Shown one piece after another: positions 1 to 64,000 of a stretch of 64,000 nucleotides of DNA (the stretch's first letter is position 1; each line of letters opens with the position of its first letter). The DNA is taken from the NCBI GenBank assembly GCA_017470485.1, contig JAFUYQ010000014.1, forward strand, positions 1 through 64,000. The letters run 5' to 3'. Below the pieces are notes generated by a model. It searched no databases, was not told the DNA's origin, and saw only the letters and a program-made list of their open reading frames with translations. This DNA is from Synergistaceae bacterium. Lineage in GTDB: Bacteria > Synergistota > Synergistia > Synergistales > Aminobacteriaceae. Made by a program: the position numbers and the translations under genes.

Positions 1-493
1 CCGTGTAGACGATGTAGTCCTCGTAAGTTCCGTTGGGAGCGGTGCTGAAATCCGCAACGTCAACGCCGAAGGACTTGCTTGTTCCGCCCTCAGCGTTGAC
101 CTCAGCAGCCGAGAACTCGAACGATAACGAGGCTTTGCTGTCCGCGTCTGAGGCGGTCTTGAAGGTGTAGGCGATTGAGTTTGTGCCTGACTTCAGCTTC
201 GGTGCGCTGACATCGTTTGACGATGTTGCAGTAACAACGACTTTCTTTGACGTGTCGAATGTCGTTGTTGTGTTCGCCGGGTCATGTTTGACGTTGATGT
301 TTCCGACTGAGTTCCAGCCCGCGCCGGTCAGTGTTAAGTCGGCGGGAACTGTGAGGACGTATGCCTCATCTGTGGTCGCGGCGTGAGCGACTGCGAGGGT
401 GAGCTTGGTTTTGTAGTCCGCTGACGCTATTGATGTCGCTCCGATTAATATAGCTGTGGCGACGAGAATTGCTGACAATTTCCTGATTTTCAT
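1..493 (-). CDS. Exported protein of unknown function (C-terminus beyond window)
   Basis: The frame is open from an ATG at 493 to the left edge, giving 164 codons without a stop. An AAGGAGAG ribosome binding site lies about 8 bases upstream. The N-terminus is a classic signal peptide: basic MKIRK, a hydrophobic stretch, then a likely cleavage after Ala-Ser-Ala at about residue 25. The mature part is rich in Thr, Ser, Ala, Val and Asp and alternates in a beta-strand-like pattern, as in secreted or surface beta-sandwich proteins. No catalytic motif is visible and I do not recognise the family. The right-hand neighbourhood is a 470-base gene-free stretch with a heptamer repeat, so it is probably first in its transcript. 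Confidence 0.8.
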   Translation of the reverse strand, partial: MKIRKLSAILVATAILIGATSIASADYKTKLTLAVAHAATTDEAYVLTVPADLTLTGAGWNSVGNINVKHDPANTTTTFDTSKKVVVTATSSNDVSAPKLKSGTNSIAYTFKTASDADSKASLSFEFSAAEVNAEGGTSKSFGVDVADFSTAPNGTYEDYIVYT

Positions 494-643
494 TATGATT
501 TTCTCTCCTTCTGAAATTTTGATTGTGATTTTCCGAAGCGCGGACATGATTAATCCGCGCGTACTGAATGGCGCGTGTGTGAATGGATTTCGTCATGTGA
601 AGCCTGAGAAGTGAGGAGATTTTAGACAGAAGTTAGCCGAGCC

Positions 644-730
644 GTAGCCCGTAGCCCGTAGCCCGTAGCCCGTAGCCCGTAGCCCGTAGCCCGTAGCCCG
701 TAGCCCGTAGCCCGTAGCCCGTAGCCCGTA
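644..730. repeat. Heptamer tandem repeat (GTAGCCC), 12 copies
   Basis: Twelve perfect copies of GTAGCCC are followed by a partial GTA. The block sits in the gene-free stretch 494-970. Its left flank (613-628, GAGGAGATTTTAGACA) and right flank (755-764, TTTTGTCAAG) resemble the flanks of a second heptamer array at 14380-14412 that has a different unit. Apart from this array and the 829-861 repeat I see no gene or RNA in 494-970. Confidence 0.95.
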
Positions 731-828
731 AATATTGTGTTCATGATTTTTTGATTTTGTCAAGATGAAAAAGGCTTGTTTTGCCTGAAACATCAAATGC
801 AACTCTTCTCTGTTCAAAATTTACAAGA

Positions 829-861
829 GTGTATATTTTACACTGGTGTATATTTTACACT
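829..861. promoter_or_regulatory. Tandem 17-bp dyad, operator-like
   Basis: The 16-mer GTGTATATTTTACACT occurs twice, starting at 829 and 846, a 17-base period. Each copy is itself a dyad (GTGTA, five bases, TACAC). Two adjacent dyads in an AT-rich intergenic stretch resemble a double operator or tandem promoter element. The only gene with a start to the left is the exported protein beginning at 493 on the minus strand, so a distal regulatory site for that gene is possible. The regulator is unknown. Confidence 0.45.
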
Positions 862-970
862 AACAGAGAACTAAGGCAGCAGGGGAATTAGTTTTTACTG
901 CCTTTTACTTACTGGGGTTAAAGTGATTTGAGGTCTTCTGGGGATAAGGCAGTTGCTTCGCATATAATTA

Positions 971-1624
971 TTAAGGCTTTCTTCTTCTCCTTACGGCCAA
1001 ATCATCAGGGACGTTCTCATTCCGCCACAGGAAACTATGTTTCGAGGCGGTCATACCGCTCAAAGGCAGCTCAACCCACCCCCAAGGGGTTACGAGAATA
1101 TATCTCAAAGTAATTCCCTGTTCCGAAAGCGCGTCAACATGCGGCGAGAACTTAACAACGTCATCAAAAATGAAAGTATCGCTTATTATCCAGACCCTCC
1201 GGCAGGTTGCCCTGTTGAAAACAGCCGCGTAATCTATCGCCGACCTCAGTCCGCTCTCATAATCAGGCGGAGCAATGCTTACGATAACAGCGTCAGACTT
1301 ACCGTCAGGAGCCTTAGAGTTCGGGATAACATCAGCATACTCGCCGAGTCCTTCGAGGCGTTCAAAGAGGAGTTCAAGTCCTCCCGGCTCATCTTCAAAA
1401 TCATCTCCGAATATTGACGCGAACATATCATTTTTTCTGTTGTCATTATCATCATTCTTCTCTGTCATTTCGCTCATCCATTCCTGAACTTTTGAGACCG
1501 CATCAAGTATGTATTCGGGGTATTCGTTCTCTGAGATGGCTGACAGCAACTCGCTAATAGTCATTTCGTTCTGATGGGGGGTTATATTCCCGTTATTGTT
1601 CTTGTTGTTTTTACCTTTGCACAT
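971..1624 (-). CDS. Hypothetical protein, 217 aa
   Basis: ATG at 1624 follows a strong GAAGGAGGC ribosome binding site. The first 15 residues are Asn/Lys-rich low complexity, residues about 20-75 look like an acidic helical segment, and the C-terminal half (about 95-200) has an alternating hydrophobic pattern typical of a small alpha/beta domain. No signal peptide or membrane segment is present, so it is probably cytoplasmic. I do not recognise the family. It ends with a basic tail (RRRRKP). It lies downstream of the ICMT-like gene on the same strand with a 34-base gap and may be co-transcribed with it. Confidence 0.7.
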   Translation of the reverse strand: MCKGKNNKNNNGNITPHQNEMTISELLSAISENEYPEYILDAVSKVQEWMSEMTEKNDDNDNRKNDMFASIFGDDFEDEPGGLELLFERLEGLGEYADVIPNSKAPDGKSDAVIVSIAPPDYESGLRSAIDYAAVFNRATCRRVWIISDTFIFDDVVKFSPHVDALSEQGITLRYILVTPWGWVELPLSGMTASKHSFLWRNENVPDDLAVRRRRKP

Positions 1625-1658
1625 TTTTCGAGCCTCCTTCGCTGCTGTAATTTAGCGG

Positions 1659-2216
1659 TTAATCATAGCACATTGATACAGCGATAATTATCGCAGTTCC
1701 TATTACCGTTGAAATCACCGTATGAATTTCGCTCCGTTTAACTGTTTCCCAGTTGACGGGAGCTTTCAGGGCTTTAATATCAAATTTTACCGGCATGAAG
1801 CGTTTTACTTTCGAGCAGTAATCCTCGTATTCACTGCCGAATTTAGAGCGTAAAAATTCTTCTTCATGCGGAATAATCACAAGCACATAGAGAAGATAGA
1901 AGCTGACCGCAAAAATTAAGACCGCCCATTTTCCTGCAATCATGCTCCAGCCGAGACCGATAATGAAATTTCCGAAGTAAAGAGGATTTCTCATTAACGA
2001 GTAAGGCCCTCCTGTAGCGAGTTTCAGAGCTTTAACGTTCTCGCCCCTGTAAAGCCCTATTACTCCGGCCGACCAGCAACGCCATAGCTGGCCAGCCGCT
2101 ACGACCGCAAGAGATACGGTGATGATTTCGGGGGAAGAACCTCTCACCATGAAAAGTATAGCGATGAAAATTAATGTCCATATTCCGCCGCGCATTTTGA
2201 AAATCCATTCACGCAT
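1659..2216 (-). CDS. Isoprenylcysteine carboxyl methyltransferase-like membrane protein
   Basis: A 185-residue integral membrane protein with four or five hydrophobic segments. It carries the ICMT/PEMT-type signature: GGPYSLMRNPLYFGN near residues 70-85 and HEEEFLRSKFGSEYEDYC near 120-140, where the Arg-Asn-Pro and Glu-Glu positions contact S-adenosylmethionine and substrate in this superfamily. Bacteria lack prenylated CaaX proteins, so the substrate is probably a lipid or small hydrophobic molecule. The start overlaps the end of the upstream flippase-like gene by 8 bases, implying translational coupling and a joint envelope-lipid role. Confidence 0.8.
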   Translation of the reverse strand: MREWIFKMRGGIWTLIFIAILFMVRGSSPEIITVSLAVVAAGQLWRCWSAGVIGLYRGENVKALKLATGGPYSLMRNPLYFGNFIIGLGWSMIAGKWAVLIFAVSFYLLYVLVIIPHEEEFLRSKFGSEYEDYCSKVKRFMPVKFDIKALKAPVNWETVKRSEIHTVISTVIGTAIIIAVSMCYD

Positions 2217-3255
2217 CTTCGACTGAAGCTCCTTTGTGTAAATTCTCGCTTACCCCCCAGCCCAGCATTCTAACGACAACGACAACGCCCATGAAAATTG
2301 AAATGTAGTCGGTGAAGAAACGGCATATTACTGACATTATTCCGGCCATGTTCTCAGGCATAAGGACGGAATATAGCAATGCTCCGCCCCCTTCGGCAAC
2401 TCCGCTCGCGCCGGGCGTAGGAACAAAGTAAAGAATGAACATGAATACTGCCTGAACAGCTATGGTCTGCGAGTACCTGAAAGGAAGCCCTACGGCTGAC
2501 ATAAGAACCGGCAGGACGCTGAACAGTGCCAGAAGATGAAGCACGGAAAGCACCACAGCTATAAGCACCCATAACTTGCCGGTGTTGAATGCGAGTCTGA
2601 AGTTCAGAATGTAATTGTCGATTTCGCGGTCTAACCAGCGGACGATTTTAATGACAGTTCTGTTCGAGTGCATGAAGTTGAAACGCCTCAGCCACAGGAC
2701 AACTATATGACTCAGCCTCTTGATTGTGTTAGGCTTTATGATTGTGAACGCTATGAACGCCCATGTCGCTAAAATTACTATGAACACGTAGAACACAAGA
2801 CCTTTAAGGAACGGACTGCCCTCAAGAATTTCGGGGTCGAGCATTAAGGCTATAGGCACTGTGAGCGAAAGTATCAAAACCGTCAGCATTGTGCGCATTA
2901 AAGTGATTGCGATTCCTTTCCCGACAGGAATACCTTTTTTATAGAGCGCGTAAACCTGAAACGGCCCTCCGCCCGACTGCATGGGGGTAACGGCACTTCC
3001 GAAGTAATTGAGCCACGTCAGAATTATTCCCAGAGAGAACGGGACATTTTCGTGAGCTGCTGATGACAGGGCGCAGAATCTTCCGGCATCGCACACCCAT
3101 GCTGCGAATACAACTAGGAGAGCCAGAAGAAGTTTAAGTTTATCTGCGGCTAATAACGAGCGTATAGTTTGTTCGTCAACGCTTCGGATAATGATTAACG
3201 CGCTCACTCCGAACGCTAACAGTATGAAGATGATTAGTCCTTTCCTGAGAGACAA
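2209..3255 (-). CDS. Flippase-like (LPG-synthase TM / AglD family) membrane protein
   Basis: A 348-residue polytopic protein with about eight hydrophobic segments. It contains the typical region of the lysylphosphatidylglycerol synthase transmembrane family: a TM3-4 segment with VTPMQSGGGPFQVYALYKKG near 90-110 and FVPTPGASGVAEGG near 278-292. Relatives are thought to move lipid-linked intermediates across the inner membrane; the substrate here is unknown. The start is TTG at 3255 after GGAGG. It overlaps the ICMT-like gene by 8 bases and is divergent from waaA, which supports an envelope role. Confidence 0.82.
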   Translation of the reverse strand: MSLRKGLIIFILLAFGVSALIIIRSVDEQTIRSLLAADKLKLLLALLVVFAAWVCDAGRFCALSSAAHENVPFSLGIILTWLNYFGSAVTPMQSGGGPFQVYALYKKGIPVGKGIAITLMRTMLTVLILSLTVPIALMLDPEILEGSPFLKGLVFYVFIVILATWAFIAFTIIKPNTIKRLSHIVVLWLRRFNFMHSNRTVIKIVRWLDREIDNYILNFRLAFNTGKLWVLIAVVLSVLHLLALFSVLPVLMSAVGLPFRYSQTIAVQAVFMFILYFVPTPGASGVAEGGGALLYSVLMPENMAGIMSVICRFFTDYISIFMGVVVVVRMLGWGVSENLHKGASVEDA

Positions 3256-3289
3256 AGCGAAGATTCCTCCGTCATGAAAAATTAAGGCT

Positions 3290-3339
3290 ATTATAACCTG
3301 TGAAAGGCCGACTCATAAAATTTCACAAGAAGTTATAAT
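3290..3339. promoter_or_regulatory. Divergent -10 boxes between flippase-like gene and waaA
   Basis: A perfect TATAAT reads rightward at 3334-3339, 22 bases before the waaA start. A second reads leftward (attata on the plus strand, 3290-3295) ahead of the flippase-like gene. A TTATGA at 3313-3318 on the minus strand, 17 bases from the leftward box, is a plausible -35. The rightward -35 is weak. Confidence 0.5.
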
Positions 3340-3361
3340 GAAATAGAAAGGAGGAATCATA

Positions 3362-4642
3362 TTGAAATTAAACAATAACGCTTCCCCGAAAGGAATGTGC
3401 ATATACCGTTCAATAACAGGCGCATTTTTCGCGCTGGGAGGCTTGAAGATTCTAAACCGTAAATACAAGGGCGAAATCTCCGAACGCACCGGCCATGTTG
3501 AGAACGTCCCCGAAAATTCCGTATGGGTTCACGCGGTGTCAGTCGGTGAGGTTCAGTCGGCAAGTTCATTAATCCGCCGTATAAAATCAAGAAGTCCTTA
3601 CCCCTGTATAATCTCAACCGTAACACCGACAGGGCGCGAAATGGCTCAGAAATTACTCTCAGGGATTGCCGACCGCATAATCTACAGTCCGTTCGACTCG
3701 CGAAAATTCGTAACCCGTTCGCTCGATTCGATAAGGCCGGCAATATATATAACGATGGAAACTGAATTATGGCCTGAGATTCTGACGCAGTTGAAAGCGC
3801 GTAACATTCCTGCATTTCTGGCGAACGGAAGAATCTCCGAAAAGAGTTTCAGAAGGCTGAGGCACACAAAATTTTTCTGGCGCGGAATCCTCAACTGCTT
3901 TGCCAAATTAATGGTGAGATTTAACGAGGACAAAGAGAAATTCGCAGCATTGGGAGTGCCTTCGGAGAAAATCATAGTTACTGGGGACTGCAAGGTTGAT
4001 ACATTGCTTGACCGCCGGAAAGTTACCGGCCCTGAGAAATGGAGCTGGCTTAAAAACGGAAGTTCACCCCTCTTCACGGCAGGAAGCACTCACGCAGGCG
4101 AGGACGAAATCGTAATCTCAGCGTTCAGAATGGCACGGCGTAAATTTCCCGGCGCAAGGCTCGCAATAGTCCCGAGACACCCCGAACGCGCTTTGATGAC
4201 CGTAGCTTCTGCGCTTCCTTATGACGATGTTCACGCGGAACTTCTTTCGCGGATTGACCCCGAACATAATGACGCTGATATTATCGTCGTTGACAAAATA
4301 GGAGTGTTATTTGACCTCTACGCGGCAAGCGACGCTGTTTTCATCGGAGGGAGCTTAGTTCAGAAGGGCGGCCAGAATCCTTTTGAATCTGCATTGTTCG
4401 GACTTCCTGCGATTCACGGGCCCTGCATGACAGATTTCCCCGACACCGAGAGAATGGACTCAATGGGCGCGGCGGTCTGCGTTCACAACGACTCCGAACT
4501 ATCACGGGCATGGTGCGAGTGCGTTGACCCTGAGAACGTGAAACTCGCCTTGAAGAACTGCAACGCTTATTTCAACACTCTCGGAGGGGCGGCGAAAAAA
4601 ACTTGGAGCGAAATTGAGGCGTACATGCGGTCAGAGGAGTGA
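3362..4642 (+). CDS. waaA: 3-deoxy-D-manno-octulosonic acid (Kdo) transferase
   Basis: WaaA/KdtA transfers Kdo from CMP-Kdo to lipid A precursor at the inner face of the inner membrane, an essential step of LPS core synthesis. The 426 residues match the family length. Visible blocks are an N-terminal hydrophobic anchor, VHAVSVGEV near 56 (with the catalytic-type Glu), STVTPTGREMAQ near 82, ETELWPEI near 131, LANGRISEKSF near 155, GSTHAGE near 242, FIGGSLVQKGGQNPFE near 327. The start is TTG at 3362 with AAAGGAGG ahead of it. Its presence argues for a diderm envelope with LPS. Confidence 0.95.
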   Translation: MKLNNNASPKGMCIYRSITGAFFALGGLKILNRKYKGEISERTGHVENVPENSVWVHAVSVGEVQSASSLIRRIKSRSPYPCIISTVTPTGREMAQKLLSGIADRIIYSPFDSRKFVTRSLDSIRPAIYITMETELWPEILTQLKARNIPAFLANGRISEKSFRRLRHTKFFWRGILNCFAKLMVRFNEDKEKFAALGVPSEKIIVTGDCKVDTLLDRRKVTGPEKWSWLKNGSSPLFTAGSTHAGEDEIVISAFRMARRKFPGARLAIVPRHPERALMTVASALPYDDVHAELLSRIDPEHNDADIIVVDKIGVLFDLYAASDAVFIGGSLVQKGGQNPFESALFGLPAIHGPCMTDFPDTERMDSMGAAVCVHNDSELSRAWCECVDPENVKLALKNCNAYFNTLGGAAKKTWSEIEAYMRSEE

Positions 4643-4651
4643 AAAATTTTC

Positions 4652-5428
4652 ATGATGCGGAATTTTAAGACAGGACTCGCGCTGTCGCTAGTGCTTTTGA
4701 TTTTTACGTGTTCTGATGTTTTCGCACTGAGAGGAGACAAACACGCAGAGCTGTGGAATGATGTATTCGGAATTCATGACAGCGCAGCAAAGGAGAAAAT
4801 TCAGCCACTATGGAAAGCGTCTCAAGAAGTTATTGACGGAGTAGGGAACGACTACAGGGATTTACAGGCGAGATTCAACTGGTTCACATGGGGAAGTTAC
4901 GGACACAGGCTTCTCTTTCACTGGGGCTTCAACACTAACCCCAAGAATTTCGCTCCTCTCGTCAGGCAGGTTCGCTCATGCCTGAAAAATCACCCTGACG
5001 CTAAGAATCAGGAGAGAGAGTTTTTCTCTTACCTCACAACGAGCATTCAGGCGCGGCGCAACCGAAAACTCATCAACGCCGTTACGTCATTAACAGGAAT
5101 ACCGACAGCGCGAGGTTACGCCAACGCTGTCGCGACAATTATCTATGACGTTCACCTTCTCGGCGATTACATGACAGTCAACACATCTGCGCTTCCTAAA
5201 ATTGACGAAATCGAGAATGACATCGTTCAGAACGGATTAAGCAAACTTATTCACGGCGGTGATAAGTCCGAGAGACTCAAAAAGATTGACGATGAACTCA
5301 AAGCCTCAATCCGCGCTGGCAGAGGACGAATTAACAGTGTTCGCGCCATGCTCCTCACTGAGACCGTCAAAAAATATCTCCCTCAAATTCTCAGTGAACG
5401 ATTCAAAAATATTCTCAGCAATAAATGA
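4652..5428 (+). CDS. Exported protein of unknown function, 258 aa
   Basis: The start is one of two tandem ATGs (4652/4655), with GAGGAG 12 bases ahead, just after waaA. An N-terminal signal peptide ends near Ala25. The mature protein has His/Asp-rich segments (GDKHAELWNDVFG, GSYGHRLLFHWGF, IIYDVHLLGDYM) whose spacing recalls zinc-binding helical proteins such as the phospholipase C/S1-P1 nuclease fold. That resemblance is my inference from the His and Asp pattern only. The downstream Sel1-repeat gene follows within 50 bases, so the two are probably co-transcribed. Confidence 0.75.
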   Translation: MMRNFKTGLALSLVLLIFTCSDVFALRGDKHAELWNDVFGIHDSAAKEKIQPLWKASQEVIDGVGNDYRDLQARFNWFTWGSYGHRLLFHWGFNTNPKNFAPLVRQVRSCLKNHPDAKNQEREFFSYLTTSIQARRNRKLINAVTSLTGIPTARGYANAVATIIYDVHLLGDYMTVNTSALPKIDEIENDIVQNGLSKLIHGGDKSERLKKIDDELKASIRAGRGRINSVRAMLLTETVKKYLPQILSERFKNILSNK

Positions 5429-5472
5429 TAGAATATCAACATTCCATGAGAAGTGAGAAGGAGGCAAATTTA

Positions 5473-7476
5473 GTGAAGCGTTTAATTTCATTGCTGCTCG
5501 TGCTGCTCACAGTGTCGGCATCTTCACCTGCTTACCCCGAAGAAGAATATGACCCTCAGCACACCATGCTCGCCTTGAACATGGCGATAGTTTCGATTCA
5601 CAGGATAGTGTCAACTCAGGACAGAATCATTCTCGATCAGGAGTACAACACTATCATCAACAAACTGGCTCTCGGAAATATTGAGAGCGACTACGAGATG
5701 ACGGGGCTTTTCGCCGAACTGATGAACTTCATCACGGGCAAGGGGCTTCGTCAAGAAGAGGCTCAGAGATTTCAAGAGCGTTACAACCGCCGGGAACAGA
5801 GACAGATTATCAACGCTCTGTCAGGAATCAGGGCTTACGGCGGAAACCTCTGGAGCTGGCTCGGAAGTCTCGCGACCTCTTGCGTGTCGTCATACTTCAC
5901 TTATCACTCCGCAAAAGGCGAACTCCTTGAGGGACTCAATGATGATTTATGGCAGCTGAAGAAAGAAGAGATTGAGGACTGCAACGATCTTCAAGTGAAA
6001 CTGCTAAATTCATCGTGGAATCTTCTACGTCAGTACAAGCTGCCTGACGAGTACAGGCTGACTCAAGAGACCCTTGACGGTTACTACAAGGCCGTGAACG
6101 AGGCTGACCCTGCGAAGCGTCTGCGAATGTTGCGAGCGCGGAACATTGAGAAGAATTTTCAGGTCTATCCGCCCTACTGGTACTACAGGGCGAAAGCGGC
6201 TCAGGAATCCGGCGATGACTCTGAGACGTTGAAGTGTTGGGACAAGTTCGCGGAAGTCTGGCGGCCTGTTCTGAGGAATGACCCGTACAAACTTGAGGAA
6301 GCGAAGTACAGGGTTCAGAGGCTTTCTGGGGACGCTGAGAAGAACCGTGAGGAGATTCGGCGGCTTCTGGAAGTGATTCAGGACAACACTACCGCGGGGG
6401 ACTGGAGCAATAATCTTTTTGCAGGAGTTGCGTATTTCCTTCTGGGCGACAAGGACGAGGGGATTACGTGTATTCAAGAAAATGTAGATTTTGGCTATGG
6501 CGCAGATGTTAGCGGAGTTATATTAAGCCAACTGAAAGCGGACAACATAAGTGAGCTGTCTCAAATTTCTGATGAGATAGAGAAAATTGAAGTTCAGCGT
6601 TTGATTGACAATGCCAAAGACAAGGAAGCTGCCAATTTTGTGGTTTCCATGTTCAAGCTGACATCAACGGATTTTGTAGCCGCTCTTACAAAAGTGATGG
6701 AGCGTCCCGCCGATGAGGTTAAAAATCCTGTTATCTGGGGTGTTATGTGGCATGTAGCTAGGCTGTCCACCCCATCGATTGAATCGCAGCAGTTTCTGAA
6801 CAATGTGGACAGTCGTTTTCGGAGTTGCCAGAATATAGATGAGTCCTACAAGGATATTCTGCCTATAGTCAGGCATTACGTGGATAAGGGTAATGTGGAC
6901 GCGATGTTCTTCTACGCAAGAATGTTCTATAACGGGCGCGGAGTCGGGAAAGATTTGCAACAGGCAATGAAATTCCTTAAACCGTATGTGGAAAAAGATA
7001 ACTTCTATGGGGAATATCTGCTAGGTATGTGCTACATGGAGAAGAGTGAATATGAGAATGCGGAAAAATATCTGGCACGCTCAGCGGAAAAAGGATACGC
7101 AGCCGCTCAAGACTGGCTGGGCGATTTATATTATCAGGGCAAGCTAGGCGACAGAAACTACAAAAAAGCCTTTGAACTTTACAGCAAGGCCGCTGAACAG
7201 GGATATAACTACAGCATATACTCTCTTGTCGACGCATATTATCAGGGGCGCGGAACGTACACAGATTACTATGAAGCCTATAAGTGGCTCAATGTGGCCT
7301 CGCTTTTCGGATATACCCCTCCTGATTGGGCATACAAAGTTGTGAGAAAAGCTGAAGGGCATAAGGGTTTGATATTTGACGATGACCCAGCGCTTTCATG
7401 GTCATCGCGTCAGCAAGCCAAAGAAGAGGCACAGCGCAAATACGACGAAATCAAGAAGCGTAACGGCTGGGAGTAA
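5473..7476 (+). CDS. Exported Sel1/TPR-repeat protein, 667 aa
   Basis: I choose GTG at 5473 over upstream in-frame starts because GAAGGAGG lies just before it and the product then begins with a clean signal peptide (basic VKR, then an Ile/Leu-rich core, cleavage near Ala-Tyr-Pro). Residues about 480-640 contain at least three Sel1-type repeats (for example DAMFFYARMFYNGRGV, AAAQDWLGDLYYQGKLGD, YSIYSLVDAYYQGRGTYTD), which form helical hairpins for protein-protein contacts. The middle is helical and TPR-like. A periplasmic scaffold role is likely. Codon usage changes around base 6478, with more T- and A-ending codons after it. Confidence 0.82.
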   Translation: MKRLISLLLVLLTVSASSPAYPEEEYDPQHTMLALNMAIVSIHRIVSTQDRIILDQEYNTIINKLALGNIESDYEMTGLFAELMNFITGKGLRQEEAQRFQERYNRREQRQIINALSGIRAYGGNLWSWLGSLATSCVSSYFTYHSAKGELLEGLNDDLWQLKKEEIEDCNDLQVKLLNSSWNLLRQYKLPDEYRLTQETLDGYYKAVNEADPAKRLRMLRARNIEKNFQVYPPYWYYRAKAAQESGDDSETLKCWDKFAEVWRPVLRNDPYKLEEAKYRVQRLSGDAEKNREEIRRLLEVIQDNTTAGDWSNNLFAGVAYFLLGDKDEGITCIQENVDFGYGADVSGVILSQLKADNISELSQISDEIEKIEVQRLIDNAKDKEAANFVVSMFKLTSTDFVAALTKVMERPADEVKNPVIWGVMWHVARLSTPSIESQQFLNNVDSRFRSCQNIDESYKDILPIVRHYVDKGNVDAMFFYARMFYNGRGVGKDLQQAMKFLKPYVEKDNFYGEYLLGMCYMEKSEYENAEKYLARSAEKGYAAAQDWLGDLYYQGKLGDRNYKKAFELYSKAAEQGYNYSIYSLVDAYYQGRGTYTDYYEAYKWLNVASLFGYTPPDWAYKVVRKAEGHKGLIFDDDPALSWSSRQQAKEEAQRKYDEIKKRNGWE

Positions 7477-7500
7477 GTCTGCCGTCTGAAAATCAAAAAC

Positions 7501-7537
7501 AAAAAACACCCTCCGTTCCGCTGAGGATTGGAGGGCT
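7501..7537 (-). terminator. Terminator hairpin, copy 1 of a 37-bp direct repeat
   Basis: CCCTCC/GGAGGG forms a stem around a purine-rich loop; read leftward it is followed by a T-run (7501-7506), so it terminates vapD. The same 37 bases recur at 7886-7922 with one mismatch. Confidence 0.8.
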
Positions 7538-7541
7538 AAAA

Positions 7542-7841
7542 TTATTCGTTCTCTAATTCGATTGCCGGCATCAAGTTATTGTTTTCCTCAATACGCAACA
7601 TTCTGATGTCCGTCACGCATTTGGAAAGCCACTGCAATTTTTTCGAGAGCTTTTGAATCAAGATAACGCATCTTACAGCGTCTATTGTCTCATCTCCGAA
7701 GTATAAGCTGCCCTGCTGATGAGTAAAGCCGTTTGCCTTTAGAAAGTTCCCTATTTCCTTGTAGGCATTGTTGGGACTTTTGGAAGAGTAATGCTGTTCC
7801 AAATCTTCTATTCTCAGGTCTAAAACTATTGCGTAAGACAT
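7542..7841 (-). CDS. vapD: VapD-family protein (Cas2-like endoribonuclease)
   Basis: A 99-residue protein starting at ATG 7841 after AAAGGAG. It matches the virulence-associated protein D family: MSYAIVLDLRIEDLEQHY at the N-terminus, AYKEIGNFLKANGF near 27-40, QGSLYFGDE near 43, and the C-terminal block DIRMLRIEENNNLMPAI. Characterised VapD proteins have a ferredoxin-like fold related to Cas2 and cleave single-stranded RNA; some act as toxins. No VapX-like antitoxin is visible beside it. The gene is flanked by two near-identical hairpin repeats and lies next to a tRNA cluster, which suggests acquisition as a small cassette. There is a TATAAT-like -10 in the 40 bases upstream. Confidence 0.88.
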   Translation of the reverse strand: MSYAIVLDLRIEDLEQHYSSKSPNNAYKEIGNFLKANGFTHQQGSLYFGDETIDAVRCVILIQKLSKKLQWLSKCVTDIRMLRIEENNNLMPAIELENE

Positions 7842-7885
7842 GATGTTGCATCTCCTTTCTTTGATGAATTATATTACACGTAATG

Positions 7886-7922
7886 AAAAAACGCCCTCCG
7901 TTCCGCTGAGGATTGGAGGGCT
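7886..7922 (-). repeat. Copy 2 of the 37-bp hairpin direct repeat
   Basis: Identical to 7501-7537 except at one position and in the same orientation. It sits upstream of vapD, where no leftward gene needs a terminator, so it looks like a duplication product rather than a functional terminator. Confidence 0.85.
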
Positions 7923-8003
7923 TTAATGTCAGCATATCGTCTCAGAACTTTCGTTGACGAGGTAACTTCACCGCGGAACAATAACAAATTGAATCATACA
8001 TGC

Positions 8004-8032
8004 TTGACAGAAAAAAGAACGGGGCGTAAAAT
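8004..8032 (+). promoter_or_regulatory. Sigma-70-type promoter of the tRNA cluster
   Basis: TTGACA at 8004-8009, a 17-base spacer and TAAAAT at 8027-8032, 17 bases before tRNA-Val. This is near-consensus and fits a strong stable-RNA promoter. Confidence 0.85.
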
Positions 8033-8049
8033 ACCTTTCGTTGTTCGCC

Positions 8050-8124
8050 GGGCGGATAGTTCAGCGGTAGAACACCTGCTTTACACGCAGGGGGTCGTAG
8101 GTTCGAACCCTGCTTCGCCCACCA
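8050..8124 (+). tRNA. tRNA-Val (anticodon TAC)
   Basis: A seven-base acceptor stem (GGGCGGA/TTCGCCC), D-arm, anticodon loop TTTACAC, GTTCGAACC T-arm and an encoded ACCA end. First gene of a four-tRNA cluster. Confidence 0.96.
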
Positions 8125-8139
8125 AGTGATTTGTTACGC

Positions 8140-8217
8140 GGGGTCGTAGCTCAGTCGGTTTAGAGTGTCGGCCTGTCACGCCGAAGGTCGCGAGTTCAAG
8201 TCTCGTCGGCCCCGCCA
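8140..8217 (+). tRNA. tRNA-Asp (anticodon GTC)
   Basis: The cloverleaf has acceptor GGGGTCG, anticodon loop CTGTCAC, T-loop GTTCAAGTC and encoded GCCA end. Confidence 0.96.
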
Positions 8218-8238
8218 ATAAAAATCATGACAGTGTAA

Positions 8239-8314
8239 GGCGGGATAGCTCAGATGGTAGAGCAATGGACTGAAAATCCATGTGTCCCCGGTTCGATTCT
8301 GGGTCCCGCCACCA
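8239..8314 (+). tRNA. tRNA-Phe (anticodon GAA)
   Basis: Acceptor GGCGGGA pairs with TCCCGCC; the anticodon loop is CTGAAAA; the T-arm contains GGTTCGATTC; ACCA is encoded. Confidence 0.96.
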
Positions 8315-8328
8315 GTAAAAAAATAATT

Positions 8329-8403
8329 GCGGAAGTAGCTCAGGGGTAGAGCACAACCTTGCCAAGGTTGGGGTCGCGGGTTCAAATCCCGTCTTCCGCT
8401 CCA
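8329..8403 (+). tRNA. tRNA-Gly (anticodon GCC)
   Basis: Acceptor GCGGAAG pairs with CTTCCGC; the anticodon loop reads TTGCCAA; TCCA is encoded at the end. Last gene of the cluster. Confidence 0.96.
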
Positions 8404-8420
8404 AAATTACGAAGATAACA

Positions 8421-8456
8421 GCCTCAGAAGTAAAATTAAAACTCTGAGGCTTTTTT
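8421..8456 (+). terminator. Rho-independent terminator of the tRNA cluster
   Basis: GCCTCAGA/TCTGAGGC perfect 8-bp stem with a 14-base loop, followed by TTTTTT. Confidence 0.92.
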
Positions 8457-8510
8457 GTTGTCTTCGCTGATATAATAGCGTCCGTAATTTCACAGGTATT
8501 AACGAAAGGA

Positions 8511-9116
8511 ATGAATAAAATAATTATGCGCAAAATCAGGGCTTGGGGTATGCTGATTTTAATGGGCATGTCGGTTTTTCTTCTGTCTGGGTGCGGAGGG
8601 GGAAGCCTCGACAGCGGTAATCCGATTGATCCGGAGACTACTGAGGGAATACCTAACAATTCACCCGACACTTACGACACTCAGAAGGTTCTCGAAGGCT
8701 CATGGCTGGCCATAAACAGCACTTATGAATACAGCGTCAAAAATTTCAGCTTCAGGTTAAATTCAGCACGCTTAACTTTCGACTCGGTTGACATTAAAGG
8801 CACTGTGGCTCAGTCAAAAATCTCAAGCCGTCAGGAATGGTTCTCATTCTACACAAGCAGCGATGTAAATATCGATTTGGGCGTTCAGTCATTGGGGCTT
8901 GATTTCGACGCGAGGACAGGCACTATGATTCATCAGGGTAAGGACAGATGGCGGTGCAATATCGACGGCGACACTAAAATTCTCATGAATATACTCGTCT
9001 CGTCCGACAACGTCATTCAGGTGAACTATCAGGGAACTGCCGGAAACCTCTACAGGAACACAGGCGCGGAATACAATTTAACGCTCATCTTCAGAAAGCA
9101 GGAATATTCTCGCTGA
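8511..9116 (+). CDS. Lipoprotein of unknown function, 201 aa
   Basis: The N-terminus has a basic region, a hydrophobic core and a lipobox (LLSGC near residue 27) followed by Gly/Ser-rich linker, so the product should be lipid-anchored. The mature part alternates hydrophobic and polar residues (FRLNSARLTFDSVDIKGTV, VIQVNYQGTAG), suggesting a beta-rich barrel or sandwich. Two in-frame ATGs are possible: 8511 sits directly against AAAGGA, while 8526 has that site about 15 bases away, so the exact start is uncertain. It is a single gene behind the tRNA terminator; a TATAAT at 8471-8476 may be its -10. No family is recognised. Confidence 0.8.
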   Translation: MNKIIMRKIRAWGMLILMGMSVFLLSGCGGGSLDSGNPIDPETTEGIPNNSPDTYDTQKVLEGSWLAINSTYEYSVKNFSFRLNSARLTFDSVDIKGTVAQSKISSRQEWFSFYTSSDVNIDLGVQSLGLDFDARTGTMIHQGKDRWRCNIDGDTKILMNILVSSDNVIQVNYQGTAGNLYRNTGAEYNLTLIFRKQEYSR

Positions 9117-9144
9117 TTTTCAAACGCGGAGAGCGGTTCACTCC

Positions 9145-12100
9145 TCACTCTCCGCAGTAATATCTGAATACGCATTCACTGCATGTATCAATGTCATTAG
9201 CTTTATGGCCGAAGTCTTTGCCCGAAATCTTCCTCACAACGTCGTCAAAACCTTCCATGATTTTTGCGGCCTCGTCAGAATCGTACTCGAATAAAATCTC
9301 AGGGCTTCCGGCGTTTTCACCGATGAAGTATATTCTCAGCCTCTTAACCTTCAGACCTGATGACTGCTCAAGAAGCCACCCGTATGCAAATACCTGCCTC
9401 CTGTAATTCTCAAGCCTCAGACGGTCGGAATTAATGTTTATATTAGGCTTCGGCCCAGACTTGAAGTCCGTTATCTCCGTCTCGCCGTCCCTCACGGAAA
9501 TAAGGTCTATTTTCCCCTCAAGTATGTATTCTCCGCGAACAGTCTTCACTTCATACTCGGAACGCCTCAATGACGACCAGTCGCTCCCTTGACGCTGAAC
9601 ATAGCGGATTATCTGAGACAAGGCCGTTTCCCTTGCTGACTTCGTCAAATATGCCTGCTCGGTTCGCGACAAATGCTCGTATTCAAGGCTGAACCATTCC
9701 GAGATTTGAGCCTCAGTTATTAGGTTCTCGCCCCCGTTTATCACTGCCCTGTGAATCTCATCGAGTACCGCGTGAATCAGCGTCCCCATGAACGTATTTG
9801 CTGAACGTCCGGGCATAAATTCAAGTTCGCGGAAGAATTTATACTGCAAAGGGCATCTCTCGTAAGCCAATACATCGCCGGTGAATGAATACGTGTCCTT
9901 AATTCCTGAGTTCTTTGACGGGCTTACCGTTATCCCCGAAACATCTAATGATTCGTCAGCGTCATTCAGTTTGTCGTATACTCCCTCGAAAAATTTGCTG
10001 GGGGTATTCTTGTCCTCGTTGCAGGTCAGTATCAATAAGTCCTGCGCCCTCGAAAAGCCGACATAGTAAAGCCTCCAGAAATCAAAGTATTTTATCCTGT
10101 CCGAAGGTTCAAATTCCGGCCTCCTGTAGTAATTCGCTGAGATGTTCTCCATTAAGTCGGCGTTCCTGTCAGAATTAGTATCGTTCTGGGGCGATGACCA
10201 CAGCGAATCGGCGAAGACTATCGGAAATTCCATGCCTTTGGCCTGATGTATCGTCATGAATGAAACATGGCCGGACGGTACAGGCTCATTGCCACCCTCG
10301 TACTCGTCCAGTCCGTCCTCAATCATGAAACGGAGATATATATTCATCATCATTTGAAACTGGTTCGCTAAACATTTTCCGTGAATATCCCTGACGTTGT
10401 AGCTGTATTCGTATTTCCTTATGACCTGAACGAGTTTTGCAAGGTTACGCGCCGGCCTCAAATCCTTAACTGTTCCGCTGATGTCGGCACTCAATGCGCG
10501 GTTGAAAGGCATGTACGCAAAAAGTTCGTAAAGCAGATCCGAATATGTATACCCTGCACTGCCGTTCAGTTTCCCGTGAAACGACCTCTTTTCAAGTAAA
10601 TGCTTCTTAAGGCCGGAATATGCCGGACGCTCAATATACTTCGTTACGTTCTGAAGGCACTTTTTGTAATACGCTATGTAGTCAGGCTCGCTTCCCCTGT
10701 ACGCGAATGAGCCGGAGTTCAACGCCCTCATGTATTCCGGAAACATTCCTATCATGCAGCCGATTGCAAACTGAACCTCTCCCCTCTGGAAATACATGTT
10801 CGAGCGCGGCGAATATACATTGATATTGTTTTCCTCTAAAAACTGAAGGAGCGATTGAACATCGCTTGTCTTTACCGAACGGAACAAAAATGCTATCTGG
10901 CTGTAGTCCGTCAATTTTCCTGAGTCCTTCAGCGCGCGAATGAAGTGAAGAATTTTCTCCCTCCATTCATTTTTATCGTTGAGGCCGGCAAGCCTTAACA
11001 CTGCCGGTTCATTTGAGGACGTTCGGAAAGCCTCAAGTTTCTTGTCATGACGGTACGAATCCCATGCGAAGAATTTTTCAGTGTCAGTAATCCATTCGCT
11101 GAAGAACTTTACGATTTCGGGCTGGGATCTGTAATTCAGCATTAAGCGGACGATTCTGCATTCGTTCTCGCCGAAATGTCCCGAAAATTCAAGAATGTTC
11201 CTAACCGCCGCACCCCTGAAACGGTATATGCTCTGGTCATCGTCTCCGGCAACACAGATATTCTTAGCGTTGCCGGCTATCATGAACGCTAACTGCTCCT
11301 GAACGTAATTAGTGTCCTGATACTCATCTATCATGATGTACTTTATACGGCTCTGAATGTCCGACAGTATTTCGGGATTATCGCGGAGAAGTTTATAAGT
11401 CTCCGACAGAATCGCCGAGTAACTCAGCGAATTATTCTCCGAAAGTATATCGTCATGAACCGTTACCGCCCTCCCTAATGCGCGGACTGATGAATCCGAA
11501 TCCCTCATCAATTCCTCTGGGTCGGCAAGCTCCTCAGTGAGAGTGTTAATGTAATCCCTGAGTTCGCAGGAATTTGCCCATTTGCCCGAACTCTTCAACG
11601 CACCGTTAAGACCGTCTATGTCAGTGAATCTCTTTATGTTCTGCATGATGATGTAGGCATGGTCAAAATCATCAAGTATTCTGAAATTCCTGCGTTTCTT
11701 TCCGCTCTTAGCGTCCCCCGTGAAACCGGCGTATTCTCTCAGTATCCGGCAGCATATTGAATGGAACGTCCCCGAATACATCGAGCCGGTATCAGCCGTT
11801 ATATTACGCTTCGATAATTCCTCCGTTATCCGCGCTTCAAATTCACGCGCCGCCTTTTCGGTGAATGAGGCCGCCATAATACTTTCAGGCTTTACGTGTT
11901 TCTTCTGAATCATGAAGACCGCTCTTTGAACCAGAGTGAATGTCTTTCCAGTTCCCGGCCCGGCAATTATCAGCACAGGCCCTTCAGTTGAGGTTATTGC
12001 GTCCCTCTGCGCCCCGTTCGCGCCCGAAAAGTCAAAATCCGAAACATCATCAGGCGAAATCTTGGGAGTAATATTTTCTTTTTCTGATGTTTTCGCCGGA

Positions 12101-13398
12101 AGACCCGAAAATTTCTCGTCCTCGCCGAGATATGAAAGCAGAAATTCATCAGGACTATCGGAATTGCAGAATGATATTACCGTTCGTTCAACATTCCTGA
12201 AATCGTTTCTCGACGCTAGAACTATGCACTCCGACTCCGAACCGTCAGTACCGTTAAGGCTTATATGCTGTGAATAATCGCCCAGAGTTTCGGGCAAATC
12301 GTAATGAACTGTGAATCTTATGTCATTGCGCTTAATCTCGCGGTAAAGAACCATAGGCATTATGACCAGTTTATCGTCAAGACCGTCAAAATCCCGCAGA
12401 GTCTCGCGGATTTTATAGACCGTTTCGGGTGTTGAACAGTAAATTATTCCGGCCAGTCCCTTTTTTCGGGAAAGTATCTCATTGAGCGCGGAAGGTTTGT
12501 TCTCGGTCTTAATGATTCTAATTTTCCTGTCAGTCTTTCCGAAACCTGTAACAATTTTCAAAGGGGAGTGAAGATCCGACAGCCTCAATAATTCATTCCT
12601 CAGCGACGGGCTTGTAGTGTCGGCAAAAATTCCGGCAGTGATTCTTTTTTTGGCAAGCGGAGAGATAAACGGCTTCCATTTTTCGAGATTATGTGAAGTT
12701 CCCCAGCGCGAGAGCAGTGCAGTCATTGAGATTTCGGAGGATTTGAGGACATTGATTGAGTCGTCCTGAGAAAGTTCATTAAGCGTTGAGTAAAGAATCT
12801 TGCATGTTCCGTTACGGACTTTACGGAGGATTTCGCGCCTCTTTGAGGGCGTTAGTGATGACGTGAGAATCTCGGAGTGCGAATCAATGAGTTCAGCGTC
12901 AGGCTCATCAGGGGTAACAGCGAGAGTTACGCCGGGCATTAAGAGCGCAGGAAGACGGTAGCATATACTCAGCCCGTAATGATTAGGCATTGAGCAGAAG
13001 ACATCACGCCCCGAAAGCAATGCGTCAATAATTTCTTCCTGACCGGCTCTGAACGAAGTGAACCCGAAATGCTGCCTCAGTAGCGACAGAAGATAATTCG
13101 GTTTCTGTGAAGGCTCCGGCGGAACAGCCTGCTTTACCTCGCCGGTCTTTTCACTTTGAACGAGGGTTAAGAGCTGGCGGTTCTGTTCCTGAGACTGATA
13201 CAAATCCTCTTTCGCCTGTTCAAGCTGTGATTTAAGCTCGTCAATTTCAATCGTGCGGTTATCAAGTTCATTGCTCAGGGTGATGATTGTTGCGCTGAGA
13301 GATTTTATCTGTTCCTCCTGACGTGCGGCCTTTTCGGTCAGCAATTTCGTTCTTGCGTTGATGAGGTTCTGTACCTGCTGTTTTTCTTCGCTGGTCAA
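9145..13398 (-). CDS. RecQ-like/UvrD helicase/Fe-S PD-(D/E)XK nuclease fusion, 1417 aa
   Basis: Four parts are visible. Residues about 20-85 are a coiled coil. Residues about 100-420 align with a RecQ helicase core: the Q-motif region FGFTSFRAGQ (111-120) is kept, but the Walker A lysine is lost (MPNHYGLSICY, 137-147) and the DEAH box is replaced (MTALLSRWG, 225-233). Residues about 455-1130 are an intact UvrD-type superfamily 1 helicase: PGTGKT 481-486, DEYQDT 691-696, GDDDQSIYRFRGA 718-730, TIHQAKGMEFP 1049-1059, YYVGFSRAQ 1111-1119. Residues about 1175-1417 are an AddB-like nuclease: C1182, GTLIH 1205-1209, GKIDLI 1295-1300, DFKSG 1311-1315 and C1406/C1409/C1415, the pattern of a 4Fe-4S staple. 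This suggests end-resection in recombination repair. TTG start after CAGGGAGTG. Confidence 0.9.
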   Translation of the reverse strand: MTSEEKQQVQNLINARTKLLTEKAARQEEQIKSLSATIITLSNELDNRTIEIDELKSQLEQAKEDLYQSQEQNRQLLTLVQSEKTGEVKQAVPPEPSQKPNYLLSLLRQHFGFTSFRAGQEEIIDALLSGRDVFCSMPNHYGLSICYRLPALLMPGVTLAVTPDEPDAELIDSHSEILTSSLTPSKRREILRKVRNGTCKILYSTLNELSQDDSINVLKSSEISMTALLSRWGTSHNLEKWKPFISPLAKKRITAGIFADTTSPSLRNELLRLSDLHSPLKIVTGFGKTDRKIRIIKTENKPSALNEILSRKKGLAGIIYCSTPETVYKIRETLRDFDGLDDKLVIMPMVLYREIKRNDIRFTVHYDLPETLGDYSQHISLNGTDGSESECIVLASRNDFRNVERTVISFCNSDSPDEFLLSYLGEDEKFSGLPAKTSEKENITPKISPDDVSDFDFSGANGAQRDAITSTEGPVLIIAGPGTGKTFTLVQRAVFMIQKKHVKPESIMAASFTEKAAREFEARITEELSKRNITADTGSMYSGTFHSICCRILREYAGFTGDAKSGKKRRNFRILDDFDHAYIIMQNIKRFTDIDGLNGALKSSGKWANSCELRDYINTLTEELADPEELMRDSDSSVRALGRAVTVHDDILSENNSLSYSAILSETYKLLRDNPEILSDIQSRIKYIMIDEYQDTNYVQEQLAFMIAGNAKNICVAGDDDQSIYRFRGAAVRNILEFSGHFGENECRIVRLMLNYRSQPEIVKFFSEWITDTEKFFAWDSYRHDKKLEAFRTSSNEPAVLRLAGLNDKNEWREKILHFIRALKDSGKLTDYSQIAFLFRSVKTSDVQSLLQFLEENNINVYSPRSNMYFQRGEVQFAIGCMIGMFPEYMRALNSGSFAYRGSEPDYIAYYKKCLQNVTKYIERPAYSGLKKHLLEKRSFHGKLNGSAGYTYSDLLYELFAYMPFNRALSADISGTVKDLRPARNLAKLVQVIRKYEYSYNVRDIHGKCLANQFQMMMNIYLRFMIEDGLDEYEGGNEPVPSGHVSFMTIHQAKGMEFPIVFADSLWSSPQNDTNSDRNADLMENISANYYRRPEFEPSDRIKYFDFWRLYYVGFSRAQDLLILTCNEDKNTPSKFFEGVYDKLNDADESLDVSGITVSPSKNSGIKDTYSFTGDVLAYERCPLQYKFFRELEFMPGRSANTFMGTLIHAVLDEIHRAVINGGENLITEAQISEWFSLEYEHLSRTEQAYLTKSARETALSQIIRYVQRQGSDWSSLRRSEYEVKTVRGEYILEGKIDLISVRDGETEITDFKSGPKPNININSDRLRLENYRRQVFAYGWLLEQSSGLKVKRLRIYFIGENAGSPEILFEYDSDEAAKIMEGFDDVVRKISGKDFGHKANDIDTCSECVFRYYCGE

Positions 13399-13474
13399 AA
13401 TTTTTCACTCCCTGTAATCTCTGAAAGCTATTATAAGGGATTGGGAGTCAGGATTATTCATTGTTATGTTGCTC

Positions 13475-13533
13475 CCTTAAACAAGCGTTTAAGGAAATTT
13501 AGCATAGAGAATATCCGCATTCTCTACGCTAAA
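13475..13533. repeat. Two adjacent strong hairpins
   Basis: CCTTAAAC/GTTTAAGG (13475-13494) and a 15-bp stem with one mismatch around ATCCGC (13498-13533, TTTAGC.../...GCTAAA). They lie between two minus-strand genes and have no U-run, so transcript stabilisation or factor-assisted termination is more likely than intrinsic termination. Confidence 0.65.
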
Positions 13534-13571
13534 AGATTACGACTTGAATCTTACTGTCTTTTAATGATTTA

Positions 13572-14249
13572 CTATCGTGTGATTACAGCAGAACCGCATG
13601 TATCTGTCAGGCACACGTAGCCTGCTTTGTTGATGTCGCAAAATTCTTTGACGGCCTGACGAACTCCCTTATAATCTTTGCTATTGAAGTCGTGAATCAT
13701 TATTGTTCCACCATGAGAGAGGCGCGGGTAGAAAAACTCAAGCCCTGCTAGTATCGGCTGATACAAGTCTGCGTCAAGACTGACGAAACAGAATTTATCA
13801 TCAACCCCCTCTGCCGTATCAGGAAACCACCCCTTGCGTATTATGCAGTTCTCCTTGTGTTCCATTCTGCTTAGAACGTATTCTTCTGACGTTTTTGAAA
13901 AATCCTGACTTCCGTCAGAAAAATTCCCTGCCCTGTCAGCCTCAGCGTCCCTCTTGTCGAAGCCCTCGAATGTGTCAAAGAGGTACAGTTTTTTGTTAGG
14001 GAAGAAATGATTTATCTTCATAGCAAAATCCCCTCTATACACACCAAGTTCGGCGGTTGAACCTTCGATGCCGTAACGACGAATTTCACGCGACATTAGC
14101 TCAAGAGTTGCCAATCTAGGTTCATATGTGTCCAAATGCTGAGTAGTATTAACAACATAAAGATCTGTGCCATACCTACGAGCAAAAAGCCTGTGAAAAA
14201 ACAATGATCCCATAAAGAGTCTATTTTTCCAATTTAATGGTAGCCTCAC
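13572..14249 (-). CDS. TylF/MycF-family class I methyltransferase
   Basis: Residues carry the TylF-type order: AELGVYRGDFA (SAM-binding Gly-rich loop, near 67-77), LYLFDTFEGFD, then FVSLDADLYQP with the metal-binding Asp pair and GGTIMIHDF near the C-terminus. Family members are O-methyltransferases of sugars in macrolides and of glycans. I place the start at GTG 14249, because GGAGG sits seven bases ahead; an ATG at 14267 is possible but has no ribosome binding site. It stands alone between the helicase-nuclease gene and a heptamer repeat, without other glycan genes, so the substrate is unknown and local acquisition is plausible. Confidence 0.85.
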   Translation of the reverse strand: MRLPLNWKNRLFMGSLFFHRLFARRYGTDLYVVNTTQHLDTYEPRLATLELMSREIRRYGIEGSTAELGVYRGDFAMKINHFFPNKKLYLFDTFEGFDKRDAEADRAGNFSDGSQDFSKTSEEYVLSRMEHKENCIIRKGWFPDTAEGVDDKFCFVSLDADLYQPILAGLEFFYPRLSHGGTIMIHDFNSKDYKGVRQAVKEFCDINKAGYVCLTDTCGSAVITR

Positions 14250-14379
14250 GATATTACCTCCAAACATAATAAATTACCCTGCCATGTTTTACACACAGCA
14301 GGGCGATATTTCCTGTAGTTATGATTTATTGACGAGTTATGTGGACTGTTACGATGAGAAGATTTCAGACAAAGTAATA

Positions 14380-14412
14380 CCGATAACCGATAACCGATAA
14401 CCGATAACCGAT
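14380..14412. repeat. Heptamer tandem repeat (CCGATAA), 4.7 copies
   Basis: Four full CCGATAA units plus CCGAT. The left flank (14355-14370, GAGAAGATTTCAGACA) and right flank (14431-14440, CTTTGTCAAG) match those of the 644-730 array with only a few differences, although the heptamer itself is different. Confidence 0.9.
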
Positions 14413-14478
14413 TTTACTGACCATCATTGCCTTTGTCAAGTCCTCTCTGAAAAATTTTTATTGAAAGAATTATAACAT

Positions 14479-15279
14479 TTACCGTTCGTTCAGAACAACC
14501 CTTCCGGCCTCAACCGAGTGAGTAAGCCATACGTTTCCCCCGATGACGCAGTTGTCCCCTATGACCGTCTGACCTCCCAGAATCGTAGCCCCCGCGTAAA
14601 TCACAACATCATTGCCGATGTCGGGGTGTCTCTTAATTCCCTTGACCAATGAACCGTCAGGCGCAACATCAAAACTCTTTGCCCCTATCGTTACATTCTG
14701 GTAAATCTTCACACGGCTTCCTATTGTCGAAGTCTCGCCGATAACTACACCGGTTCCGTGATCTATGAAGAAGTATTCGCCGATTGACGCACCCGGGTGA
14801 ATGTCAATCCCCGTCAATCTGTGAGCGTATTCGGTGATTATTCGCGGAACTAAAGGAACGTTCATAACGTAAAGGCTGTGAGCGACTCTGTACGCGCTTA
14901 CCGCCGTGAACGCAGGGTAAGAAAGAATTATCTCATCGGGGCTTTTAGCGGCAGGGTCGCCCTGATAAGCCGCAAGAATATCCGTCCTCAGAACTCTCCT
15001 TATCTCAGGCAGTCCGGCAATAAGCATGGCCGTGAATTTCTCACCGTCCGAAGCATTCATCAGTCTTGTGATTGCTGACCTGAGATGTTCGGACGCTGAA
15101 AGTAAATTCTCACTGACTGACTTTCCTTCGGGATTGACGTGCGAAGGGAACATTGCCGCCTGAATCTCTCTGAATGCAGCCTCAACGCTCTCCTTAATTC
15201 CGTTGTAGTCGGTGAAATCATTACCGGCTGAGAATTTCAGTGCTTCCTCAGCCGACCTTAAAGCCTCATCAATATTCAT
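14479..15279 (-). CDS. cysE: Serine O-acetyltransferase
   Basis: It catalyses acetyl transfer from acetyl-CoA to L-serine, giving O-acetylserine for cysteine synthesis. The 266 residues have the N-terminal helical domain (1-140) and a C-terminal left-handed beta-helix with hexapeptide repeats: DIHPGASIGEYFFIDHGTGVVIGETSTIG near 175-203 (catalytic His-Asp/His pair) and GNDVVIYAGATILG near 222. The length matches long-form SATs of the EpsC type. Its ATG lies 3 bases after the cysK stop, so the two enzymes are translated together, as expected for the cysteine synthase pair. Confidence 0.95.
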   Translation of the reverse strand: MNIDEALRSAEEALKFSAGNDFTDYNGIKESVEAAFREIQAAMFPSHVNPEGKSVSENLLSASEHLRSAITRLMNASDGEKFTAMLIAGLPEIRRVLRTDILAAYQGDPAAKSPDEIILSYPAFTAVSAYRVAHSLYVMNVPLVPRIITEYAHRLTGIDIHPGASIGEYFFIDHGTGVVIGETSTIGSRVKIYQNVTIGAKSFDVAPDGSLVKGIKRHPDIGNDVVIYAGATILGGQTVIGDNCVIGGNVWLTHSVEAGRVVLNER

Positions 15280-15282
15280 GGC

Positions 15283-16215
15283 TCACTCTTCAAACAGCGA
15301 TGTCGATAAATACCTCTCGCCAGTATCAGGAAGTATGACGACGATATTTTTCCCGTTATTGTGAGGACGTTTTGCAGCTTCGACAGCAGCAAAGACAGCA
15401 GCTCCCGATGAAATTCCGGCGAGGAAACCTTCGAGCTTTCCGAGAAGTTTTCCTGTGCTGATTGCGTCATCGTCATTGACCGTGAGAATTTCATTGTATA
15501 GTCTCGTGTTCAGAACTTCGGGGACGAAGCCCGGCCCTATTCCCTGAATCTTATGGCTTCCCTTCCGCCCTGCCGATAAGACAGGAGATCCCGAAGGCTC
15601 AACGGCTATGATTTCGACATCAGGCTTCATTGAGCGGAGGTATTCGCCTGTTCCTGTGAGAGTACCGCCTGTTCCGACTCCTGCAATGAAGATGTCTACT
15701 TTGCCGTCAGTATCCTGCCAGATTTCTGGGCCTGTAGTGAGGCGGTGGATTTTTGGATTTGAAGGGTTCACGAACTGACCGGCTATGAAGCTGTCGGGGA
15801 TAGAGTTTGCGAGTTCGGAGGCTTTTTCGATTGCGCCCATCATTCCTTTGCTGCCTTCGGTCAAGACGAGTTCGGCACCGTAAGCCTTCATGAGTTTACG
15901 GCGTTCGACAGACATTGTTTCGGGCATAACGATAATGATCCTGTAGCCTCTTGAAGCCGCTACCGATGAGAGCCCTATGCCTGTATTGCCGCTTGTGGGT
16001 TCGATGATGACGCTGCCTTTTTTGAGTCTTCCGTCAGCTTCGGCATCATCAATCATGGCTTTAGCGATACGGTCTTTAACGCTTCCGGCCGGATTGAAGT
16101 ATTCGAGTTTAGCGATGATTTTGGCGTTGAGGCCGAAATGCTTTTCGATTCCCCTGAGTTCGAGAAGGGGGGTATGTCCTATTAACTGGTCGATTGACGT
16201 GTAGATTTTCGACAT
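15283..16215 (-). CDS. cysK: Cysteine synthase (O-acetylserine sulfhydrylase)
   Basis: A PLP enzyme converting O-acetylserine and sulfide to cysteine. Visible landmarks are GHTPLLEL near 13, the Schiff-base lysine in NPAGSVKDRIA near 41-51, the substrate loop PTSGNTGIGL near 72-81, the phosphate loop GVGTGGTLTGTG near 178, and GISSGAA near 269. At 310 residues it is full length. It is first of cysK-cysE and is preceded by a leader with a hairpin and a Cys-codon short peptide, suggesting that cysteine supply controls it. GGAGTC about 11 bases before the ATG is the ribosome binding site. Confidence 0.96.
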   Translation of the reverse strand: MSKIYTSIDQLIGHTPLLELRGIEKHFGLNAKIIAKLEYFNPAGSVKDRIAKAMIDDAEADGRLKKGSVIIEPTSGNTGIGLSSVAASRGYRIIIVMPETMSVERRKLMKAYGAELVLTEGSKGMMGAIEKASELANSIPDSFIAGQFVNPSNPKIHRLTTGPEIWQDTDGKVDIFIAGVGTGGTLTGTGEYLRSMKPDVEIIAVEPSGSPVLSAGRKGSHKIQGIGPGFVPEVLNTRLYNEILTVNDDDAISTGKLLGKLEGFLAGISSGAAVFAAVEAAKRPHNNGKNIVVILPDTGERYLSTSLFEE

Positions 16216-16255
16216 AACTGTACACGACTCCTTTGTATTAATTTGTGAATCACTT

Positions 16256-16275
16256 GCCTGACTTTTGCTCAGGCA
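16256..16275 (-). promoter_or_regulatory. cysK: Hairpin in the cysK leader
   Basis: GCCTGA/TCAGGC stem with a seven-base loop between the leader peptide and cysK, next to a second small palindrome (ATTCT TC AGAAT). There is no U-run. It may be one of two alternative structures read out by ribosome position on the leader peptide. Confidence 0.5.
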
Positions 16276-16320
16276 TTCTTCAGAATGATTAGTGTGAAAA
16301 TGGAATTATCTGCGCGGAAA

Positions 16321-16389
16321 TTACAGAGTGAAGGGACGACAACAGTACACGGCCTCAAGAAGGGCAATTACTCTTTTGTTATTACGCAT
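16321..16389 (-). CDS. Cys-codon leader peptide upstream of cysK-cysE, 22 aa
   Basis: An ATG at 16389 preceded by GAGAGGTG opens a 22-codon frame ending in TAA at 16321. It reads M-R-N-N-K-R at the start and L-E-A-V-Y-C-C-R-P-F-T-L at the end, with two consecutive TGT cysteine codons near its C-terminus. It lies about 100 bases upstream of cysK on the same strand and is followed by a hairpin. Tandem codons for the pathway's own product ahead of the biosynthetic genes are the hallmark of leader-peptide control. The sequence facts are direct; the regulatory role is inference. Confidence 0.6.
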   Translation of the reverse strand: MRNNKRVIALLEAVYCCRPFTL

Positions 16390-16510
16390 ACTGTTTCACC
16401 TCTCTGGAAATTTAATGCGGTAATTATGCCATGAGTTATCCGTGAAATCAATGCTCAGAAATGTAGTATTATTAGCGCAAAATTAATTTTTAGTGAGTGA
16501 GGGTGAAATT

Positions 16511-16942
16511 TTGCAGATTTCGAGCAGATTCACGATAGCAGTACACATACTTGAGTGCATAAAATATTTTGAGGGCAGGAACGCAATAACGAGTGAATTT
16601 CTTGCAGGGAGCATAGGAGTTAATGCCGTCATAATCCGCCGCATTATATCCCAGCTTAAAGCCGCCGGCCTCGTCAGCGTTGAGCGCGGTAAAACCGGAA
16701 TAATCTCAGCCCGTAACCTTGATGATGTTACTCTTTATGACGTTTATTCCGCCGTTGAGGCTGTCAGCAGCGACGGGCTGTTTCATTTCCACGCTAACCC
16801 AAATCCGAAATGCCCGGTCGGGAAAAATATTCATGACATTCTTGACGGTACTTTAAGGGAAATTCAGAACTCATTTGAGGAAAGAATGAGAAGCGTAAAG
16901 CTGAAGGACTTGAAACCTGTAACACTTGACATTACAGAATAA
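16511..16942 (+). CDS. Rrf2-family transcriptional regulator (YwnA-like)
   Basis: A 143-residue winged-helix regulator. I choose TTG at 16511 because it follows GAGTGAGG and gives the family-typical start M-QISSRFTIAVHILECI; a GTG at 16493 would add six residues. The helix-turn-helix is about residues 25-50 (TSEFLAGSIGVNAVIIRRIISQL) and the wing is at 55-65. The single Cys lies in the PKCPVGKNI motif typical of YwnA-type members, not a three-Cys Fe-S centre. It is divergent from cysK and 54 bases ahead of a YwnB-like gene, so it may control either or both. Confidence 0.88.
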   Translation: MQISSRFTIAVHILECIKYFEGRNAITSEFLAGSIGVNAVIIRRIISQLKAAGLVSVERGKTGIISARNLDDVTLYDVYSAVEAVSSDGLFHFHANPNPKCPVGKNIHDILDGTLREIQNSFEERMRSVKLKDLKPVTLDITE

Positions 16943-16996
16943 CCCTGTAAAATTTCAGGCAATGTAACACAAAATATTACAGGAGGAATTGAGACA

Positions 16997-17626
16997 ATGA
17001 AAATTGCGGTAGTGTGCGCTAACGGAAAAGCAGGAAGACTCATTACCGGCGAGGCAGTAAGCAGAGGGCTTGACGTTACTGCGGTGGTGAGAGGCTCAAA
17101 CAAAACTGACGCTCCTCATACGCTCGTCAAAGATATTCTTGACATTAAGGCTGAAGATTTGAAGGGCTTTGATGTCGTCATTGACGCTTTCGGAACGTTT
17201 GCCCCTGAGACTTTCGGAATGCACACGAAAACTTTAATGACTCTCTGCGACGCTCTGTCAGGGAGCGAGACACGTCTTCTTGTCGTAGGAGGAGCAGGAA
17301 GCCTTTACCTCAACCCCGAACACACCGCCCAGCTTTACCAGTCGCCGGACTTCCCCGAAATATACAAGCCGCTTGCTGAGGCTCAGGCAAAACAGCTCGC
17401 TGAACTCAGAAAGCGCAACGATGTCAAATGGACGTTCGTCAGCCCTGCGGCAGATTTTCAGGCTGACGCGCCGAGAACCGGAAAGTATATTCTCGCCGGC
17501 GAGGAGTTCACGGTAAACAAGAAGGGCGAAAGCGTAATCAGTTACGCGGACTACGCAATAGCAATGGTTGACGAGGCCGTCAAAGGAAATCACATCAAGC
17601 AGAGAATTAGTGTTCTCGGAGAATAA
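16997..17626 (+). CDS. NAD(P)-binding Rossmann protein (YwnB-like SDR)
   Basis: A 209-residue atypical short-chain dehydrogenase-type protein. The N-terminus has a Rossmann beta-alpha-beta unit (KIAVVCANGKAGRLI, where the last Gly positions of the GxxGxxG pattern are altered), followed by DVVIDAFGT near 66 and LLVVGGAGSLY near 96. The catalytic Tyr-Lys pair of classical SDRs is absent, as in the NAD(P)H-binding redox-sensor subfamily. It has AGGAGG ahead of its ATG and follows the Rrf2 gene directly, the same order as ywnA-ywnB in Bacillus. The substrate is unknown; a redox or quinone-related role is common in the family. Confidence 0.82.
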   Translation: MKIAVVCANGKAGRLITGEAVSRGLDVTAVVRGSNKTDAPHTLVKDILDIKAEDLKGFDVVIDAFGTFAPETFGMHTKTLMTLCDALSGSETRLLVVGGAGSLYLNPEHTAQLYQSPDFPEIYKPLAEAQAKQLAELRKRNDVKWTFVSPAADFQADAPRTGKYILAGEEFTVNKKGESVISYADYAIAMVDEAVKGNHIKQRISVLGE

Positions 17627-17640
17627 GTGCCAATTTCAAA

Positions 17641-17676
17641 AGGCAGGTTTAATTTTTCATTAGGCCTGTCTTTTTT
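17641..17676 (+). terminator. Terminator after the YwnB-like gene
   Basis: AGGCAGG/CCTGTCT stem (one G-U pair) and a T-run from 17671. Confidence 0.82.
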
Positions 17677-17839
17677 ATTGAGCGGTCATCAACTATAACT
17701 TTCAATTTTCAGCGAGTTAAAGCCTTCCTGCATGTTTTCAGTAAAATTATGTTTGCAATTATAAATTCTTGTGAATAAAATTATCACGTTCAAACTTAAA
17801 CATTCACCAAAATTTTATATGTCAGGAGCGTTTTCAAGT

Positions 17840-18718
17840 ATGCAGATTGATATTAACAGCAGACTTATCGCACTTATCGGAACCCCTCTGGGACAGTCCT
17901 TCGCCGCCAGAATGCAGAACTCAGCCTATCAGGCCGCAGGCTTTAATATGGTTTACTGCTACTGCGAAGCTGACAGCACCCACCTCAAGGAAATCATTGA
18001 CGGTATCCGCTATATGCCCACGTTCTTGGGCTGCGCCGTAACTAAGCCCAACAAGGAAGCCGTCATGCAGTACCTCGATGACCTTGATCCCCTCTGCAAG
18101 AAAATCGGAAGCTCGAACACAGTCGTCAAAACCGAAAGCGGAAAACTCGTCGGCTACAACACTGACGGCTACGGCGCACTCCGCGACATCAAAGAGCATA
18201 ACTGCGTCATCAAAGGCAAAGTAATGTTCTCATTCGGCGCAGGCGGCACAGGTAGGTCAGTATGCCTCGAACTCGCTGAGGAAGGCGCAAAGAAAATCTA
18301 CATCTCATCACGCTCAGAGAAATGCGAGACTCTCAGCGAGGAAATCAACAAGTTCTATCCCGGCGTATGCGTACCCGTAAGAGCCGCTGACGAGGCCGGA
18401 ATCGCTAAGGCTCTCGATGAGACCGACATCATTCTCAACCTCTCAGGACTCGGAATGCGCGGCAAAGAGGAATACACATGCGTTGACAAGAAGTTCCTCA
18501 AGCCCTCTCACGTATGCTTCGATGCTACTTACAACCCTGCTACTACCCGTTTCCTCAAGGAAGCCGCTGAAGTAGGCTGCACAACAATCAACGGACTCGG
18601 CATGTCGCTCTATCAGGGCCTCCGCCAGATTCAGCTCTGGACGGGCGGAAAAGCTGTTCCGCTTGATGTCATGCGCCAGACCCTTGAGACAATCATGAAG
18701 GAAAAAGAAGGCAAGTAA
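17840..18718 (+). CDS. Shikimate dehydrogenase-family oxidoreductase
   Basis: A 292-residue AroE-fold enzyme. I place the start at ATG 17840, preceded by CAGGAG 11 bases upstream; this gives the family-typical beginning. The catalytic lysine is present (AVTKPNKEAV), as are the Asn and Asp of the substrate site (GSSNTVV, YNTDGYGA) and the cofactor loop FGAGGTGRSV. However, the substrate-binding Ser-x-Ser of true shikimate dehydrogenases is changed: the region reads GTPLGQSFAARMQN, so the second Ser is Ala. It lies upstream of an isomerase, an aldolase and a TRAP importer rather than among aromatic amino acid genes, so I infer a catabolic hydroxy-acid dehydrogenase. Confidence 0.82.
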   Translation: MQIDINSRLIALIGTPLGQSFAARMQNSAYQAAGFNMVYCYCEADSTHLKEIIDGIRYMPTFLGCAVTKPNKEAVMQYLDDLDPLCKKIGSSNTVVKTESGKLVGYNTDGYGALRDIKEHNCVIKGKVMFSFGAGGTGRSVCLELAEEGAKKIYISSRSEKCETLSEEINKFYPGVCVPVRAADEAGIAKALDETDIILNLSGLGMRGKEEYTCVDKKFLKPSHVCFDATYNPATTRFLKEAAEVGCTTINGLGMSLYQGLRQIQLWTGGKAVPLDVMRQTLETIMKEKEGK

Positions 18719-18733
18719 TCATTAAGGAATCAC

Positions 18734-18755
18734 ACCGCCGCTAATTCAGGGCGGT
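18734..18755 (+). promoter_or_regulatory. Intra-operon hairpin (possible attenuator)
   Basis: ACCGCC/GGCGGT stem with a ten-base loop and a T-rich tail (TCTGTTAATTTT) in the 71-base gap between the AroE-like gene and the isomerase. It could end part of the transcripts or stabilise the upstream message. Confidence 0.55.
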
Positions 18756-18789
18756 TCTGTTAATTTTACGAAAGGAGCAGTATTTCAAA

Positions 18790-19638
18790 ATGTCGCGTAA
18801 ATTTTCATTAGCGTACCTCACAATTCCGGGAACTAACCCGATGGATCAGATTAAGATCGCAAAGGAAGCAGGTTACGATTTCGTCAGCCTCAGAACAATC
18901 CCCATGCACCTTCCCGGCGAACCGTCATTCCTTCCGCAGGACGACCCCAAACTCTTCAACGACATCAAAGCCGCCCTCAAAGAATACGACATGCCCCTCA
19001 TGGACATCGAGCTCGCCCGTATCCGCAAGGACTTGGACATCAACGAGTACAAACCGGCTTTCGAGGCCGCCGCGAAACTCGGTGCTACTGACGTTCTCGG
19101 CTCAGTCTGGACACGCGATGTCAAATGGTACACCGAGACCGCCGGAAAAGTCGCCGACATGGCCAAAGAGTTCGGATTGATGTTCAACATTGAGTTCCTT
19201 CCGTGGGCAGGAGTAAGAAACCTTCAGGAAGATATTACCCTCATTGACAATCTTTACAGGGACAACGTCTTCGTAATGGTCGATACCCTTCACGCCGGAC
19301 GAGCCGGAGTAACAGGAGCTGAGCTTGCGAGAACTCCGAGAAAATACTTCCGCTTCATTCATCTTTGCGACGGCCCTGCACCTGAGAACGCCGAGTGCAA
19401 AGACACAGTGCTTGACAACATCAAGGACGACCTTATGCTCTACACCGCACGCGAGGCAAGATACTATGTCGGCGACGGAGACGTGAAGATTGCCGATATG
19501 ATTAAGGCCATGCCCAACATTCCGCTGTCAATCGAGCTTCCTAACCTCAAGGAAATTCAGGCCAGAGGAGTCGCAGGACACGCAAAGCAGTGCCTTGAGA
19601 AAGCCAAAAAGTATTTCGCCGAGAACGGAATCGACTAG
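18790..19638 (+). CDS. Sugar phosphate isomerase/epimerase-like TIM-barrel enzyme
   Basis: A 282-residue protein of the xylose-isomerase-like TIM-barrel (AP endonuclease 2) family. The expected divalent-metal ligands are present in order: Glu in NIEFLPW (near 139), Asp in VDTLHAGR (near 164), His in FIHLCDGP (near 192), and Glu in LSIELPN (near 251). Relatives include IolE, hydroxypyruvate isomerase and 3-dehydroshikimate dehydratase. Given the AroE-like neighbour, a dehydratase or epimerase on a dehydroshikimate-like compound is conceivable, but the substrate cannot be read from sequence. AAAGGAG precedes the ATG. The next gene starts 3 bases after its stop. Confidence 0.82.
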   Translation: MSRKFSLAYLTIPGTNPMDQIKIAKEAGYDFVSLRTIPMHLPGEPSFLPQDDPKLFNDIKAALKEYDMPLMDIELARIRKDLDINEYKPAFEAAAKLGATDVLGSVWTRDVKWYTETAGKVADMAKEFGLMFNIEFLPWAGVRNLQEDITLIDNLYRDNVFVMVDTLHAGRAGVTGAELARTPRKYFRFIHLCDGPAPENAECKDTVLDNIKDDLMLYTAREARYYVGDGDVKIADMIKAMPNIPLSIELPNLKEIQARGVAGHAKQCLEKAKKYFAENGID

Positions 19639-19641
19639 GCC

Positions 19642-20571
19642 ATGATGAATTTACCCGAAAAAGTTACGATGTGCGAGGTCGGACTCAGAGACGGCCTCCA
19701 GAATGAGAAAGTCATTCCCTCAACCGATGACAAGTTAGCGTTACTGAGAGGCTTCATTGACGCCGGCTACAAGGTCATTGAGGTAGGCTCATTCATGCAC
19801 CCCAAGAAAGTCCCTCAGATGGCCGACACCGATGAAATCTTCAAGAGAATCGGCGAGATTCCGGCAGATGTCGAACTCAGGGCTTTAATCCCGAACACAA
19901 GAGGCGTTCAGAGAGCTATAGACTGCGGCTGCAAGAAGGTTAAACTCAACGTCTCCGCAAGCCGTATGCACAACCTCAAGAATCTTAACCGCACCCCTGA
20001 GGAGAGCGTTGCCGGTTTCGCCGACTGCGTTAAGATGGCCAACGAGAACAACATTGCTATTTCCGGCTCAATCTCAATGCCTTTCGCTTCCCCGTGGGAG
20101 GGAAGAACTCCTGTCGAGGACGTTGACGCAATAATCGAGGCTTACCTGAAGGTCGGTATCAATGAGATTTCACTCTCAGACGCTTCGGGGCAGGCAGTTC
20201 CGAATCAGGTCTATGATTTATGCGCTCATGTCCGTGAGAAATACCCTCAGGCTTCGTGGTGGCTTCACTTCCACAACACGAGAGGCGCGGCGATGGCTAA
20301 CATTCTTGCGGCAATGCAGGCCGGAATGACACGCTTTGACGCTTCGTTCGGTGGCTTGGGCGGCTGTCCGTTCGTTCCGGGTGCTGCCGGCAACATCTCA
20401 TCTGAGGACGTTATCAACATGCTTGACGAGATGGGAATCGAGACAGGAGTTGACGTTCTCAAGGTTATGGCACTGTCCCGAAAGGTCAGCGAATTAATCG
20501 GGCACGGCCTCGACAGCTACGTGTTAAGGGCTGGAAGGTCAAAGGATTTAATCGCCTCACAGTCAGAGTAA
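19642..20571 (+). CDS. HMG-CoA lyase-like aldolase (DRE-TIM metallolyase)
   Basis: 309 residues of the DRE-TIM family. It has the metal/substrate motif GLRDGLQNE near 14-22, the Asp-Ala-Ser-Gly segment in ISLSDASGQA, the WLHFHNTRG metal-binding His pair, and the diagnostic GGLGGCPFVPGAAGN loop whose Cys is the catalytic loop cysteine of 3-hydroxy-3-methylglutaryl-CoA lyases. The expected reaction is retro-aldol cleavage of a 3-hydroxy-3-carboxyalkyl acid or CoA ester. No CoA ligase or transferase lies nearby, so a free-acid substrate delivered by the TRAP system is possible. It is three bases behind the isomerase gene and is probably co-translated. Confidence 0.87.
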   Translation: MMNLPEKVTMCEVGLRDGLQNEKVIPSTDDKLALLRGFIDAGYKVIEVGSFMHPKKVPQMADTDEIFKRIGEIPADVELRALIPNTRGVQRAIDCGCKKVKLNVSASRMHNLKNLNRTPEESVAGFADCVKMANENNIAISGSISMPFASPWEGRTPVEDVDAIIEAYLKVGINEISLSDASGQAVPNQVYDLCAHVREKYPQASWWLHFHNTRGAAMANILAAMQAGMTRFDASFGGLGGCPFVPGAAGNISSEDVINMLDEMGIETGVDVLKVMALSRKVSELIGHGLDSYVLRAGRSKDLIASQSE

Positions 20572-20578
20572 GAATTAA

Positions 20579-20605
20579 GGGCAAAGGGGCTGACGCTCCT
20601 TACCC
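20579..20605 (+). promoter_or_regulatory. Hairpin between aldolase and TRAP genes
   Basis: GGGcAAaGGgGC/GCtCCTTaCCC forms an imperfect stem with a TGAC loop. No T-run follows. It may set the ratio between catabolic and transporter messages. Confidence 0.45.
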
Positions 20606-20637
20606 TGATTATTAAAAAATAAGGAGGAATTTTTTTC

Positions 20638-21210
20638 ATGTTCAAATGGCTTGACGAGCATTTTGAGGAGTGCTTAATGGTCATATTTCTGATTCTGATC
20701 TCATGCGTAATGATGCTTCAGGTCGTAGTCAGAAAAATACCCTTCATTCAGTCGCTCACATGGGCTGAGGAATTTTCGCGCTTCATGTGGATTATGAGCG
20801 TATTCATCTCGCTTCCCTACACAATCAGGAAAGCTAATATGCTCAGGGTCAGCGTAGTCCTTGACCTTCTCCCCCAGAACGTCCGCAAGGTAATCAATCT
20901 CTGCGTTGACGTTATCGTCTTTGCCTGCATGGCACTTCTCGCCTACCACTCAATCGAGTGCCTTAAATGGTCGGCGGGCGAAATGCTTGAGGGCGCAAAA
21001 GCTGAGACTTCACCGGCTATGAACTGGCCGATGTGGTGGCTCTATGCTTGCGGACTTTTCGGGTTCGCGCTTGCGGCATTGAGAGCGGTTCAGATGTTCT
21101 TCATTCATCTCAAGCACTTCAACGAGAAGGAACTCACAACGCTTGAGCAGACACAGCTCGACGCGAAGGCCGAACTTGAGGCGGCACAGGCAGCAGAGGG
21201 GGCGAACTAA
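20638..21210 (+). CDS. TRAP transporter small permease (DctQ type)
   Basis: 190 residues with four hydrophobic helices and the family signature ending TM2: TWAEEFSRFMWIMSVFISLPYTIRKANMLRV (shown here as a region near 40-70). DctQ proteins stabilise the large permease and help couple Na+ flow to substrate import. The C-terminus is an extra Ala/Glu-rich soluble tail (about 165-190). AAGGAGG precedes the ATG. The DctM gene follows three bases after its stop. Confidence 0.93.
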   Translation: MFKWLDEHFEECLMVIFLILISCVMMLQVVVRKIPFIQSLTWAEEFSRFMWIMSVFISLPYTIRKANMLRVSVVLDLLPQNVRKVINLCVDVIVFACMALLAYHSIECLKWSAGEMLEGAKAETSPAMNWPMWWLYACGLFGFALAALRAVQMFFIHLKHFNEKELTTLEQTQLDAKAELEAAQAAEGAN

Positions 21211-21213
21211 TCA

Positions 21214-22503
21214 ATGGCAGCGTTACTCGTATTCGTAGTATTCCTTGTGGCAATAGTTCTATCAATACCAATCGGGGTCAGCATGATTCTCGGCTCAGTC
21301 GCTCCCATTCTGATGATGGCGAGAGGCGGAGTCATTCCCCAGATAGTCGATAACACTTTATCGGGCGCGAACTCAACGCCTATTTTGGCGGTGCCTCTGT
21401 TCATTCTCGGCGGAGTCATAATGGCTGAGGGCGGTATCTCCAAAAAGCTGTTCAACTTCTTCTCGTATTTCGTCGGAAGAATGACGGGCGGCGTTCCCTG
21501 CGCGGTAGTTCTTACGTGCCTTTTCTACGGAGCTATTTCAGGCTCAGGCCCTGCAACAACTGCGGCAGTCGGTGCAATGTGCGTCCCCTTCATGGTTGAC
21601 TTGGGATATAACAAGACATGGGCATCAGGATTAATCGCTGTCGCCGGAGGCTTGGGAGTTATAATTCCTCCTTCGATTCCGTTCGTCCTCTACTCATTGG
21701 CTACGGGCGTTTCGACAGGAAAATTATTCTTGGGCGGAGTATTTCCCGGAATTTTAATCGGTCTTTTCCTCATGGCCTACGCTGTTTTCTACTGCGCCAC
21801 TAAGGGCGAGGACAAAGCGAAGATTAAGGCTCGTCTTGACGAAATCAGCAAGGACGGTTTCTGGCCGCTGTTCAAAGATTCCTTCTGGGCTTTAATGTGC
21901 CCGATTATCATTCTCGGCGGTATTTACACGGGCTTCTTCACGCCGACTGAAGCGGCTGTCGTCTCGGTCTTCTACGCGATAATCGTCTGCCTTTTCATCG
22001 AGAGAACAATCAAATTCTCCGCGCTTCCTGCGTTCCTCACAAGCTCAGTGAAGACTTACGGCGGACTTGCATTCGTTCTCGCGTTCGCAACAGCATTCGG
22101 AAGAGTCTTATCGCTCACCCACGCAACGTCAGCAGTACAGGACTTCATAGTAGGAAACTTCCACAGCTCCGTTTCAGTCCTCTCAATCTGCACGATAATC
22201 TTCCTTATTCTCGGAATGATTATGGACACCGGCCCTGCAATTATCATTCTTGCACCTGTCCTTCTTCCTGCGGTTAAGATGCTCGGAGTTGACGAGGTAC
22301 ACTTCGGAGTTGTCCTTGTGTGCTGCCTGTCAATCGGACTTGCAACGCCTCCGTTCGGGCTTGACCTGTTTGTTGCCGGAAACATCTCTCAGGATCAGCC
22401 TATGGACGTGGCGAAAAAGGCTTTCCCGTTCATCGTGGCATTCCTGCTTTCACTTGCCCTGATTGTTTACGTTCCTGCAATCAGCACGTGGCTTGTCTAC
22501 TAA
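21214..22503 (+). CDS. TRAP transporter large permease (DctM type)
   Basis: A 429-residue protein with about twelve membrane helices. Signature segments are NSTPILAVPLFILGGVIMAEGG-like region near 50-75, GAISGSGPATTAAVGAM near 108-124, VIIPPSIPFVLY near 148 and GMIMDTGPAIIILAPVLLP near 335. DctM forms the elevator-type, Na+-driven translocation channel. Its ATG is directly coupled to the small permease, and the binding-protein gene follows 19 bases after its stop. The order Q-M-P is common. Confidence 0.95.
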   Translation: MAALLVFVVFLVAIVLSIPIGVSMILGSVAPILMMARGGVIPQIVDNTLSGANSTPILAVPLFILGGVIMAEGGISKKLFNFFSYFVGRMTGGVPCAVVLTCLFYGAISGSGPATTAAVGAMCVPFMVDLGYNKTWASGLIAVAGGLGVIIPPSIPFVLYSLATGVSTGKLFLGGVFPGILIGLFLMAYAVFYCATKGEDKAKIKARLDEISKDGFWPLFKDSFWALMCPIIILGGIYTGFFTPTEAAVVSVFYAIIVCLFIERTIKFSALPAFLTSSVKTYGGLAFVLAFATAFGRVLSLTHATSAVQDFIVGNFHSSVSVLSICTIIFLILGMIMDTGPAIIILAPVLLPAVKMLGVDEVHFGVVLVCCLSIGLATPPFGLDLFVAGNISQDQPMDVAKKAFPFIVAFLLSLALIVYVPAISTWLVY

Positions 22504-22522
22504 TTTGAGGGGGTATGTATCA

Positions 22523-23623
22523 ATGAAGAAATTTATAACTGCCCTGCTGGTAATTCTCGCTTTAAGCTCATGCGCTTTCGGAGCGTCTGAGTTCGACGAA
22601 ACATGGCTCGTTACCGCCGACACTACAGCTAAAGGAGCGGCAGGTCAGGTATTCGTTCAGCTAGTACAGGAAAAGGTTAAGGCCGCGAACTCCGGCCTCG
22701 TAATCGACTACTTCCCCAACGGAGAACTCGGCGGCGACGCTGACCTGCTCCGTCAGGCGCAGAAGGGCTACATCGCTATAATGCTCTGCCAGACCGCGCC
22801 GGTCGTGTCGTTCATTCCTGAAGTAGCAGTTTTTGACCTTCCTATGGTTTTCGCAAGGTATGACGGCGACACTATCGACAAGGTTCTCAACGGCGACTCG
22901 GAGTTCCACCGCCAGATGTCAGCGGCTTACGAGAAAGCCGGCCTTCATCTTCTGGGCTTCATGCAGAACGCGACATACAGGCTTGCTACAGCGAACACGA
23001 ATTTGCAGACGCTCTCGGACTTCAAGGGCCTCCAGATTAGAACTATGGAGAACAAGAACCATATGGATTTCTGGGCGGCAATCGGAGCAGAACCTACACC
23101 GCTCGCTTGGTCGGAGCTTTACATTTCGTTGCAGAACGGAACTGTCAACGCTCAGGAGAACGCGGCTGACACATGCGTAGGAGCGCACTTCGAGGAAGTT
23201 CAGAAGTTCTTAGCCTGCACGAATCACATTCTCTACTGCAACCAGATTTGCATTAACGACAAAGTCTACAAGGCATTGAAGCCCGAACACAGGGCAGTTC
23301 TTGACAAGGCAGTCGCTGAAGCGTTGCAGGAAATGCGCCCGAAACTTGAGGAGATCGACAAGAGCAACAAAGATATTCTCATCAAGGGCAACATGAAGAT
23401 GATTGAGTACGATAACTCATTCTTCACGGACGTTCTTTCGGTTCAGGGAGTCAGAGACCTCTACAAGAGGATTGACGTTGCCACGAACGGACTGGCAAGC
23501 GTTCTTGAGAAGAGCCTTGAGGCGATGGCGGCTGAAACACAGCTCCGCACAGCCCTTGAGGAAGTTGAAGCAGTCAACAAGCCGGCAGAGGAAACTCCTT
23601 CGGCGGAAGAAACTGCGGAGTAA
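22523..23623 (+). CDS. TRAP transporter solute-binding protein (DctP type)
   Basis: I choose ATG 22523 because GAGGGGG lies ahead and the product then starts with a signal sequence (MKKFITALLVILALSSC). The LSSC motif allows lipid anchoring at Cys17. The 366-residue product shows DctP landmarks: GELGGDADLLRQAQKG near 60-75, and the ligand-binding block GLQIRTMENKNHMDFW with its conserved Arg that salt-bridges a substrate carboxylate, then GTVNAQENAAD. So the imported compound should be an organic acid. A Glu/Pro/Ala-rich tail (about 345-366) is unusual for the family. Confidence 0.94.
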   Translation: MKKFITALLVILALSSCAFGASEFDETWLVTADTTAKGAAGQVFVQLVQEKVKAANSGLVIDYFPNGELGGDADLLRQAQKGYIAIMLCQTAPVVSFIPEVAVFDLPMVFARYDGDTIDKVLNGDSEFHRQMSAAYEKAGLHLLGFMQNATYRLATANTNLQTLSDFKGLQIRTMENKNHMDFWAAIGAEPTPLAWSELYISLQNGTVNAQENAADTCVGAHFEEVQKFLACTNHILYCNQICINDKVYKALKPEHRAVLDKAVAEALQEMRPKLEEIDKSNKDILIKGNMKMIEYDNSFFTDVLSVQGVRDLYKRIDVATNGLASVLEKSLEAMAAETQLRTALEEVEAVNKPAEETPSAEETAE

Positions 23624-23638
23624 TTCGGAAAAATTTAT

Positions 23639-23670
23639 CCCCTTGCTGTAACGGCAGGGGGATTTTTTTT
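23639..23670 (+). terminator. Terminator of the TRAP operon
   Basis: CCCCTTGC/GCAGGGG stem followed by eight T. The convergent LacI gene ends four bases later. Confidence 0.92.
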
Positions 23671-23673
23671 ATG

Positions 23674-24681
23674 CTATGAACTCTCGCGCTCGGACAATGA
23701 AGCCGCGAACGTCAAATGCTGAATGCTTGGTTTATTTCCTATGGGTGCTTCGATTTCCTCAATGACCATTCTAGCGGCGTTAGCCCCGATTTCGACAGCT
23801 GGAAGCTCAAACGATGTCAATGACCTTTCGAGAAGATTCCCGACATAGCACCCTGTGAGGCTGACTATTCGCATTTTTTCGGGGACATTAATTCCTCTTT
23901 TCCTAGCTATTCTCAGGGCGGCCATTCCGTAAATGTCAACCGCTGTCATCATCGCGTCAAGCTCAGGATTTTCATCAATCATCTTCTCTATGCACTGCCG
24001 TCCCGAATCGTAGCCGTTGATTATCCCGTTGGTTGACTCGCAGATTTCCTTGAGGCCGAGTTCTGATATTGCCCTCTTGTAGCCCTCATAGCGAGTCTTG
24101 TATGGTCTGAGTGCGAATCGTCCTGATGAAGGGCCGTTGACCAGTCCGATATTCCGGCAGCCCTTGCCGTAGAGATAATGAACAGCGTCATAGCTTCCGC
24201 CCTCGTAATCGCTTACTATACTGCTCAATGATTTGTCCTGTTTCCTGATGATTTGAACGACAGCGATACCCTGATTGTGAATGTCGCGTATGAGGCTCAT
24301 ATTACGTCCTGTGGCGGCGATGATGATACCGTCAGTGAAACCGTAGCGGAGTCGGTCAAGGCATTCGCGTTCAGCGTCGGGGTCATCGTTAGTGTGGCAG
24401 AAAAGAATCGAATACCCTGCTTTCAACGCTTCCCTGTCAATCGTCTGTGCTATGTCCCCGAATATCGACAGCCTAACGTTCGGGACAACTACGCCGATAG
24501 TGCGGCGTTTTCCTTTGCGTATGCTTCTAGCGATTATATTTGGGTGGTAATTAAGCTCGGCGACGGCTGACATTATTCTCGCTTTAGTCTCAGGGTGAAC
24601 GAATGATGTATTGTTTAACGCTCTCGACACCGTAGCAGGATTACACTTCGCGAGCCTTGCCACATCTTCAAGTGTACTCAA
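23674..24681 (-). CDS. LacI-family transcriptional regulator
   Basis: 335 residues with an N-terminal helix-turn-helix (STLEDVARLAKCNPATVSRALNN) and hinge helix, then a periplasmic-binding-protein-like effector domain (IGVVVPNVRLSIFGDI, DGIIIAATG, IGLVNGPSSGRFALRPYKTRYEGY). I choose TTG at 24681: AAAAGGAG is ten bases upstream and the resulting start is typical for LacI proteins. It separates the TRAP operon from the DapA-like gene, converging with the first and diverging from the second, so it probably controls one or both. Three TGCAA repeats in the shared upstream region may be its operator. Confidence 0.92.
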   Translation of the reverse strand: MSTLEDVARLAKCNPATVSRALNNTSFVHPETKARIMSAVAELNYHPNIIARSIRKGKRRTIGVVVPNVRLSIFGDIAQTIDREALKAGYSILFCHTNDDPDAERECLDRLRYGFTDGIIIAATGRNMSLIRDIHNQGIAVVQIIRKQDKSLSSIVSDYEGGSYDAVHYLYGKGCRNIGLVNGPSSGRFALRPYKTRYEGYKRAISELGLKEICESTNGIINGYDSGRQCIEKMIDENPELDAMMTAVDIYGMAALRIARKRGINVPEKMRIVSLTGCYVGNLLERSLTSFELPAVEIGANAARMVIEEIEAPIGNKPSIQHLTFAASLSERESS

Positions 24682-24727
24682 AGGGCATGAACTCCTTTTC
24701 GTGAAATTTTCAGAAATTGTACTACAC

Positions 24728-24786
24728 ATGCAAGATTATGCAAGATAAGTGCAATTATTGACATAAAAATTTCTTTAGACTAGAAT
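24728..24786 (+). promoter_or_regulatory. Promoter of the DapA-like gene with upstream direct repeats
   Basis: TTGACA at 24758-24763, a 17-base spacer and TAGAAT at 24781-24786 form a near-consensus promoter. Directly upstream, ATGCAAGAT occurs at 24728 and 24738 and a third TGCAA at 24750, all on one helix face (10-11 bases apart). This arrangement suits binding of a regulator, most simply the adjacent LacI protein, although the repeats are direct rather than the usual LacI palindrome. Confidence 0.75.
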
Positions 24787-24850
24787 TTACAGCAATCAAT
24801 TCCACGCAAAAAAAGCAAGAAAATAAAATATTGAGAGGAGCTATTGTAAA

Positions 24851-25822
24851 ATGGCAAAACAGGTTACATTCAAAACAATATTCCCTGCTGTTTCCGTACC
24901 GCTCAACGACGACTACAGCATCAACGAAAAAGAGTTCCGCGTCTACCTCCGCTGGATTAAGTCCTTCTACGACAAAGGCATTAAGGGACTCGTCTGCAAC
25001 GGCCACACCGGCGAAATCACCGGCCTCACCAGAGCCGAGAGAAAGCGCGTAACTGAAATCTGCGCCGAAGAGTGCGGCGACATCATGACGATTATCTCCG
25101 GCGTAAACTGCGAGAATACTCAGGAATCAATCGAGATGGCTCGCGAAGCCAAAGAGGCCGGAGCTGACGGAATACTCCTTATGCCGCCTCACATGTGGCT
25201 CCGCTTCGGAATGAACCCTGACGCTCCGTTCGAGTACATCAAGGACGTTGCCGAAGGCGCAGACATCGACATCATCATTCACCTTTACCCTGCGACAAGC
25301 AAGGCTTTCTACCCCGTCGAGACGCTCATCAAAATGTGCAAGGAAATCCCTCACGTAAAGTGCATCAAAGTCGGCACCCGTGTAACCGCTATTTACGAGC
25401 ATGATGTCCGCGAACTCAGAAAGCACTGCCCTGACATTTCGCTCATTACCTGCCATGACGAGACACTCTGCGTAACATGGTTCACAGGAATGGACGGAGC
25501 GTTAATCGGTTTCGCAGGCTGCGTACCCGAACTCATCACAGGAGCTTGGGAAGTCTTCTCGCACCCTGAAAAACATACTCTCAAAGAGGCTCAGGACTGG
25601 TCAGACAAGATTTACCCGATTTCACAGGCGATTTACGGCGGCGGACAGCCCTCCGGCGAAGCTCATGCAAGACTCAAAGAAACTCTCGCACAGCGCGGAA
25701 TCTTCAAGAGCGCACTCATGAGAAAACCCGTTCTTCCTCTGGATCAGGAAGAGAAAGACTGGGTAGCAGAAGGCATTAAGCTGAGCGGACTCGGAAAAGT
25801 CGATATGAGCAAGTACGAGTAA
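24851..25822 (+). CDS. Dihydrodipicolinate synthase-family aldolase/lyase
   Basis: A 323-residue class I aldolase of the DapA/NAL family. The Schiff-base lysine is in CIKVGT (near 173) and the catalytic Tyr in IIHLYPATS (near 144). The keto-acid-binding motif that is GTTGE in DapA reads NGHTGE (near 54-59), indicating a different substrate from dihydrodipicolinate synthase. Family members cleave or dehydrate 2-keto acids such as 2-keto-3-deoxygluconate, sialic acid or 5-keto-4-deoxyglucarate. It is paired with an NRAMP-fold transporter 112 bases downstream and a LacI regulator upstream, so a catabolic role is likely. Codon usage is strongly C-ending, as in the TRAP-linked genes. Confidence 0.85.
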   Translation: MAKQVTFKTIFPAVSVPLNDDYSINEKEFRVYLRWIKSFYDKGIKGLVCNGHTGEITGLTRAERKRVTEICAEECGDIMTIISGVNCENTQESIEMAREAKEAGADGILLMPPHMWLRFGMNPDAPFEYIKDVAEGADIDIIIHLYPATSKAFYPVETLIKMCKEIPHVKCIKVGTRVTAIYEHDVRELRKHCPDISLITCHDETLCVTWFTGMDGALIGFAGCVPELITGAWEVFSHPEKHTLKEAQDWSDKIYPISQAIYGGGQPSGEAHARLKETLAQRGIFKSALMRKPVLPLDQEEKDWVAEGIKLSGLGKVDMSKYE

Positions 25823-25864
25823 CATCAGGATTTAATCGCAAGGAAAATTAAAAATCATTAACGG

Positions 25865-25909
25865 AGCGGTCAAAGAGATTTTTTGACATGAAAATTCTCT
25901 GAGGCCGCT
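25865..25909 (+). promoter_or_regulatory. Long imperfect hairpin between DapA-like and NRAMP-like genes
   Basis: AGCGG/CCGCT at the base and AGAGA/TCTCT above it form a long stem with a short internal loop. It has no T-run after it. It may act in mRNA processing or in setting the transporter-to-enzyme ratio. Confidence 0.5.
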
Positions 25910-25934
25910 TCACTGTAAAAGGAGGTAAAAACTA

Positions 25935-27176
25935 ATGGACGCTTCAAAAGTAAAACGGGCATCAATCGGTGAAATACTCAAACGCATAGGGCCGGGAATA
26001 ATCCTCGCAGGAGTTGTCATAGGGCCGGGAAACATTACGACTTCGGCCATGATGGGAGCAAATTACGGCTACACGATGATATGGCTGATTATCCCGATTA
26101 TCATAATGGGGATAACCTTCATGCTCACATGCTACAGAATTTCAATGCTAACCGGAATGCCGACGATACACGCTATACGCCATTACTACGGAACTCCGGC
26201 GGCGTTAATCACGGGAGTAGCCACGTTCATGTCATGTTTCTTCTTTACGATGGGTAATATCACGGGTTCTGGGGCAGGATTGAATCTTGTTACGGGCATT
26301 AACTGGAAGATAGGCTCAATCGTGATGATAGTGATTACGCTGGCGTGTTACTTCGCGAAAGGCGTTTACTCGAAGGTCGAGAAGATAATAACGCTCTGCA
26401 TTGTCGGCATGATTCTGTGCTTCTTTGCTACTTTGGTATCAACGGGCGGCCCGGACTGGCCAGAGTTCGGGCACGCCATGACGCATTGGAGTGTTGCGCC
26501 CGGAAGTCTCACAACTTCACTTGCATATGTTAGCACTAACGCGGCAATAACGGCAGGAATTTACGGAACATATCTCGGCCTCGAAAAGAAATGGAAACGC
26601 GAAGACCTCTTTAACGGGATCATGTTCGCCGATGCTATAGCTCATGTGCTTGCGGTCGTTTTAATTTCCGGCGCAATATTCCTTGTCGGAGCAATCGTTC
26701 TTCACCCGACAGGACAGGGCATTAAAGCTCCGGCACAGTTAGGACAGCTTCTTGTTCCGTTCTTGGGGAGCTCTGCCCCGATAGTGATGGGGCTTGCATT
26801 GCTTGCGGCGGCTTTCTCGTCATTGCTGGGGAACACTCAAAGGGGTATGGTTTTGCTTGCGGCAGGTATCGACAAGCCCACACAGCTTGAGTCGAACTTC
26901 ATAAAATGGGGAAGTTTCATCTGCATAGCGATAACGACAGCAATATGCTTCACGTACAACGGCAGTCCCACTCAGCTTATACTGATAGCGAATCTCTCAA
27001 CGGCGGTGGCGACACCGTTCGGAGGATTTTTCGTTACGAGGTTAATCTTCAGGAAGGACATCAACGATGAGAATAATATGCCTCAGCCGAGAATGTTACA
27101 GTTCTTCATGCTTGTGAGCTACTTGTTCGCTCTGGTAATGACCGGCTCATCGCTGATGAGGATTTTTGGGAAGTAA
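25935..27176 (+). CDS. NRAMP-fold transporter lacking canonical metal motifs
   Basis: 413 residues with 11 predicted membrane helices and clear NRAMP family layout. In canonical NRAMP metal transporters TM1 carries Asp-Pro-Gly-Asn and TM6 carries Met-Pro-His; here the TM1 motif is GPGN (residues 30-33), so the metal-binding Asp is Gly, and the TM6 segment reads SLAYVSTNAAITAG (near 195-208) with no Met-Pro-His. This argues against Mn2+/Fe2+ transport. Together with the DapA-like lyase upstream, I infer transport of an organic substrate or of a different cation. AGGAGG precedes the ATG. Confidence 0.85.
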   Translation: MDASKVKRASIGEILKRIGPGIILAGVVIGPGNITTSAMMGANYGYTMIWLIIPIIIMGITFMLTCYRISMLTGMPTIHAIRHYYGTPAALITGVATFMSCFFFTMGNITGSGAGLNLVTGINWKIGSIVMIVITLACYFAKGVYSKVEKIITLCIVGMILCFFATLVSTGGPDWPEFGHAMTHWSVAPGSLTTSLAYVSTNAAITAGIYGTYLGLEKKWKREDLFNGIMFADAIAHVLAVVLISGAIFLVGAIVLHPTGQGIKAPAQLGQLLVPFLGSSAPIVMGLALLAAAFSSLLGNTQRGMVLLAAGIDKPTQLESNFIKWGSFICIAITTAICFTYNGSPTQLILIANLSTAVATPFGGFFVTRLIFRKDINDENNMPQPRMLQFFMLVSYLFALVMTGSSLMRIFGK

Positions 27177-27189
27177 ATTAAAAATTAAT

Positions 27190-27222
27190 CCCCCATGCTG
27201 TTAATGACACGGGGGATTTTTT
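27190..27222 (+). terminator. Terminator of the NRAMP-like gene
   Basis: CCCCC/GGGGG stem with a 16-base loop, then ATTTTTT. Confidence 0.88.
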
Positions 27223-27231
27223 ATTTTCAAA

Positions 27232-27714
27232 CTAATTGAGAAGCCATACGGCGAAATTAAGATAACCTGCGAAAATCAGCCACAAGAGATAAGGAACTTG
27301 AATGCAGGAAGCCAGAGGACTGATTTTACGGAAGGTAATAATCATACAAACCACCAGAAGAATTAGAATAACCAGCCACAAAAACGCCGTTCCGAAAGCC
27401 TGAGCCGAAAAGAACAGGAAGCACCAGCAGAAATTGAAGAATAACTGAGCGAGAAAGAGCCTCAGTCCCTGAGTACGTTCTTTAGAGGCCGGAGCGAGGA
27501 AGATTTTAGCGGCTCCGAAACCCATAAGGGCATACAAAATCGTCCAGACCACAGGGAAAAGCAAAGGAGGAGGAGACAGCATAGGTTTTGTGATTTCGGT
27601 GCTGTAAATCACAGTGTCATTCCTCGTCAAAATACCGGCGGTAATCCCGACGGCCTCCGAAAAAAGAATCCATAAAGCGAAAATTCGCCATTTCTTTTTA
27701 TCAGTTGCAGACAT
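27232..27714 (-). CDS. tspO: TspO/MBR-family membrane protein
   Basis: 160 residues with five membrane helices and the TspO landmarks: KPMLSPPPLLFPVVWTILY near 43-61, a Phe-Asn-Phe-Cys-Trp segment in TM3 (FNFCWCFLFF) and PYLLWLIFAGYLNFAVWLLN at the end. TspO proteins bind porphyrins and sterols and respond to oxidative or energy stress; the partner here is unknown. It stands alone on the minus strand between two terminators, so it has its own promoter in the short gap before the PIN gene. Confidence 0.93.
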   Translation of the reverse strand: MSATDKKKWRIFALWILFSEAVGITAGILTRNDTVIYSTEITKPMLSPPPLLFPVVWTILYALMGFGAAKIFLAPASKERTQGLRLFLAQLFFNFCWCFLFFSAQAFGTAFLWLVILILLVVCMIITFRKISPLASCIQVPYLLWLIFAGYLNFAVWLLN

Positions 27715-27746
27715 TTTTTAATCACCCCGAAAATCCATAAAATTAT

Positions 27747-27774
27747 CCCCCGTCAAAACATCAGGGGGATTTTT
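27747..27774. terminator. Hairpin between tspO and the PIN toxin gene
   Basis: CCCCC/GGGGG stem with a 12-base loop. The rightward side has ATTTTTG; leftward it ends in ATAATTTT, which is enough to act as a weak terminator for the toxin-antitoxin pair. Confidence 0.65.
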
Positions 27775-27781
27775 GTGTGCC

Positions 27782-28195
27782 TCAAGAGAATTTCTCCACA
27801 AATTCTGAAGGAGTGTAGCTCGGTATCGCGTCCTCCTCAAAATCGCTCTTGTTCCTCGTTACAATACAATCAACTCCGTTAGCCTCCGCGACTGTGTACT
27901 GAACAGCGTCCTCAAAATCCTTCCAGTTCCTCGCAAACGCTGTGTCGATGTCCTGTTCTGTTACCGGCAGGATACTGATTTTCTTCCTGAAACTCTCGTA
28001 TTTACGCCTTACAGTCTCCCTGTCCTTGACAGCCCTTCTAAGAACATACAATATATCAGTTATCGCCGATGATGAGACCAGCTTTATGTCTTTTCTTTCC
28101 GCCGCCAAGTCAAAAACCTTTTCGGCCTCGTCAGTGAAATTCTGATTCGCTCCGAGATAATCAAGAACAACGTTCGTGTCGATAAGTACCCTCAA
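27782..28195 (-). CDS. PIN-domain toxin (VapC-like ribonuclease)
   Basis: 137 residues with the PIN active-site acidic residues: Asp in LIDTNVVLDYL (Asp6 and Asp12), Glu/Asp near SSAITDILYVL (Asp47), Asp in FEDAVQY (Asp94/Asp95), and TRNKSDF near the end. PIN toxins are Mg2+-dependent RNases. The start is TTG at 28195, overlapping the stop of the upstream small ORF in a TTGA junction, the usual antitoxin-toxin coupling. Confidence 0.9.
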   Translation of the reverse strand: MRVLIDTNVVLDYLGANQNFTDEAEKVFDLAAERKDIKLVSSSAITDILYVLRRAVKDRETVRRKYESFRKKISILPVTEQDIDTAFARNWKDFEDAVQYTVAEANGVDCIVTRNKSDFEEDAIPSYTPSEFVEKFS

Positions 28196-28344
28196 AGTTT
28201 CAGCCTTTCCCTTCGTATCTCGTCAATATCAAGTCTCTTTCCCGCTATGCCTTTAAGGCTCTTGAACTCGGTTTCGTAAGTCTCCTCATTCGTCTGCGGC
28301 CTTGAAAAATGACTAGAATCCTCATTATTATTTTCGGCGGTCAT
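28192..28344 (-). CDS. Small antitoxin partner of the PIN toxin, 50 aa
   Basis: ATG at 28344 follows AGGAGTG and the frame runs 50 codons, ending in TGA overlapping the toxin start by four bases. The product is highly charged: an acidic, Asn/Ser-rich N-terminus, then a helix ending GIAGKRLDIDEIRRERLKL, which looks like the toxin-wrapping segment of such antitoxins. There is no recognisable DNA-binding fold in so short a protein. The assignment rests on size, charge and the overlap. Confidence 0.75.
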   Translation of the reverse strand: MTAENNNEDSSHFSRPQTNEETYETEFKSLKGIAGKRLDIDEIRRERLKL

Positions 28345-28362
28345 TAACGCTCACTCCTAGCT

Positions 28363-29523
28363 CTAAGCACAGCACTTCTTGATTACGTCAGCGGCCTTTG
28401 CGAGTAAATCATCAGGAATGTTCAGAGCCGGAAGCAATCTCACTCTGTCTTTAGCGGTCAGGCATAGCACTCCTTCAGCGATGCAGGCATTAACAACTTC
28501 TTTGGCCGGTTTAACGGTCTTCAGCCCCATCATCAAGCCCATTCCCGAAACCTTCTCAATCCCTTCCGCTCCAGTGAACGCCTCGAAAAGGAATTTGCTT
28601 TTCTTCCTGACACCCTCCAGTAAATCCTCGTCAATCCTCCGAAGAATGCTAACTCCTCCGGCACATGCCACAGGATTTCCGCCGAACGTTGAACCGTGAT
28701 CCCCTGCCTGTAATGTATCCTTGACCTTGTCGCCGAGCATCGTCGCCCCAAGAGGAAGACCTCCGGCGAGTCCCTTAGCCGTTGAGACTATGTCGGGTTT
28801 AATTCCGTAGTTCATGTAGCTGTAGAGCTGTCCTGAACGCCCGTTGCCCGTCTGAACCTCGTCAACGATGAGAACAATATCATTTTCCTTCGCAAACTCG
28901 GCGACACCCTTCACGTATTCCTCACTGAGTGCAACTACTCCGCCTTCGCCCTGAACACACTCAATCATTATTGCCGCCGTCTTGTGAGCGTCAGCAAGAG
29001 TCTTGATGTAGTCGAGATTATCAGGTTCAGCGTGAACGAAGCCGGGCGTTAAAGGTCTGAAAAGTTCATGGTAATGATCCTGTCCTGTGGCCGATAACAT
29101 TGTTATTGTGCGCCCGTGAAAACTGTTCTTGAGGGTTATGACCGTGTAGTAGTCCGCGCCCTTCTTGTCTGCGGCGTACTTCCTTGCGGCTTTGACAGCA
29201 CATTCGTTGGCTTCGGCTCCTGAGTTCGAGAAAAATACTTTTTTCATGCCGGTGCGTTCGCAGAGCATTTGAGCGAGTTTCGCGCAAGGCTCAGTGTAAA
29301 AAAGATTCGACATGTGCTGAATCTTAGCGGCCTGTTCGCAGATTGCCTTATACCAGACTTCATCGCACGCTCCGAAAGAATTTACTGCTATTCCCGAAGT
29401 CATGTCGATGTAATCTTTACCGTTGATGTCCGTAACTAACGAGCCTTTACCAGCCGTAATCACAACCGGAAAACGGGCGTAAGTCCCTGCAACATATTCC
29501 CTGTCCAATTCCTGAATGTTCAC
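28363..29523 (-). CDS. argD: Acetylornithine aminotransferase
   Basis: A class III PLP aminotransferase converting N-acetylglutamate semialdehyde to N-acetylornithine. Visible motifs are SGAEANECAVKAARK near 102-116, IIVDEVQTGNGRSG-type segment (IVLIVDEVQTGNGRSGQ, near 213-229), and the PLP lysine in STAKGLAGGLPLGA near 243-256. It is 386 residues, family-typical. GTG start after AAAGGAGAG. It lies 15 bases behind argB and ends the arginine gene group. Confidence 0.94.
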   Translation of the reverse strand: MNIQELDREYVAGTYARFPVVITAGKGSLVTDINGKDYIDMTSGIAVNSFGACDEVWYKAICEQAAKIQHMSNLFYTEPCAKLAQMLCERTGMKKVFFSNSGAEANECAVKAARKYAADKKGADYYTVITLKNSFHGRTITMLSATGQDHYHELFRPLTPGFVHAEPDNLDYIKTLADAHKTAAIMIECVQGEGGVVALSEEYVKGVAEFAKENDIVLIVDEVQTGNGRSGQLYSYMNYGIKPDIVSTAKGLAGGLPLGATMLGDKVKDTLQAGDHGSTFGGNPVACAGGVSILRRIDEDLLEGVRKKSKFLFEAFTGAEGIEKVSGMGLMMGLKTVKPAKEVVNACIAEGVLCLTAKDRVRLLPALNIPDDLLAKAADVIKKCCA

Positions 29524-29538
29524 GTTAATATCTCTCCT

Positions 29539-30387
29539 TTAGGCTAAAAACATTGTCCCTGCTCCCTCATCGGTCAATAACTCAATCAGTATTGAGTGAG
29601 GGACTCTTCCGTCCATAATTATAACTTTCTTCACGCCTTCCTTGATTGCCTTTATGCAGCATTCGGCTTTAGGTATCATTCCGCCGGTAATGCCCCCTGA
29701 TTCTCTGAGGGCATGTGCTTCATCGACAGTGATTTCGGGAATGAGTGTCGATGGGTCTTTAGGGTCGCGCAAAATTCCGGCAATGTCGGTCATCATAATC
29801 AGTCTTTCGGCGTTCAACGCTCCGGCAATGTAAGCGGCAGCGGTGTCGCCGTTGATGTTGAAGATTTCGCCGTTCTCTCCGGCGGCTATAGTCGAGATTA
29901 CGGGGATATAGTTTTTAGCGAGAAGATCAAGTACTGCTTCAGGATTAACCCTTGTGATTTCACCGACCAGTCCGAGACGTTTATCTTTGAATTTAGCCTC
30001 TATCAATCTGTCGTCAATGCCTGAGAGGCCGACTGCCCTTCCGCCTTTAGTCTCAAGGAGATTGACGAGGGATTTATTGACTTTTCCGGCGAGAACCATC
30101 TGCACAATGTCGATAGTCTCCTGATCCGTAACTCTGAGGCCGTCAACAAACTCAGGTTTCTTTCTGAGCCTGTCCATCAAGGAATTAATCTCCGGCCCTC
30201 CGCCGTGAACAAGTACGACATTGACACCTACAAGCCGTAAAAGAACAATATCTTCCATTACCTGCTGTTTCAGCGATTCGGAAGTCATGGCGTTTCCGCC
30301 GTATTTTATGACGACGATTTTGCCGGTGTACTGCCTGATGTAGGGTAATGCCTGCACGAGAATTTCAGCGCGTTCAGTTGGTTTCAT
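29539..30387 (-). CDS. argB: Acetylglutamate kinase
   Basis: It phosphorylates N-acetylglutamate, the second step of arginine synthesis. Landmarks are VIKYGGNAM near 26-34, LVHGGGPEINSLM near 58-70, NINGDTAAAYIAGALNA near 174-190 and TGGMIPKAECC near 232-242. The 282 residues are full length. No purine-rich ribosome binding site precedes the ATG; the bases there are the end of an inserted TnpB element plus about 17 bases. The nearest AGGAGG on this strand is inside the 3' end of argC, beyond the insertion. Confidence 0.93.
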   Translation of the reverse strand: MKPTERAEILVQALPYIRQYTGKIVVIKYGGNAMTSESLKQQVMEDIVLLRLVGVNVVLVHGGGPEINSLMDRLRKKPEFVDGLRVTDQETIDIVQMVLAGKVNKSLVNLLETKGGRAVGLSGIDDRLIEAKFKDKRLGLVGEITRVNPEAVLDLLAKNYIPVISTIAAGENGEIFNINGDTAAAYIAGALNAERLIMMTDIAGILRDPKDPSTLIPEITVDEAHALRESGGITGGMIPKAECCIKAIKEGVKKVIIMDGRVPHSILIELLTDEGAGTMFLA

Positions 30388-30404
30388 AGTGTTCAGCTGC
30401 TACG

Positions 30405-30560
30405 TAAAAAGTGTTATTTTGTGTTACTTTACTTTTTCGATTATTCCTCGTTCAACCTGTCCTCTTTCGGCGAGCCTACTCAAATTTGTTCGACAGTCCA
30501 GAGGCTTTACTTCCCGCCTAGCCAGCGGTACAAAATTTTTTACAGCTTCGTAAATTCAAT
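30405..30560 (-). ncRNA. Candidate omega (guide) RNA of the TnpB element
   Basis: In IS605-type elements the guide RNA covers the 3' end of tnpB and the right end. Here the post-tnpB segment can fold: CCTCT/AGAGG and CTGTC/GACAG are complementary pairs in a compact, possibly pseudoknotted arrangement (about 30435-30500). The guide would be the bases just beyond the element end, that is the argB leader. Boundaries are a guess. Confidence 0.4.
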
Positions 30561-31738
30561 GCGGCATTATAATCTCTGTCAATTACTAATCCACACTCTG
30601 TACACTCATATACACGGTCTGAAAGTTTTAAGTCTTTCTTCTCATGCCCACATCTGGAACATGTCTTACTGCTTGCATAAAACCTGTTAGCTATCCTTAG
30701 CTGTATGCCATACTCACGGCATTTTCGCTCCAACAATTCGCGGAAGTAATAGAACTCACATTCAGCAATTGCCCGTGATAAATGGCGGTTCTTCAGCATT
30801 CCCGACACGCTCAAGTCTTCTATCGTGATATATTCTGGCCGTGCGTTTACTATTTCATGTACAGTTTTGTTGATGTAGTCATGACGTTTATTACTCAGTC
30901 TCATGTACGCCTGCTGTACTTTAAGCCTTTGTTTATCCAGATTTGAACGTTTACACTTTTTACTCGCAGTTTCCTCCTTCCGTTGTTTTAATTTCTGTAT
31001 CTTGCGCGAAAATTTACGCTGTTCACGCTTCAGCCTCCGTATTAATTTTCTTGTTTTGCTGGACTTATTGATATTCGGATAGTTACGCCCGTCCGAAATC
31101 ACTGCAAAACTCTTTACCCCTAAGTCAATACCTACGCTTTCTGATTGCGCTGCGCTTATAGATTTTGCGTTACTCATCTCAAACAGGAATGACGCAAAAT
31201 ACCTTCCTGCCCGTTTCGTGATTGTTACGCTCAATGCTTGGGGCGTGTATGGGACATAGCCATATTCCTTTATACGCAGCCACCCTAATGTCGGAATTTT
31301 CGCCCTGTGTCGTTCTATCTTCAAATCTCCGGCATTATTGCGCGGAAGGTACATGCTCACAGGCCGTCCGTTACGCCGTTTGAAGTTCGGAAACCCCGTC
31401 CTGCCCTTTAAGAAATTTTTATAGGCAGTATCTGCGTTCATGATGGATTTCTTCACGGCTTTAGATGATACTTCCCATATCCATGACTTGTCGGAATTGC
31501 TTTTCCTGTATTCATTGTTCAGCCATTTCGAGAAATCATAGCCTAACATATAACCTTGAGAACCGCTGCGGTAATTATCCCGGTTTGCAGCTATGAACAA
31601 ATTGTAGACGTATCTGCAAACGCCTATAGTACGCTCAATAATTTGTATTTGCTCGCTTGTCGGCTTCAATTCTACTTTATATGCCTTATGATTTAATGTA
31701 CTCTTCATGACCTGATTTTACATAAAATTACACTTTTT
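30406..31738 (-). mobile_element. TnpB element with imperfect inverted ends inserted between argC and argB
   Basis: The tnpB gene is framed by a 19-base inverted repeat, AAAAAGTGTWATTTTRTGT (30406-30424 and, inverted, 31720-31738), with 17 of 19 positions identical and further similarity just outside (TA-two bases-T on both sides). The repeat lies 12 bases before the tnpB start and 94 bases after its stop. TnpB-only elements of the IS605 group usually have subterminal hairpins rather than such inverted ends. No tnpA is present, so it would need a transposase in trans. Confidence 0.7.
30518..31708 (-). CDS. tnpB: TnpB RNA-guided endonuclease (IS605/IS1341 group)
   Basis: A 396-residue TnpB with an intact RuvC-like core: Asp195 in SVGIDLGVKS, Glu297 in YITIEDLS, and the DRDYNAA motif at 377-383. 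The zinc ribbon is complete (C350, C353, C369, C372). The N-terminal helix-turn-helix region (about 1-40) and the basic bridging helix (about 215-250) are present. TnpB nucleases are RNA-guided and the ancestors of Cas12. The protein appears full length and undamaged, so the insertion is probably recent or still functional. ATG start with only a weak purine-rich site. Confidence 0.95.
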   Translation of the reverse strand: MKSTLNHKAYKVELKPTSEQIQIIERTIGVCRYVYNLFIAANRDNYRSGSQGYMLGYDFSKWLNNEYRKSNSDKSWIWEVSSKAVKKSIMNADTAYKNFLKGRTGFPNFKRRNGRPVSMYLPRNNAGDLKIERHRAKIPTLGWLRIKEYGYVPYTPQALSVTITKRAGRYFASFLFEMSNAKSISAAQSESVGIDLGVKSFAVISDGRNYPNINKSSKTRKLIRRLKREQRKFSRKIQKLKQRKEETASKKCKRSNLDKQRLKVQQAYMRLSNKRHDYINKTVHEIVNARPEYITIEDLSVSGMLKNRHLSRAIAECEFYYFRELLERKCREYGIQLRIANRFYASSKTCSRCGHEKKDLKLSDRVYECTECGLVIDRDYNAALNLRSCKKFCTAG

Positions 31739-31744
31739 AGCTAT

Positions 31745-32674
31745 CTAGACACTCCTCCTAACGTTAAGCCCTGCGGTTTCCTCAAGGCCGAGTAAAATAT
31801 TCATGTTCTGGATTGCCGCTCCTGATGCGCCCTTTCCCAAGTTGTCGAAGCGCGAGACGAGCAGAAGTCTTTCATTGTTACCGTGAACTGTAATTTCGAG
31901 GTCATCACGTCCTGCGAAAGCTCCTGCCGAAATGAATCCGCCCTCGCCGAAGTCATCACCGTCCGAAAAATATATCAATCCGTCATGGTAATACTCCCTG
32001 TAGCATTCCTTAACTGCTTTAGCGTCAGCGTTACGGAGCGGAACAGTAACTTCCATTCCGGCGTAGTAGGGTGCGACTATCGGACAGAACACCGGCGGTA
32101 CAGTGAGCGCAGAAAGTTTAGTCATTTCGGGGAGGTGCTTATGTTTCTGAGTCAGCCCGTACTGTCTCGGAGCGTCAAATAATTTGTCCCTCTCATCAGC
32201 TTCATACTGAGCGATCATTTTTTTGCCGCCTCCTGAGTAACCTGTCAGCGAGAAACATGAAAGCTCTGTATCAGGTTTAATCAGTCCTTCCTGAACGAGA
32301 GGGGCTACTAACGCAATGAACCCTGTAGCGTGGCAGCCGGGATTAGCGATTCGCTTTGAGGCGGTAATTTTTTCGCGCTGGCCTTTTAGTTCCGGGAGGC
32401 CGTAAACCCAGTTAGGATTCACTCTGTGGGCGGTTGAAGTGTCGATAACGGCGGTGTCAGGACTGCTCACGAGCGAGGCGGATTCCCTTGCCGCGTCATC
32501 AGGAAGACAGAGGAAAGCTATATCGGCTTCGTTGAGAGCAGCTTTGCGGGCGTTAATGTCTTTTCGTTTTTCTTCGGTGAGGGTGAGGAGTTGAATATCT
32601 TTTCTGGAACTCAAACGCTCATAAATTCTGAGTCCTGTAGTTCCTGCGCTTCCGTCAATAAATACTTTCTTCAT
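31745..32674 (-). CDS. argC: N-acetyl-gamma-glutamyl-phosphate reductase (short type)
   Basis: It makes N-acetylglutamate semialdehyde, the third step of arginine synthesis. At 309 residues it is the short (type 2) form. Visible are the NADP loop GSAGTTGLRIYERL near 8-21, the catalytic cysteine in ANPGCHATGF near 111-120 and the NNERLLLVSRFDNLGKGASGAA block near 264-285. It should head the operon argC-argB-argD. No argJ or argA is seen in this window. Its last codons contain AGGAGGAG (31752-31759), which looks like the ribosome binding site of the next gene, now separated from argB by the TnpB element. Confidence 0.92.
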   Translation of the reverse strand: MKKVFIDGSAGTTGLRIYERLSSRKDIQLLTLTEEKRKDINARKAALNEADIAFLCLPDDAARESASLVSSPDTAVIDTSTAHRVNPNWVYGLPELKGQREKITASKRIANPGCHATGFIALVAPLVQEGLIKPDTELSCFSLTGYSGGGKKMIAQYEADERDKLFDAPRQYGLTQKHKHLPEMTKLSALTVPPVFCPIVAPYYAGMEVTVPLRNADAKAVKECYREYYHDGLIYFSDGDDFGEGGFISAGAFAGRDDLEITVHGNNERLLLVSRFDNLGKGASGAAIQNMNILLGLEETAGLNVRRSV

Positions 32675-32711
32675 CGCAAAATTTTCTCCGTTTTCAATTT
32701 TATTGGCGCGT

Positions 32712-32741
32712 ATTATAACCGCATACTAAAATTTCTGTCAA
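32712..32741 (-). promoter_or_regulatory. argC: Promoter of argC
   Basis: On the minus strand TTGACA (32736-32741), 18 bases, TATAAT (32712-32717), about 38 bases before the argC ATG. Both boxes are perfect. No ARG-box palindrome is obvious. Confidence 0.85.
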
Positions 32742-32835
32742 ATTTATTTTTAAGCAGTGAACAAAAGTTCAGTATCTTAGAATCAAAGTTATCGTGTAAA
32801 ATTTGAGCATTAAAATTCTTAGGAGGTAATTAGGA

Positions 32836-33531
32836 TTGAAACTTCTGAAATATATTCTTGCCGTTGTGGTTACGGCGGTGCTTTGCGTTTTCGGAATGCA
32901 GTGGCATTACACTGGCCGTATAACATTCGACAAAAGGAATGAGACTAGCATAATGGACACCAGCTACTACAAAATTAAGCACAGTATCTTCGAGGCCATG
33001 CCGGATTACGAGGGCAGTATTGTATTTCTTGGGGACAGCCTCACGGATTACGTTAAGTTCGATGAGTTACTGCCTGATGTGAAAGCTATCAACAGAGGAA
33101 TCGCCGGTGATACAACGTTCGGAGTTCTGAACCGTCTCGATGAGGTCATCAGCCGCAAACCCTCAAAACTTTTCGTACTCATCGGCTGTAATGATGTCTT
33201 CTTCGGCGTTGGCAATGACAAAATCACAGGGAACATCAGAACGATAATCACACGAGTACGTGAAGGTTCGCCCGAAACTAAAATTTATCTTGAGACCGTC
33301 ATGCCCACAAATCCGAACTTCGAGACTAACAGGCCGAACGATACAATTAACGCCCTCAACGTCAAAATCAAGGCTCTCGCTGATGAAACAGGCTGTAAAC
33401 TCGTTGACACTCATTCAGTCATGGCCGAAGACGGGGTGCTTCCGTTGAAGTACACGGTTGACGGGGTTCATCTCAACGGTTCAGGCGTAGTGAGATGGGT
33501 TGAATTTCTCAGGCCGTTCGTTAATGAGTAA
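32836..33531 (+). CDS. Membrane-anchored SGNH/GDSL-type lipase or esterase
   Basis: 231 residues with an N-terminal signal anchor and an SGNH hydrolase domain. The four blocks are visible: I FLGDSLTDY (catalytic Ser, near 64), II GIAGDTTFG (Gly), III LIGCNDVFFG (Asn) and V DGVHLNGSG (catalytic Asp and His, near 215). Such enzymes deacylate phospholipids, sugar esters or peptidoglycan acetyl groups. TTG start at 32836 after AGGAGG. The gene is monocistronic; a bidirectional terminator follows. Confidence 0.9.
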   Translation: MKLLKYILAVVVTAVLCVFGMQWHYTGRITFDKRNETSIMDTSYYKIKHSIFEAMPDYEGSIVFLGDSLTDYVKFDELLPDVKAINRGIAGDTTFGVLNRLDEVISRKPSKLFVLIGCNDVFFGVGNDKITGNIRTIITRVREGSPETKIYLETVMPTNPNFETNRPNDTINALNVKIKALADETGCKLVDTHSVMAEDGVLPLKYTVDGVHLNGSGVVRWVEFLRPFVNE

Positions 33532-33540
33532 CAAAAAAAT

Positions 33541-33573
33541 CCCCCTGCCCAGAAAGCAAGGGGAAATTTTTTT
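33541..33573. terminator. Bidirectional terminator between convergent genes
   Basis: CCCC(C)TGC/GCAAGGGG hairpin flanked by an A-run (33532-33539) and a T-run (33567-33573), so it serves the hydrolase gene rightward and the 5'-nucleotidase gene leftward. Confidence 0.92.
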
Positions 33574-33578
33574 CCTGA

Positions 33579-35198
33579 TTACTTCACGATTTTTATTCTT
33601 CCCTGAGACTTGCTGTACCTTTCGGGAAGAACATCAAATTCCTTCACGTAACGCGCAAATGCCTTATCTGCAGTCATGTAATCCGACTCAACCAGCTTTA
33701 TATCTTTGAACATATGCCCGTCCCCCTTGAGGTAAAGAAGGTAGCTTATTGACGCTACCCTGTAATGCTTCTCAGGGTCAACAGGCTCGCCGTTAATCAT
33801 TACGTCCTTAACCCTTCTGTCCCCCGAAATCCCTGAAAACATGTTCATCTCATCAAGTATTACTGGAGTCGGTATCCTCGTGTCAATCGTATAGGTCATT
33901 CCCGAAACATGAAGAAATCCTCCGCTGTTCGTAGGCGTTAAACGCGCTCCCATTTCGAGTTCGTCAAGAAGCGTCTGACCCTTTACATCACATACGCAGA
34001 CAGTGTTCCCGAACGGAAGTACATCAAGAATGTTCCTGTAAATAATTTCTCCGGCCTTTATGTTTGTCCGCAAACCGCCTGCGTTAATCAGTCCTATGTC
34101 AGCTTTGCCGGTCTTGGTGTATTTTGCGGACGCGAGTAAAGCATCTGTTACAAGGTTGCAGAGATTAGTCTCGCCGTTTCGGACAATCCAGTCGCCGTTC
34201 TCGTCCATTGCCGGAAGGTCAAAGCTCGAAAAACTCAGATGTTCTTTCATAGCGTCCTTGTAACGTGCTTTTATGTCAGCCACAATTTTTTCGATTCTTT
34301 CGTCCCTCCCGTCAAAATTGCTGAGAAGTTCGGAGGTTACTTTTCCTTCGGTTGAGATTACGACTTTGCCGATGTTCTTTAACTTTGTGCCTGACTGCGT
34401 GATTATTACATCTTTGCTCTCGGCATTCCTGAATTTCAGGCAGGGCGTTACCTCATGCGAATGGCCGTCAATGAAAACATCAATCCCCTTCGTTCTCGGC
34501 GCAATGAACGGCGTTGTCCATTCAGTAACGCCTACGTTGTCATATTCTCCGAGATGTCCCACAACAATTACATAGTCAGCACCTTCAGCCCTCGCGTCGT
34601 CAACAGCCTTCTGAATCGCGGCGATGAGTTTCATTCCTGTAGGCTCGCCCTCGAAGCCATAGATGTAATTTCCTGAAGCGTCCTGAAAATATGACGGCGT
34701 TGACTTAGTGATTGACTCAGGGGTACACGCTCCGACAAATGCGACTTTGACATCACCGTATGAAAGTATCTTGTAGGGTTTGAATAAGGGTTTTCCGGCG
34801 CGGAGGTCTATGAGGTTGCAGGAGATGAATCCGCAGTTAAGATTTTTAGCGAAGTTCTCGAACATTCCCCAGCCGTAATCGAACTCATGATTTCCCGGCA
34901 CGGCAATGTCATAGCTTACGGCGTTCATTATCTCAACGATGTAGCGTCCCTGCGCGATTGAGCCGATAGTTCCGCCCTGCGCCCAGTCGCCTGCGTCAAC
35001 GAGCGTAACGTAGGGAGTTTGTTTCCTTGCCTCTTCGGCGCACCGCTCGAAGCCTGCGTAGCCCAGATTGTCATCGACACCGCAGTGAACATCGTTAGTG
35101 TAGAGAATGATTATGTCTTTGTCCGGCGTTTTGGGTGCTGCGAATGACGGTACACTCATCACCGAAATCAGCAGTAAAAGCGCGATAACTTTTTTCAT
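33579..35198 (-). CDS. Exported 5'-nucleotidase/2',3'-cyclic phosphodiesterase family protein
   Basis: 539 residues starting at ATG 35198 (GAGGTGAT eight bases upstream), with a signal peptide ending at Ala-Phe-Ala-Ala. The metallophosphatase core shows all di-metal motifs: ILYTNDVHCG, TLVDAGDWAQGG, VPGNHEFDYG and FIDGHSHE. The C-terminal nucleotidase domain has NLVTDALL, NAGGLRTNI and the substrate-stacking region near GGFLHVSGMTY. It should hydrolyse nucleotides in the periplasm for phosphate or nucleoside salvage, as UshA/YfkN relatives do. It follows dut and has its own upstream terminator, so it is probably an independent transcript. Confidence 0.92.
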   Translation of the reverse strand: MKKVIALLLLISVMSVPSFAAPKTPDKDIIILYTNDVHCGVDDNLGYAGFERCAEEARKQTPYVTLVDAGDWAQGGTIGSIAQGRYIVEIMNAVSYDIAVPGNHEFDYGWGMFENFAKNLNCGFISCNLIDLRAGKPLFKPYKILSYGDVKVAFVGACTPESITKSTPSYFQDASGNYIYGFEGEPTGMKLIAAIQKAVDDARAEGADYVIVVGHLGEYDNVGVTEWTTPFIAPRTKGIDVFIDGHSHEVTPCLKFRNAESKDVIITQSGTKLKNIGKVVISTEGKVTSELLSNFDGRDERIEKIVADIKARYKDAMKEHLSFSSFDLPAMDENGDWIVRNGETNLCNLVTDALLASAKYTKTGKADIGLINAGGLRTNIKAGEIIYRNILDVLPFGNTVCVCDVKGQTLLDELEMGARLTPTNSGGFLHVSGMTYTIDTRIPTPVILDEMNMFSGISGDRRVKDVMINGEPVDPEKHYRVASISYLLYLKGDGHMFKDIKLVESDYMTADKAFARYVKEFDVLPERYSKSQGRIKIVK

Positions 35199-35230
35199 TA
35201 TAAATATCACCTCGCTGAATATTTTAGCAC

Positions 35231-35261
35231 AAAAAAATCCCCCTCACTTTTCATGAAGGGG
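35231..35261 (-). terminator. Terminator of the smc-pnp-dut transcript
   Basis: Leftward: CCCCTTCA/TGAGGGG hairpin, then GATTTTTTT. It separates dut from the nucleotidase gene. Confidence 0.85.
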
Positions 35262-35279
35262 ATTATTGATTGATTGATA

Positions 35280-35723
35280 CTATCTTGTTCCTGTACTCCC
35301 GAAGCCTCCTGAGCCTCTCTTTGTTACCGAGAGCGTTTTGACCTCCTCGAATTTCGCCCTCGCCACAGGCACAAACACTAACTGTGCAATCCTGTCCCCG
35401 AATCTCAATGTGAACGGGTCATCGCCCATGTTGAGAAGAAGAACTCTAATCTCGCCCCTGTAATCCGAGTCGATAGTGCCCGGACTGTTGGGGATAATTA
35501 TTCTGCTGTTCATGGCCAGACCGCTTCGGGGGCGTATCTGTCCTTCATAGCCCTCTGGAATCTCAAGATATATTCCTGTCGAAATTAATTCCATTTCGCC
35601 GGGCTTTATCATGCAGTACTTCATCGAGCATAAGTCAACACCTGACGAACCGGGCGTGGCGTATTGCGGAATGGCTATAGTGTTGGCCTCGCGGAGAATC
35701 TTTACGGTGATTTCCTCCGGCAT
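35280..35723 (-). CDS. dut: dUTP diphosphatase (dUTPase)
   Basis: 147 residues from ATG 35723, one base after the pnp stop, with GGAGGAGGG inside the end of pnp. The five conserved trimeric dUTPase motifs are present: ATPGSSGVDLCS (I), RPRSGLAMN (II), GTIDSDYRGEIRVLLLN (III), RIAQLVFVPV (IV) and RGSGGFGSTG (V, the P-loop-like tail). It hydrolyses dUTP to dUMP and PPi, keeping uracil out of DNA. Longer in-frame starts within pnp exist but lack ribosome binding sites. Confidence 0.96.
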   Translation of the reverse strand: MPEEITVKILREANTIAIPQYATPGSSGVDLCSMKYCMIKPGEMELISTGIYLEIPEGYEGQIRPRSGLAMNSRIIIPNSPGTIDSDYRGEIRVLLLNMGDDPFTLRFGDRIAQLVFVPVARAKFEEVKTLSVTKRGSGGFGSTGTR

Positions 35724-35724
35724 A

Positions 35725-38067
35725 TCAGTAATCCCTCCTCCTATCGCTCCTGCGGTTTCTTCCGTCGCGGTCGAAGTCGTTTCGAGTTGCGCGGTTTGAA
35801 GAGTAGCCGCGTTCAAGGTACTTGGCCGAGTTCGCCGGTGAACTGCCTATTCTGTCGCGCATTGAGAAGTTATTGTAGCCCCTTTCGCGCGAGGCAAGCG
35901 AAGCAATGAGGTTATCCCTTTCGCGTTCGTCCGGGATTGCGTAAGTCAGTCCGGCAGCTTTGATCTTGCTTTCATTGGCCATGACCCTGCGTCTTGTGAG
36001 ATTAGCGCGTCCCTGCTCGTCAATCTCCTTCACCATTACAAGCACCCTGTCGCCTATCTTGAAGACATCTTCAACTCTAGGCACTCTCGCGGTGCTTACC
36101 TCGCTGATGTGGAGCAGCCCTTCTTTTCCGGGAAGGCACTCAACGAATACCCCGAAGTTCAGAAGCCTCGTAACAGTTCCGTAGTAGACCTCGCCGACTG
36201 TAAGATCCCGTGTCAACGCCATTACGATTGCTCTTGCGTCCTCAACCTGAGCCATTGTCGCGCCGAATATCGTTATTAATCCGTTGTCCTCAATGCTCAT
36301 CTTAACGCCGGTTCTCTGGGTTATGCTGCGGACGACCTTACCGCCTGCGCCGATGACATCTCTGATTTTCTCGGTGTCAATCTCGAACGTGATAATTCTC
36401 GGAGCGTTGGGCGAAATCTTATTGGGTACAGGTATGACGGCTTCCATTTCCTCAAGAATCTGAAGCCTTGCGCGTCTTGCCTGACCGAGAGCCTTTTCGA
36501 GAATTTCGCGGGTAATCCCTCCGGCTTTGTTGTCCATCTGAAGGGCGGTTACTCCTGCGCGTGTTCCTGCAACTTTGAAGTCCATATCGCCGTAATGGTC
36601 TTCAAGCCCTTGAATGTCCGTGAGTATCTGAACTTTGTCGCCCTCTTTAATGAGTCCCATTGCGATTCCTGCGACATGGCATCTTATCGGAACGCCTGCC
36701 TGCATCATTGCCAGCGAGCCGCCGCAGATACTTGCCTGAGAACTTGAGCCGTTAGATTCGAGAATGTCGGATACAACGCGGATAACATAAGGGAACTCCT
36801 CTTCGGACGGAATCACCGGGAGCAAAGCTCTTTCAGCAAGTGCGCCATGACCGATTTCGCGTCTTCCGGGCCCTCTTATTGCTCTGACCTCGCCGACAGA
36901 ATACGGGGGGAAGTTGTAATGAAGCAGGAATCTTTTTGCCGGTTCATTGAGTTTAACGCCGTCCTGAATCTGGTCGTCCTCGCCTATCATTCCGAGCGTT
37001 GTTGTAGCAAGTGATTGAGTCTCGCCTCTTGTGAAAAGCGCAGAGCCGTGAACTTTCGGGAGAACGTCAATCTCGCAGGTGATGGGGCGTATCTGATCCA
37101 TTTTGCGGCCGTCAACGCGGATATGTTCATTGATGATAATTCCGCGCATTATTGCCTTGACTCTGCTGTCTATGAATGAATTTATGTATTCTTCTTTCGA
37201 GGGGTCTTCTTTGATGAGTTCGCTGAAATGTTCTTTTGCCGTGTCTCTTACCGCATCAATTTTCTTCTCTCTTGGTTTCTTCTCATGGATTCTTACTGCT
37301 TCGTCAACAGCTCCGTCAAGATTCTCGCATATCCAGCTTTCAATGTCAGGTATTTTTTCGGGGAGTTCAATTTCGAGCTGAGGTTTACCGATTTCCTCTT
37401 TCATCTGCCTGAAGAGGGCAATAATTTTCTTAATCTCGGAGTGAGCAAGTTCGAGCGCGTCCACCAATAATTCTTCCGAGACTTCATACGAGCCTGATTC
37501 AACCATTGTGATACCGTCGTCATGTCCTGCAACAATCAGATTGAGCATTGAGTTATTGATTTGCTTTTCTGTGGGATTGACGACGAGATTTCCGCCGATT
37601 AGACCGATTCTCACGGCACCTACGGGGCCTCCCCAAGGGATTCCTGAGATTGAGAGGGCTGCGCTTGCTGCGTTAATTCCGAGAATGTTGGGGGGATTAA
37701 CCTGATCAATAGCGAGGAGAGTATTAACGATTTGAACTTCGTTTCGCATTTCGTCAGCGAATAGCGAACGTATGGATCTGTCAACGACCCTTGAAGCAAG
37801 TATCGCAGTGTCAGCAGGTTTACCCTCGCGCTTGATGAAACCGCCCGGAACTTTTCCGGCGGCGTAGTAACGCTCCTCATAATCGACAATCAACGGGAAG
37901 AAGTCAATGCCGTTTCGGGGTTTGTCGGACATACAGGCAGTGGAGAGAATTACGGTTTCGCCGTGTGAAGCGATTACGGCACCGTTGGCCTGTTTAGCTA
38001 CGTGTCCTGTCCTGAACACGAGGTTTTCTTCTCCGATTTTGACGGAATAAATTTTTTCCTTCTCCAA
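35725..38067 (-). CDS. pnp: Polyribonucleotide nucleotidyltransferase (PNPase)
   Basis: 780 residues: two RNase PH domains (about 1-215 and 315-555) around the helical linker, a KH domain (DVIGAGGKVVRSI), an S1 domain (VYYGTVTRLLNFGVFVEC), and an Arg/Asp-rich disordered tail (about 715-780, ending RRSDRRRDY) that may bind RNA or a degradosome partner. PNPase degrades RNA phosphorolytically. The start is TTG at 38067 after a GGAGGAAAAAAG stretch. It is usually autoregulated by its leader; no rpsO is adjacent here, and rsmI lies upstream instead. Confidence 0.96.
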   Translation of the reverse strand: MEKEKIYSVKIGEENLVFRTGHVAKQANGAVIASHGETVILSTACMSDKPRNGIDFFPLIVDYEERYYAAGKVPGGFIKREGKPADTAILASRVVDRSIRSLFADEMRNEVQIVNTLLAIDQVNPPNILGINAASAALSISGIPWGGPVGAVRIGLIGGNLVVNPTEKQINNSMLNLIVAGHDDGITMVESGSYEVSEELLVDALELAHSEIKKIIALFRQMKEEIGKPQLEIELPEKIPDIESWICENLDGAVDEAVRIHEKKPREKKIDAVRDTAKEHFSELIKEDPSKEEYINSFIDSRVKAIMRGIIINEHIRVDGRKMDQIRPITCEIDVLPKVHGSALFTRGETQSLATTTLGMIGEDDQIQDGVKLNEPAKRFLLHYNFPPYSVGEVRAIRGPGRREIGHGALAERALLPVIPSEEEFPYVIRVVSDILESNGSSSQASICGGSLAMMQAGVPIRCHVAGIAMGLIKEGDKVQILTDIQGLEDHYGDMDFKVAGTRAGVTALQMDNKAGGITREILEKALGQARRARLQILEEMEAVIPVPNKISPNAPRIITFEIDTEKIRDVIGAGGKVVRSITQRTGVKMSIEDNGLITIFGATMAQVEDARAIVMALTRDLTVGEVYYGTVTRLLNFGVFVECLPGKEGLLHISEVSTARVPRVEDVFKIGDRVLVMVKEIDEQGRANLTRRRVMANESKIKAAGLTYAIPDERERDNLIASLASRERGYNNFSMRDRIGSSPANSAKYLERGYSSNRATRNDFDRDGRNRRSDRRRDY

Positions 38068-38128
38068 AATTCTTTTTTCCTCCTGATAATTTTTACGGGG
38101 TATATTTTACTCATTGACAAGCAAAAAA

Positions 38129-38941
38129 TCACGTATTCTGACTTTCAAGCAGGTACTTCTTTATCACATTTCTTGAAATTTTATGTTTCTCCTCAATTTT
38201 TACTGCAATGTCCTTCATGCTCATTCCGTCTTCGAGCATGGCCGCCGCCTCAGATTTCCAACCGTCATTAATTCCCTCCTCACAGCCCGAAACCACAAGC
38301 ACTAATTCGCCTTTGACACCCTGCTTCAGTCGTTCGGTGATCTCGCTGAGAACCGCATTGAAAGATTCCTGATATACCTTGCTGATTTCACGGACTAAAG
38401 CCGCCGGACGGTCGCCGAAAACTTCAAGCATGTCCGAAATATCCTTCACTGCCTTGTGGGGCGAGACGTAAAAGCACAATGTCATCGGAAAATTTTTGAG
38501 CGACTCGAAAAGCCTTACCCTTTCGCCGTGTTTCTCAGGAGGGAATCCGATGAACGAGAACGGCTGAGGCTTTAACCCCGACAGCAGTACCGCAGGGATT
38601 AAGGCGTTAGGGCCGGGAAGAACATCAACATCAATTCCCTCGTCCATTGCGCGCCTTAGAAGTATCCAGCCCGGATCTGAAATGCCCGGTGTTCCTGCGT
38701 CAGAAATTACAGCGATTTTTGCGCCCTCGTGAAGTTTTGCGATTAACGAGGGGAGTTTATCATTTTCGTTGTGAAGATGGAATGATGTCAAAGGCTTTTG
38801 AATTTCGTAATGCCTCAGGAGTATTGCTGAAGTCCTCGTGTCCTCGCAGGCGATAATATCCGCCTCCCTAAGAACACGAAGTGCCCTCAGCGTAATATCC
38901 TCAAGGTTTCCGATCGGTGTCGGCACGAGTGTCAGCGGCAT
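38129..38941 (-). CDS. rsmI: 16S rRNA (cytidine1402-2'-O)-methyltransferase
   Basis: 270 residues with the RsmI/tetrapyrrole-methylase fold: LVPTPIGNLEDITLRALRVL at the N-terminus, CEDTRTSAILLRHY near 32-45, ISDAGTPGISDPG near 80-92 and GPNALIPAVLLSGL near 108-121. The C-terminal extra helical region (about 220-270) resembles the helix-turn-helix addition seen in many members. Its ATG overlaps the stop of the phosphoesterase gene (TAATG). Confidence 0.95.
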   Translation of the reverse strand: MPLTLVPTPIGNLEDITLRALRVLREADIIACEDTRTSAILLRHYEIQKPLTSFHLHNENDKLPSLIAKLHEGAKIAVISDAGTPGISDPGWILLRRAMDEGIDVDVLPGPNALIPAVLLSGLKPQPFSFIGFPPEKHGERVRLFESLKNFPMTLCFYVSPHKAVKDISDMLEVFGDRPAALVREISKVYQESFNAVLSEITERLKQGVKGELVLVVSGCEEGINDGWKSEAAAMLEDGMSMKDIAVKIEEKHKISRNVIKKYLLESQNT

Positions 38942-40008
38942 TACTCCTCCCGAACGATGTCGATGATTGTTACTTCCGGCGGAACGAACAGCCTCATCAT
39001 TGCGCTGTTGAAGCCTGCTCCGTTGCTGACATAGACATAGCCTCCTGCCTTTTGCGAAAGCCCCTGAACGCTGTTGAGTGCCATGTTCTTGAAGTAGCCG
39101 AGAGGCCAGAACTGCCCCCCGTGAGTATGACCCGATAACTGCAAATCGAATCTCCCTTCAGCGTCAAGAGGTACGCCCGGCCTGTGCTTGAGAACTAAAA
39201 CGAATCTGTCTTTATCCTCCGGCTTGAGGAAAGGTCTTAACCAGCCGTATGGAATATCCTCAAGCCCAAGTAAAGTTATTCCGGCGACTTCGCGGCGTTC
39301 ATCAATGAGTAAGTCATATCCGCACTCCCTGACTATTGTTTCGACATCAACGTCAAGCAAGAGATAATGTTCATGATTCCCGTTGACTGCGAACGCTCCG
39401 TAACGTGCTTTTCCTGCGGAGGCTTTGAGGCGTTCAAGCTCTGTTTTTCTGAAGGCCATGTCCCCGTCAAAAATATCACCGCCAAGTAACAATATATCCG
39501 GCTCGGCATCATCAGCGATTTTCAAAACTCTTTCGAGGTGTTCGAGGGTTGAAACGCCGCCGATATGAACGTCAACAAGAAATACTACTCTCACTCTGTC
39601 AGTGCCTTCGGGAAGTTTTTTGGTTGGGATTTTGACGTAACGGGGCTGAATATTGTATGCCTCATACATGCTGTAGCCAGTAACCATTAACGCGAGAAGA
39701 ACGGCGATAACCGCCTTTTTTTTCGTGAAGGGCTTGAAACGCGTTAAGAGGCTGACGGCAAAAAAGGCCATGAACAAATACAGAGTAAAGATAATCCAGT
39801 TCATGTTCACGGCGCGTACAACTTCGGTGAAATGCAAAGGGAATATATCGTATTCAGCCCTGTTGAAATCAAATCCTGCTACTGCTCCGAATATCAGCCA
39901 TAAAACATTAACGGCCATGAAAATTTTGAGCCTGAATGATGATGAACCGGCCTCGCGAAGTTTTCTGCATACAAATAACAATGCTCCAAGTGATAGTAAC
40001 TCGTACAA
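38941..40008 (-). CDS. Membrane metallophosphoesterase (YaeI/YkuE type)
   Basis: 355 residues. The first 120 form four hydrophobic helices; the C-terminal domain is a calcineurin-like phosphoesterase with DVHIGG, LLGGDIFDGD, AVNGNHEHY, VLKHRP and LSGHTHGGQFWP metal-binding motifs. Relatives hydrolyse lipid-linked substrates such as UDP-diacylglucosamine or act on the periplasmic face. Transmembrane-plus-phosphoesterase architecture fits a lipid phosphoesterase. TTG start at 40008 after GGAGAT; 18 bases behind the methyltransferase gene. Confidence 0.88.
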   Translation of the reverse strand: MYELLSLGALLFVCRKLREAGSSSFRLKIFMAVNVLWLIFGAVAGFDFNRAEYDIFPLHFTEVVRAVNMNWIIFTLYLFMAFFAVSLLTRFKPFTKKKAVIAVLLALMVTGYSMYEAYNIQPRYVKIPTKKLPEGTDRVRVVFLVDVHIGGVSTLEHLERVLKIADDAEPDILLLGGDIFDGDMAFRKTELERLKASAGKARYGAFAVNGNHEHYLLLDVDVETIVRECGYDLLIDERREVAGITLLGLEDIPYGWLRPFLKPEDKDRFVLVLKHRPGVPLDAEGRFDLQLSGHTHGGQFWPLGYFKNMALNSVQGLSQKAGGYVYVSNGAGFNSAMMRLFVPPEVTIIDIVREE

Positions 40009-40026
40009 AATTTATCTTATCTCCTC

Positions 40027-40749
40027 TCATTTCGTGTACATACTCATGACTTCTTCGGTGTAACTGCCGTCCTCACCCCTGACGTAAAGCGGAGGCATTA
40101 ATGTTAATCCGTCCCCTGCGTTCTTAATGCACTCGATGAGGAACACCGCTGAATTATAGTCCTTCTTCGGGTAAACAGGCCGTAACCTTTTGGGAATTAT
40201 CCTTCGACTCCTCATTGAGAACATGAATACATCAAGTCTTTCGCTCTTGAAGACAGCGAATAATCTTCCGTTTGACTTCAGGACTCTGAAAGCCAGTTCG
40301 GCAGTATCGTCAGGAGTGCAGGAGATTTCGAGCCTTGCCGATGAACGCGAAGGGTCTGGGGATTCGCGCCCTGCCGATAAAGATTCGTAAGGCGGATTAA
40401 TCACGAGGACATCAAAATTTTCACGGGGAAGAAGATTTTTGTCTCTGAGGTCTCCGGCTATGAACTTCACGCGGTCTGAGAGGCCGTTATTCTCAGCGTT
40501 AGTTACAGCAAGGCTGACAAGATTATTCTGAATCTCTATGCCCGTAACCTGAATGTTCCCGAACCTCTGGGCAAGCAGCAGCGATATTGCCCCCGACGCG
40601 CAGCCAGCCTCAAGAACTTTCCGTGTCCCCGAACGAATCTTCACCCAATCGGCAAGAAGCACAGTGTCCATATTAACTCGCGGGCCTGTCAAAGGCTGAA
40701 GGAGTTTTACCTTCCCGAAGAGAATATCATCGAATGTCGTATCAGGCAT
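40027..40749 (-). CDS. tRNA1(Val) adenine N6-methyltransferase-like (TrmN6/YfiC)
   Basis: 240 residues from ATG 40749, which overlaps the smc stop (ATGCCTGA). It has the SAM loop VLEAGCASGAISLLLA near 44-59 and the N6-adenine/glutamine methylation motif NPPY near 118, typical of YfiC. Longer frames into smc have no ribosome binding site. YfiC relatives methylate A37 of tRNA1-Val, though small-molecule substrates cannot be excluded. The usual partner in many bacteria is rsmI, which lies two genes downstream. Confidence 0.88.
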   Translation of the reverse strand: MPDTTFDDILFGKVKLLQPLTGPRVNMDTVLLADWVKIRSGTRKVLEAGCASGAISLLLAQRFGNIQVTGIEIQNNLVSLAVTNAENNGLSDRVKFIAGDLRDKNLLPRENFDVLVINPPYESLSAGRESPDPSRSSARLEISCTPDDTAELAFRVLKSNGRLFAVFKSERLDVFMFSMRSRRIIPKRLRPVYPKKDYNSAVFLIECIKNAGDGLTLMPPLYVRGEDGSYTEEVMSMYTK

Positions 40750-43700
40750 AATTTTCAGGGTTAATCCCGACAGTTGCGGACAGTCCTGCCTCAACCATCG
40801 TTACTCCGTAAATCAAATCTGCGCGTTCCATAGTAGCTCTCCTGTGGGTCATGGCTATAATCTGAATTGAATGCGAGTATTCCCTTGCGAGTTCAGCGAA
40901 CCTCACGAGGTTGTACTCATCGAGTGCCGCGTCAACCTCATCGAGTACGGCCAGCGAACTTCCGGCGGCCTCAAGAGTTGCGAAGATTAACGCTATTGAT
41001 GTCAATGACTGTTCACCGCCTGACAGCTGTGAGATGTTCTGAAGTTTTTTTCCGGGAGGACGCGCGAAAATTTCAACTCCCCTGTCCCAGACTGAATCGC
41101 CCTCCTGAAGTATCAATCTTGCCTCGCCGCCTCCGAACAATCTCGTGAACAATTCATTGAACCTCGTGTCAATTCTCGACATTGAGTCGGTGAATGAGCG
41201 TTCGACTTTCGAGTCGGTGTCAGCGATGAGAGTTCTTAGTTCATCGGCTGAAGTGTTCACGTCATCTAGCTGGTCGGTCAGGAAATCAATGCGTTCGGCT
41301 AATGACTGATCCTCCGAGATTGCTCCGAGATTGTATGAACCTAATGATTTCAATTCGCGTTCAAGTTTTCTGAGAGATGAAGTTAATTCGCGTCCGCCCT
41401 CAGTGGATTTAGCCTCTATGCTGTCGTAAGGGTATTTCTCCTCCCAAAGCTCTATCATCTGTGAGCATTCCGCTTCAAGATGTGATAGTTTCCCCTCAAT
41501 CTGAGCAATCTGATTCTTAACTGCTGAAACATTTTCATTAGAACGTGATAATTTCCTTCTAAGCCCTTCTGTCGTCCTCCTGAAACGTTCTGACTCCTTC
41601 TGACGCAGTGAAATCTCCTCCCTGAGTGCCAGAGCCTCGCGGTAATGATTTTTTTTCTCCTGCCCAAGTGCTGAGAGTTCGGAACGGTTTTGAGCCTCAG
41701 TCTCAATTCCTGAATTAATCTCTCTTTCAGCGCGCTCAATCCCCGAATTAACCTTCATCAGTTCGCCCTTGACACGTCCGCATAATGCCTCATTATCGTT
41801 TAGCCTCTGGGTCAGGAGACGAATCTCATTCCTGAGCGGTGAAAGTACAGCGTCAAAATTATCATTCTGAACGTCAGGAAGCCCCTCTAATTCTGTTTCG
41901 AGCGATTCGATTTTGGTTCTGTCAGTTTTGAGGGAGGCGGTAAGTTTTTGAAGTTTTGATTCTGATGATGACCGTTCATTTTTCAGTCTCTCTAAATCCC
42001 TGCCGGCCGACTTGATATTACGCTGGCCGGTATTGATTTCGCCCCTCAAATCCTCAAGCTGTGATTCGGCTTCTTCAGCTTTGAGCCTTAGATTCTTCCG
42101 GTTAAATTCCTCGCTCTCAATTTCTCCCGTAAGTTCCGGGATTTTAATCCTCAGTGCCTCAAGTCTCGATTGAATTTCATCAGCCCTTTGACGTGCGGTA
42201 ACGGCTCCCGATTTTTGACGGACAGCACCGCCCGAAATCGTTCCCGACGGCGCGAATATATCGCCTTCAGCGGTAGCGACTGGGAATTTTGCGCCAGCCC
42301 TTACGACAGCGGCACCAGTTCCGTAATCCCTGACAATCAGCAAATCGCCCATCAAGTGCGAAACTGCGTCCCTCCATTCATCATTGACGCTCACTAAATC
42401 CATAGCCCAGCCGATTACCCCTCCGCCGAACGAGAGCCTGTAATCTCGTTCTCTTGGTCTGCACCTCTCAAGCGGAAGATATGTTGCGCGACCGGCTCTA
42501 TTGGATTTCAGGAAGTCGATTCCCTCCTGAGCCTCCTCAATCGTCCTCACTAAGAGCCAGTATTGTCTTCCCCCCAAGAACGCCTCTATTGCTTCGGCGG
42601 CTTCTGGCGATGAACACGTGAAGACATCGGCAGCAATCATAGGCTTTGAACGAATGAGATTATTTTCAGCGGCCTTGAGAATAATTCTTACGGGTTCGGG
42701 GTAAAAACCTGATGTGTAAACGTCCGCATTGTTTAGTGATTGATACTGTGATTCAGAGTGGGTTAATTCGCGTCTCAATGACTGAATTTTTGAGAGGGCG
42801 TTTTGATACTCAGATGAAGCGCGCGTGAAAGCGTCCTCAAGACCTGATTTTTTTTCGCTGAGGCTGTCCAGAAGTTTTTGATGTTCTGAGAGTTGAGCCT
42901 CAAGGGTGATGATTTCATTCGATAGTGATTCCTGAGATGAGGACGAGGCGTTAATTTCGGCTTCGTTGCGCGAGATTCGTAATTTAATTTCGGCGAGGCT
43001 GTCTAAAATTTCTTTTCGCCTGTTCTGAACGGCCTGAGCTTCTTTGCGGGACTGCCTGAATTTTTCTTCCTTCTCCGAAAAATCATTCTGTTTAGCGTCA
43101 AGTTCCTTCTTTAGATTTGAGTGTTCATTCTGAGTTTTGGCCAGCTCATCGGAAAGCGAGTCCCTTTGGGATTTGAGCGAAGATAATTCCTCAGTGAGCG
43201 GTGAGCGTTTGGCCTTAATGTCCCTTACCTGTGAAGAGAGCTGAAAGGCTTTCCGCTGAACCGCCTCGATTTTCGCGTTAAGCTCCTGAAGCCGCGAGAG
43301 CCTTAAAGAATTTTCGCTGTCCTCCTTAAAATCAGCCTCATAATGATTTAATCCAAGCGTCCAAAATCTCTGCCACTTCTCCAAAACTTCAAGGCGAGTT
43401 ACCGCGATATGACGCTGTAAATCTGTATCGGACTGTTCTTTTTCGTTAGCGTAACGCCTCACGAAGTAATAATCATGCCTCAGAACCTCAAGGCTGTCGA
43501 TAATCCCTTGAGCCTGAACGGCAATGTCAACATCGTCAGCGATTTCGGAGCGTCTCACCTTGAGTTCCTCAATGAGAGTCTGTATTCTTCCTGCTTCGGA
43601 TTGAGCGTCCTCAAGTTTTCTAAGGGTATCGTCTCGTTTTTCCCTGTAACGTTCGATTCCGAAAAGAGCGTCAAGCTGTTTTCTTCTTTCCTTCGGCCTC

Positions 43701-44137
43701 TGGTGAATTGTCTGAGAAATTTCGCCCTGACCGATTAGCGCGAAGCCCTCGCCCTCAAGGCTGAAACGCTGTTTAACGCTGTCGAGATCCTGAAGGAGTA
43801 TTCTTTTTCCGTCAAGGTAGAGTGATGAGCCGTTATCCTGAGTGAAAATGCGTTTAAGGTTAGCGTGTTCGTTATCGTTCTGAAGTTTCAGCGAGACTTC
43901 GGCAAGTTCCGCAGGAGGTGAAGAACTGCTGCCCTGAAAAAGTAAATCGCTCTGTCTCGTAATCCTTAATGCTGAGGCTGACCCCTCGCCGAGAATCCAT
44001 TTCAGAGCGTCAAGGATATTGCTTTTTCCAGAACCGTTAGGGCCTACGATAGCGGTGAAACTCGGCGAGAATGTGAAGTTTGCGCCCTGCTTTCCGAAAC
44101 TCTTGAAGCCTTTGAGCCTTAATGATGAGATAGTTAT
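40742..44137 (-). CDS. smc: Chromosome segregation protein SMC, apparent AUA start
   Basis: 1131 residues with the full SMC plan: P-loop GPNGSGKSN at 32-40, N-terminal coiled coil, hinge (about 490-610, with the GGGVIGWAMDL and DYGTGAAVV region), second coiled coil, then signature LSGGEQSLTSIALIFA and Walker B LAVLDEVDAALDE. It organises and segregates chromosomes with ScpA/ScpB. No ATG, GTG or TTG exists in frame between the upstream stop (44153-44155) and codon 194. AAAGGAGG, embedded in the last codons of rdgB, lies eight bases before ATA at 44137, giving M-TISSLRLKGFKSF, the normal SMC N-terminus. ATC at 44131 is the only other near-cognate choice. The start is read directly from the sequence; AUA initiation is inference. 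Confidence 0.9.
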   Translation of the reverse strand: MTISSLRLKGFKSFGKQGANFTFSPSFTAIVGPNGSGKSNILDALKWILGEGSASALRITRQSDLLFQGSSSSPPAELAEVSLKLQNDNEHANLKRIFTQDNGSSLYLDGKRILLQDLDSVKQRFSLEGEGFALIGQGEISQTIHQRPKERRKQLDALFGIERYREKRDDTLRKLEDAQSEAGRIQTLIEELKVRRSEIADDVDIAVQAQGIIDSLEVLRHDYYFVRRYANEKEQSDTDLQRHIAVTRLEVLEKWQRFWTLGLNHYEADFKEDSENSLRLSRLQELNAKIEAVQRKAFQLSSQVRDIKAKRSPLTEELSSLKSQRDSLSDELAKTQNEHSNLKKELDAKQNDFSEKEEKFRQSRKEAQAVQNRRKEILDSLAEIKLRISRNEAEINASSSSQESLSNEIITLEAQLSEHQKLLDSLSEKKSGLEDAFTRASSEYQNALSKIQSLRRELTHSESQYQSLNNADVYTSGFYPEPVRIILKAAENNLIRSKPMIAADVFTCSSPEAAEAIEAFLGGRQYWLLVRTIEEAQEGIDFLKSNRAGRATYLPLERCRPRERDYRLSFGGGVIGWAMDLVSVNDEWRDAVSHLMGDLLIVRDYGTGAAVVRAGAKFPVATAEGDIFAPSGTISGGAVRQKSGAVTARQRADEIQSRLEALRIKIPELTGEIESEEFNRKNLRLKAEEAESQLEDLRGEINTGQRNIKSAGRDLERLKNERSSSESKLQKLTASLKTDRTKIESLETELEGLPDVQNDNFDAVLSPLRNEIRLLTQRLNDNEALCGRVKGELMKVNSGIERAEREINSGIETEAQNRSELSALGQEKKNHYREALALREEISLRQKESERFRRTTEGLRRKLSRSNENVSAVKNQIAQIEGKLSHLEAECSQMIELWEEKYPYDSIEAKSTEGGRELTSSLRKLERELKSLGSYNLGAISEDQSLAERIDFLTDQLDDVNTSADELRTLIADTDSKVERSFTDSMSRIDTRFNELFTRLFGGGEARLILQEGDSVWDRGVEIFARPPGKKLQNISQLSGGEQSLTSIALIFATLEAAGSSLAVLDEVDAALDEYNLVRFAELAREYSHSIQIIAMTHRRATMERADLIYGVTMVEAGLSATVGINPENYA

Positions 44138-44141
44138 GTGA

Positions 44142-44738
44142 TTAGCCTCCTTTCATTAGAACTGTGAGAATCTTTTTGAAAGCGTTGGTTCTGTGAGAGA
44201 TTTTATTTTTTACGTCAGGCGGTAACTCGGCGAATGTCTGATTAAATCCTTCAGGCACAAAAACAGGGTCATATCCGAAGCCGTTAGCCCCTCTCGGAGA
44301 TTGAGCGATATTTCCGTAACAGTATCCCTCAGAAATCAGCGTGAAATCGTCAGGAACACAGAGACATAACGCCGCCGAAAATCTTGCTTTCCTGTTTGAA
44401 ATTCCATCGAGCTGTGTGAGGAGCCATGACGCTTTATCGGTATCATTCCCGTGAATTATTCTTGCCGAAAACAATCCCGGCGCACCGTCAAGCGCGTCGA
44501 CTTCAAGTCCGCTGTCGTCCGCAAGGCACGGAAGCCCTGAACGTTCCGCCCATGCCCTCGCTTTTAACATTGCGTTCTCGGCGTAAGTCTTTCCTGTTTC
44601 TTCGACAATGAGATGTGAAATTTCAGGCGCAAAAATTATCTGTTCCGCAAAATCATTACCGCCTGTTTCTCTGATTATGTCAACGAACTCTTTATACTTG
44701 CCTTTATTTCCTGTGGCTATGATTAATCTGCTGAACAT
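44142..44738 (-). CDS. rdgB: dITP/XTP pyrophosphatase (RdgB/HAM1)
   Basis: 198 residues. It hydrolyses dITP and XTP to keep deaminated purines out of DNA. Motifs: IATGNKGKYKEF near 8-19, ENAMLKARAWAERSGLPCLADDSGLEVDALDGAPGLFSAR-type active region (metal-binding Glu/Asp, near 55-95), GFGYDPVFVP near 155 and KISHRTNAF near 183. The ATG overlaps the upstream GerMN stop as TAATG. Its last codons carry the ribosome binding site for smc. Confidence 0.95.
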   Translation of the reverse strand: MFSRLIIATGNKGKYKEFVDIIRETGGNDFAEQIIFAPEISHLIVEETGKTYAENAMLKARAWAERSGLPCLADDSGLEVDALDGAPGLFSARIIHGNDTDKASWLLTQLDGISNRKARFSAALCLCVPDDFTLISEGYCYGNIAQSPRGANGFGYDPVFVPEGFNQTFAELPPDVKNKISHRTNAFKKILTVLMKGG

Positions 44739-45514
44739 TAGCTGGTTTTCTTAGGGAGTTTCCATAGTGATGAGAGGTCTACAGTTCCGCCTGACCTTGC
44801 CGGTTTCGAGTCGATGAGGAATCTTACCTGAGAAATCGGAGGGAAATTATCCTGCATCGTCCTCAGTATGCCGGTGATGAGGAGGAGGCTTTTCTGTTTT
44901 CCTATTGCGTTGAGCGCGGACGAAAACTGCTCCGGCATATCCAGAAAAACAGTTTCGTTATTTCTGAATACGTGGAGCAGTTTAATTTTTTCCGAGTTAG
45001 GGATACTGCTTGCCGAAATGATTTCGGTTACGGCATCTTTGATGTTATCCTCGCGAGTTTTTGCGATGAAATTCCGTCTCGTCTCGACAAGCGTATCGTC
45101 CTTAACGTGGTAGATGTTGACGGAAATCTGCTGAACATTGCCGCCGTTCATTAGTATATTTCTTGTTGAACGTTCCTGTTCATTGTCCTGAAATTCCGTC
45201 AGATCCTCCTGATTTTCGATTCTGTTTTCGGGCTTCAGAAGTAATTTCCTGTTGAGGAAGTCAACAAACCATGAAGTCCCCAGATAACCGAGAACAAAAC
45301 AAAGCAGTATCACTCCCAGCAGCGATAATATTCTCAGGAGGAGCGGAGTTTTCTTGATTTCCTCCTCGTCTTCCTGAACTGGTCTTGGTCTTTGACGCTG
45401 GGAATGACGTTTCTTGGCTTCCGCCTCCGCAATAGCCTGCTGAGCCTGTCTGCGCCTGTTATGACCGCGTGCGCCCGATTGTGATTCACTGCCGTTTCTT
45501 CGTACTACAGGCAT
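44738..45514 (-). CDS. GerMN-domain membrane protein
   Basis: 258 residues: a basic, disordered N-terminal tail (about 1-55), one membrane helix near 60-82 (LLRILSLLGVILLCFVLGYLG), a linker, and a C-terminal GerMN domain (about 125-250; FLDMPEQFSSALN, LLLITGILRTMQDNFPPISQVRFLIDSK). GerMN domains occur in germination and cell-wall proteins and in LpqB-like proteins. Directly downstream of a cell-wall amidase, it probably works at the periplasmic face of the membrane in wall processes. Confidence 0.85.
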   Translation of the reverse strand: MPVVRRNGSESQSGARGHNRRRQAQQAIAEAEAKKRHSQRQRPRPVQEDEEEIKKTPLLLRILSLLGVILLCFVLGYLGTSWFVDFLNRKLLLKPENRIENQEDLTEFQDNEQERSTRNILMNGGNVQQISVNIYHVKDDTLVETRRNFIAKTREDNIKDAVTEIISASSIPNSEKIKLLHVFRNNETVFLDMPEQFSSALNAIGKQKSLLLITGILRTMQDNFPPISQVRFLIDSKPARSGGTVDLSSLWKLPKKTS

Positions 45515-45539
45515 TAACTTTTCATCGTCCTTTCGGGTT

Positions 45540-47585
45540 TTACCTGATGTAATTTGAGATTCCCTCAGCCATCGCCTCAGCGATTCTCCGCTGGTAAGGC
45601 TGTGTCATAAGAAGCTGAGACTCTTCAGCGTTCGTAACGAATCCGATTTCGAGAAGTACCGCCGGCATTCCTGCGCCCCTCAGAACGAAGAATGGTGCCT
45701 GTGCTACTCTCCTCATCGGAAGGCCGTTCCTAACGCCTGCATTGTAGAGAGCCGCCGCAAAGTCAGTGCTTTCGCTGATTTTGTTGTTCTGCTGCAAATC
45801 GCCGAGTATCCTCAGAAGCATCTCAGTCCTACGGTCAACGTTCTCGGTATCCATGCCCTTGCCCTCAACGTATTCGCGGTTTTCGAGTTTAGCGAGGTTC
45901 ATAGCGTCCTTGTCCGTAGGAAGTGCCATTATGTAAATCTCGAAACCTGTCATTGATTTACGTGTCGGGAGCGCGTTTACGTGAACGCTGACGAACAAAT
46001 CGGCATTGACGTTATTGGCGATGTCGGTGCGTTCCTGAAGTTTGAGGTAAACGTCAGTTGCTCTGGTCATTACGGCGTTGTAGCCTCTAGCGTTCAATAC
46101 CTTCATAAGCTCAAGACCTACGGCGAGATTGACATCTTTTTCGCGGACACCGTTATCCACTGCGCCGGGATCTTTACCGCCGTGTCCCGGATCGATGACG
46201 ATAGTTTTTCTTCCATTTGCCCTTCCTAATCTCTGAGCGGCCTGTGAACTTGTCGGAATCGTAATCGTGCTTGGAGGAGTCATTACGGCCGGAAGTTTTC
46301 TCGGCTCTGAAGGCGGATTGGCTGTGATAACTGTGTCAGGGCTGGTGAATTTTGGTGCCTCCGCCTTAACTTCCTGCTTAACCTCATCGGCCTGTCCGGG
46401 AAGTTTCACGGGAGCGGTTTCAGCAGTCTGCGGTGAAGTCCCGATTATGTTAGTGTCCTCAGGGAAGAAGAAATCGAAAACTATTCTTCTTGGATTATTA
46501 AGCACTAACTTCTCGGCCTTAGTGATTCCTTTCGGAGTGAAAATCAGGTCGATACCGTCAATACTTTTCTTCAGTTCCGCCTTAACGTTCTCAGTGAACG
46601 GCGAGGCTATACTCTTTGAACTCTCAAGGCTTGAGGCGAAAAGCGCATGTAAATTCCCGTCGCTCATGAAGACTTGAGGATCTGAATCTTCTTCGGCCAT
46701 TATGACGGCTCTGATTTTCTTGTGAGTACCCTCCTGAGATGTCCATCTTATGCCCTGAATCGTTCCGTTGTAATTCTCGCCCTTCTCAGTTTTTTCGTCA
46801 TCGGGCTTGAATGCTTCGAGTCGCGGACGAGTTTTACGGGGCTTCTCTGTTTCTTCAGACGAGGCGGCTATCAAAGGCTCTGAAGCCTTTTCCTCCTGAA
46901 CAGTCTCCGAAGGGGCAGGCTTTTCCTCCTCAAGAGAGGCGGTAAGCTCCTCCCATTTCTCCTGAACAGAAGCGGTCATTACGGGTTTCTGAACCTTCTG
47001 AACGGTCTGTACCTTCTGCGGCTTGGGCTGTGAAGGTCTTTCGGTCATGCCGTTGATGATTGAGTTAATATTTTCCTGAGCCTCTGAACTTTTCTTAGCC
47101 GTGAGCGTCGGGGCTGAGGGCATTTCGGGTTCAGAGAACTGCCCGAACTCTTTGGCATTAGACGCGGCAACTCTGTAGCCTGAAATTTCGGCGAACCGTA
47201 ATCTGTTTCCTGCGCCCCGTCCTGCTATCGTCTGGAAAAGCGCGGCAGCACTCTGAGCGTCAAGCCAGAACTTTCCGCCCTCAATGAACGGTGCTGAATA
47301 TAACGGGATAATCGAGAAACCGTGCCAGCCTGCGGCGGCTCCGGCTGAGACTCTGAGCTGTAGATTCCCCCTTGAGAGAATTAACTCGTCATTGTTACGG
47401 CTCGGAGAGAGTCCGAAATACTCCCCTGCTTCCTCAAGCGAGACGAACAGCTGTGAATTTTTGACCGCAGAGGGGACAGTACCTATATTGTTCTGACCCC
47501 TGTAGAGCATAGCGTCCGAAAATGCAGGCGCGCAAAATATACAGCACAAAAATAGTGCCAGTGCGCCGTGTAAAAATTTACGCAT
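45540..47585 (-). CDS. N-acetylmuramoyl-L-alanine amidase with AMIN-type region
   Basis: 681 residues with a signal peptide, a copper-amine-oxidase-like N-terminal segment (about 30-130), a Pro/Glu/Lys-rich linker (about 160-270), an AMIN-like domain (about 275-385) and a C-terminal amidase_3 domain: VIDPGHGGKDPGA (zinc His), REKDVNLAV (zinc Glu), SVHVNA (second zinc His) and AVLLEIGFVTN (catalytic Glu). It should cut the amide bond between muramic acid and the stem peptide, for example in cell separation. The gene follows cheW with a 5-base gap. Confidence 0.94.
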   Translation of the reverse strand: MRKFLHGALALFLCCIFCAPAFSDAMLYRGQNNIGTVPSAVKNSQLFVSLEEAGEYFGLSPSRNNDELILSRGNLQLRVSAGAAAGWHGFSIIPLYSAPFIEGGKFWLDAQSAAALFQTIAGRGAGNRLRFAEISGYRVAASNAKEFGQFSEPEMPSAPTLTAKKSSEAQENINSIINGMTERPSQPKPQKVQTVQKVQKPVMTASVQEKWEELTASLEEEKPAPSETVQEEKASEPLIAASSEETEKPRKTRPRLEAFKPDDEKTEKGENYNGTIQGIRWTSQEGTHKKIRAVIMAEEDSDPQVFMSDGNLHALFASSLESSKSIASPFTENVKAELKKSIDGIDLIFTPKGITKAEKLVLNNPRRIVFDFFFPEDTNIIGTSPQTAETAPVKLPGQADEVKQEVKAEAPKFTSPDTVITANPPSEPRKLPAVMTPPSTITIPTSSQAAQRLGRANGRKTIVIDPGHGGKDPGAVDNGVREKDVNLAVGLELMKVLNARGYNAVMTRATDVYLKLQERTDIANNVNADLFVSVHVNALPTRKSMTGFEIYIMALPTDKDAMNLAKLENREYVEGKGMDTENVDRRTEMLLRILGDLQQNNKISESTDFAAALYNAGVRNGLPMRRVAQAPFFVLRGAGMPAVLLEIGFVTNAEESQLLMTQPYQRRIAEAMAEGISNYIR

Positions 47586-47590
47586 AAACC

Positions 47591-48121
47591 TTACTCGCTG
47601 TCCTCTAAAATCTGGTCAAGCTCAAAGAGGTTTGACACGTCGAGAAGCAATATAAGCCTGTCGTCCGCCGGTTTCGCAACCCATAAGACATAACGCCTGT
47701 CAATCGCTGATGATAACTTAGTCGCTACCTCCAACTGCGCGTCATAAATCGTCAGGACTTCGCGCACGGAGTTGACTATCATTCCGAAGGTTACTTCATT
47801 GACCGAAATGACCACGATTCGCGCCTCATCAGTCAACGGGTGTCCAGCCATTCCGATTTTCATGTGCATGTCGAAAACCGGCACGATTGTTCCCCGAAGG
47901 TTAATTACTCCCCTGATGTATGCCGGAGCATTGGGTACTCTTGTGATGAATGACGGAACGCGGACGATCTCGCGCACCATGTTGACATCAACTCCGAAAT
48001 TTTCCCGGCCTAGCTTGAACACTAAGTTTATATGCTCCTCGCCGAGCGATTCCATGTCTATGTCTCTGAAATCCTGATTAACTTCTTTTTTTGCCGGATT
48101 ATTATTCTGAACGTCAGCCAT
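47591..48121 (-). CDS. cheW: CheW-type chemotaxis coupling protein
   Basis: 176 residues of CheW fold preceded by a 25-residue disordered Asn/Asp-rich leader. Typical blocks are LVFKLGRENFGVDVNMVREIVRVP near 33-56, RGVINLRGTIVPVFDMHMKIG near 70-90 and ILLLDVSNLF near the end. CheW links receptors to the CheA kinase. No other che or flagellar genes are in the window, and it heads the wall/smc run, so it may couple to a chemoreceptor elsewhere or have another signalling role. Confidence 0.93.
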   Translation of the reverse strand: MADVQNNNPAKKEVNQDFRDIDMESLGEEHINLVFKLGRENFGVDVNMVREIVRVPSFITRVPNAPAYIRGVINLRGTIVPVFDMHMKIGMAGHPLTDEARIVVISVNEVTFGMIVNSVREVLTIYDAQLEVATKLSSAIDRRYVLWVAKPADDRLILLLDVSNLFELDQILEDSE

Positions 48122-48175
48122 AAAAATTTCTGCCTTTCTGATAGCGTTTTCAATGCGAATTATGATAAGACAAAT

Positions 48176-48202
48176 CCCCGCCCCGAAATCTCTGGGGCAG
48201 GG
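48176..48202 (-). terminator. Terminator of the pts-ROK operon
   Basis: Leftward: CCCTGCCCC/GGGGCGGGG hairpin with a nine-base loop, followed by ATTTGTCTT. Confidence 0.75.
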
Positions 48203-48217
48203 AAATAATTATACTGC

Positions 48218-49123
48218 TTATTCTTCTGTTTCAGCCGCCATTACTGCCAGCTTAACCGCGCCCATAATTCCCTGATTGCCGTTCAATGCGGCAGGGGTGA
48301 TATAGGCGTTGATGTTGCGGAGTTCTTTAGTGCTGATGTAGTCATTGATGTACTCTGCAACATACTTCCTGACTAACGGGAACAGCTGGGACTGACTCAT
48401 TACGCCGCCGCCGAGAATAATTTTCTGGGGGCTTAACGTGAATGTAATGTCAGCGAGTTCCTGAGCTATGTATTTCGCTTCAAGCTCCCAGACTTCGGGA
48501 CGGTCGGCGAGTTCCTTTGCAGGTTTTCCCCATCTGTCCTCGATTGCCGGGCCTGAGGCCATTCCCTCGAAACATGTTCCGTGATTCGGGCAGTGTCCTT
48601 TGTAGTCATCGCCCTCGACTCTGGACATGAAGATGTGTCCTGCCTCTGGGTGAAGCATTCCGTGAATGAGTTTTCCGCCGGACATTGCGCCCATTCCGAT
48701 TCCAGTGCCGATGGTGAAGTAAACCGCGTCAGTGAGTCCCTTAGCGCAGCCCCATGTAGCCTCGCCGAGAAGTGAGCCGTTCACGTCCGTATCGAAACCG
48801 ACAGGAATACCAAGAGCGTCTTTCATTGTCTTGACCATCTCGAAATTGCGCCACGCGATTTTCGGGGTATTGAGAATGTTCCCGTAGGTTGCCGAACGCG
48901 GTCTTACGTCAACAGGCCCGAAACACGCAACACCGAGAGCCTTAATCCTGTCGTCTTCGGGTAACTCAGGTGAAACTTTTGCTTTGAAGTATTCGATTAC
49001 TTTCGGCATAGTCTCATCGGGCGTAGATGTAGGGATTGACTCCTGATCGAGTATCTGGCCGTTTTCGTTTCCGACTGCGCAGACCATTTTAGTTCCGCCT
49101 GCTTCTAATGCTCCGTATAACAT
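48218..49123 (-). CDS. ROK-family sugar kinase (fructokinase type)
   Basis: 301 residues beginning YGALEAGGTKMVCAVG, the ATP-binding DxGGT-type loop as it appears in ScrK/GmuE-type fructokinases. The zinc-binding ROK motif is HPEAGHIFMSRVEGDDYKGHC with GTCFEGMASGPAIEDR after it, and the catalytic Asp lies in GFDTDVNGSLLGEA. It should phosphorylate fructose, mannose or glucose with ATP. The ATG directly abuts the ptsI stop (TAAATG), which puts cytosolic sugar phosphorylation in the same operon as the general PTS proteins. Confidence 0.92.
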   Translation of the reverse strand: MLYGALEAGGTKMVCAVGNENGQILDQESIPTSTPDETMPKVIEYFKAKVSPELPEDDRIKALGVACFGPVDVRPRSATYGNILNTPKIAWRNFEMVKTMKDALGIPVGFDTDVNGSLLGEATWGCAKGLTDAVYFTIGTGIGMGAMSGGKLIHGMLHPEAGHIFMSRVEGDDYKGHCPNHGTCFEGMASGPAIEDRWGKPAKELADRPEVWELEAKYIAQELADITFTLSPQKIILGGGVMSQSQLFPLVRKYVAEYINDYISTKELRNINAYITPAALNGNQGIMGAVKLAVMAAETEE

Positions 49124-50830
49124 TTAACTGAACAACCTCCCAAAAAATCCCTTCCTTGCCGGTGCTTCAAAATGCGCCGGTTCAGCTTTAGGGGATTCAG
49201 ATTTGTAGTTAGACAGGTCAACATTCCTGACGTTGCCTCTGAGCGGAAGAATGCTCTTCGGGTTTACCGAGAGTTCATCAACGCCCATCTTCAGGAATTC
49301 TTCCGTCAATGTCGGATCAGCTCCGAGTTCGCCGCATATTCCGACCCAAGTGTTATGCCTGTGTCCTGCCTCAATCGTCTCGCGTATGAGCCTCAGCACA
49401 GCAGGGTGATGAGTGTTCGCGAAGGGTTCAAGGCTTGCGCTCTGGCGGTCTATCGCGCATGTGTACTGCGTTAAATCGTTAGTGCCGAGCGAGAAGAAAT
49501 CGACCTCTTCAGCGAGTTCATCAGCACAGAGAGCTGCTGCCGGTGTCTCAATCATGATTCCGATTTCGTACTTTCCGACTGTCTTGCCTTCGGCCTCAAG
49601 CTCCTTCTTGCACTCGTTGAGAATCTCTTTGCATTTAACGACTTCCCATTTGCTGATAATCATGGGGAACATTATACCGAGATTCCCGAAAGCTGAAGCC
49701 CTGAGAAGAGCGCGTAACTGACGCTTGAAGAAATCCGGCCTTGTGAGGCAGATTCTCACCGCCCTGAAACCGAGCGCGGGGTTATCCTCCTTGTCGAGGT
49801 TCATATAGTCGATGGTCTTGTCGGCACCGATGTCGCACGTTCTGATGATGACCATTCGCGGTGAAAGCTCCTCAAGAACTTTCTTGTAGGCCGCGAACTG
49901 CTCGTCCTCAGTGGGGTCTGTCTTGCTGTTGAGGTAGACGAACTCAGAACGGAACAGCCCGACACCTTCCGCGTCATTCTCGATTACTGCCTTAACGTCC
50001 TTCGGGCCGCCGATGTTGGCATAGAGTTTAACTTTTCTGCCGTCCTTCGTAACGCTGGGCTGACCTTTGAGCTTCTGGAGTTCTTCTTCCTTGCGCTTGT
50101 CTTCGGCCTGTTTAGCTGTGAGTTCGTCAATGATTTTCTGTTCAGGCTCGATGTAAATGCAGGAGTTGTAGCCGTCAAGAATTGCGAATTTCCCGTCCCA
50201 GCTGTCAGCGATGTCGTGGCACTGAATCAGCGTCGGCCAGTTCATGCTTCTCGCAAGAATAGCCGTGTGGCTGTTCGAGCTTCCGAGTCTCGTAACGAGT
50301 CCGAGAAGCAATGATTTGTCGAGTTTGACAGTTTCGGAGGGTGCTAAATCCTCAGCAACAAGAATGGCCGGTTCAGTACCCTGAAGGCTTGAGGTGTCCG
50401 CGCCGAAAAGCACATCGAGCATTGAGTTCTTGAGGTCGATAACGTCGGCACTTCTTGCGCGGAAATACTCGTCCTCCATCTCGCTGAACTCTTTAGCTGC
50501 GTTGTCGAATGCCTCGCGCACCGCGTATTCTGCCGTATGACCTTCGGCCATGATTTCCTTGCAGGGGTCAATGAGTGTGTCCTCGTCATCGAGCATCATC
50601 GCGTGAGCCTCGAAGATTCCTGCTGTATCTTTGTGGCCTTCCTTCATCTCTTTGTCGTAGAGGGCGTTCTGGTCTTCCTGAACTTTGAGGCGTGCCGACT
50701 CGAAACGCTCAAGCTCTGCGGCAATATCGCTTATGAGTCCTTCATTGATTTCGTAGACGGGAGCCTTATAGATTTTAATTTTCCCGATGGCGATACCGTT
50801 TACGATTTTTGTGCCTTTGAAGACTTCCAT
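49124..50830 (-). CDS. ptsI: PTS enzyme I
   Basis: 568 residues. Enzyme I autophosphorylates from PEP and passes phosphate to HPr. The phospho-accepting His is in SSNSHTAILARSM near 190; the C-terminal PEP-binding half shows GVGLFRSEFVYL, ALGFRAVRICL, GIMIETPAAAL and FFSLGTNDLTQY (the loop before the catalytic Cys), with GICGELGAD containing that Cys. A short Pro/Ala tail (about 545-568) is extra. It follows ptsH by four bases. No sugar-specific EII is seen in the window. Confidence 0.96.
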   Translation of the reverse strand: MEVFKGTKIVNGIAIGKIKIYKAPVYEINEGLISDIAAELERFESARLKVQEDQNALYDKEMKEGHKDTAGIFEAHAMMLDDEDTLIDPCKEIMAEGHTAEYAVREAFDNAAKEFSEMEDEYFRARSADVIDLKNSMLDVLFGADTSSLQGTEPAILVAEDLAPSETVKLDKSLLLGLVTRLGSSNSHTAILARSMNWPTLIQCHDIADSWDGKFAILDGYNSCIYIEPEQKIIDELTAKQAEDKRKEEELQKLKGQPSVTKDGRKVKLYANIGGPKDVKAVIENDAEGVGLFRSEFVYLNSKTDPTEDEQFAAYKKVLEELSPRMVIIRTCDIGADKTIDYMNLDKEDNPALGFRAVRICLTRPDFFKRQLRALLRASAFGNLGIMFPMIISKWEVVKCKEILNECKKELEAEGKTVGKYEIGIMIETPAAALCADELAEEVDFFSLGTNDLTQYTCAIDRQSASLEPFANTHHPAVLRLIRETIEAGHRHNTWVGICGELGADPTLTEEFLKMGVDELSVNPKSILPLRGNVRNVDLSNYKSESPKAEPAHFEAPARKGFFGRLFS

Positions 50831-50834
50831 AATG

Positions 50835-51092
50835 CTAGAAGTTCTCCTTCATGAATTTTTCGAGGGCGGCGGCGCAGGCTTCTTCGTCTTCGCCTTCGAT
50901 TCGGACAAGGACTTCATCGCCCTGTTTGATTCCCATTCCCATGAGCTTCATGAGTGCGGTAGCTTTTGCGGATTTCTCGCCCTTGATGAATGTTGCCGTG
51001 CTCTTGAAATTCTTGGCCTCTTTTACGAGAAGACCGGCGGGACGTGCGTGGATACCTACAGGATCGGTGATAACGTACTTAAATTCCTTCAT
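50835..51092 (-). CDS. ptsH: PTS phosphocarrier protein HPr
   Basis: 85 residues from ATG 51092 (AAAGGAAG upstream; a longer frame lacks a ribosome binding site). The His phosphorylated by enzyme I is in DPVGIHARPAG. By alignment from the conserved Gly-Ile, the regulatory Ser46 position of Firmicute HPr is Ala here (KATALMKLMGMGI), so HPr-kinase control looks absent. First gene of ptsH-ptsI-ROK. Confidence 0.95.
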   Translation of the reverse strand: MKEFKYVITDPVGIHARPAGLLVKEAKNFKSTATFIKGEKSAKATALMKLMGMGIKQGDEVLVRIEGEDEEACAAALEKFMKENF

Positions 51093-51224
51093 GACTGTGT
51101 GCTTCCTTTCTGTGTAATTGTTGAGATACAAAGCTGTCCGAATAATAACGGTGTGTTGTTAATCTCAGATTATAATACATATTTTGATTTTAGCGGGTAA
51201 TATTTTGGAGCAGGAATTTGAGAC

Positions 51225-51253
51225 TTGACGCAGAAGAATCGTTCGTGTAAAAT
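51225..51253 (+). promoter_or_regulatory. Promoter of the CAT-anticodon tRNA gene
   Basis: TTGACG (51225-51230), 17 bases, TAAAAT (51248-51253), 17 bases before the tRNA. It has the same spacing and -10 as the tRNA-Val promoter at 8004-8032. Confidence 0.82.
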
Positions 51254-51269
51254 CTTTCGTTGTTTGAAC

Positions 51270-51343
51270 GGGCCCATAGCTCAAGTGGTTAGAGCCACCG
51301 GCTCATAACCGGAAGGTTTCTGGTTCGAGTCCAGATGGGCCCA
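51270..51343 (+). tRNA. tRNA with CAT anticodon (probably Ile2/lysidine type)
   Basis: Acceptor GGGCCCA/TGGGCCC, D-arm, anticodon loop CTCATAA, T-arm TCTGGTTCGAGTCCAGA. The anticodon stem and flanks (CCGGCTCATAACCGG) resemble tRNA-Ile2 genes more than elongator Met. The mature CCA is not encoded: the discriminator A is followed by TGA. The other four tRNAs here do encode it. Confidence 0.9.
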
Positions 51344-51357
51344 TGAAAAACAAAAAG

Positions 51358-51386
51358 CTCCCGGAATTTCACAGCCGGGAGTTTTT
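51358..51386. terminator. Terminator between the tRNA and malQ
   Basis: CTCCCGG/CCGGGAG perfect stem, TTTTT rightward; the A-run on the other side also suits leftward termination of malQ. Confidence 0.9.
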
Positions 51387-51387
51387 A

Positions 51388-52893
51388 TTATGCTCTTCCA
51401 TAGAGTTTTGAGGCAGCTTTTATTCTGTCGGCCAGTCCGTCGGGAACAGCATCGCTTTTCATTCTCCATGACCAGTTCCCCGAAGGCGTTGAAGGAATAT
51501 TGATTCTAGCCTCCGCGCCGAGCCTCAGATAATCCTGCATAGGTATTACCGCCGTGTCAGCTACGGAACTTACCGCAAGCCTCGTTACTTCAGACGTGAA
51601 AATATATCCGTCCATAACGTCGCGCCCGATGTAAAGCGAGAAGTTCTTTATCTCGTCCTCAGTCGCGTCATTCTCGAACCAGCCGCGCGAAGTATTGTTG
51701 TCGTGAGTGCCGGTGTACACAACTGAATCTCTTGTGTGGTTGTGCGGAGCGTAAGGGTTATCCGAAGGGTTTCCGAAAGCAAAGTGAAGCACAAGCATTC
51801 CGGGAAGCCCGTAATCCTTCCTGACCTTCTCGACATCGGGAGTGATTATTCCCAAGTTCTCAGCCCAGAACGGCATCTCTGGGAAATTCTCTTTCAATGC
51901 CGCAAAAAATTTCTCATACGGAACATCAATCCATTTTCCGTTTTTGGCGGTTTCCTCGCCGTAAGGTACTGCCCAGTAAGCGATTAATCCCCTGAAGTGG
52001 TCTATGCGAATCCTGTCGAACATAGTCAGAAGATTCTTCAGCCTCTTAATCCACCAGTTGAAGCCGTCCTTCTCCATAACGTCCCATTTGTACGTCGGGT
52101 TGCCCCAGAGCTGGCCTGTTGCGCTGAAATAATCGGGCGGAACTCCTGCGACCGTTACAGGATTCAAATCCCCGTCAAAATCAAACTGTCCGGGATTCTG
52201 CCAGACATCAGCGCAGTCCCTCGTTACATACAGCGGCATATCCCCGACTATCTCGACATCGAGTTCATTCAGGTACTTATGGAGCGATTTCACCTGACGG
52301 AAGAATATGTACTGATAGAACTCCTGACGCGCTATTTCCTCAGAATATTCGGCTTTGAATTTTCTGAGGGCTTCTTCATCTCTGTGCTTCAGTTCATCAG
52401 GCCATTCGTACCACGCCGCGCCGCCCTGAACTTTCTTTATGACGCTGAAGAGCGCGAAAGGTTCAAGCCATTCAGTTTCGTCAACGAACGCTCTGAAATC
52501 CGATGTGCTGCCCTTCATCATGTGCTTGCAGGCGGCATTAAGGACTTCGGTTTTGAATGCTCCGGCCAGTTCGTAATCGACAGTTTCGGGGTGAACCGTG
52601 AAATCATACTTGGCCGAAATTTTCTTCAGTTCATCGGGCGTAATAAGTCCTTCATCAGAAAGAATCTCAGGGCTTACGAGAAGATAGTTTCCTGCAAATG
52701 CGCTCGTCGGGCTGTAAGGCGAGTTTCCGCAGCCCGGATCTACCGCAGTCATCGGGAGAACCTGCCATATTTTCTGGCCAGCGTCATGAAGAAACTTCCC
52801 GAACTTCAACGCTTCAGGCCCGAAATCGCCTATGCCGTACCCAGAGGGAAGAGATGTTACCGGCAGTAAAATTCCCGAACACCGTTTTGACAT
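51388..52893 (-). CDS. malQ: 4-alpha-glucanotransferase (amylomaltase)
   Basis: 501 residues of family GH77. It disproportionates maltodextrins, releasing glucose. Visible are the N-terminal LPVTSLPSGYGIGDFGPEA, the catalytic Asp block RIRIDHFRGLIAYWAVP, the acid/base Glu in FWAENLGIITPDV and the transition-state Asp in TGTHDNNTSRGW. Full length. It is a single gene with ATG after AGGAGG. The amylosucrase-like gene at the right edge suggests a glycogen/alpha-glucan metabolism. Confidence 0.95.
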   Translation of the reverse strand: MSKRCSGILLPVTSLPSGYGIGDFGPEALKFGKFLHDAGQKIWQVLPMTAVDPGCGNSPYSPTSAFAGNYLLVSPEILSDEGLITPDELKKISAKYDFTVHPETVDYELAGAFKTEVLNAACKHMMKGSTSDFRAFVDETEWLEPFALFSVIKKVQGGAAWYEWPDELKHRDEEALRKFKAEYSEEIARQEFYQYIFFRQVKSLHKYLNELDVEIVGDMPLYVTRDCADVWQNPGQFDFDGDLNPVTVAGVPPDYFSATGQLWGNPTYKWDVMEKDGFNWWIKRLKNLLTMFDRIRIDHFRGLIAYWAVPYGEETAKNGKWIDVPYEKFFAALKENFPEMPFWAENLGIITPDVEKVRKDYGLPGMLVLHFAFGNPSDNPYAPHNHTRDSVVYTGTHDNNTSRGWFENDATEDEIKNFSLYIGRDVMDGYIFTSEVTRLAVSSVADTAVIPMQDYLRLGAEARINIPSTPSGNWSWRMKSDAVPDGLADRIKAASKLYGRA

Positions 52894-52913
52894 GAATATT
52901 CCTCCTAATTTAA

Positions 52914-54248
52914 CTATATTGCTCCTGAATCATACACTGCACAGCCTGCACAGAATGTCATAGCAACATCAATATTTGCAATTTCCTCCGGCCTCACGAG
53001 GAACGGATCCTGTTCCAGTATCACTATATCAGCGTCATTCCCGACAGTAAGACCGCCTCTCCTTGATTGTTCGTATGCGTTCCATGAGGCTGACCATGTG
53101 TAAACGCTCAATGCTTCGGCAACGCTCAGGCCGTTCGACACGAAACTGCTTATTGCCTTGAGGGGTGATGAGAGATTTTCACCGCTTCCGGCTGAAATGA
53201 CGAGTCCATTCTGGAACGCCTCGTGAAGAAAATTATTTTCATCGCCCTTGAATGTTATTCCTCCGAGTCCAAGAAGACTCATTCTGTCGAGAAGTCCGCC
53301 TGTAACATTCCTGACTAAATGGCGCGAACTTTTCTGGGATTTCTTTATCATTTTCTCAAGGGCGTTAAGGCATGACTTGTTGTTGTCGGTTATGACCTGA
53401 CAGCCGGAGAGATGGCACGCGGTAATCATATTTTTCTGAGCCTGCTGTTCGAGACTGTCCCTGATGATTATTCCTCCGAGCTTGCAGAACGGCAGGCCAT
53501 CGCCGGTTCTTAATCCTGACGAAAGAAAAGTGCTTAGTTCTTCAGGAGTATTGAAAGCAAAATTGCATCTCATTCTGAACGTCAGAAAATCATAAGCGTC
53601 CCTGAAAAATATATCCCATAATCTTTCAGCGTCATCGTAAAAATCTGACCATACTTCCGTGATTCCAAGCGCGTTCACTTTCTGCGAGTAGTTCCCGGCA
53701 AGATAGGCAATATCCTCCCTGCTCAGTTCGGGAAGGTGCTGTGTGAACTCGTCAAGCTCAACGTTATCCTGCGGCATGTTAAATTCATTCATCGCCTGAG
53801 TGTTGAGAACCGCATGGCTTTTCTTAGCGTCAATGACCGCGCAGGGCAGTTCAGGGACAGCAGCGTCAAGATCATCATGCGAGATTATTATTTCATCGGG
53901 TAAATTAGAGGCGATATACCATTCACGGAGAGGGTTGGGATTGGCACGGGAATAGTTCGTAAGGGCTTCGGTCATTTCGCGGACAGAATGAACGTTCGAG
54001 AGGTTGAGACGTTCCTGAGACTCCGCCCATGTCAGGAAGTCAGTTCCTGTGTCAATGAATCCCGGAAGAACTGTTCTCCCGTGAAGGTCAATAACTTTAC
54101 CGCCCATACTGCCCGTATCGTCATTAAATGAGGCGATACGGCCATGTTCAAAAGTTACATTGGCTTCTGTGCCTGACTGAGTATGAATCCTGCCGTTGAC
54201 GAGCGAGATTTTTGAGTCCTGTTTTCTTGACGGCTCCATTGAAGGCAA
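52914..54248 (-). CDS. Amidohydrolase-fold (YtcJ type) pseudoenzyme, 444 aa
   Basis: The frame keeps the YtcJ-like amidohydrolase layout: N-terminal beta-sandwich, PGFIDTGTDF near 59-68, SRRGGLTVGNDADIVILEQDPF near the C-terminus. But the metal ligands are gone: the PGFIDxHxH motif has Gly and Asp where the two His should be, and the later His/Asp ligand blocks (HAxGD, EH, SD) are replaced by TDNN, NV and GE-type sequences. So it is probably a non-catalytic binding or regulatory protein. TTG at 54248 or ATG at 54239 could start it; AAAGGGGG lies ahead. Neighbours give no clear pathway. Confidence 0.75.
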   Translation of the reverse strand: MPSMEPSRKQDSKISLVNGRIHTQSGTEANVTFEHGRIASFNDDTGSMGGKVIDLHGRTVLPGFIDTGTDFLTWAESQERLNLSNVHSVREMTEALTNYSRANPNPLREWYIASNLPDEIIISHDDLDAAVPELPCAVIDAKKSHAVLNTQAMNEFNMPQDNVELDEFTQHLPELSREDIAYLAGNYSQKVNALGITEVWSDFYDDAERLWDIFFRDAYDFLTFRMRCNFAFNTPEELSTFLSSGLRTGDGLPFCKLGGIIIRDSLEQQAQKNMITACHLSGCQVITDNNKSCLNALEKMIKKSQKSSRHLVRNVTGGLLDRMSLLGLGGITFKGDENNFLHEAFQNGLVISAGSGENLSSPLKAISSFVSNGLSVAEALSVYTWSASWNAYEQSRRGGLTVGNDADIVILEQDPFLVRPEEIANIDVAMTFCAGCAVYDSGAI

Positions 54249-54335
54249 AGTCCCCCTTTAATTTTCATGTTTCCTGCGGATAGAATGAAGTCCGCCCGTT
54301 TTTTAGCTTCAAGGCGGACTGTTCAGAACTAAACG

Positions 54336-54599
54336 CTAATAAAGGCCGCTGTGTTTCTGGCCTATTCCGAAAATCTGAAGTGAACTCTCAAGAAGTTCAT
54401 TCTGCGATTTGACCAGCCATGCGCCCACTGCCATTTCGACTTTAGCTTTGCTTATGTCCATAGAGGCTTCGGCAATGCTCATGGGGTCAGCACCGTTTTC
54501 GGCGATTTTGGAACTTGCGGCACCGGCTGTGTTAAGTCCGCTCTGCATCATAGCCATGCCGTTTTTCCCGAGCGTGTCAAAACTGTTCAGGTTAATCAT
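54336..54599 (-). CDS. Small conserved-looking protein of unknown function, 87 aa
   Basis: ATG at 54599 with a strong AAAGGAGGCGG ribosome binding site. The product is mostly helical and Ala/Met/Ser-rich (GMAMMQSGLNTAGAASSK, AEASMDISKAKVEMAVGAWLVKSQNELL), with no signal peptide. Its pattern, residues about 40-75 with alternating Ala/Ile, recalls small motility-associated or coiled-coil proteins, but I cannot assign it. Confidence 0.65.
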   Translation of the reverse strand: MINLNSFDTLGKNGMAMMQSGLNTAGAASSKIAENGADPMSIAEASMDISKAKVEMAVGAWLVKSQNELLESSLQIFGIGQKHSGLY

Positions 54600-54697
54600 G
54601 AAAATCCGCCTCCTTTCTTGCGCGTGAAATAAATTGCTGCATTTAGTATACTACAAGAGAATTAATTTTCAGGGAAAAGGAGTTTTGCAGTAACACC

Positions 54698-55390
54698 ATG
54701 AAATATCCTATTGCTATTATCATAACAGTATGTTTGATTCTATCGCTGATGGTTTCGTTCTGCCCGGCTGAAACTGAAGAAGACTTCAAAATCTCAGAGA
54801 TTGACGAAGCGACATTCGCAAGAATGAAAGGCAAATCCTACAAGGACGACTGCCCCATTCCGCTCGGAGACCTCCGGCTTCTTCACGTCCTCCACAAGGA
54901 TTTAGAGGGCAATACGCACAAGGGCGAATTAGTCTGCAATGTCTACATAGCTTCTGACGTTCTCGAAATCTTCAAGGCTCTTTACGAGGTAGGCTACCCA
55001 ATCGAAAGGGTAAGGCTCGTTGACGAATACAATGCCGATGATGAAACGTCAATGCGCGACAATAACTCGTCATGCTTCAACTTCAGGTTTATTTCGCACA
55101 CGACCAGAATTTCAAAGCACGGACTCGGCCTCGCGGTGGACATCAACACGCTGTATAATCCATTCGTCAAGGAAGTGAACGGAAAAAGAAACGTCGAACC
55201 CGCAACCGCTGAGGAATACACCGATAGAACTAAGAGTTTCCCCTACAAGATAGAGAGCGGAGACTTGTGCTACAGGCTTTTCACCGAACGCGGATTTGAA
55301 TGGGGCGGCGAATGGAAAACCGTTAAGGATTACCAGCACTTTGAGGTTTCGGACAAGGTAGCTGAGGAACTTTACCCGAATTACAGATAG
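54698..55390 (+). CDS. Exported M15-family peptidoglycan peptidase
   Basis: 230 residues with a signal peptide (cleavage near CPA) and a D-Ala-D-Ala carboxypeptidase/L-alanyl-D-glutamate peptidase type domain. The zinc ligands are in SKHGLGLAVDIN (His, Asp) and DYQHFE (His), with GGEW before it. It should cut peptide cross-links or stem peptides of murein. AAAAGGAG is about 15 bases ahead of the ATG, a longer gap than usual. It precedes the TM1266-type genes by 13 bases and may share their transcript, although no functional link is evident. Confidence 0.88.
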   Translation: MKYPIAIIITVCLILSLMVSFCPAETEEDFKISEIDEATFARMKGKSYKDDCPIPLGDLRLLHVLHKDLEGNTHKGELVCNVYIASDVLEIFKALYEVGYPIERVRLVDEYNADDETSMRDNNSSCFNFRFISHTTRISKHGLGLAVDINTLYNPFVKEVNGKRNVEPATAEEYTDRTKSFPYKIESGDLCYRLFTERGFEWGGEWKTVKDYQHFEVSDKVAEELYPNYR

Positions 55391-55403
55391 GAGGATTACC
55401 GAA

Positions 55404-55646
55404 ATGGAAACAAGAGTCGCAGTAATGAGCATAATAGTCGAGAACACAAGCTCAATCGAGTCGCTGAACCAGATACTCCACGAGTACAGGACTCACATAA
55501 TCGGGCGCATGGGGCTTCCCTATCATCAGAAGAATATCAACATCATCAGCATTGCCATTGACGCGCCGCAGGACGTGATTTCGGCGTTGTCGGGAAAAAT
55601 AGGAAACCTTGAGGGAGTAAGCGTAACGATAGCGTTCTCGAAATAA
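55404..55646 (+). CDS. TM1266-type iron-only hydrogenase system regulator, copy 1
   Basis: 80 residues starting METRVAVMSIIVEN, then LNQILHEYRTHIIGRMGLPYHQKNINIISIAIDAP. This is the TM1266 family, a small ACT/NikR-C-like alpha-beta protein encoded next to [FeFe]-hydrogenase maturases. AGGAGG precedes the ATG. A second, diverged copy follows, then hydE. Confidence 0.85.
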   Translation: METRVAVMSIIVENTSSIESLNQILHEYRTHIIGRMGLPYHQKNINIISIAIDAPQDVISALSGKIGNLEGVSVTIAFSK

Positions 55647-55670
55647 TAATCACGGGAGGTATTACAGCTG

Positions 55671-55931
55671 ATGGAAACAAAAATTACTGTCATGGATATA
55701 GTCATTGAGAACAGCAATTCAGTTGAAGCTGTCAGCGATATTATTCATGAATACAGACAGTACGTCATCGGGCGCATGGGTCTTCCTTACCGTCTGAAGG
55801 GCATAACCATAATCAGTATTGCCCTTGAAGCCATGAAAGATACAGTAACGGAAATTTCCAGACGGATAAGCGAAATCGAAGGTGCCGGAGTAAGAACGTA
55901 CTATCTGGGGACGCTCCAGAAGCCGGAATGA
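55671..55931 (+). CDS. TM1266-type iron-only hydrogenase system regulator, copy 2
   Basis: 86 residues and clearly paralogous to the gene before it: METKITVMDIVIENSNSVE, HEYRQYVIGRMGLPYRLKGITIISIALEA. It has an extra C-terminal tail (TYYLGTLQKPE). GGGAGG precedes the ATG. Its TGA overlaps the hydE ATG (ATGA), so copy 2 and hydE are translationally coupled. Confidence 0.86.
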   Translation: METKITVMDIVIENSNSVEAVSDIIHEYRQYVIGRMGLPYRLKGITIISIALEAMKDTVTEISRRISEIEGAGVRTYYLGTLQKPE

Positions 55932-56995
55932 ACTATGATATAAACCTGCTTGTTCATAAGCTGGCAGATGTACATTCACTGAGCCTTGAGGAGTACGAGG
56001 CGTTAATCACTGACTGCAATCCCGAATCCTCAAGGCTTCTCCGTGAACTTGCCGTTAAAACTAGGCGCGCGATTTTCGGCAATGATGTCTATATTCGCGG
56101 CCTCATTGAAATCTCGAATATCTGCCGGAATGACTGCCTCTACTGCGGAATAAGGCGGAGCAATTCTAATTGTGAGCGTTACCGCCTCACTCCTGATGAG
56201 ATTCTCGCGTGCGCTGATGAAGGTTACGGGCTAGGCTTCAGAACGTTCGTTCTTCAGGGAGGCGAGGACTCTTACTTCAATGATGACGTTCTCGGCGGAA
56301 TCGTAAGGAGCATAAAATCCAATCACCCCGACTGCGCTGTTACCCTCTCAATGGGCGAGAGGAGCTTCGGGAGTTACAGGTACTTGAGGGAGTGCGGAGC
56401 CGACAGGTATTTACTGAGGCATGAAACCGCTGACCCTGAACATTATTCGAGGCTTCACCCTTCGGAGATGTCATACTCAAACCGCATGAAGTGTCTCCAT
56501 AATTTGAGGGAACTAGGCTATCAAGTCGGGTGCGGATTCATGGTCGGCAGTCCGTTCCAGACGGTTAGGAATCTTTCGGAGGACTTGAAATTCATTGAGA
56601 CGTTCAAGCCTGAGATGTGCGGAATCGGGCCGTTCATTCCCCACAAGGACACGCCGTTCAGGGATTACCCTTCAGGAACTCTTGAGATGACATGCAAACT
56701 TCTGTCAATTATCAGGCTTATTCACCCTCCTGTGCTTCTGCCCTCGACAACCGCTCTCGGAACGATTGACCCATTGGGGCGCGAGAAGGGCATAATGTCA
56801 GGTGCTAATGTAGTTATGCCGAACTTGTCGCCGGTGAGCGTCCGAAAGAAGTACGAGCTTTACGACAATAAAATCTGCACGGGCGAGGAGTCCGCGCAGT
56901 GCCGTGAATGCCTCAGCAACAGAATGCGTAAAATCGGCTACGAGATTGTTACCGGCAGGGGCGATTTCAGTGCCGTGCGAGAAAATTCTCGATGA
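55928..56995 (+). CDS. hydE: [FeFe]-hydrogenase H-cluster radical SAM maturase HydE
   Basis: 355 residues. HydE helps build the dithiolate-bridged iron subcluster of [FeFe] hydrogenase. The radical SAM cluster Cys residues are C66, C70 and C73 (ICRNDCLYCGIRR), followed by the SAM-binding GGED-like region (LQGGEDSYF) and GIGPFIPHKDTPF. Its ATG overlaps the TM1266 copy 2 stop. Neither HydF nor HydG nor hydrogenase subunits are in the window. The 3' end overlaps nudC convergently by 29 bases. Confidence 0.95.
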   Translation: MNYDINLLVHKLADVHSLSLEEYEALITDCNPESSRLLRELAVKTRRAIFGNDVYIRGLIEISNICRNDCLYCGIRRSNSNCERYRLTPDEILACADEGYGLGFRTFVLQGGEDSYFNDDVLGGIVRSIKSNHPDCAVTLSMGERSFGSYRYLRECGADRYLLRHETADPEHYSRLHPSEMSYSNRMKCLHNLRELGYQVGCGFMVGSPFQTVRNLSEDLKFIETFKPEMCGIGPFIPHKDTPFRDYPSGTLEMTCKLLSIIRLIHPPVLLPSTTALGTIDPLGREKGIMSGANVVMPNLSPVSVRKKYELYDNKICTGEESAQCRECLSNRMRKIGYEIVTGRGDFSAVRENSR

Positions 56996-57719
56996 GTTTC
57001 CTTGCGATACTTGCCTCATCGGGAATGTTCATCTTCCGGATTTCATCAGCTCCGAAAAATCCTGCCTTTAAGATTTCCTGACCGTCCGGCTGAATTTCAC
57101 CTGACTCGTATTCGGCGGTGAAACCGAGCATTAACGAGTTAGGGAACGGCCATGTCTGACTTCCGAAATACTTTATGTTCCTGACAGTGAGGCTGACTTC
57201 CTCCATGATTTCACGCCTCACTGCCTCTTCAAGACGTTCGCCCGGCTCGACAAATCCGGCGATGACGCTGTAGCGTTCGTCATTCCACGCGGAGTTATGA
57301 GCGAGTAAAAGTTTACCGTCCCTCTCGACCGCCGTAATTACTGCCGGTGATATTGGCGCGTAAAAAACAGCTCCGCAGGTTTCGCACTCACGGCCGAAAT
57401 CATTAGGGCGCGGAAAAATTTTCCCTCCGCAGTGCGAACAATAACGAACATTCCTGAACCATGTGGCGAACTGCAATGCCCCCGATGCCTCAGTGAATGC
57501 CTTGTCCCCGAACAAGTGCCATAAATCCCGAAGCCCTATGAGCCTTTCACCGTCATTGAGCGTCAAAGGCTCTCTAACGTCCGACCATTCGGGGAGTTTC
57601 TGCCATACTTCAGGGAGTTCACGCGACGACATGAGAAGTTTAAGCCCCGAAAAATCTTCATCGTTAAATTTATACTGTCCGCTGCGAATCAATATCTTGT
57701 TTCCGCAGAATATCATCAT
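56967..57719 (-). CDS. nudC: NAD(H) pyrophosphatase (NudC type)
   Basis: 250 residues starting at one of two tandem ATGs (57719/57716); AAAGGAG is ahead, whereas longer starts lack one. It has a Cys4 zinc ribbon (CSHCGGK and CETCGA), the Nudix box GFVEPGERLEEAVRREIMEEVSL, and the downstream NudC signature SQTWPFPNSLMLGF. It cleaves NAD(H), and in other bacteria removes NAD caps from RNA. It is convergent with hydE. Confidence 0.93.
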   Translation of the reverse strand: MMIFCGNKILIRSGQYKFNDEDFSGLKLLMSSRELPEVWQKLPEWSDVREPLTLNDGERLIGLRDLWHLFGDKAFTEASGALQFATWFRNVRYCSHCGGKIFPRPNDFGRECETCGAVFYAPISPAVITAVERDGKLLLAHNSAWNDERYSVIAGFVEPGERLEEAVRREIMEEVSLTVRNIKYFGSQTWPFPNSLMLGFTAEYESGEIQPDGQEILKAGFFGADEIRKMNIPDEASIARKLIENFLARH

Positions 57720-57777
57720 GAAATATTCAGCTCCTTTGTACCGTATAATATACATCAAAAAAACACAGGTGATTAAA

Positions 57778-58407
57778 ATGCTCACGATAACTGCCGCCGG
57801 TAAATCAGCCAATGATGCCGTAAGCCTCGTCAAAAATGCCGTAAACAGTAACACTGATGACACTCTCAAAGTATTAATTGACGGGCCTGTTCAGGCTGAA
57901 GCGATAAAGAAATTTCTTGAGTCTCTGGGCTTTAGTGATGTTCTTCTTGAGGACGATGAAGGGAGTCTTTATCTGACAGTCTCTCTATCGAAAAGTGAAG
58001 CTCCTGCCCCTCAAATGCTTCCGGCAAAAGTACAGCCTCATCTTCCTGCCAACGTCCGTCAGGTTCATGAAGTCCATGAGATTAAGGACACTATAGGCGT
58101 GATAATCTCATGCCGTAACAAAGAATATCAGTCGTCATTCCTCAGAAAATTTCTTCTGTCGCTCCTCAAAACTGATGTTAAACCGAATGTTATTGCCCTT
58201 CTCGACTCAGCCGTTAAGATTTCAGCGTATAATTCACCGCTCTGTGTAATCCTCAAGAAACTTGAGGCACTCGGCATTCAAATACTGATTTCGGAGTCAT
58301 GCGCCGACAGATTGGGAGTAACTGACGCGGCAGGGGCTGGAGTTATCGCGGACATGAGCGAAATTCTTGACGAAATATTTTCATGCAGTAAGATTATCAG
58401 CATATAG
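57778..58407 (+). CDS. yedF: YedF-like protein (TusA-like plus DsrE-like domains)
   Basis: 209 residues from ATG 57778 (CAGGTGAT ahead; the frame upstream is antisense to nudC and is not coding). Residues about 1-75 look like a TusA domain but lack the CP-x-P active-site motif (ITAAGKSANDAVSLV instead). Residues about 105-209 match the C-terminal domain of sulfurtransferase-like selenium metabolism proteins: GVIISCRNKEYQSSFLRKF, ALLDSAVKI, LEALGIQILISESCADRLGV with one conserved Cys. Selenium genes are not visible nearby. The gene precedes hpt by 19 bases. Confidence 0.8.
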   Translation: MLTITAAGKSANDAVSLVKNAVNSNTDDTLKVLIDGPVQAEAIKKFLESLGFSDVLLEDDEGSLYLTVSLSKSEAPAPQMLPAKVQPHLPANVRQVHEVHEIKDTIGVIISCRNKEYQSSFLRKFLLSLLKTDVKPNVIALLDSAVKISAYNSPLCVILKKLEALGIQILISESCADRLGVTDAAGAGVIADMSEILDEIFSCSKIISI

Positions 58408-58426
58408 CTTTTAAGGAGGAATATTA

Positions 58427-58963
58427 ATGCCTTACAAACTTGGCGAAGTATTATTGTCGCGAGAAACGATTGCAAAAAGAGTCAAAGAAGTCGCTGATGA
58501 GATTGTCAGAGATTCAAATAAGAATGAGCCGTTAGTCATCGTTGGAATTTTAACGGGAGCGGCATTTTTCCTGACGGATCTTGTGAGGGAGCTTCCTGAG
58601 GATATGGACGTTCGAGTCGATTTCATGTCGGTGGCCTCTTACGGAGATTCTACGGAATCAAGCGGAGTAGTCCGTATATTCCATGACCTCAAGACTAACA
58701 TTGAGGGAAAGAATGTCATTGTCGTTGAGGATATTATCGACTCAGGCTTAACGCTGTCGCACCTTCTTACGCTCCTTAAGGGGAGGAATCCTGCAAGCCT
58801 GAAGGTCTGTGTCCTTCTCGATAAGGCCGAGCGAAGGAAAACCGAAGTCAAAGTAGACTACTGCGGCTTCAGCATACCCGATAAGTTTGTGGTCGGCTAC
58901 GGCCTCGACTGTGCTAGTATGTGGCGGCACCTCAAGGATATAAAATACGTAATCGAAGAATAA
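58427..58963 (+). CDS. hpt: Hypoxanthine phosphoribosyltransferase
   Basis: 178 residues of purine salvage PRTase: the PRPP-binding loop VIVVEDIIDSGLTLSHL near 96-112, GILTGAAFFLTDLVREL near 40-56, and MSVASYGDSTESSG flexible loop. It makes IMP or GMP from hypoxanthine or guanine and PRPP. AAGGAGG precedes the ATG. Confidence 0.95.
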   Translation: MPYKLGEVLLSRETIAKRVKEVADEIVRDSNKNEPLVIVGILTGAAFFLTDLVRELPEDMDVRVDFMSVASYGDSTESSGVVRIFHDLKTNIEGKNVIVVEDIIDSGLTLSHLLTLLKGRNPASLKVCVLLDKAERRKTEVKVDYCGFSIPDKFVVGYGLDCASMWRHLKDIKYVIEE

Positions 58964-58989
58964 CAGCTCCATAATTCCTCATGAAAAGT

Positions 58990-59025
58990 AACCCGATATT
59001 GCTCATGCGGTATCGGGTTTCTTTT
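58990..59025 (+). terminator. Terminator after hpt
   Basis: AACCCGATA/TATCGGGTT perfect 9-bp stem followed by TCTTTT. Confidence 0.92.
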
Positions 59026-59094
59026 ATGAGCGCATGTCTCAAATTTCAAACTGCTATAATTCTATAATTATTCATACTTTGGAGGTCTTATTTC

Positions 59095-60498
59095 ATGTCA
59101 GAAAAACAGCGTGAAACATTCGCAAGCCGACTCGGATTCATATTCCTCTCGGCAGGGTGTGCGATTGGTCTGGGTAATGTCTGGCGTTTCCCGTTCATCA
59201 CAGGACAGTACGGCGGTGCTGCATTTGTTCTTGTGTATATTCTTTTCCTTCTCGTTCTGGCCATGCCTATAATGGTCATGGAGTTCGCGGTCGGCAGAGC
59301 ATCAGGCCAGAGCGTCTCTCGGTCATTCGCAGTCCTTCGCCCCGAACACAAAATCTGGTCGTTATGGGGCTATGCCGGCTGGGCCGGAAATTATATCCTC
59401 ATGATGTTCTACACGGTCGTGAACGGCTGGATGGTCGCCTACACGTACTACTCATTCACCGGCAAACTTGAAGGACTCAATTCCGAAGCGGTAGGGTCAT
59501 TCTTCGGCGGACTTCTCGCGAATCCCTATGAGCTTACGTTCTGGATGGCGGTAGTAATAATTCTTGGAGCGTTAGTCTGCTGGGCAGGTCTTCAGAGCGG
59601 TGTCGAGAGCATAACGAAAATTATGATGTGCGGACTTCTCGTGCTGATGACTGCGCTTGTCGTAAGGTCAGTAACTCTTGAGGGCGCGGAGAAGGGACTC
59701 GAATTTTACCTCAAGCCCGACTTCACTAAGCTGTTCACCGATGAGGCAGGTAATGTCTCGTTCAGCCGCTTGGGAACAACGTTATACGCCGCGTTAGGTC
59801 AGGCATTCTTCACGCTCAGTATCGGTATAGGGTCAATGGCAATCTTCGGAAGCTATATCAAGCGCGACAGGTCATTGCTCGGCGAAAGCGTAATCATAAC
59901 TGCTCTTGATACATTCGTTGCGTTGATGGCCGGATTGATAATCTTCCCGGCGTGCTTCGCCTACGGTATCAATCCCGGAGCAGGGCCGGGCTTGCTTTTC
60001 GTAACGCTTCCCAACATGTTCAACCAGATGCCCGAAGGCAGAATCTGGGGAGCATTATTCTTCCTCTTCATGAGTCTCGCCGCGCTCTCAACGGTTATAG
60101 CGGTCTTCGAGACTATAGTTGCGTGCTTCATGGACAGATTGGGCTGGTCAAGACACAGTTCAGTTCTTTTCATGACTGTAACTGTTATGCTGCTGGCGAT
60201 TCCGTGCGCATTAGGCTTTAATGTCTGGTCAGATTTTCAGCCTTTGGGAGCAGGTTCAGGAGTGTTAGACCTTGAGGACTTCATAGTGAGCAATAACCTT
60301 CTGCCTATCGGGTCAATAATCTACCTGTTGTTCTGCGTTACCCGATACGGCTGGGGCTGGGATAATTTCATAGCTGAGGCCGACACAGGAAAAGGCATGA
60401 AATTCCCGAAGGCTCTGCGTGCGTATTTAACCTACATAGTACCGCTGGTAATGATAATTATCCTCTGCGTTGGATATTATCAGACGTTCAATAAGTAA
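59095..60498 (+). CDS. Na+-dependent NSS (SNF-family) symporter, copy 1
   Basis: 467 residues and about 11 or 12 membrane helices. The NSS signature of TM1 is clear: GCAIGLGNVWRFPFITGQYGGA near 20-41, with Na+ and substrate contacts, and TM6 carries FFTLSIGIGSMAIFGSYI. The helix 8 and 10 regions follow. Bacterial members import amino acids such as tyrosine, tryptophan or leucine with Na+. An extended -10 (TGCTATAAT) lies 35 bases upstream and GGAGG precedes the ATG. The next gene is a close paralogue. Confidence 0.94.
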   Translation: MSEKQRETFASRLGFIFLSAGCAIGLGNVWRFPFITGQYGGAAFVLVYILFLLVLAMPIMVMEFAVGRASGQSVSRSFAVLRPEHKIWSLWGYAGWAGNYILMMFYTVVNGWMVAYTYYSFTGKLEGLNSEAVGSFFGGLLANPYELTFWMAVVIILGALVCWAGLQSGVESITKIMMCGLLVLMTALVVRSVTLEGAEKGLEFYLKPDFTKLFTDEAGNVSFSRLGTTLYAALGQAFFTLSIGIGSMAIFGSYIKRDRSLLGESVIITALDTFVALMAGLIIFPACFAYGINPGAGPGLLFVTLPNMFNQMPEGRIWGALFFLFMSLAALSTVIAVFETIVACFMDRLGWSRHSSVLFMTVTVMLLAIPCALGFNVWSDFQPLGAGSGVLDLEDFIVSNNLLPIGSIIYLLFCVTRYGWGWDNFIAEADTGKGMKFPKALRAYLTYIVPLVMIIILCVGYYQTFNK

Positions 60499-60512
60499 CA
60501 GGAGCAGAAATT

Positions 60513-61886
60513 ATGGATAATAAACGCGAAACATTAGGAAGCAGGTTAGGATTTATATTTCTTTCCGCCGGCTGTGCAATAGGTCTTGGAAACGTATGGA
60601 GATTTCCTTTCATCACCGGAAAATACGGCGGTGCAGCGTTCGTAATGCTGTACATATTCTTCCTTCTGATTTTCGCACTGCCTATCCTCATCATGGAATT
60701 CGCCGTAGGCCGTGCCTCTCAAAAAAGCGTAAGCCAGTCTTTCGCAGTCCTTGCGCCCAAGAAAAAATTATGGTCATTCTGGGGGTATGTCGGCTGGTTC
60801 GGCTGTGTGCTTCTCATGATGTACTACACTGTCGTTGCAGGTTGGATGCTGGCTTACACCTGCTATTCAGCCGCCGGAAGCCTTCAGGGATTAAAGCCTG
60901 ATGAGGTCGGAGCATTCTTCGGCGGCCTTGTGTCTGACCCTGAGAGAACGGCATTATGGCTCTACGCGGCCGTGTCGATCGGCTTTGTGGTTTGCTGTGC
61001 AGGACTAAGGAGCGGTGTCGAGCGCGTAACAAAAATCATGATGGCCGGACTCTTAATCATCATGATAACTCTTGCGGTTCGTTCTGTAACTCTTGAGGGC
61101 TCATCGGAAGGATTGAGCTTCTACCTCAAGCCTGACCTCGCGAAAATGACAGCAAAAAATTTCTGGGAGAGCGTATATGCGGCGTTAGGGCAGTCGTTCT
61201 TCACTCTCGGACTCGGAATAGGAAGCATGGCAATTTTCGGGAGCTACATAAGCAAGGAGAAGTCATTGACGGGAGAGAGCCTTATCATAACGGTGCTTGA
61301 TACATTTGTGGCACTGACAGCCGGATTGATAATCTTTCCTGCGTGTTTCGCCTACGGAATTAATCCGGGTGCAGGGCCGGGCTTAATCTTCGTAACCCTT
61401 CCGAACATGTTTAACTCAATGCCTAACGGGAGAATCTGGGGAACTTTATTTTTCCTTTTCATGAGTTTTGCGGCACTGTCAACGGTAATCGCGGTCTTCG
61501 AGAACGTCATAGCATGTTTCATGGACAGACTCGGAATGGCTCGCGTACCCGCGTCAATCGTAACTTGTGTAGGAATATTCATTCTCTCACTGCCTTGCGC
61601 TTTCGGGTTCAATATATGGTCAGGGTTTCAGCCGTTCGGCGAGGGTTCAAACGTTCTTGACCTCGAAGATTTTATCCTGAGCAATAATATTCTGCCTCTT
61701 GGAACGACAGTATACCTTCTGTTCTGCACGACTCGTTACGGTTGGGGCTGGGATAACTTCGTGAAGGAAGTTGACACCGGCGAGGGCTTGAAATTCCCGA
61801 AGTTCCTGCGGAATTACCTGACTTACGCGGCACCGGCAATAATGCTGGTGATACTGATAGCCGGTTACTGGGAAAAGTTTTTCTAG
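60513..61886 (+). CDS. Na+-dependent NSS (SNF-family) symporter, copy 2
   Basis: 457 residues, very similar to copy 1 along its full length (LGSRLGFIFLSAGCAIGLG, FFTLGLGIGSMAIFGSYIS, GRIWGTLFFLFMSFAALST). A gap of 14 bases shows a recent tandem duplication in one transcript, perhaps with altered amino-acid preference. The substrate is unknown. Both probably supply amino acids as fermentation substrates. Confidence 0.94.
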   Translation: MDNKRETLGSRLGFIFLSAGCAIGLGNVWRFPFITGKYGGAAFVMLYIFFLLIFALPILIMEFAVGRASQKSVSQSFAVLAPKKKLWSFWGYVGWFGCVLLMMYYTVVAGWMLAYTCYSAAGSLQGLKPDEVGAFFGGLVSDPERTALWLYAAVSIGFVVCCAGLRSGVERVTKIMMAGLLIIMITLAVRSVTLEGSSEGLSFYLKPDLAKMTAKNFWESVYAALGQSFFTLGLGIGSMAIFGSYISKEKSLTGESLIITVLDTFVALTAGLIIFPACFAYGINPGAGPGLIFVTLPNMFNSMPNGRIWGTLFFLFMSFAALSTVIAVFENVIACFMDRLGMARVPASIVTCVGIFILSLPCAFGFNIWSGFQPFGEGSNVLDLEDFILSNNILPLGTTVYLLFCTTRYGWGWDNFVKEVDTGEGLKFPKFLRNYLTYAAPAIMLVILIAGYWEKFF

Positions 61887-61936
61887 TGCCTGCTATGCTA
61901 TAATTGTCGAAAATCAAACGAGGGAGGATATTTACG

Positions 61937-62092
61937 ATGAAATACGTCTGCACGGTATGCGGCTATGTCTACGACCCTGAAGTCGGAGATCCTGACAACG
62001 GAGTACCGGCCGGAACAGCTTGGGAGGACGTTCCAGAAGACTGGGTATGCCCGCTCTGCGCTGTGGGAAAGGAATTATTCGAGGCTCAGTAG
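61937..62092 (+). CDS. Rubredoxin
   Basis: 51 residues from ATG 61937 with GAGGGAGG ahead. The two Cys-x-x-Cys iron-binding knuckles are [19 protein letters not shown] and [14 protein letters not shown]. It carries single electrons, typically for oxygen or peroxide defence in anaerobes. An extended -10 (TGCTATAAT, 61896-61904) overlaps the end of the symporter region and can drive it separately. Confidence 0.95.
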
Positions 62093-62136
62093 ACTTCAGA
62101 GAGCTTTATGGCGAAGATATAAATCAAAAACAAAAA

Positions 62137-62170
62137 CCCCCGACTCATCATCGGGGGTCTGTTTTTTTTT
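62137..62170 (+). terminator. Terminator after rubredoxin
   Basis: CCCCCGA/TCGGGGG hairpin, then TCTGTTTTTTTTT. Confidence 0.92.
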
Positions 62171-62173
62171 CTG

Positions 62174-64000
62174 CTAAAGGTCAGCGAGTATCCATAAGAA
62201 CCCGTAACCCTCAAGAGTTATCTGGACGTTTGAATTTCCTGTGAACTCCTCGCCGGTAATCATGTTCCTGTAGTGGAAGATACCGCCGAGATTCTCATTT
62301 GTCCTGAACGTCTGCGTCTCATCGCTGAAGTTGAAGAACGCCAGCATTTTTTCCTTCTGCGTCTTCTCGCCGTAATACCTTCCGATTCCGAGAACGTGAT
62401 TGTTTCCTGTCTCAACAAGCCACGTATCGGCCTCATTGGAAAATACCGCCTGAGTGTCTCTGAGCATCATCAGTTTTCGGACAGCGTTGAAGATTTTGCC
62501 CTGAGGAGTGTTCAAATCGTCGCGTTTCTCCGCGTCCTCCCAGTGGAACGCGCCCCTGTGAACGTAACGGCTGTCAGCGGCCTTGTCGGGGTCAGGGCTG
62601 TTGTGGTAGCTGTAATCGTTGAGCTGCCCTATTTCATCTCCGCTATACAGAACCGGTATTCCGCTCTGAGTGAAAAGGAAAGCGTGAAGCATTATGTCGA
62701 GTTTAACGGCCATGTCCTTGCTTCCGCTCTCAAGACCGCAGAGTGAAGCTGTTGTTCCGCACATTCTAGCGTCGCCGAGTTCGGGAGCGTCGTTGTATGT
62801 TTCGCCCCTTGAGGGTGAGCCTCTGAAGTCGCCCTTGAAGTAATCGTTCAGATATTTCTTGTGGGCTACCTCGTCAATCCCGAACGTCCTCAAGTAATCG
62901 TAATCAAGTCCCCAGCCTATATCGTCGTGGCACCTGAGGTAATTCAGGAAGACGTACTGTTTCGGGAGGGCGAAGACGCTTTCGAGCTGATGTTTCATGA
63001 GGCGCGTGTCCTGAGTCGCTACGGTGTGCCAAGTGCTTGCCATTGTCGTAACGTTGTAGAGCATGTTGCACTCAGGCTTCTCGACAGTCCCGAAGTAAGG
63101 CACGACTTTTGACGGCTCCATAACGACCTCGCCGAGAAGCAGCGTGCCGGGACAGACGATTTCGGCGGCCATTCTCATGATTCTCACGAGGGTATGAACC
63201 TGCGGAAGGTTACGGCAGTTAGTGCCGAGCGTCTTCCAGATGTAGGGCACAGCGTCAAGCCTTATGATGTCGATACCCTGATTGCAGAGGTATAACATGT
63301 TCTCGGTCATGTCGTTGAATACGACCGGATTGCGGTAATTCAAATCCCACTGGTACGGGTAGAATGTTGTCATTACGACCTTGCCCGACTCCTCGTTGAA
63401 TGTGAAATTTCCGGGCGCAGTTGTCGGGAAAACTTCTGGCAAATTCTGTTCAAACTGCTTCGGGATTTCCCAGTTGTCAAAGAAGAAATATCTGTCCTGA
63501 AATTCCTTCTCGCCTTTTCTGGCGCGCCTTGCCCATTCGTGTTCCTCGCTGGTGTGGTTCATAACGAAGTCGAGGCAGACGCTTATTCCGAGCGAGTGGC
63601 ACTTCGCCGAAAGGTCAGCTAAATCCTCCATCGTCCCCAAGTCCGGCCTGACCTTCCTGAAATCAGAGACTGCATATCCGCCGTCGCTTTTGCCTTTCGG
63701 GGTGTCGAGGAGCGGCATTAAGTGAAGGTAAGTTACTCCGCATTCCTGAATGTAATCGAGGTGGGATTTTATCCCCTGAAGGTTTTTGGCGAAGCACTCG
63801 GTGTACATCATCATTCCGAGAATGTCATTGCCGGCGTACCAGTCAGGGACTTTTTCGCGCGCCTCATCAAGTTCGCGGAGGAGTTCGTTACGTTCGCTCC
63901 AGCATTTCCCAAGCATAGAGCAGAAGTAATCGAATGCCTGTTTGTCGCTGCCGTAGAGTTCGTAGTAAAGCCATTTGAGTTCGTCATAATGTCTTGCGAG
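62174..64000 (-). CDS. Amylosucrase/sucrose-hydrolase-like GH13 enzyme (N-terminus beyond window)
   Basis: The frame continues to the right edge with no start inside the window, so its first residues are missing. The 608 visible residues cover the helical N-terminal domain (LARHYDELKWLYYELYG), the (beta/alpha)8 barrel with GH13 blocks FVMNHTSEEHEW, IDIIRLDAVPYIWK (nucleophile Asp), LLLGEVV (acid/base Glu) and CHDDIGWG (transition-state Asp), and a C-terminal beta-sandwich. The subfamily features match GH13_4 enzymes, which split sucrose and build or transfer glucan. Amylosucrase versus sucrose hydrolase cannot be decided. Minus strand, ending 3 bases after the rubredoxin terminator. Confidence 0.9.
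   Translation of the reverse strand, partial: LARHYDELKWLYYELYGSDKQAFDYFCSMLGKCWSERNELLRELDEAREKVPDWYAGNDILGMMMYTECFAKNLQGIKSHLDYIQECGVTYLHLMPLLDTPKGKSDGGYAVSDFRKVRPDLGTMEDLADLSAKCHSLGISVCLDFVMNHTSEEHEWARRARKGEKEFQDRYFFFDNWEIPKQFEQNLPEVFPTTAPGNFTFNEESGKVVMTTFYPYQWDLNYRNPVVFNDMTENMLYLCNQGIDIIRLDAVPYIWKTLGTNCRNLPQVHTLVRIMRMAAEIVCPGTLLLGEVVMEPSKVVPYFGTVEKPECNMLYNVTTMASTWHTVATQDTRLMKHQLESVFALPKQYVFLNYLRCHDDIGWGLDYDYLRTFGIDEVAHKKYLNDYFKGDFRGSPSRGETYNDAPELGDARMCGTTASLCGLESGSKDMAVKLDIMLHAFLFTQSGIPVLYSGDEIGQLNDYSYHNSPDPDKAADSRYVHRGAFHWEDAEKRDDLNTPQGKIFNAVRKLMMLRDTQAVFSNEADTWLVETGNNHVLGIGRYYGEKTQKEKMLAFFNFSDETQTFRTNENLGGIFHYRNMITGEEFTGNSNVQITLEGYGFLWILADL

Follow-up and report, generated by a model that had tools for sequence, protein, structure and literature searches.

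A Synergistaceae smc gene with a probable AUA start codon

The reading frame of smc and its predicted start

The stretch of DNA analysed here, a window of 64,000 nucleotides from a Synergistaceae bacterium, carries an smc gene for which the most likely initiation site is an AUA codon (44137-44135, minus strand), as judged from the context of this codon and its position relative to orthologous starts. The features to which the text refers are the following:

40027..40794, minus strand: TrmN6-like methyltransferase gene downstream of smc, its name being tentative (best NCBIfam match TrmN, 71.7 bits, below the cut-off of 350)
40742..44137, minus strand: smc, 1131 codons plus stop, predicted to start with ATA; TIGR02168 match, full-length orthologues
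43556..43558, minus strand: GTG, codon 194, the first ordinary start in the smc frame, at which the database protein P0001 (938 aa) begins
44135..44137, minus strand: ATA, predicted start codon, on the column of the assigned orthologous starts
44142..44738, minus strand: rdgB (RdgB/HAM1 NTP pyrophosphatase; TIGR00042 match, 179 bits, cut-off 145.35)
44146..44154, minus strand: extended Shine-Dalgarno (SD) sequence GAAAGGAGG, a 9-nt match, 8 nt before the ATA
44153..44155, minus strand: in-frame TGA upstream of smc
44156..44158, minus strand: second in-frame stop upstream of smc, TAA

The smc frame extends on the minus strand from the TGA at 44155-44153 to the terminal TGA ending at 40742. The sequence around its start region is TCTAATGAAAGGAGGCTAATCACATAACTATC; divided into codons from the TAA at 44158-44156, it reads TAA TGA AAG GAG GCT AAT CAC ATA (44137-44135), and the codons after the ATA are ACT ATC TCA TCA TTA AGG CTC AAA GGC TTC AAG. 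A first-pass annotation had pointed out that no ATG, GTG or TTG occurs between the upstream stop and codon 194, and that this stretch encodes the P-loop domain without a frameshift. Direct reading of the frame bore out both statements, since the first ordinary start is the GTG at 43558, which is preceded by 193 codons of the conserved protein, and the P-loop GPNGSGKSN lies upstream of it in a frame of 1131 codons uninterrupted by stops. Codons 2-193 without any fallback start are not in themselves a rarity, as the congener G023 (locus L005), which starts with ATG, likewise lacks one there. The product of the gene is a full-length bacterial Smc, the condensin subunit: it matches TIGR02168 over residues 3-1125 with 648.5 bits (cut-off 567.35) and its translation contains both ATPase halves, GPNGSGKSN and LSGGEQ...LAVLDEVDAALDE.

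The strong SD sequence that the same annotation had placed eight bases before the ATA at 44137 is also there, with AAAGGAGG at 44153-44146 and a spacing of 8. Among the 51 other ORFs called in the 64-kb window by a rough script, two are preceded by an SD match of at least 9 nt. No 16S rRNA was found in this genome, and the 9-nt match is counted against the general bacterial anti-SD sequence. Folding of the start region revealed nothing special (z 0.12). The last codons of rdgB, ATG AAA GGA GGC TAA, contain the smc SD, and the rdgB stop (TAA, 44144-44142) is separated from the ATA by 4 nt (TCAC). Thus, the SD and not the ATA is located inside rdgB, and the earlier description of the site as lying within the end of rdgB applies to the former and fails for the latter, which is 4 nt past the stop. 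Translational coupling of smc to rdgB termination is plausible from this arrangement, in which the stop lies so close upstream and the SD falls within rdgB. The same gene order, with rdgB just before smc, occurs in six congeners (G014, G015, G016, G022, G023 and G041). For three of these the position of the rdgB stop was established: in G023 it precedes the smc start by 4 nt, in G022 the two genes overlap by 4 nt, and in G041 the distance is 32 nt. The two genes are apart in G026, G040 and G032.

Orthologous starts, N-terminal constraint and the wider genome

Matches to smc were present in 52 of 81 family genomes, and the starts were read in the gene under study and in 48 others, leaving out G055 (unresolved), G076 and G080. 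TTG was used in 38 of these 48 genes, ATG in six, GTG in four and ATA in none. Aligning the smc starts of relatives, the check proposed in the first-pass annotation, placed the ATA on the column of the orthologous TTG, ATG and GTG starts: 47 of the 48 genes share this column, nine codons before GFKSF, while the smc of G022 has an ATG start one codon after it. An extra in-frame ordinary start exists upstream in 11 of the 48 genes, so that those starts are assigned rather than proven. In a tree built from the first 720 residues, our smc was sister to that of G026 (TTG; support 95/93), followed by that of G023 (ATG). A change from TTG to ATA needs two substitutions and one from ATG to ATA a single transition. 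Start-codon labels clustered on this tree no better than shuffled labels, indicating that start codons switch often. The named relatives are metagenome-assembled genomes labelled as Synergistaceae, Synergistales or Fretibacterium sp., and the isolate names of several mention goat rumen or reticulum, sheep or red deer.

Within the genus, AAAGGAGG preceded the start in seven of ten TTG-started smc genes and in none of the five ATG-started ones, a pairing that is only suggestive because these species are related. Outside the genus it was absent from all 33 readable smc genes, 28 of which start with TTG; the combination of a strong SD with a weak codon is therefore not a rule of the family.

The N-terminal codons were compared with those of congeners. 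For codons 2-193, pN was 0.087 and pS 0.663 against L033, and the ranges over nine congeners were 0.087-0.218 and 0.61-0.83, respectively, values in which synonymous sites are near saturation and which, averaged over a long branch, cannot date the ATA. Beyond codon 193, pN rose to 0.212-0.312, so codons 2-193 are the more constrained part. These substitutions point to strong purifying selection on codons 2-193, which evolve as protein. Our smc carries private changes at six of 425 columns that are invariant in nine relatives, while the other nine genes have 2 to 45 such changes. Signs of a pseudogene, namely frame breaks or relaxed constraint, were not found over the 1131 open codons and the 425 columns.

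Altogether, the shared start column, the 9-nt SD at a spacing of 8 and the purifying selection on codons 2-193 agree with the initial reading of the ATA as the initiation codon. If so, the SD would hold the 30S subunit over the AUA, where the initiator fMet-tRNA (CAU) would pair at two positions with the third mismatched, and ribosomes finishing rdgB 4 nt upstream would make more 30S subunits available locally. Translation from the AUA would be well below that from AUG, keeping Smc scarce, and the Smc level would depend on the stringency of IF3.

We also searched the assembled genome for comparable starts. The pattern AAGGAGG-N5-9-ATA occurred at 30 places (55 for the reversed control pattern), and only one of them, smc, opens a long frame without a nearby ordinary start. 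Strong-SD ATC or ATT codons were found at 74 places (75 sites in the script), the control giving 74. Four of these places were flagged because they open at least 60 codons, the first 15 of which include no ordinary start, but each was rejected since its frame has such a start 2 to 25 codons further upstream. Hence, AUH starts did not prove to be a general habit of this genome, as far as its assembled part and its strong SDs go; in that range the smc ATA is a single-gene exception, and its lone occurrence, together with its place on the orthologous start column, speaks for more than chance. No tRNA with a UAU anticodon appeared among the genes named by ARAGORN (38 tRNA places). One tRNA gene bears hallmarks of an initiator and its anticodon is CAU; an altered initiator tRNA was thus looked for among these genes and not found. 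The infC gene of this genome, on contig C28, appears to start with TTG. The genome also has scpA and scpB, both with open frames, and an ATG stands where scpA is expected to start.

Condensin loss in the genus and other explanations

A true smc, as defined by TIGR02168, was found in our genome and in 15 of 42 congeners; 14 of these matches exceeded the cut-off and two more scored 555 and 393 bits, while no match in the remaining 27 genomes of the genus had a better E-value than 7.4e-12. Across the family, smc occurs in all 20 genera and in 36 of the 38 genomes outside this genus. ScpA was detected in exactly the 16 smc-bearing genomes, and ScpB in those 16 plus G004, an 80% complete genome. 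Smc, ScpA and ScpB all went undetected in 26 of the 43 genus genomes; the comparison gene rdgB was found in 41 of the 43. Among the 19 rdgB loci read in smc-less genomes, rdgB was directly followed by trmN6 in 15, an adjacency not seen in G004, G007, G009 and G035. On a 27-species RdgB+GerMN tree, the presence/absence pattern needed six changes, at least four of them on well-supported branches, and 63 of 500 shuffles were equally low; the absence scored for G004 may be false. Smc-ScpAB has thus probably been lost several separate times in the genus.

Repeated loss of condensin makes two readings of the ATA reasonable, one in which it tunes Smc down and one in which it marks early decay. According to the second, a start mutation silenced or nearly silenced smc and the species is at the beginning of the loss that many congeners seem to have undergone. 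The distribution of smc, scpA and scpB in the genus, the number of changes on the tree and the direct rdgB-trmN6 junctions speak for it. Against it, the frame of 1131 codons is intact with few private changes at invariant columns, the scpA and scpB frames are open, the smc SD is long and well spaced, and AUA output is measurable in Staphylococcus aureus (PMC13009471). We consider silencing unlikely and favour tuning over early decay, because both the gene and its SD are intact. A wider scenario, which we offer tentatively as one possibility, is that condensin is dispensable and repeatedly lost in this genus and that this species stands half-way, with Smc throttled by the AUA, a near-maximal SD and the rdgB stop. 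If this were true, the dose of Smc would follow rdgB translation and IF3 stringency. A genus in which Smc-ScpAB seems to vanish repeatedly offers a natural set of cases for studying how bacteria cope with little or no condensin.

An error of sequencing, assembly or consensus, the true codon being ATG or TTG, is improbable. It would agree with the ordinary starts of all 48 other smc genes read, and our genome is a draft assembly (86% complete) in which one transition would turn ATG, the codon found in the congener G023, into ATA. However, P0001, the identical 938-aa product, heads a 90%-identity cluster comprising three member sequences and five contigs, the longest of which (205,234 b) exceeds our own (200,934 b), although one of the five may be our contig. 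This cluster would fit an ATA in more than one assembly, and apart from it no protein above 71% identity was among the best 120 matches listed. The sister G026 has TTG, and an error from TTG would take two wrong bases. Relatives' contigs contained no smc locus above 71% identity in a search that may have excluded our own species, a search with the N-terminal fragment of smc returned nothing above 62%, and one with rdgB gave two clusters at 94-95% identity.

It is most improbable that Smc is made from the GTG at 43558 as a protein of 938 residues without the Walker A half. This GTG is the first ordinary start and the first codon of P0001, and a GAGG (4 nt) sits 8 nt ahead of it; nevertheless, the codons that such a product would omit are conserved above the rest of the gene and under purifying selection, and the starts in 48 relatives lie 193 codons earlier. 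An ATPase without its P-loop should be dead. Given the selection on codons 2-193, P0001 is probably a truncated version of the smc product. Common gene callers seek ATG, GTG and TTG; here the first ATPase half is absent from the database protein, which shows how a conserved domain can disappear from databases. A second N-truncated Smc is P0021 (1055 aa, 65%). Equally far-fetched is frameshifting out of rdgB to yield an RdgB-Smc fusion: a GGAGG stretch does precede the rdgB stop, and from 44152 onwards no stop interrupts the smc frame, but no slippery heptamer was seen by eye, the start column is unchanged in the three congeners whose smc lies away from rdgB, and the fusion would lengthen a conserved N-terminus.

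Comparison with known AUA and other non-canonical starts

The Escherichia coli infC gene starts at AUU and is autoregulated by IF3. Like infC, smc would use a non-AUG AUH start for which sensitivity to IF3 is expected. The two differ in that the infC product is IF3 itself, which closes a feedback, whereas Smc is not IF3 and no such loop would exist. The analogy with infC drawn in the first-pass annotation is therefore useful as a mechanism only, and it is weakened further by the apparent TTG start of infC in this genome and by the lack of ATA in the 48 other smc genes. In vitro, IF3 is described as disfavouring weak third-position pairs (PMC10158994).

AUA starts are already known; what would be unexpected here is a condensin gene as the carrier, which would join a short list of genes apparently started by AUA. 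In the titles and opening lines of abstracts listed by literature searches, neither an AUA start of smc nor the loss of smc in Synergistaceae was reported. S. aureus is described as using AUA starts in infC, ccpN and citZ, with AUA reporters of ccpN and citZ reaching about 10% of the AUG level in poor medium and the ccpN one as much as 30% when the medium was rich (PMC13009471). The smc of our genome resembles ccpN and citZ in its AUA and, in addition, ccpN in its extended SD with proper spacing. The S. aureus cases were demonstrated by ribosome profiling and reporters, while the present one is read from the sequence of one species and concerns a condensin gene; moreover, the non-canonical start of ccpN is conserved between S. 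aureus and Bacillus subtilis (PMC13009471), unlike the smc ATA. In Streptomyces, sigR has a GTC start repressed by IF3 (PMC5472188), which is likewise a non-canonical start in a single gene, with the difference that codon and gene are others and that it was experimentally tested. An ATG to ATA variant of rpoS in E. coli O104:H4, said to reduce RpoS (PMC12864459), similarly has ATA opening an otherwise normal gene, but as a variant of one isolate. The closest counterparts are the TTG-started smc genes of Synergistaceae, which involve the same gene and the same column, with AAAGGAGG in seven of 15 congeners, and differ from our smc by their ordinary start.

Condensin across the genus

Smc, ScpA and ScpB, the subunits of condensin, were jointly undetected in 26 of the 43 genomes of the genus to which the window belongs, several of the genomes without them being 99-100% complete. 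Among the 19 congeners lacking smc in which the rdgB locus was read, 15 carried trmN6 (a tentative name for the gene downstream of smc in the window) directly after rdgB, the gene upstream of smc in the window:

L153, L159, L162, L163, L165-L169, L174-L179: rdgB followed by trmN6, with no smc between them

At these 15 loci, smc is cleanly missing while the surrounding gene order is retained. The tree suggests that condensin was lost separately several times within this genus.

A second N-truncated Smc

The database entry P0021, an smc product (65% identity), lacked the first ~63 residues and was encoded on a contig of 23,965 b. This gene may be another case of non-canonical initiation, or its N-terminus may be missing because of the contig edge.

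Start codons of infC and smc

In the window's own genome, infC apparently starts at a TTG preceded by AAAGGAGGAGGAATTA (locus L082, contig C28, around 64,300).

TTG was the commonest assigned smc start in the family, being found in 38 of 48 other genomes. This prevalence, counted at smc starts alone, may reflect selection for low Smc output.
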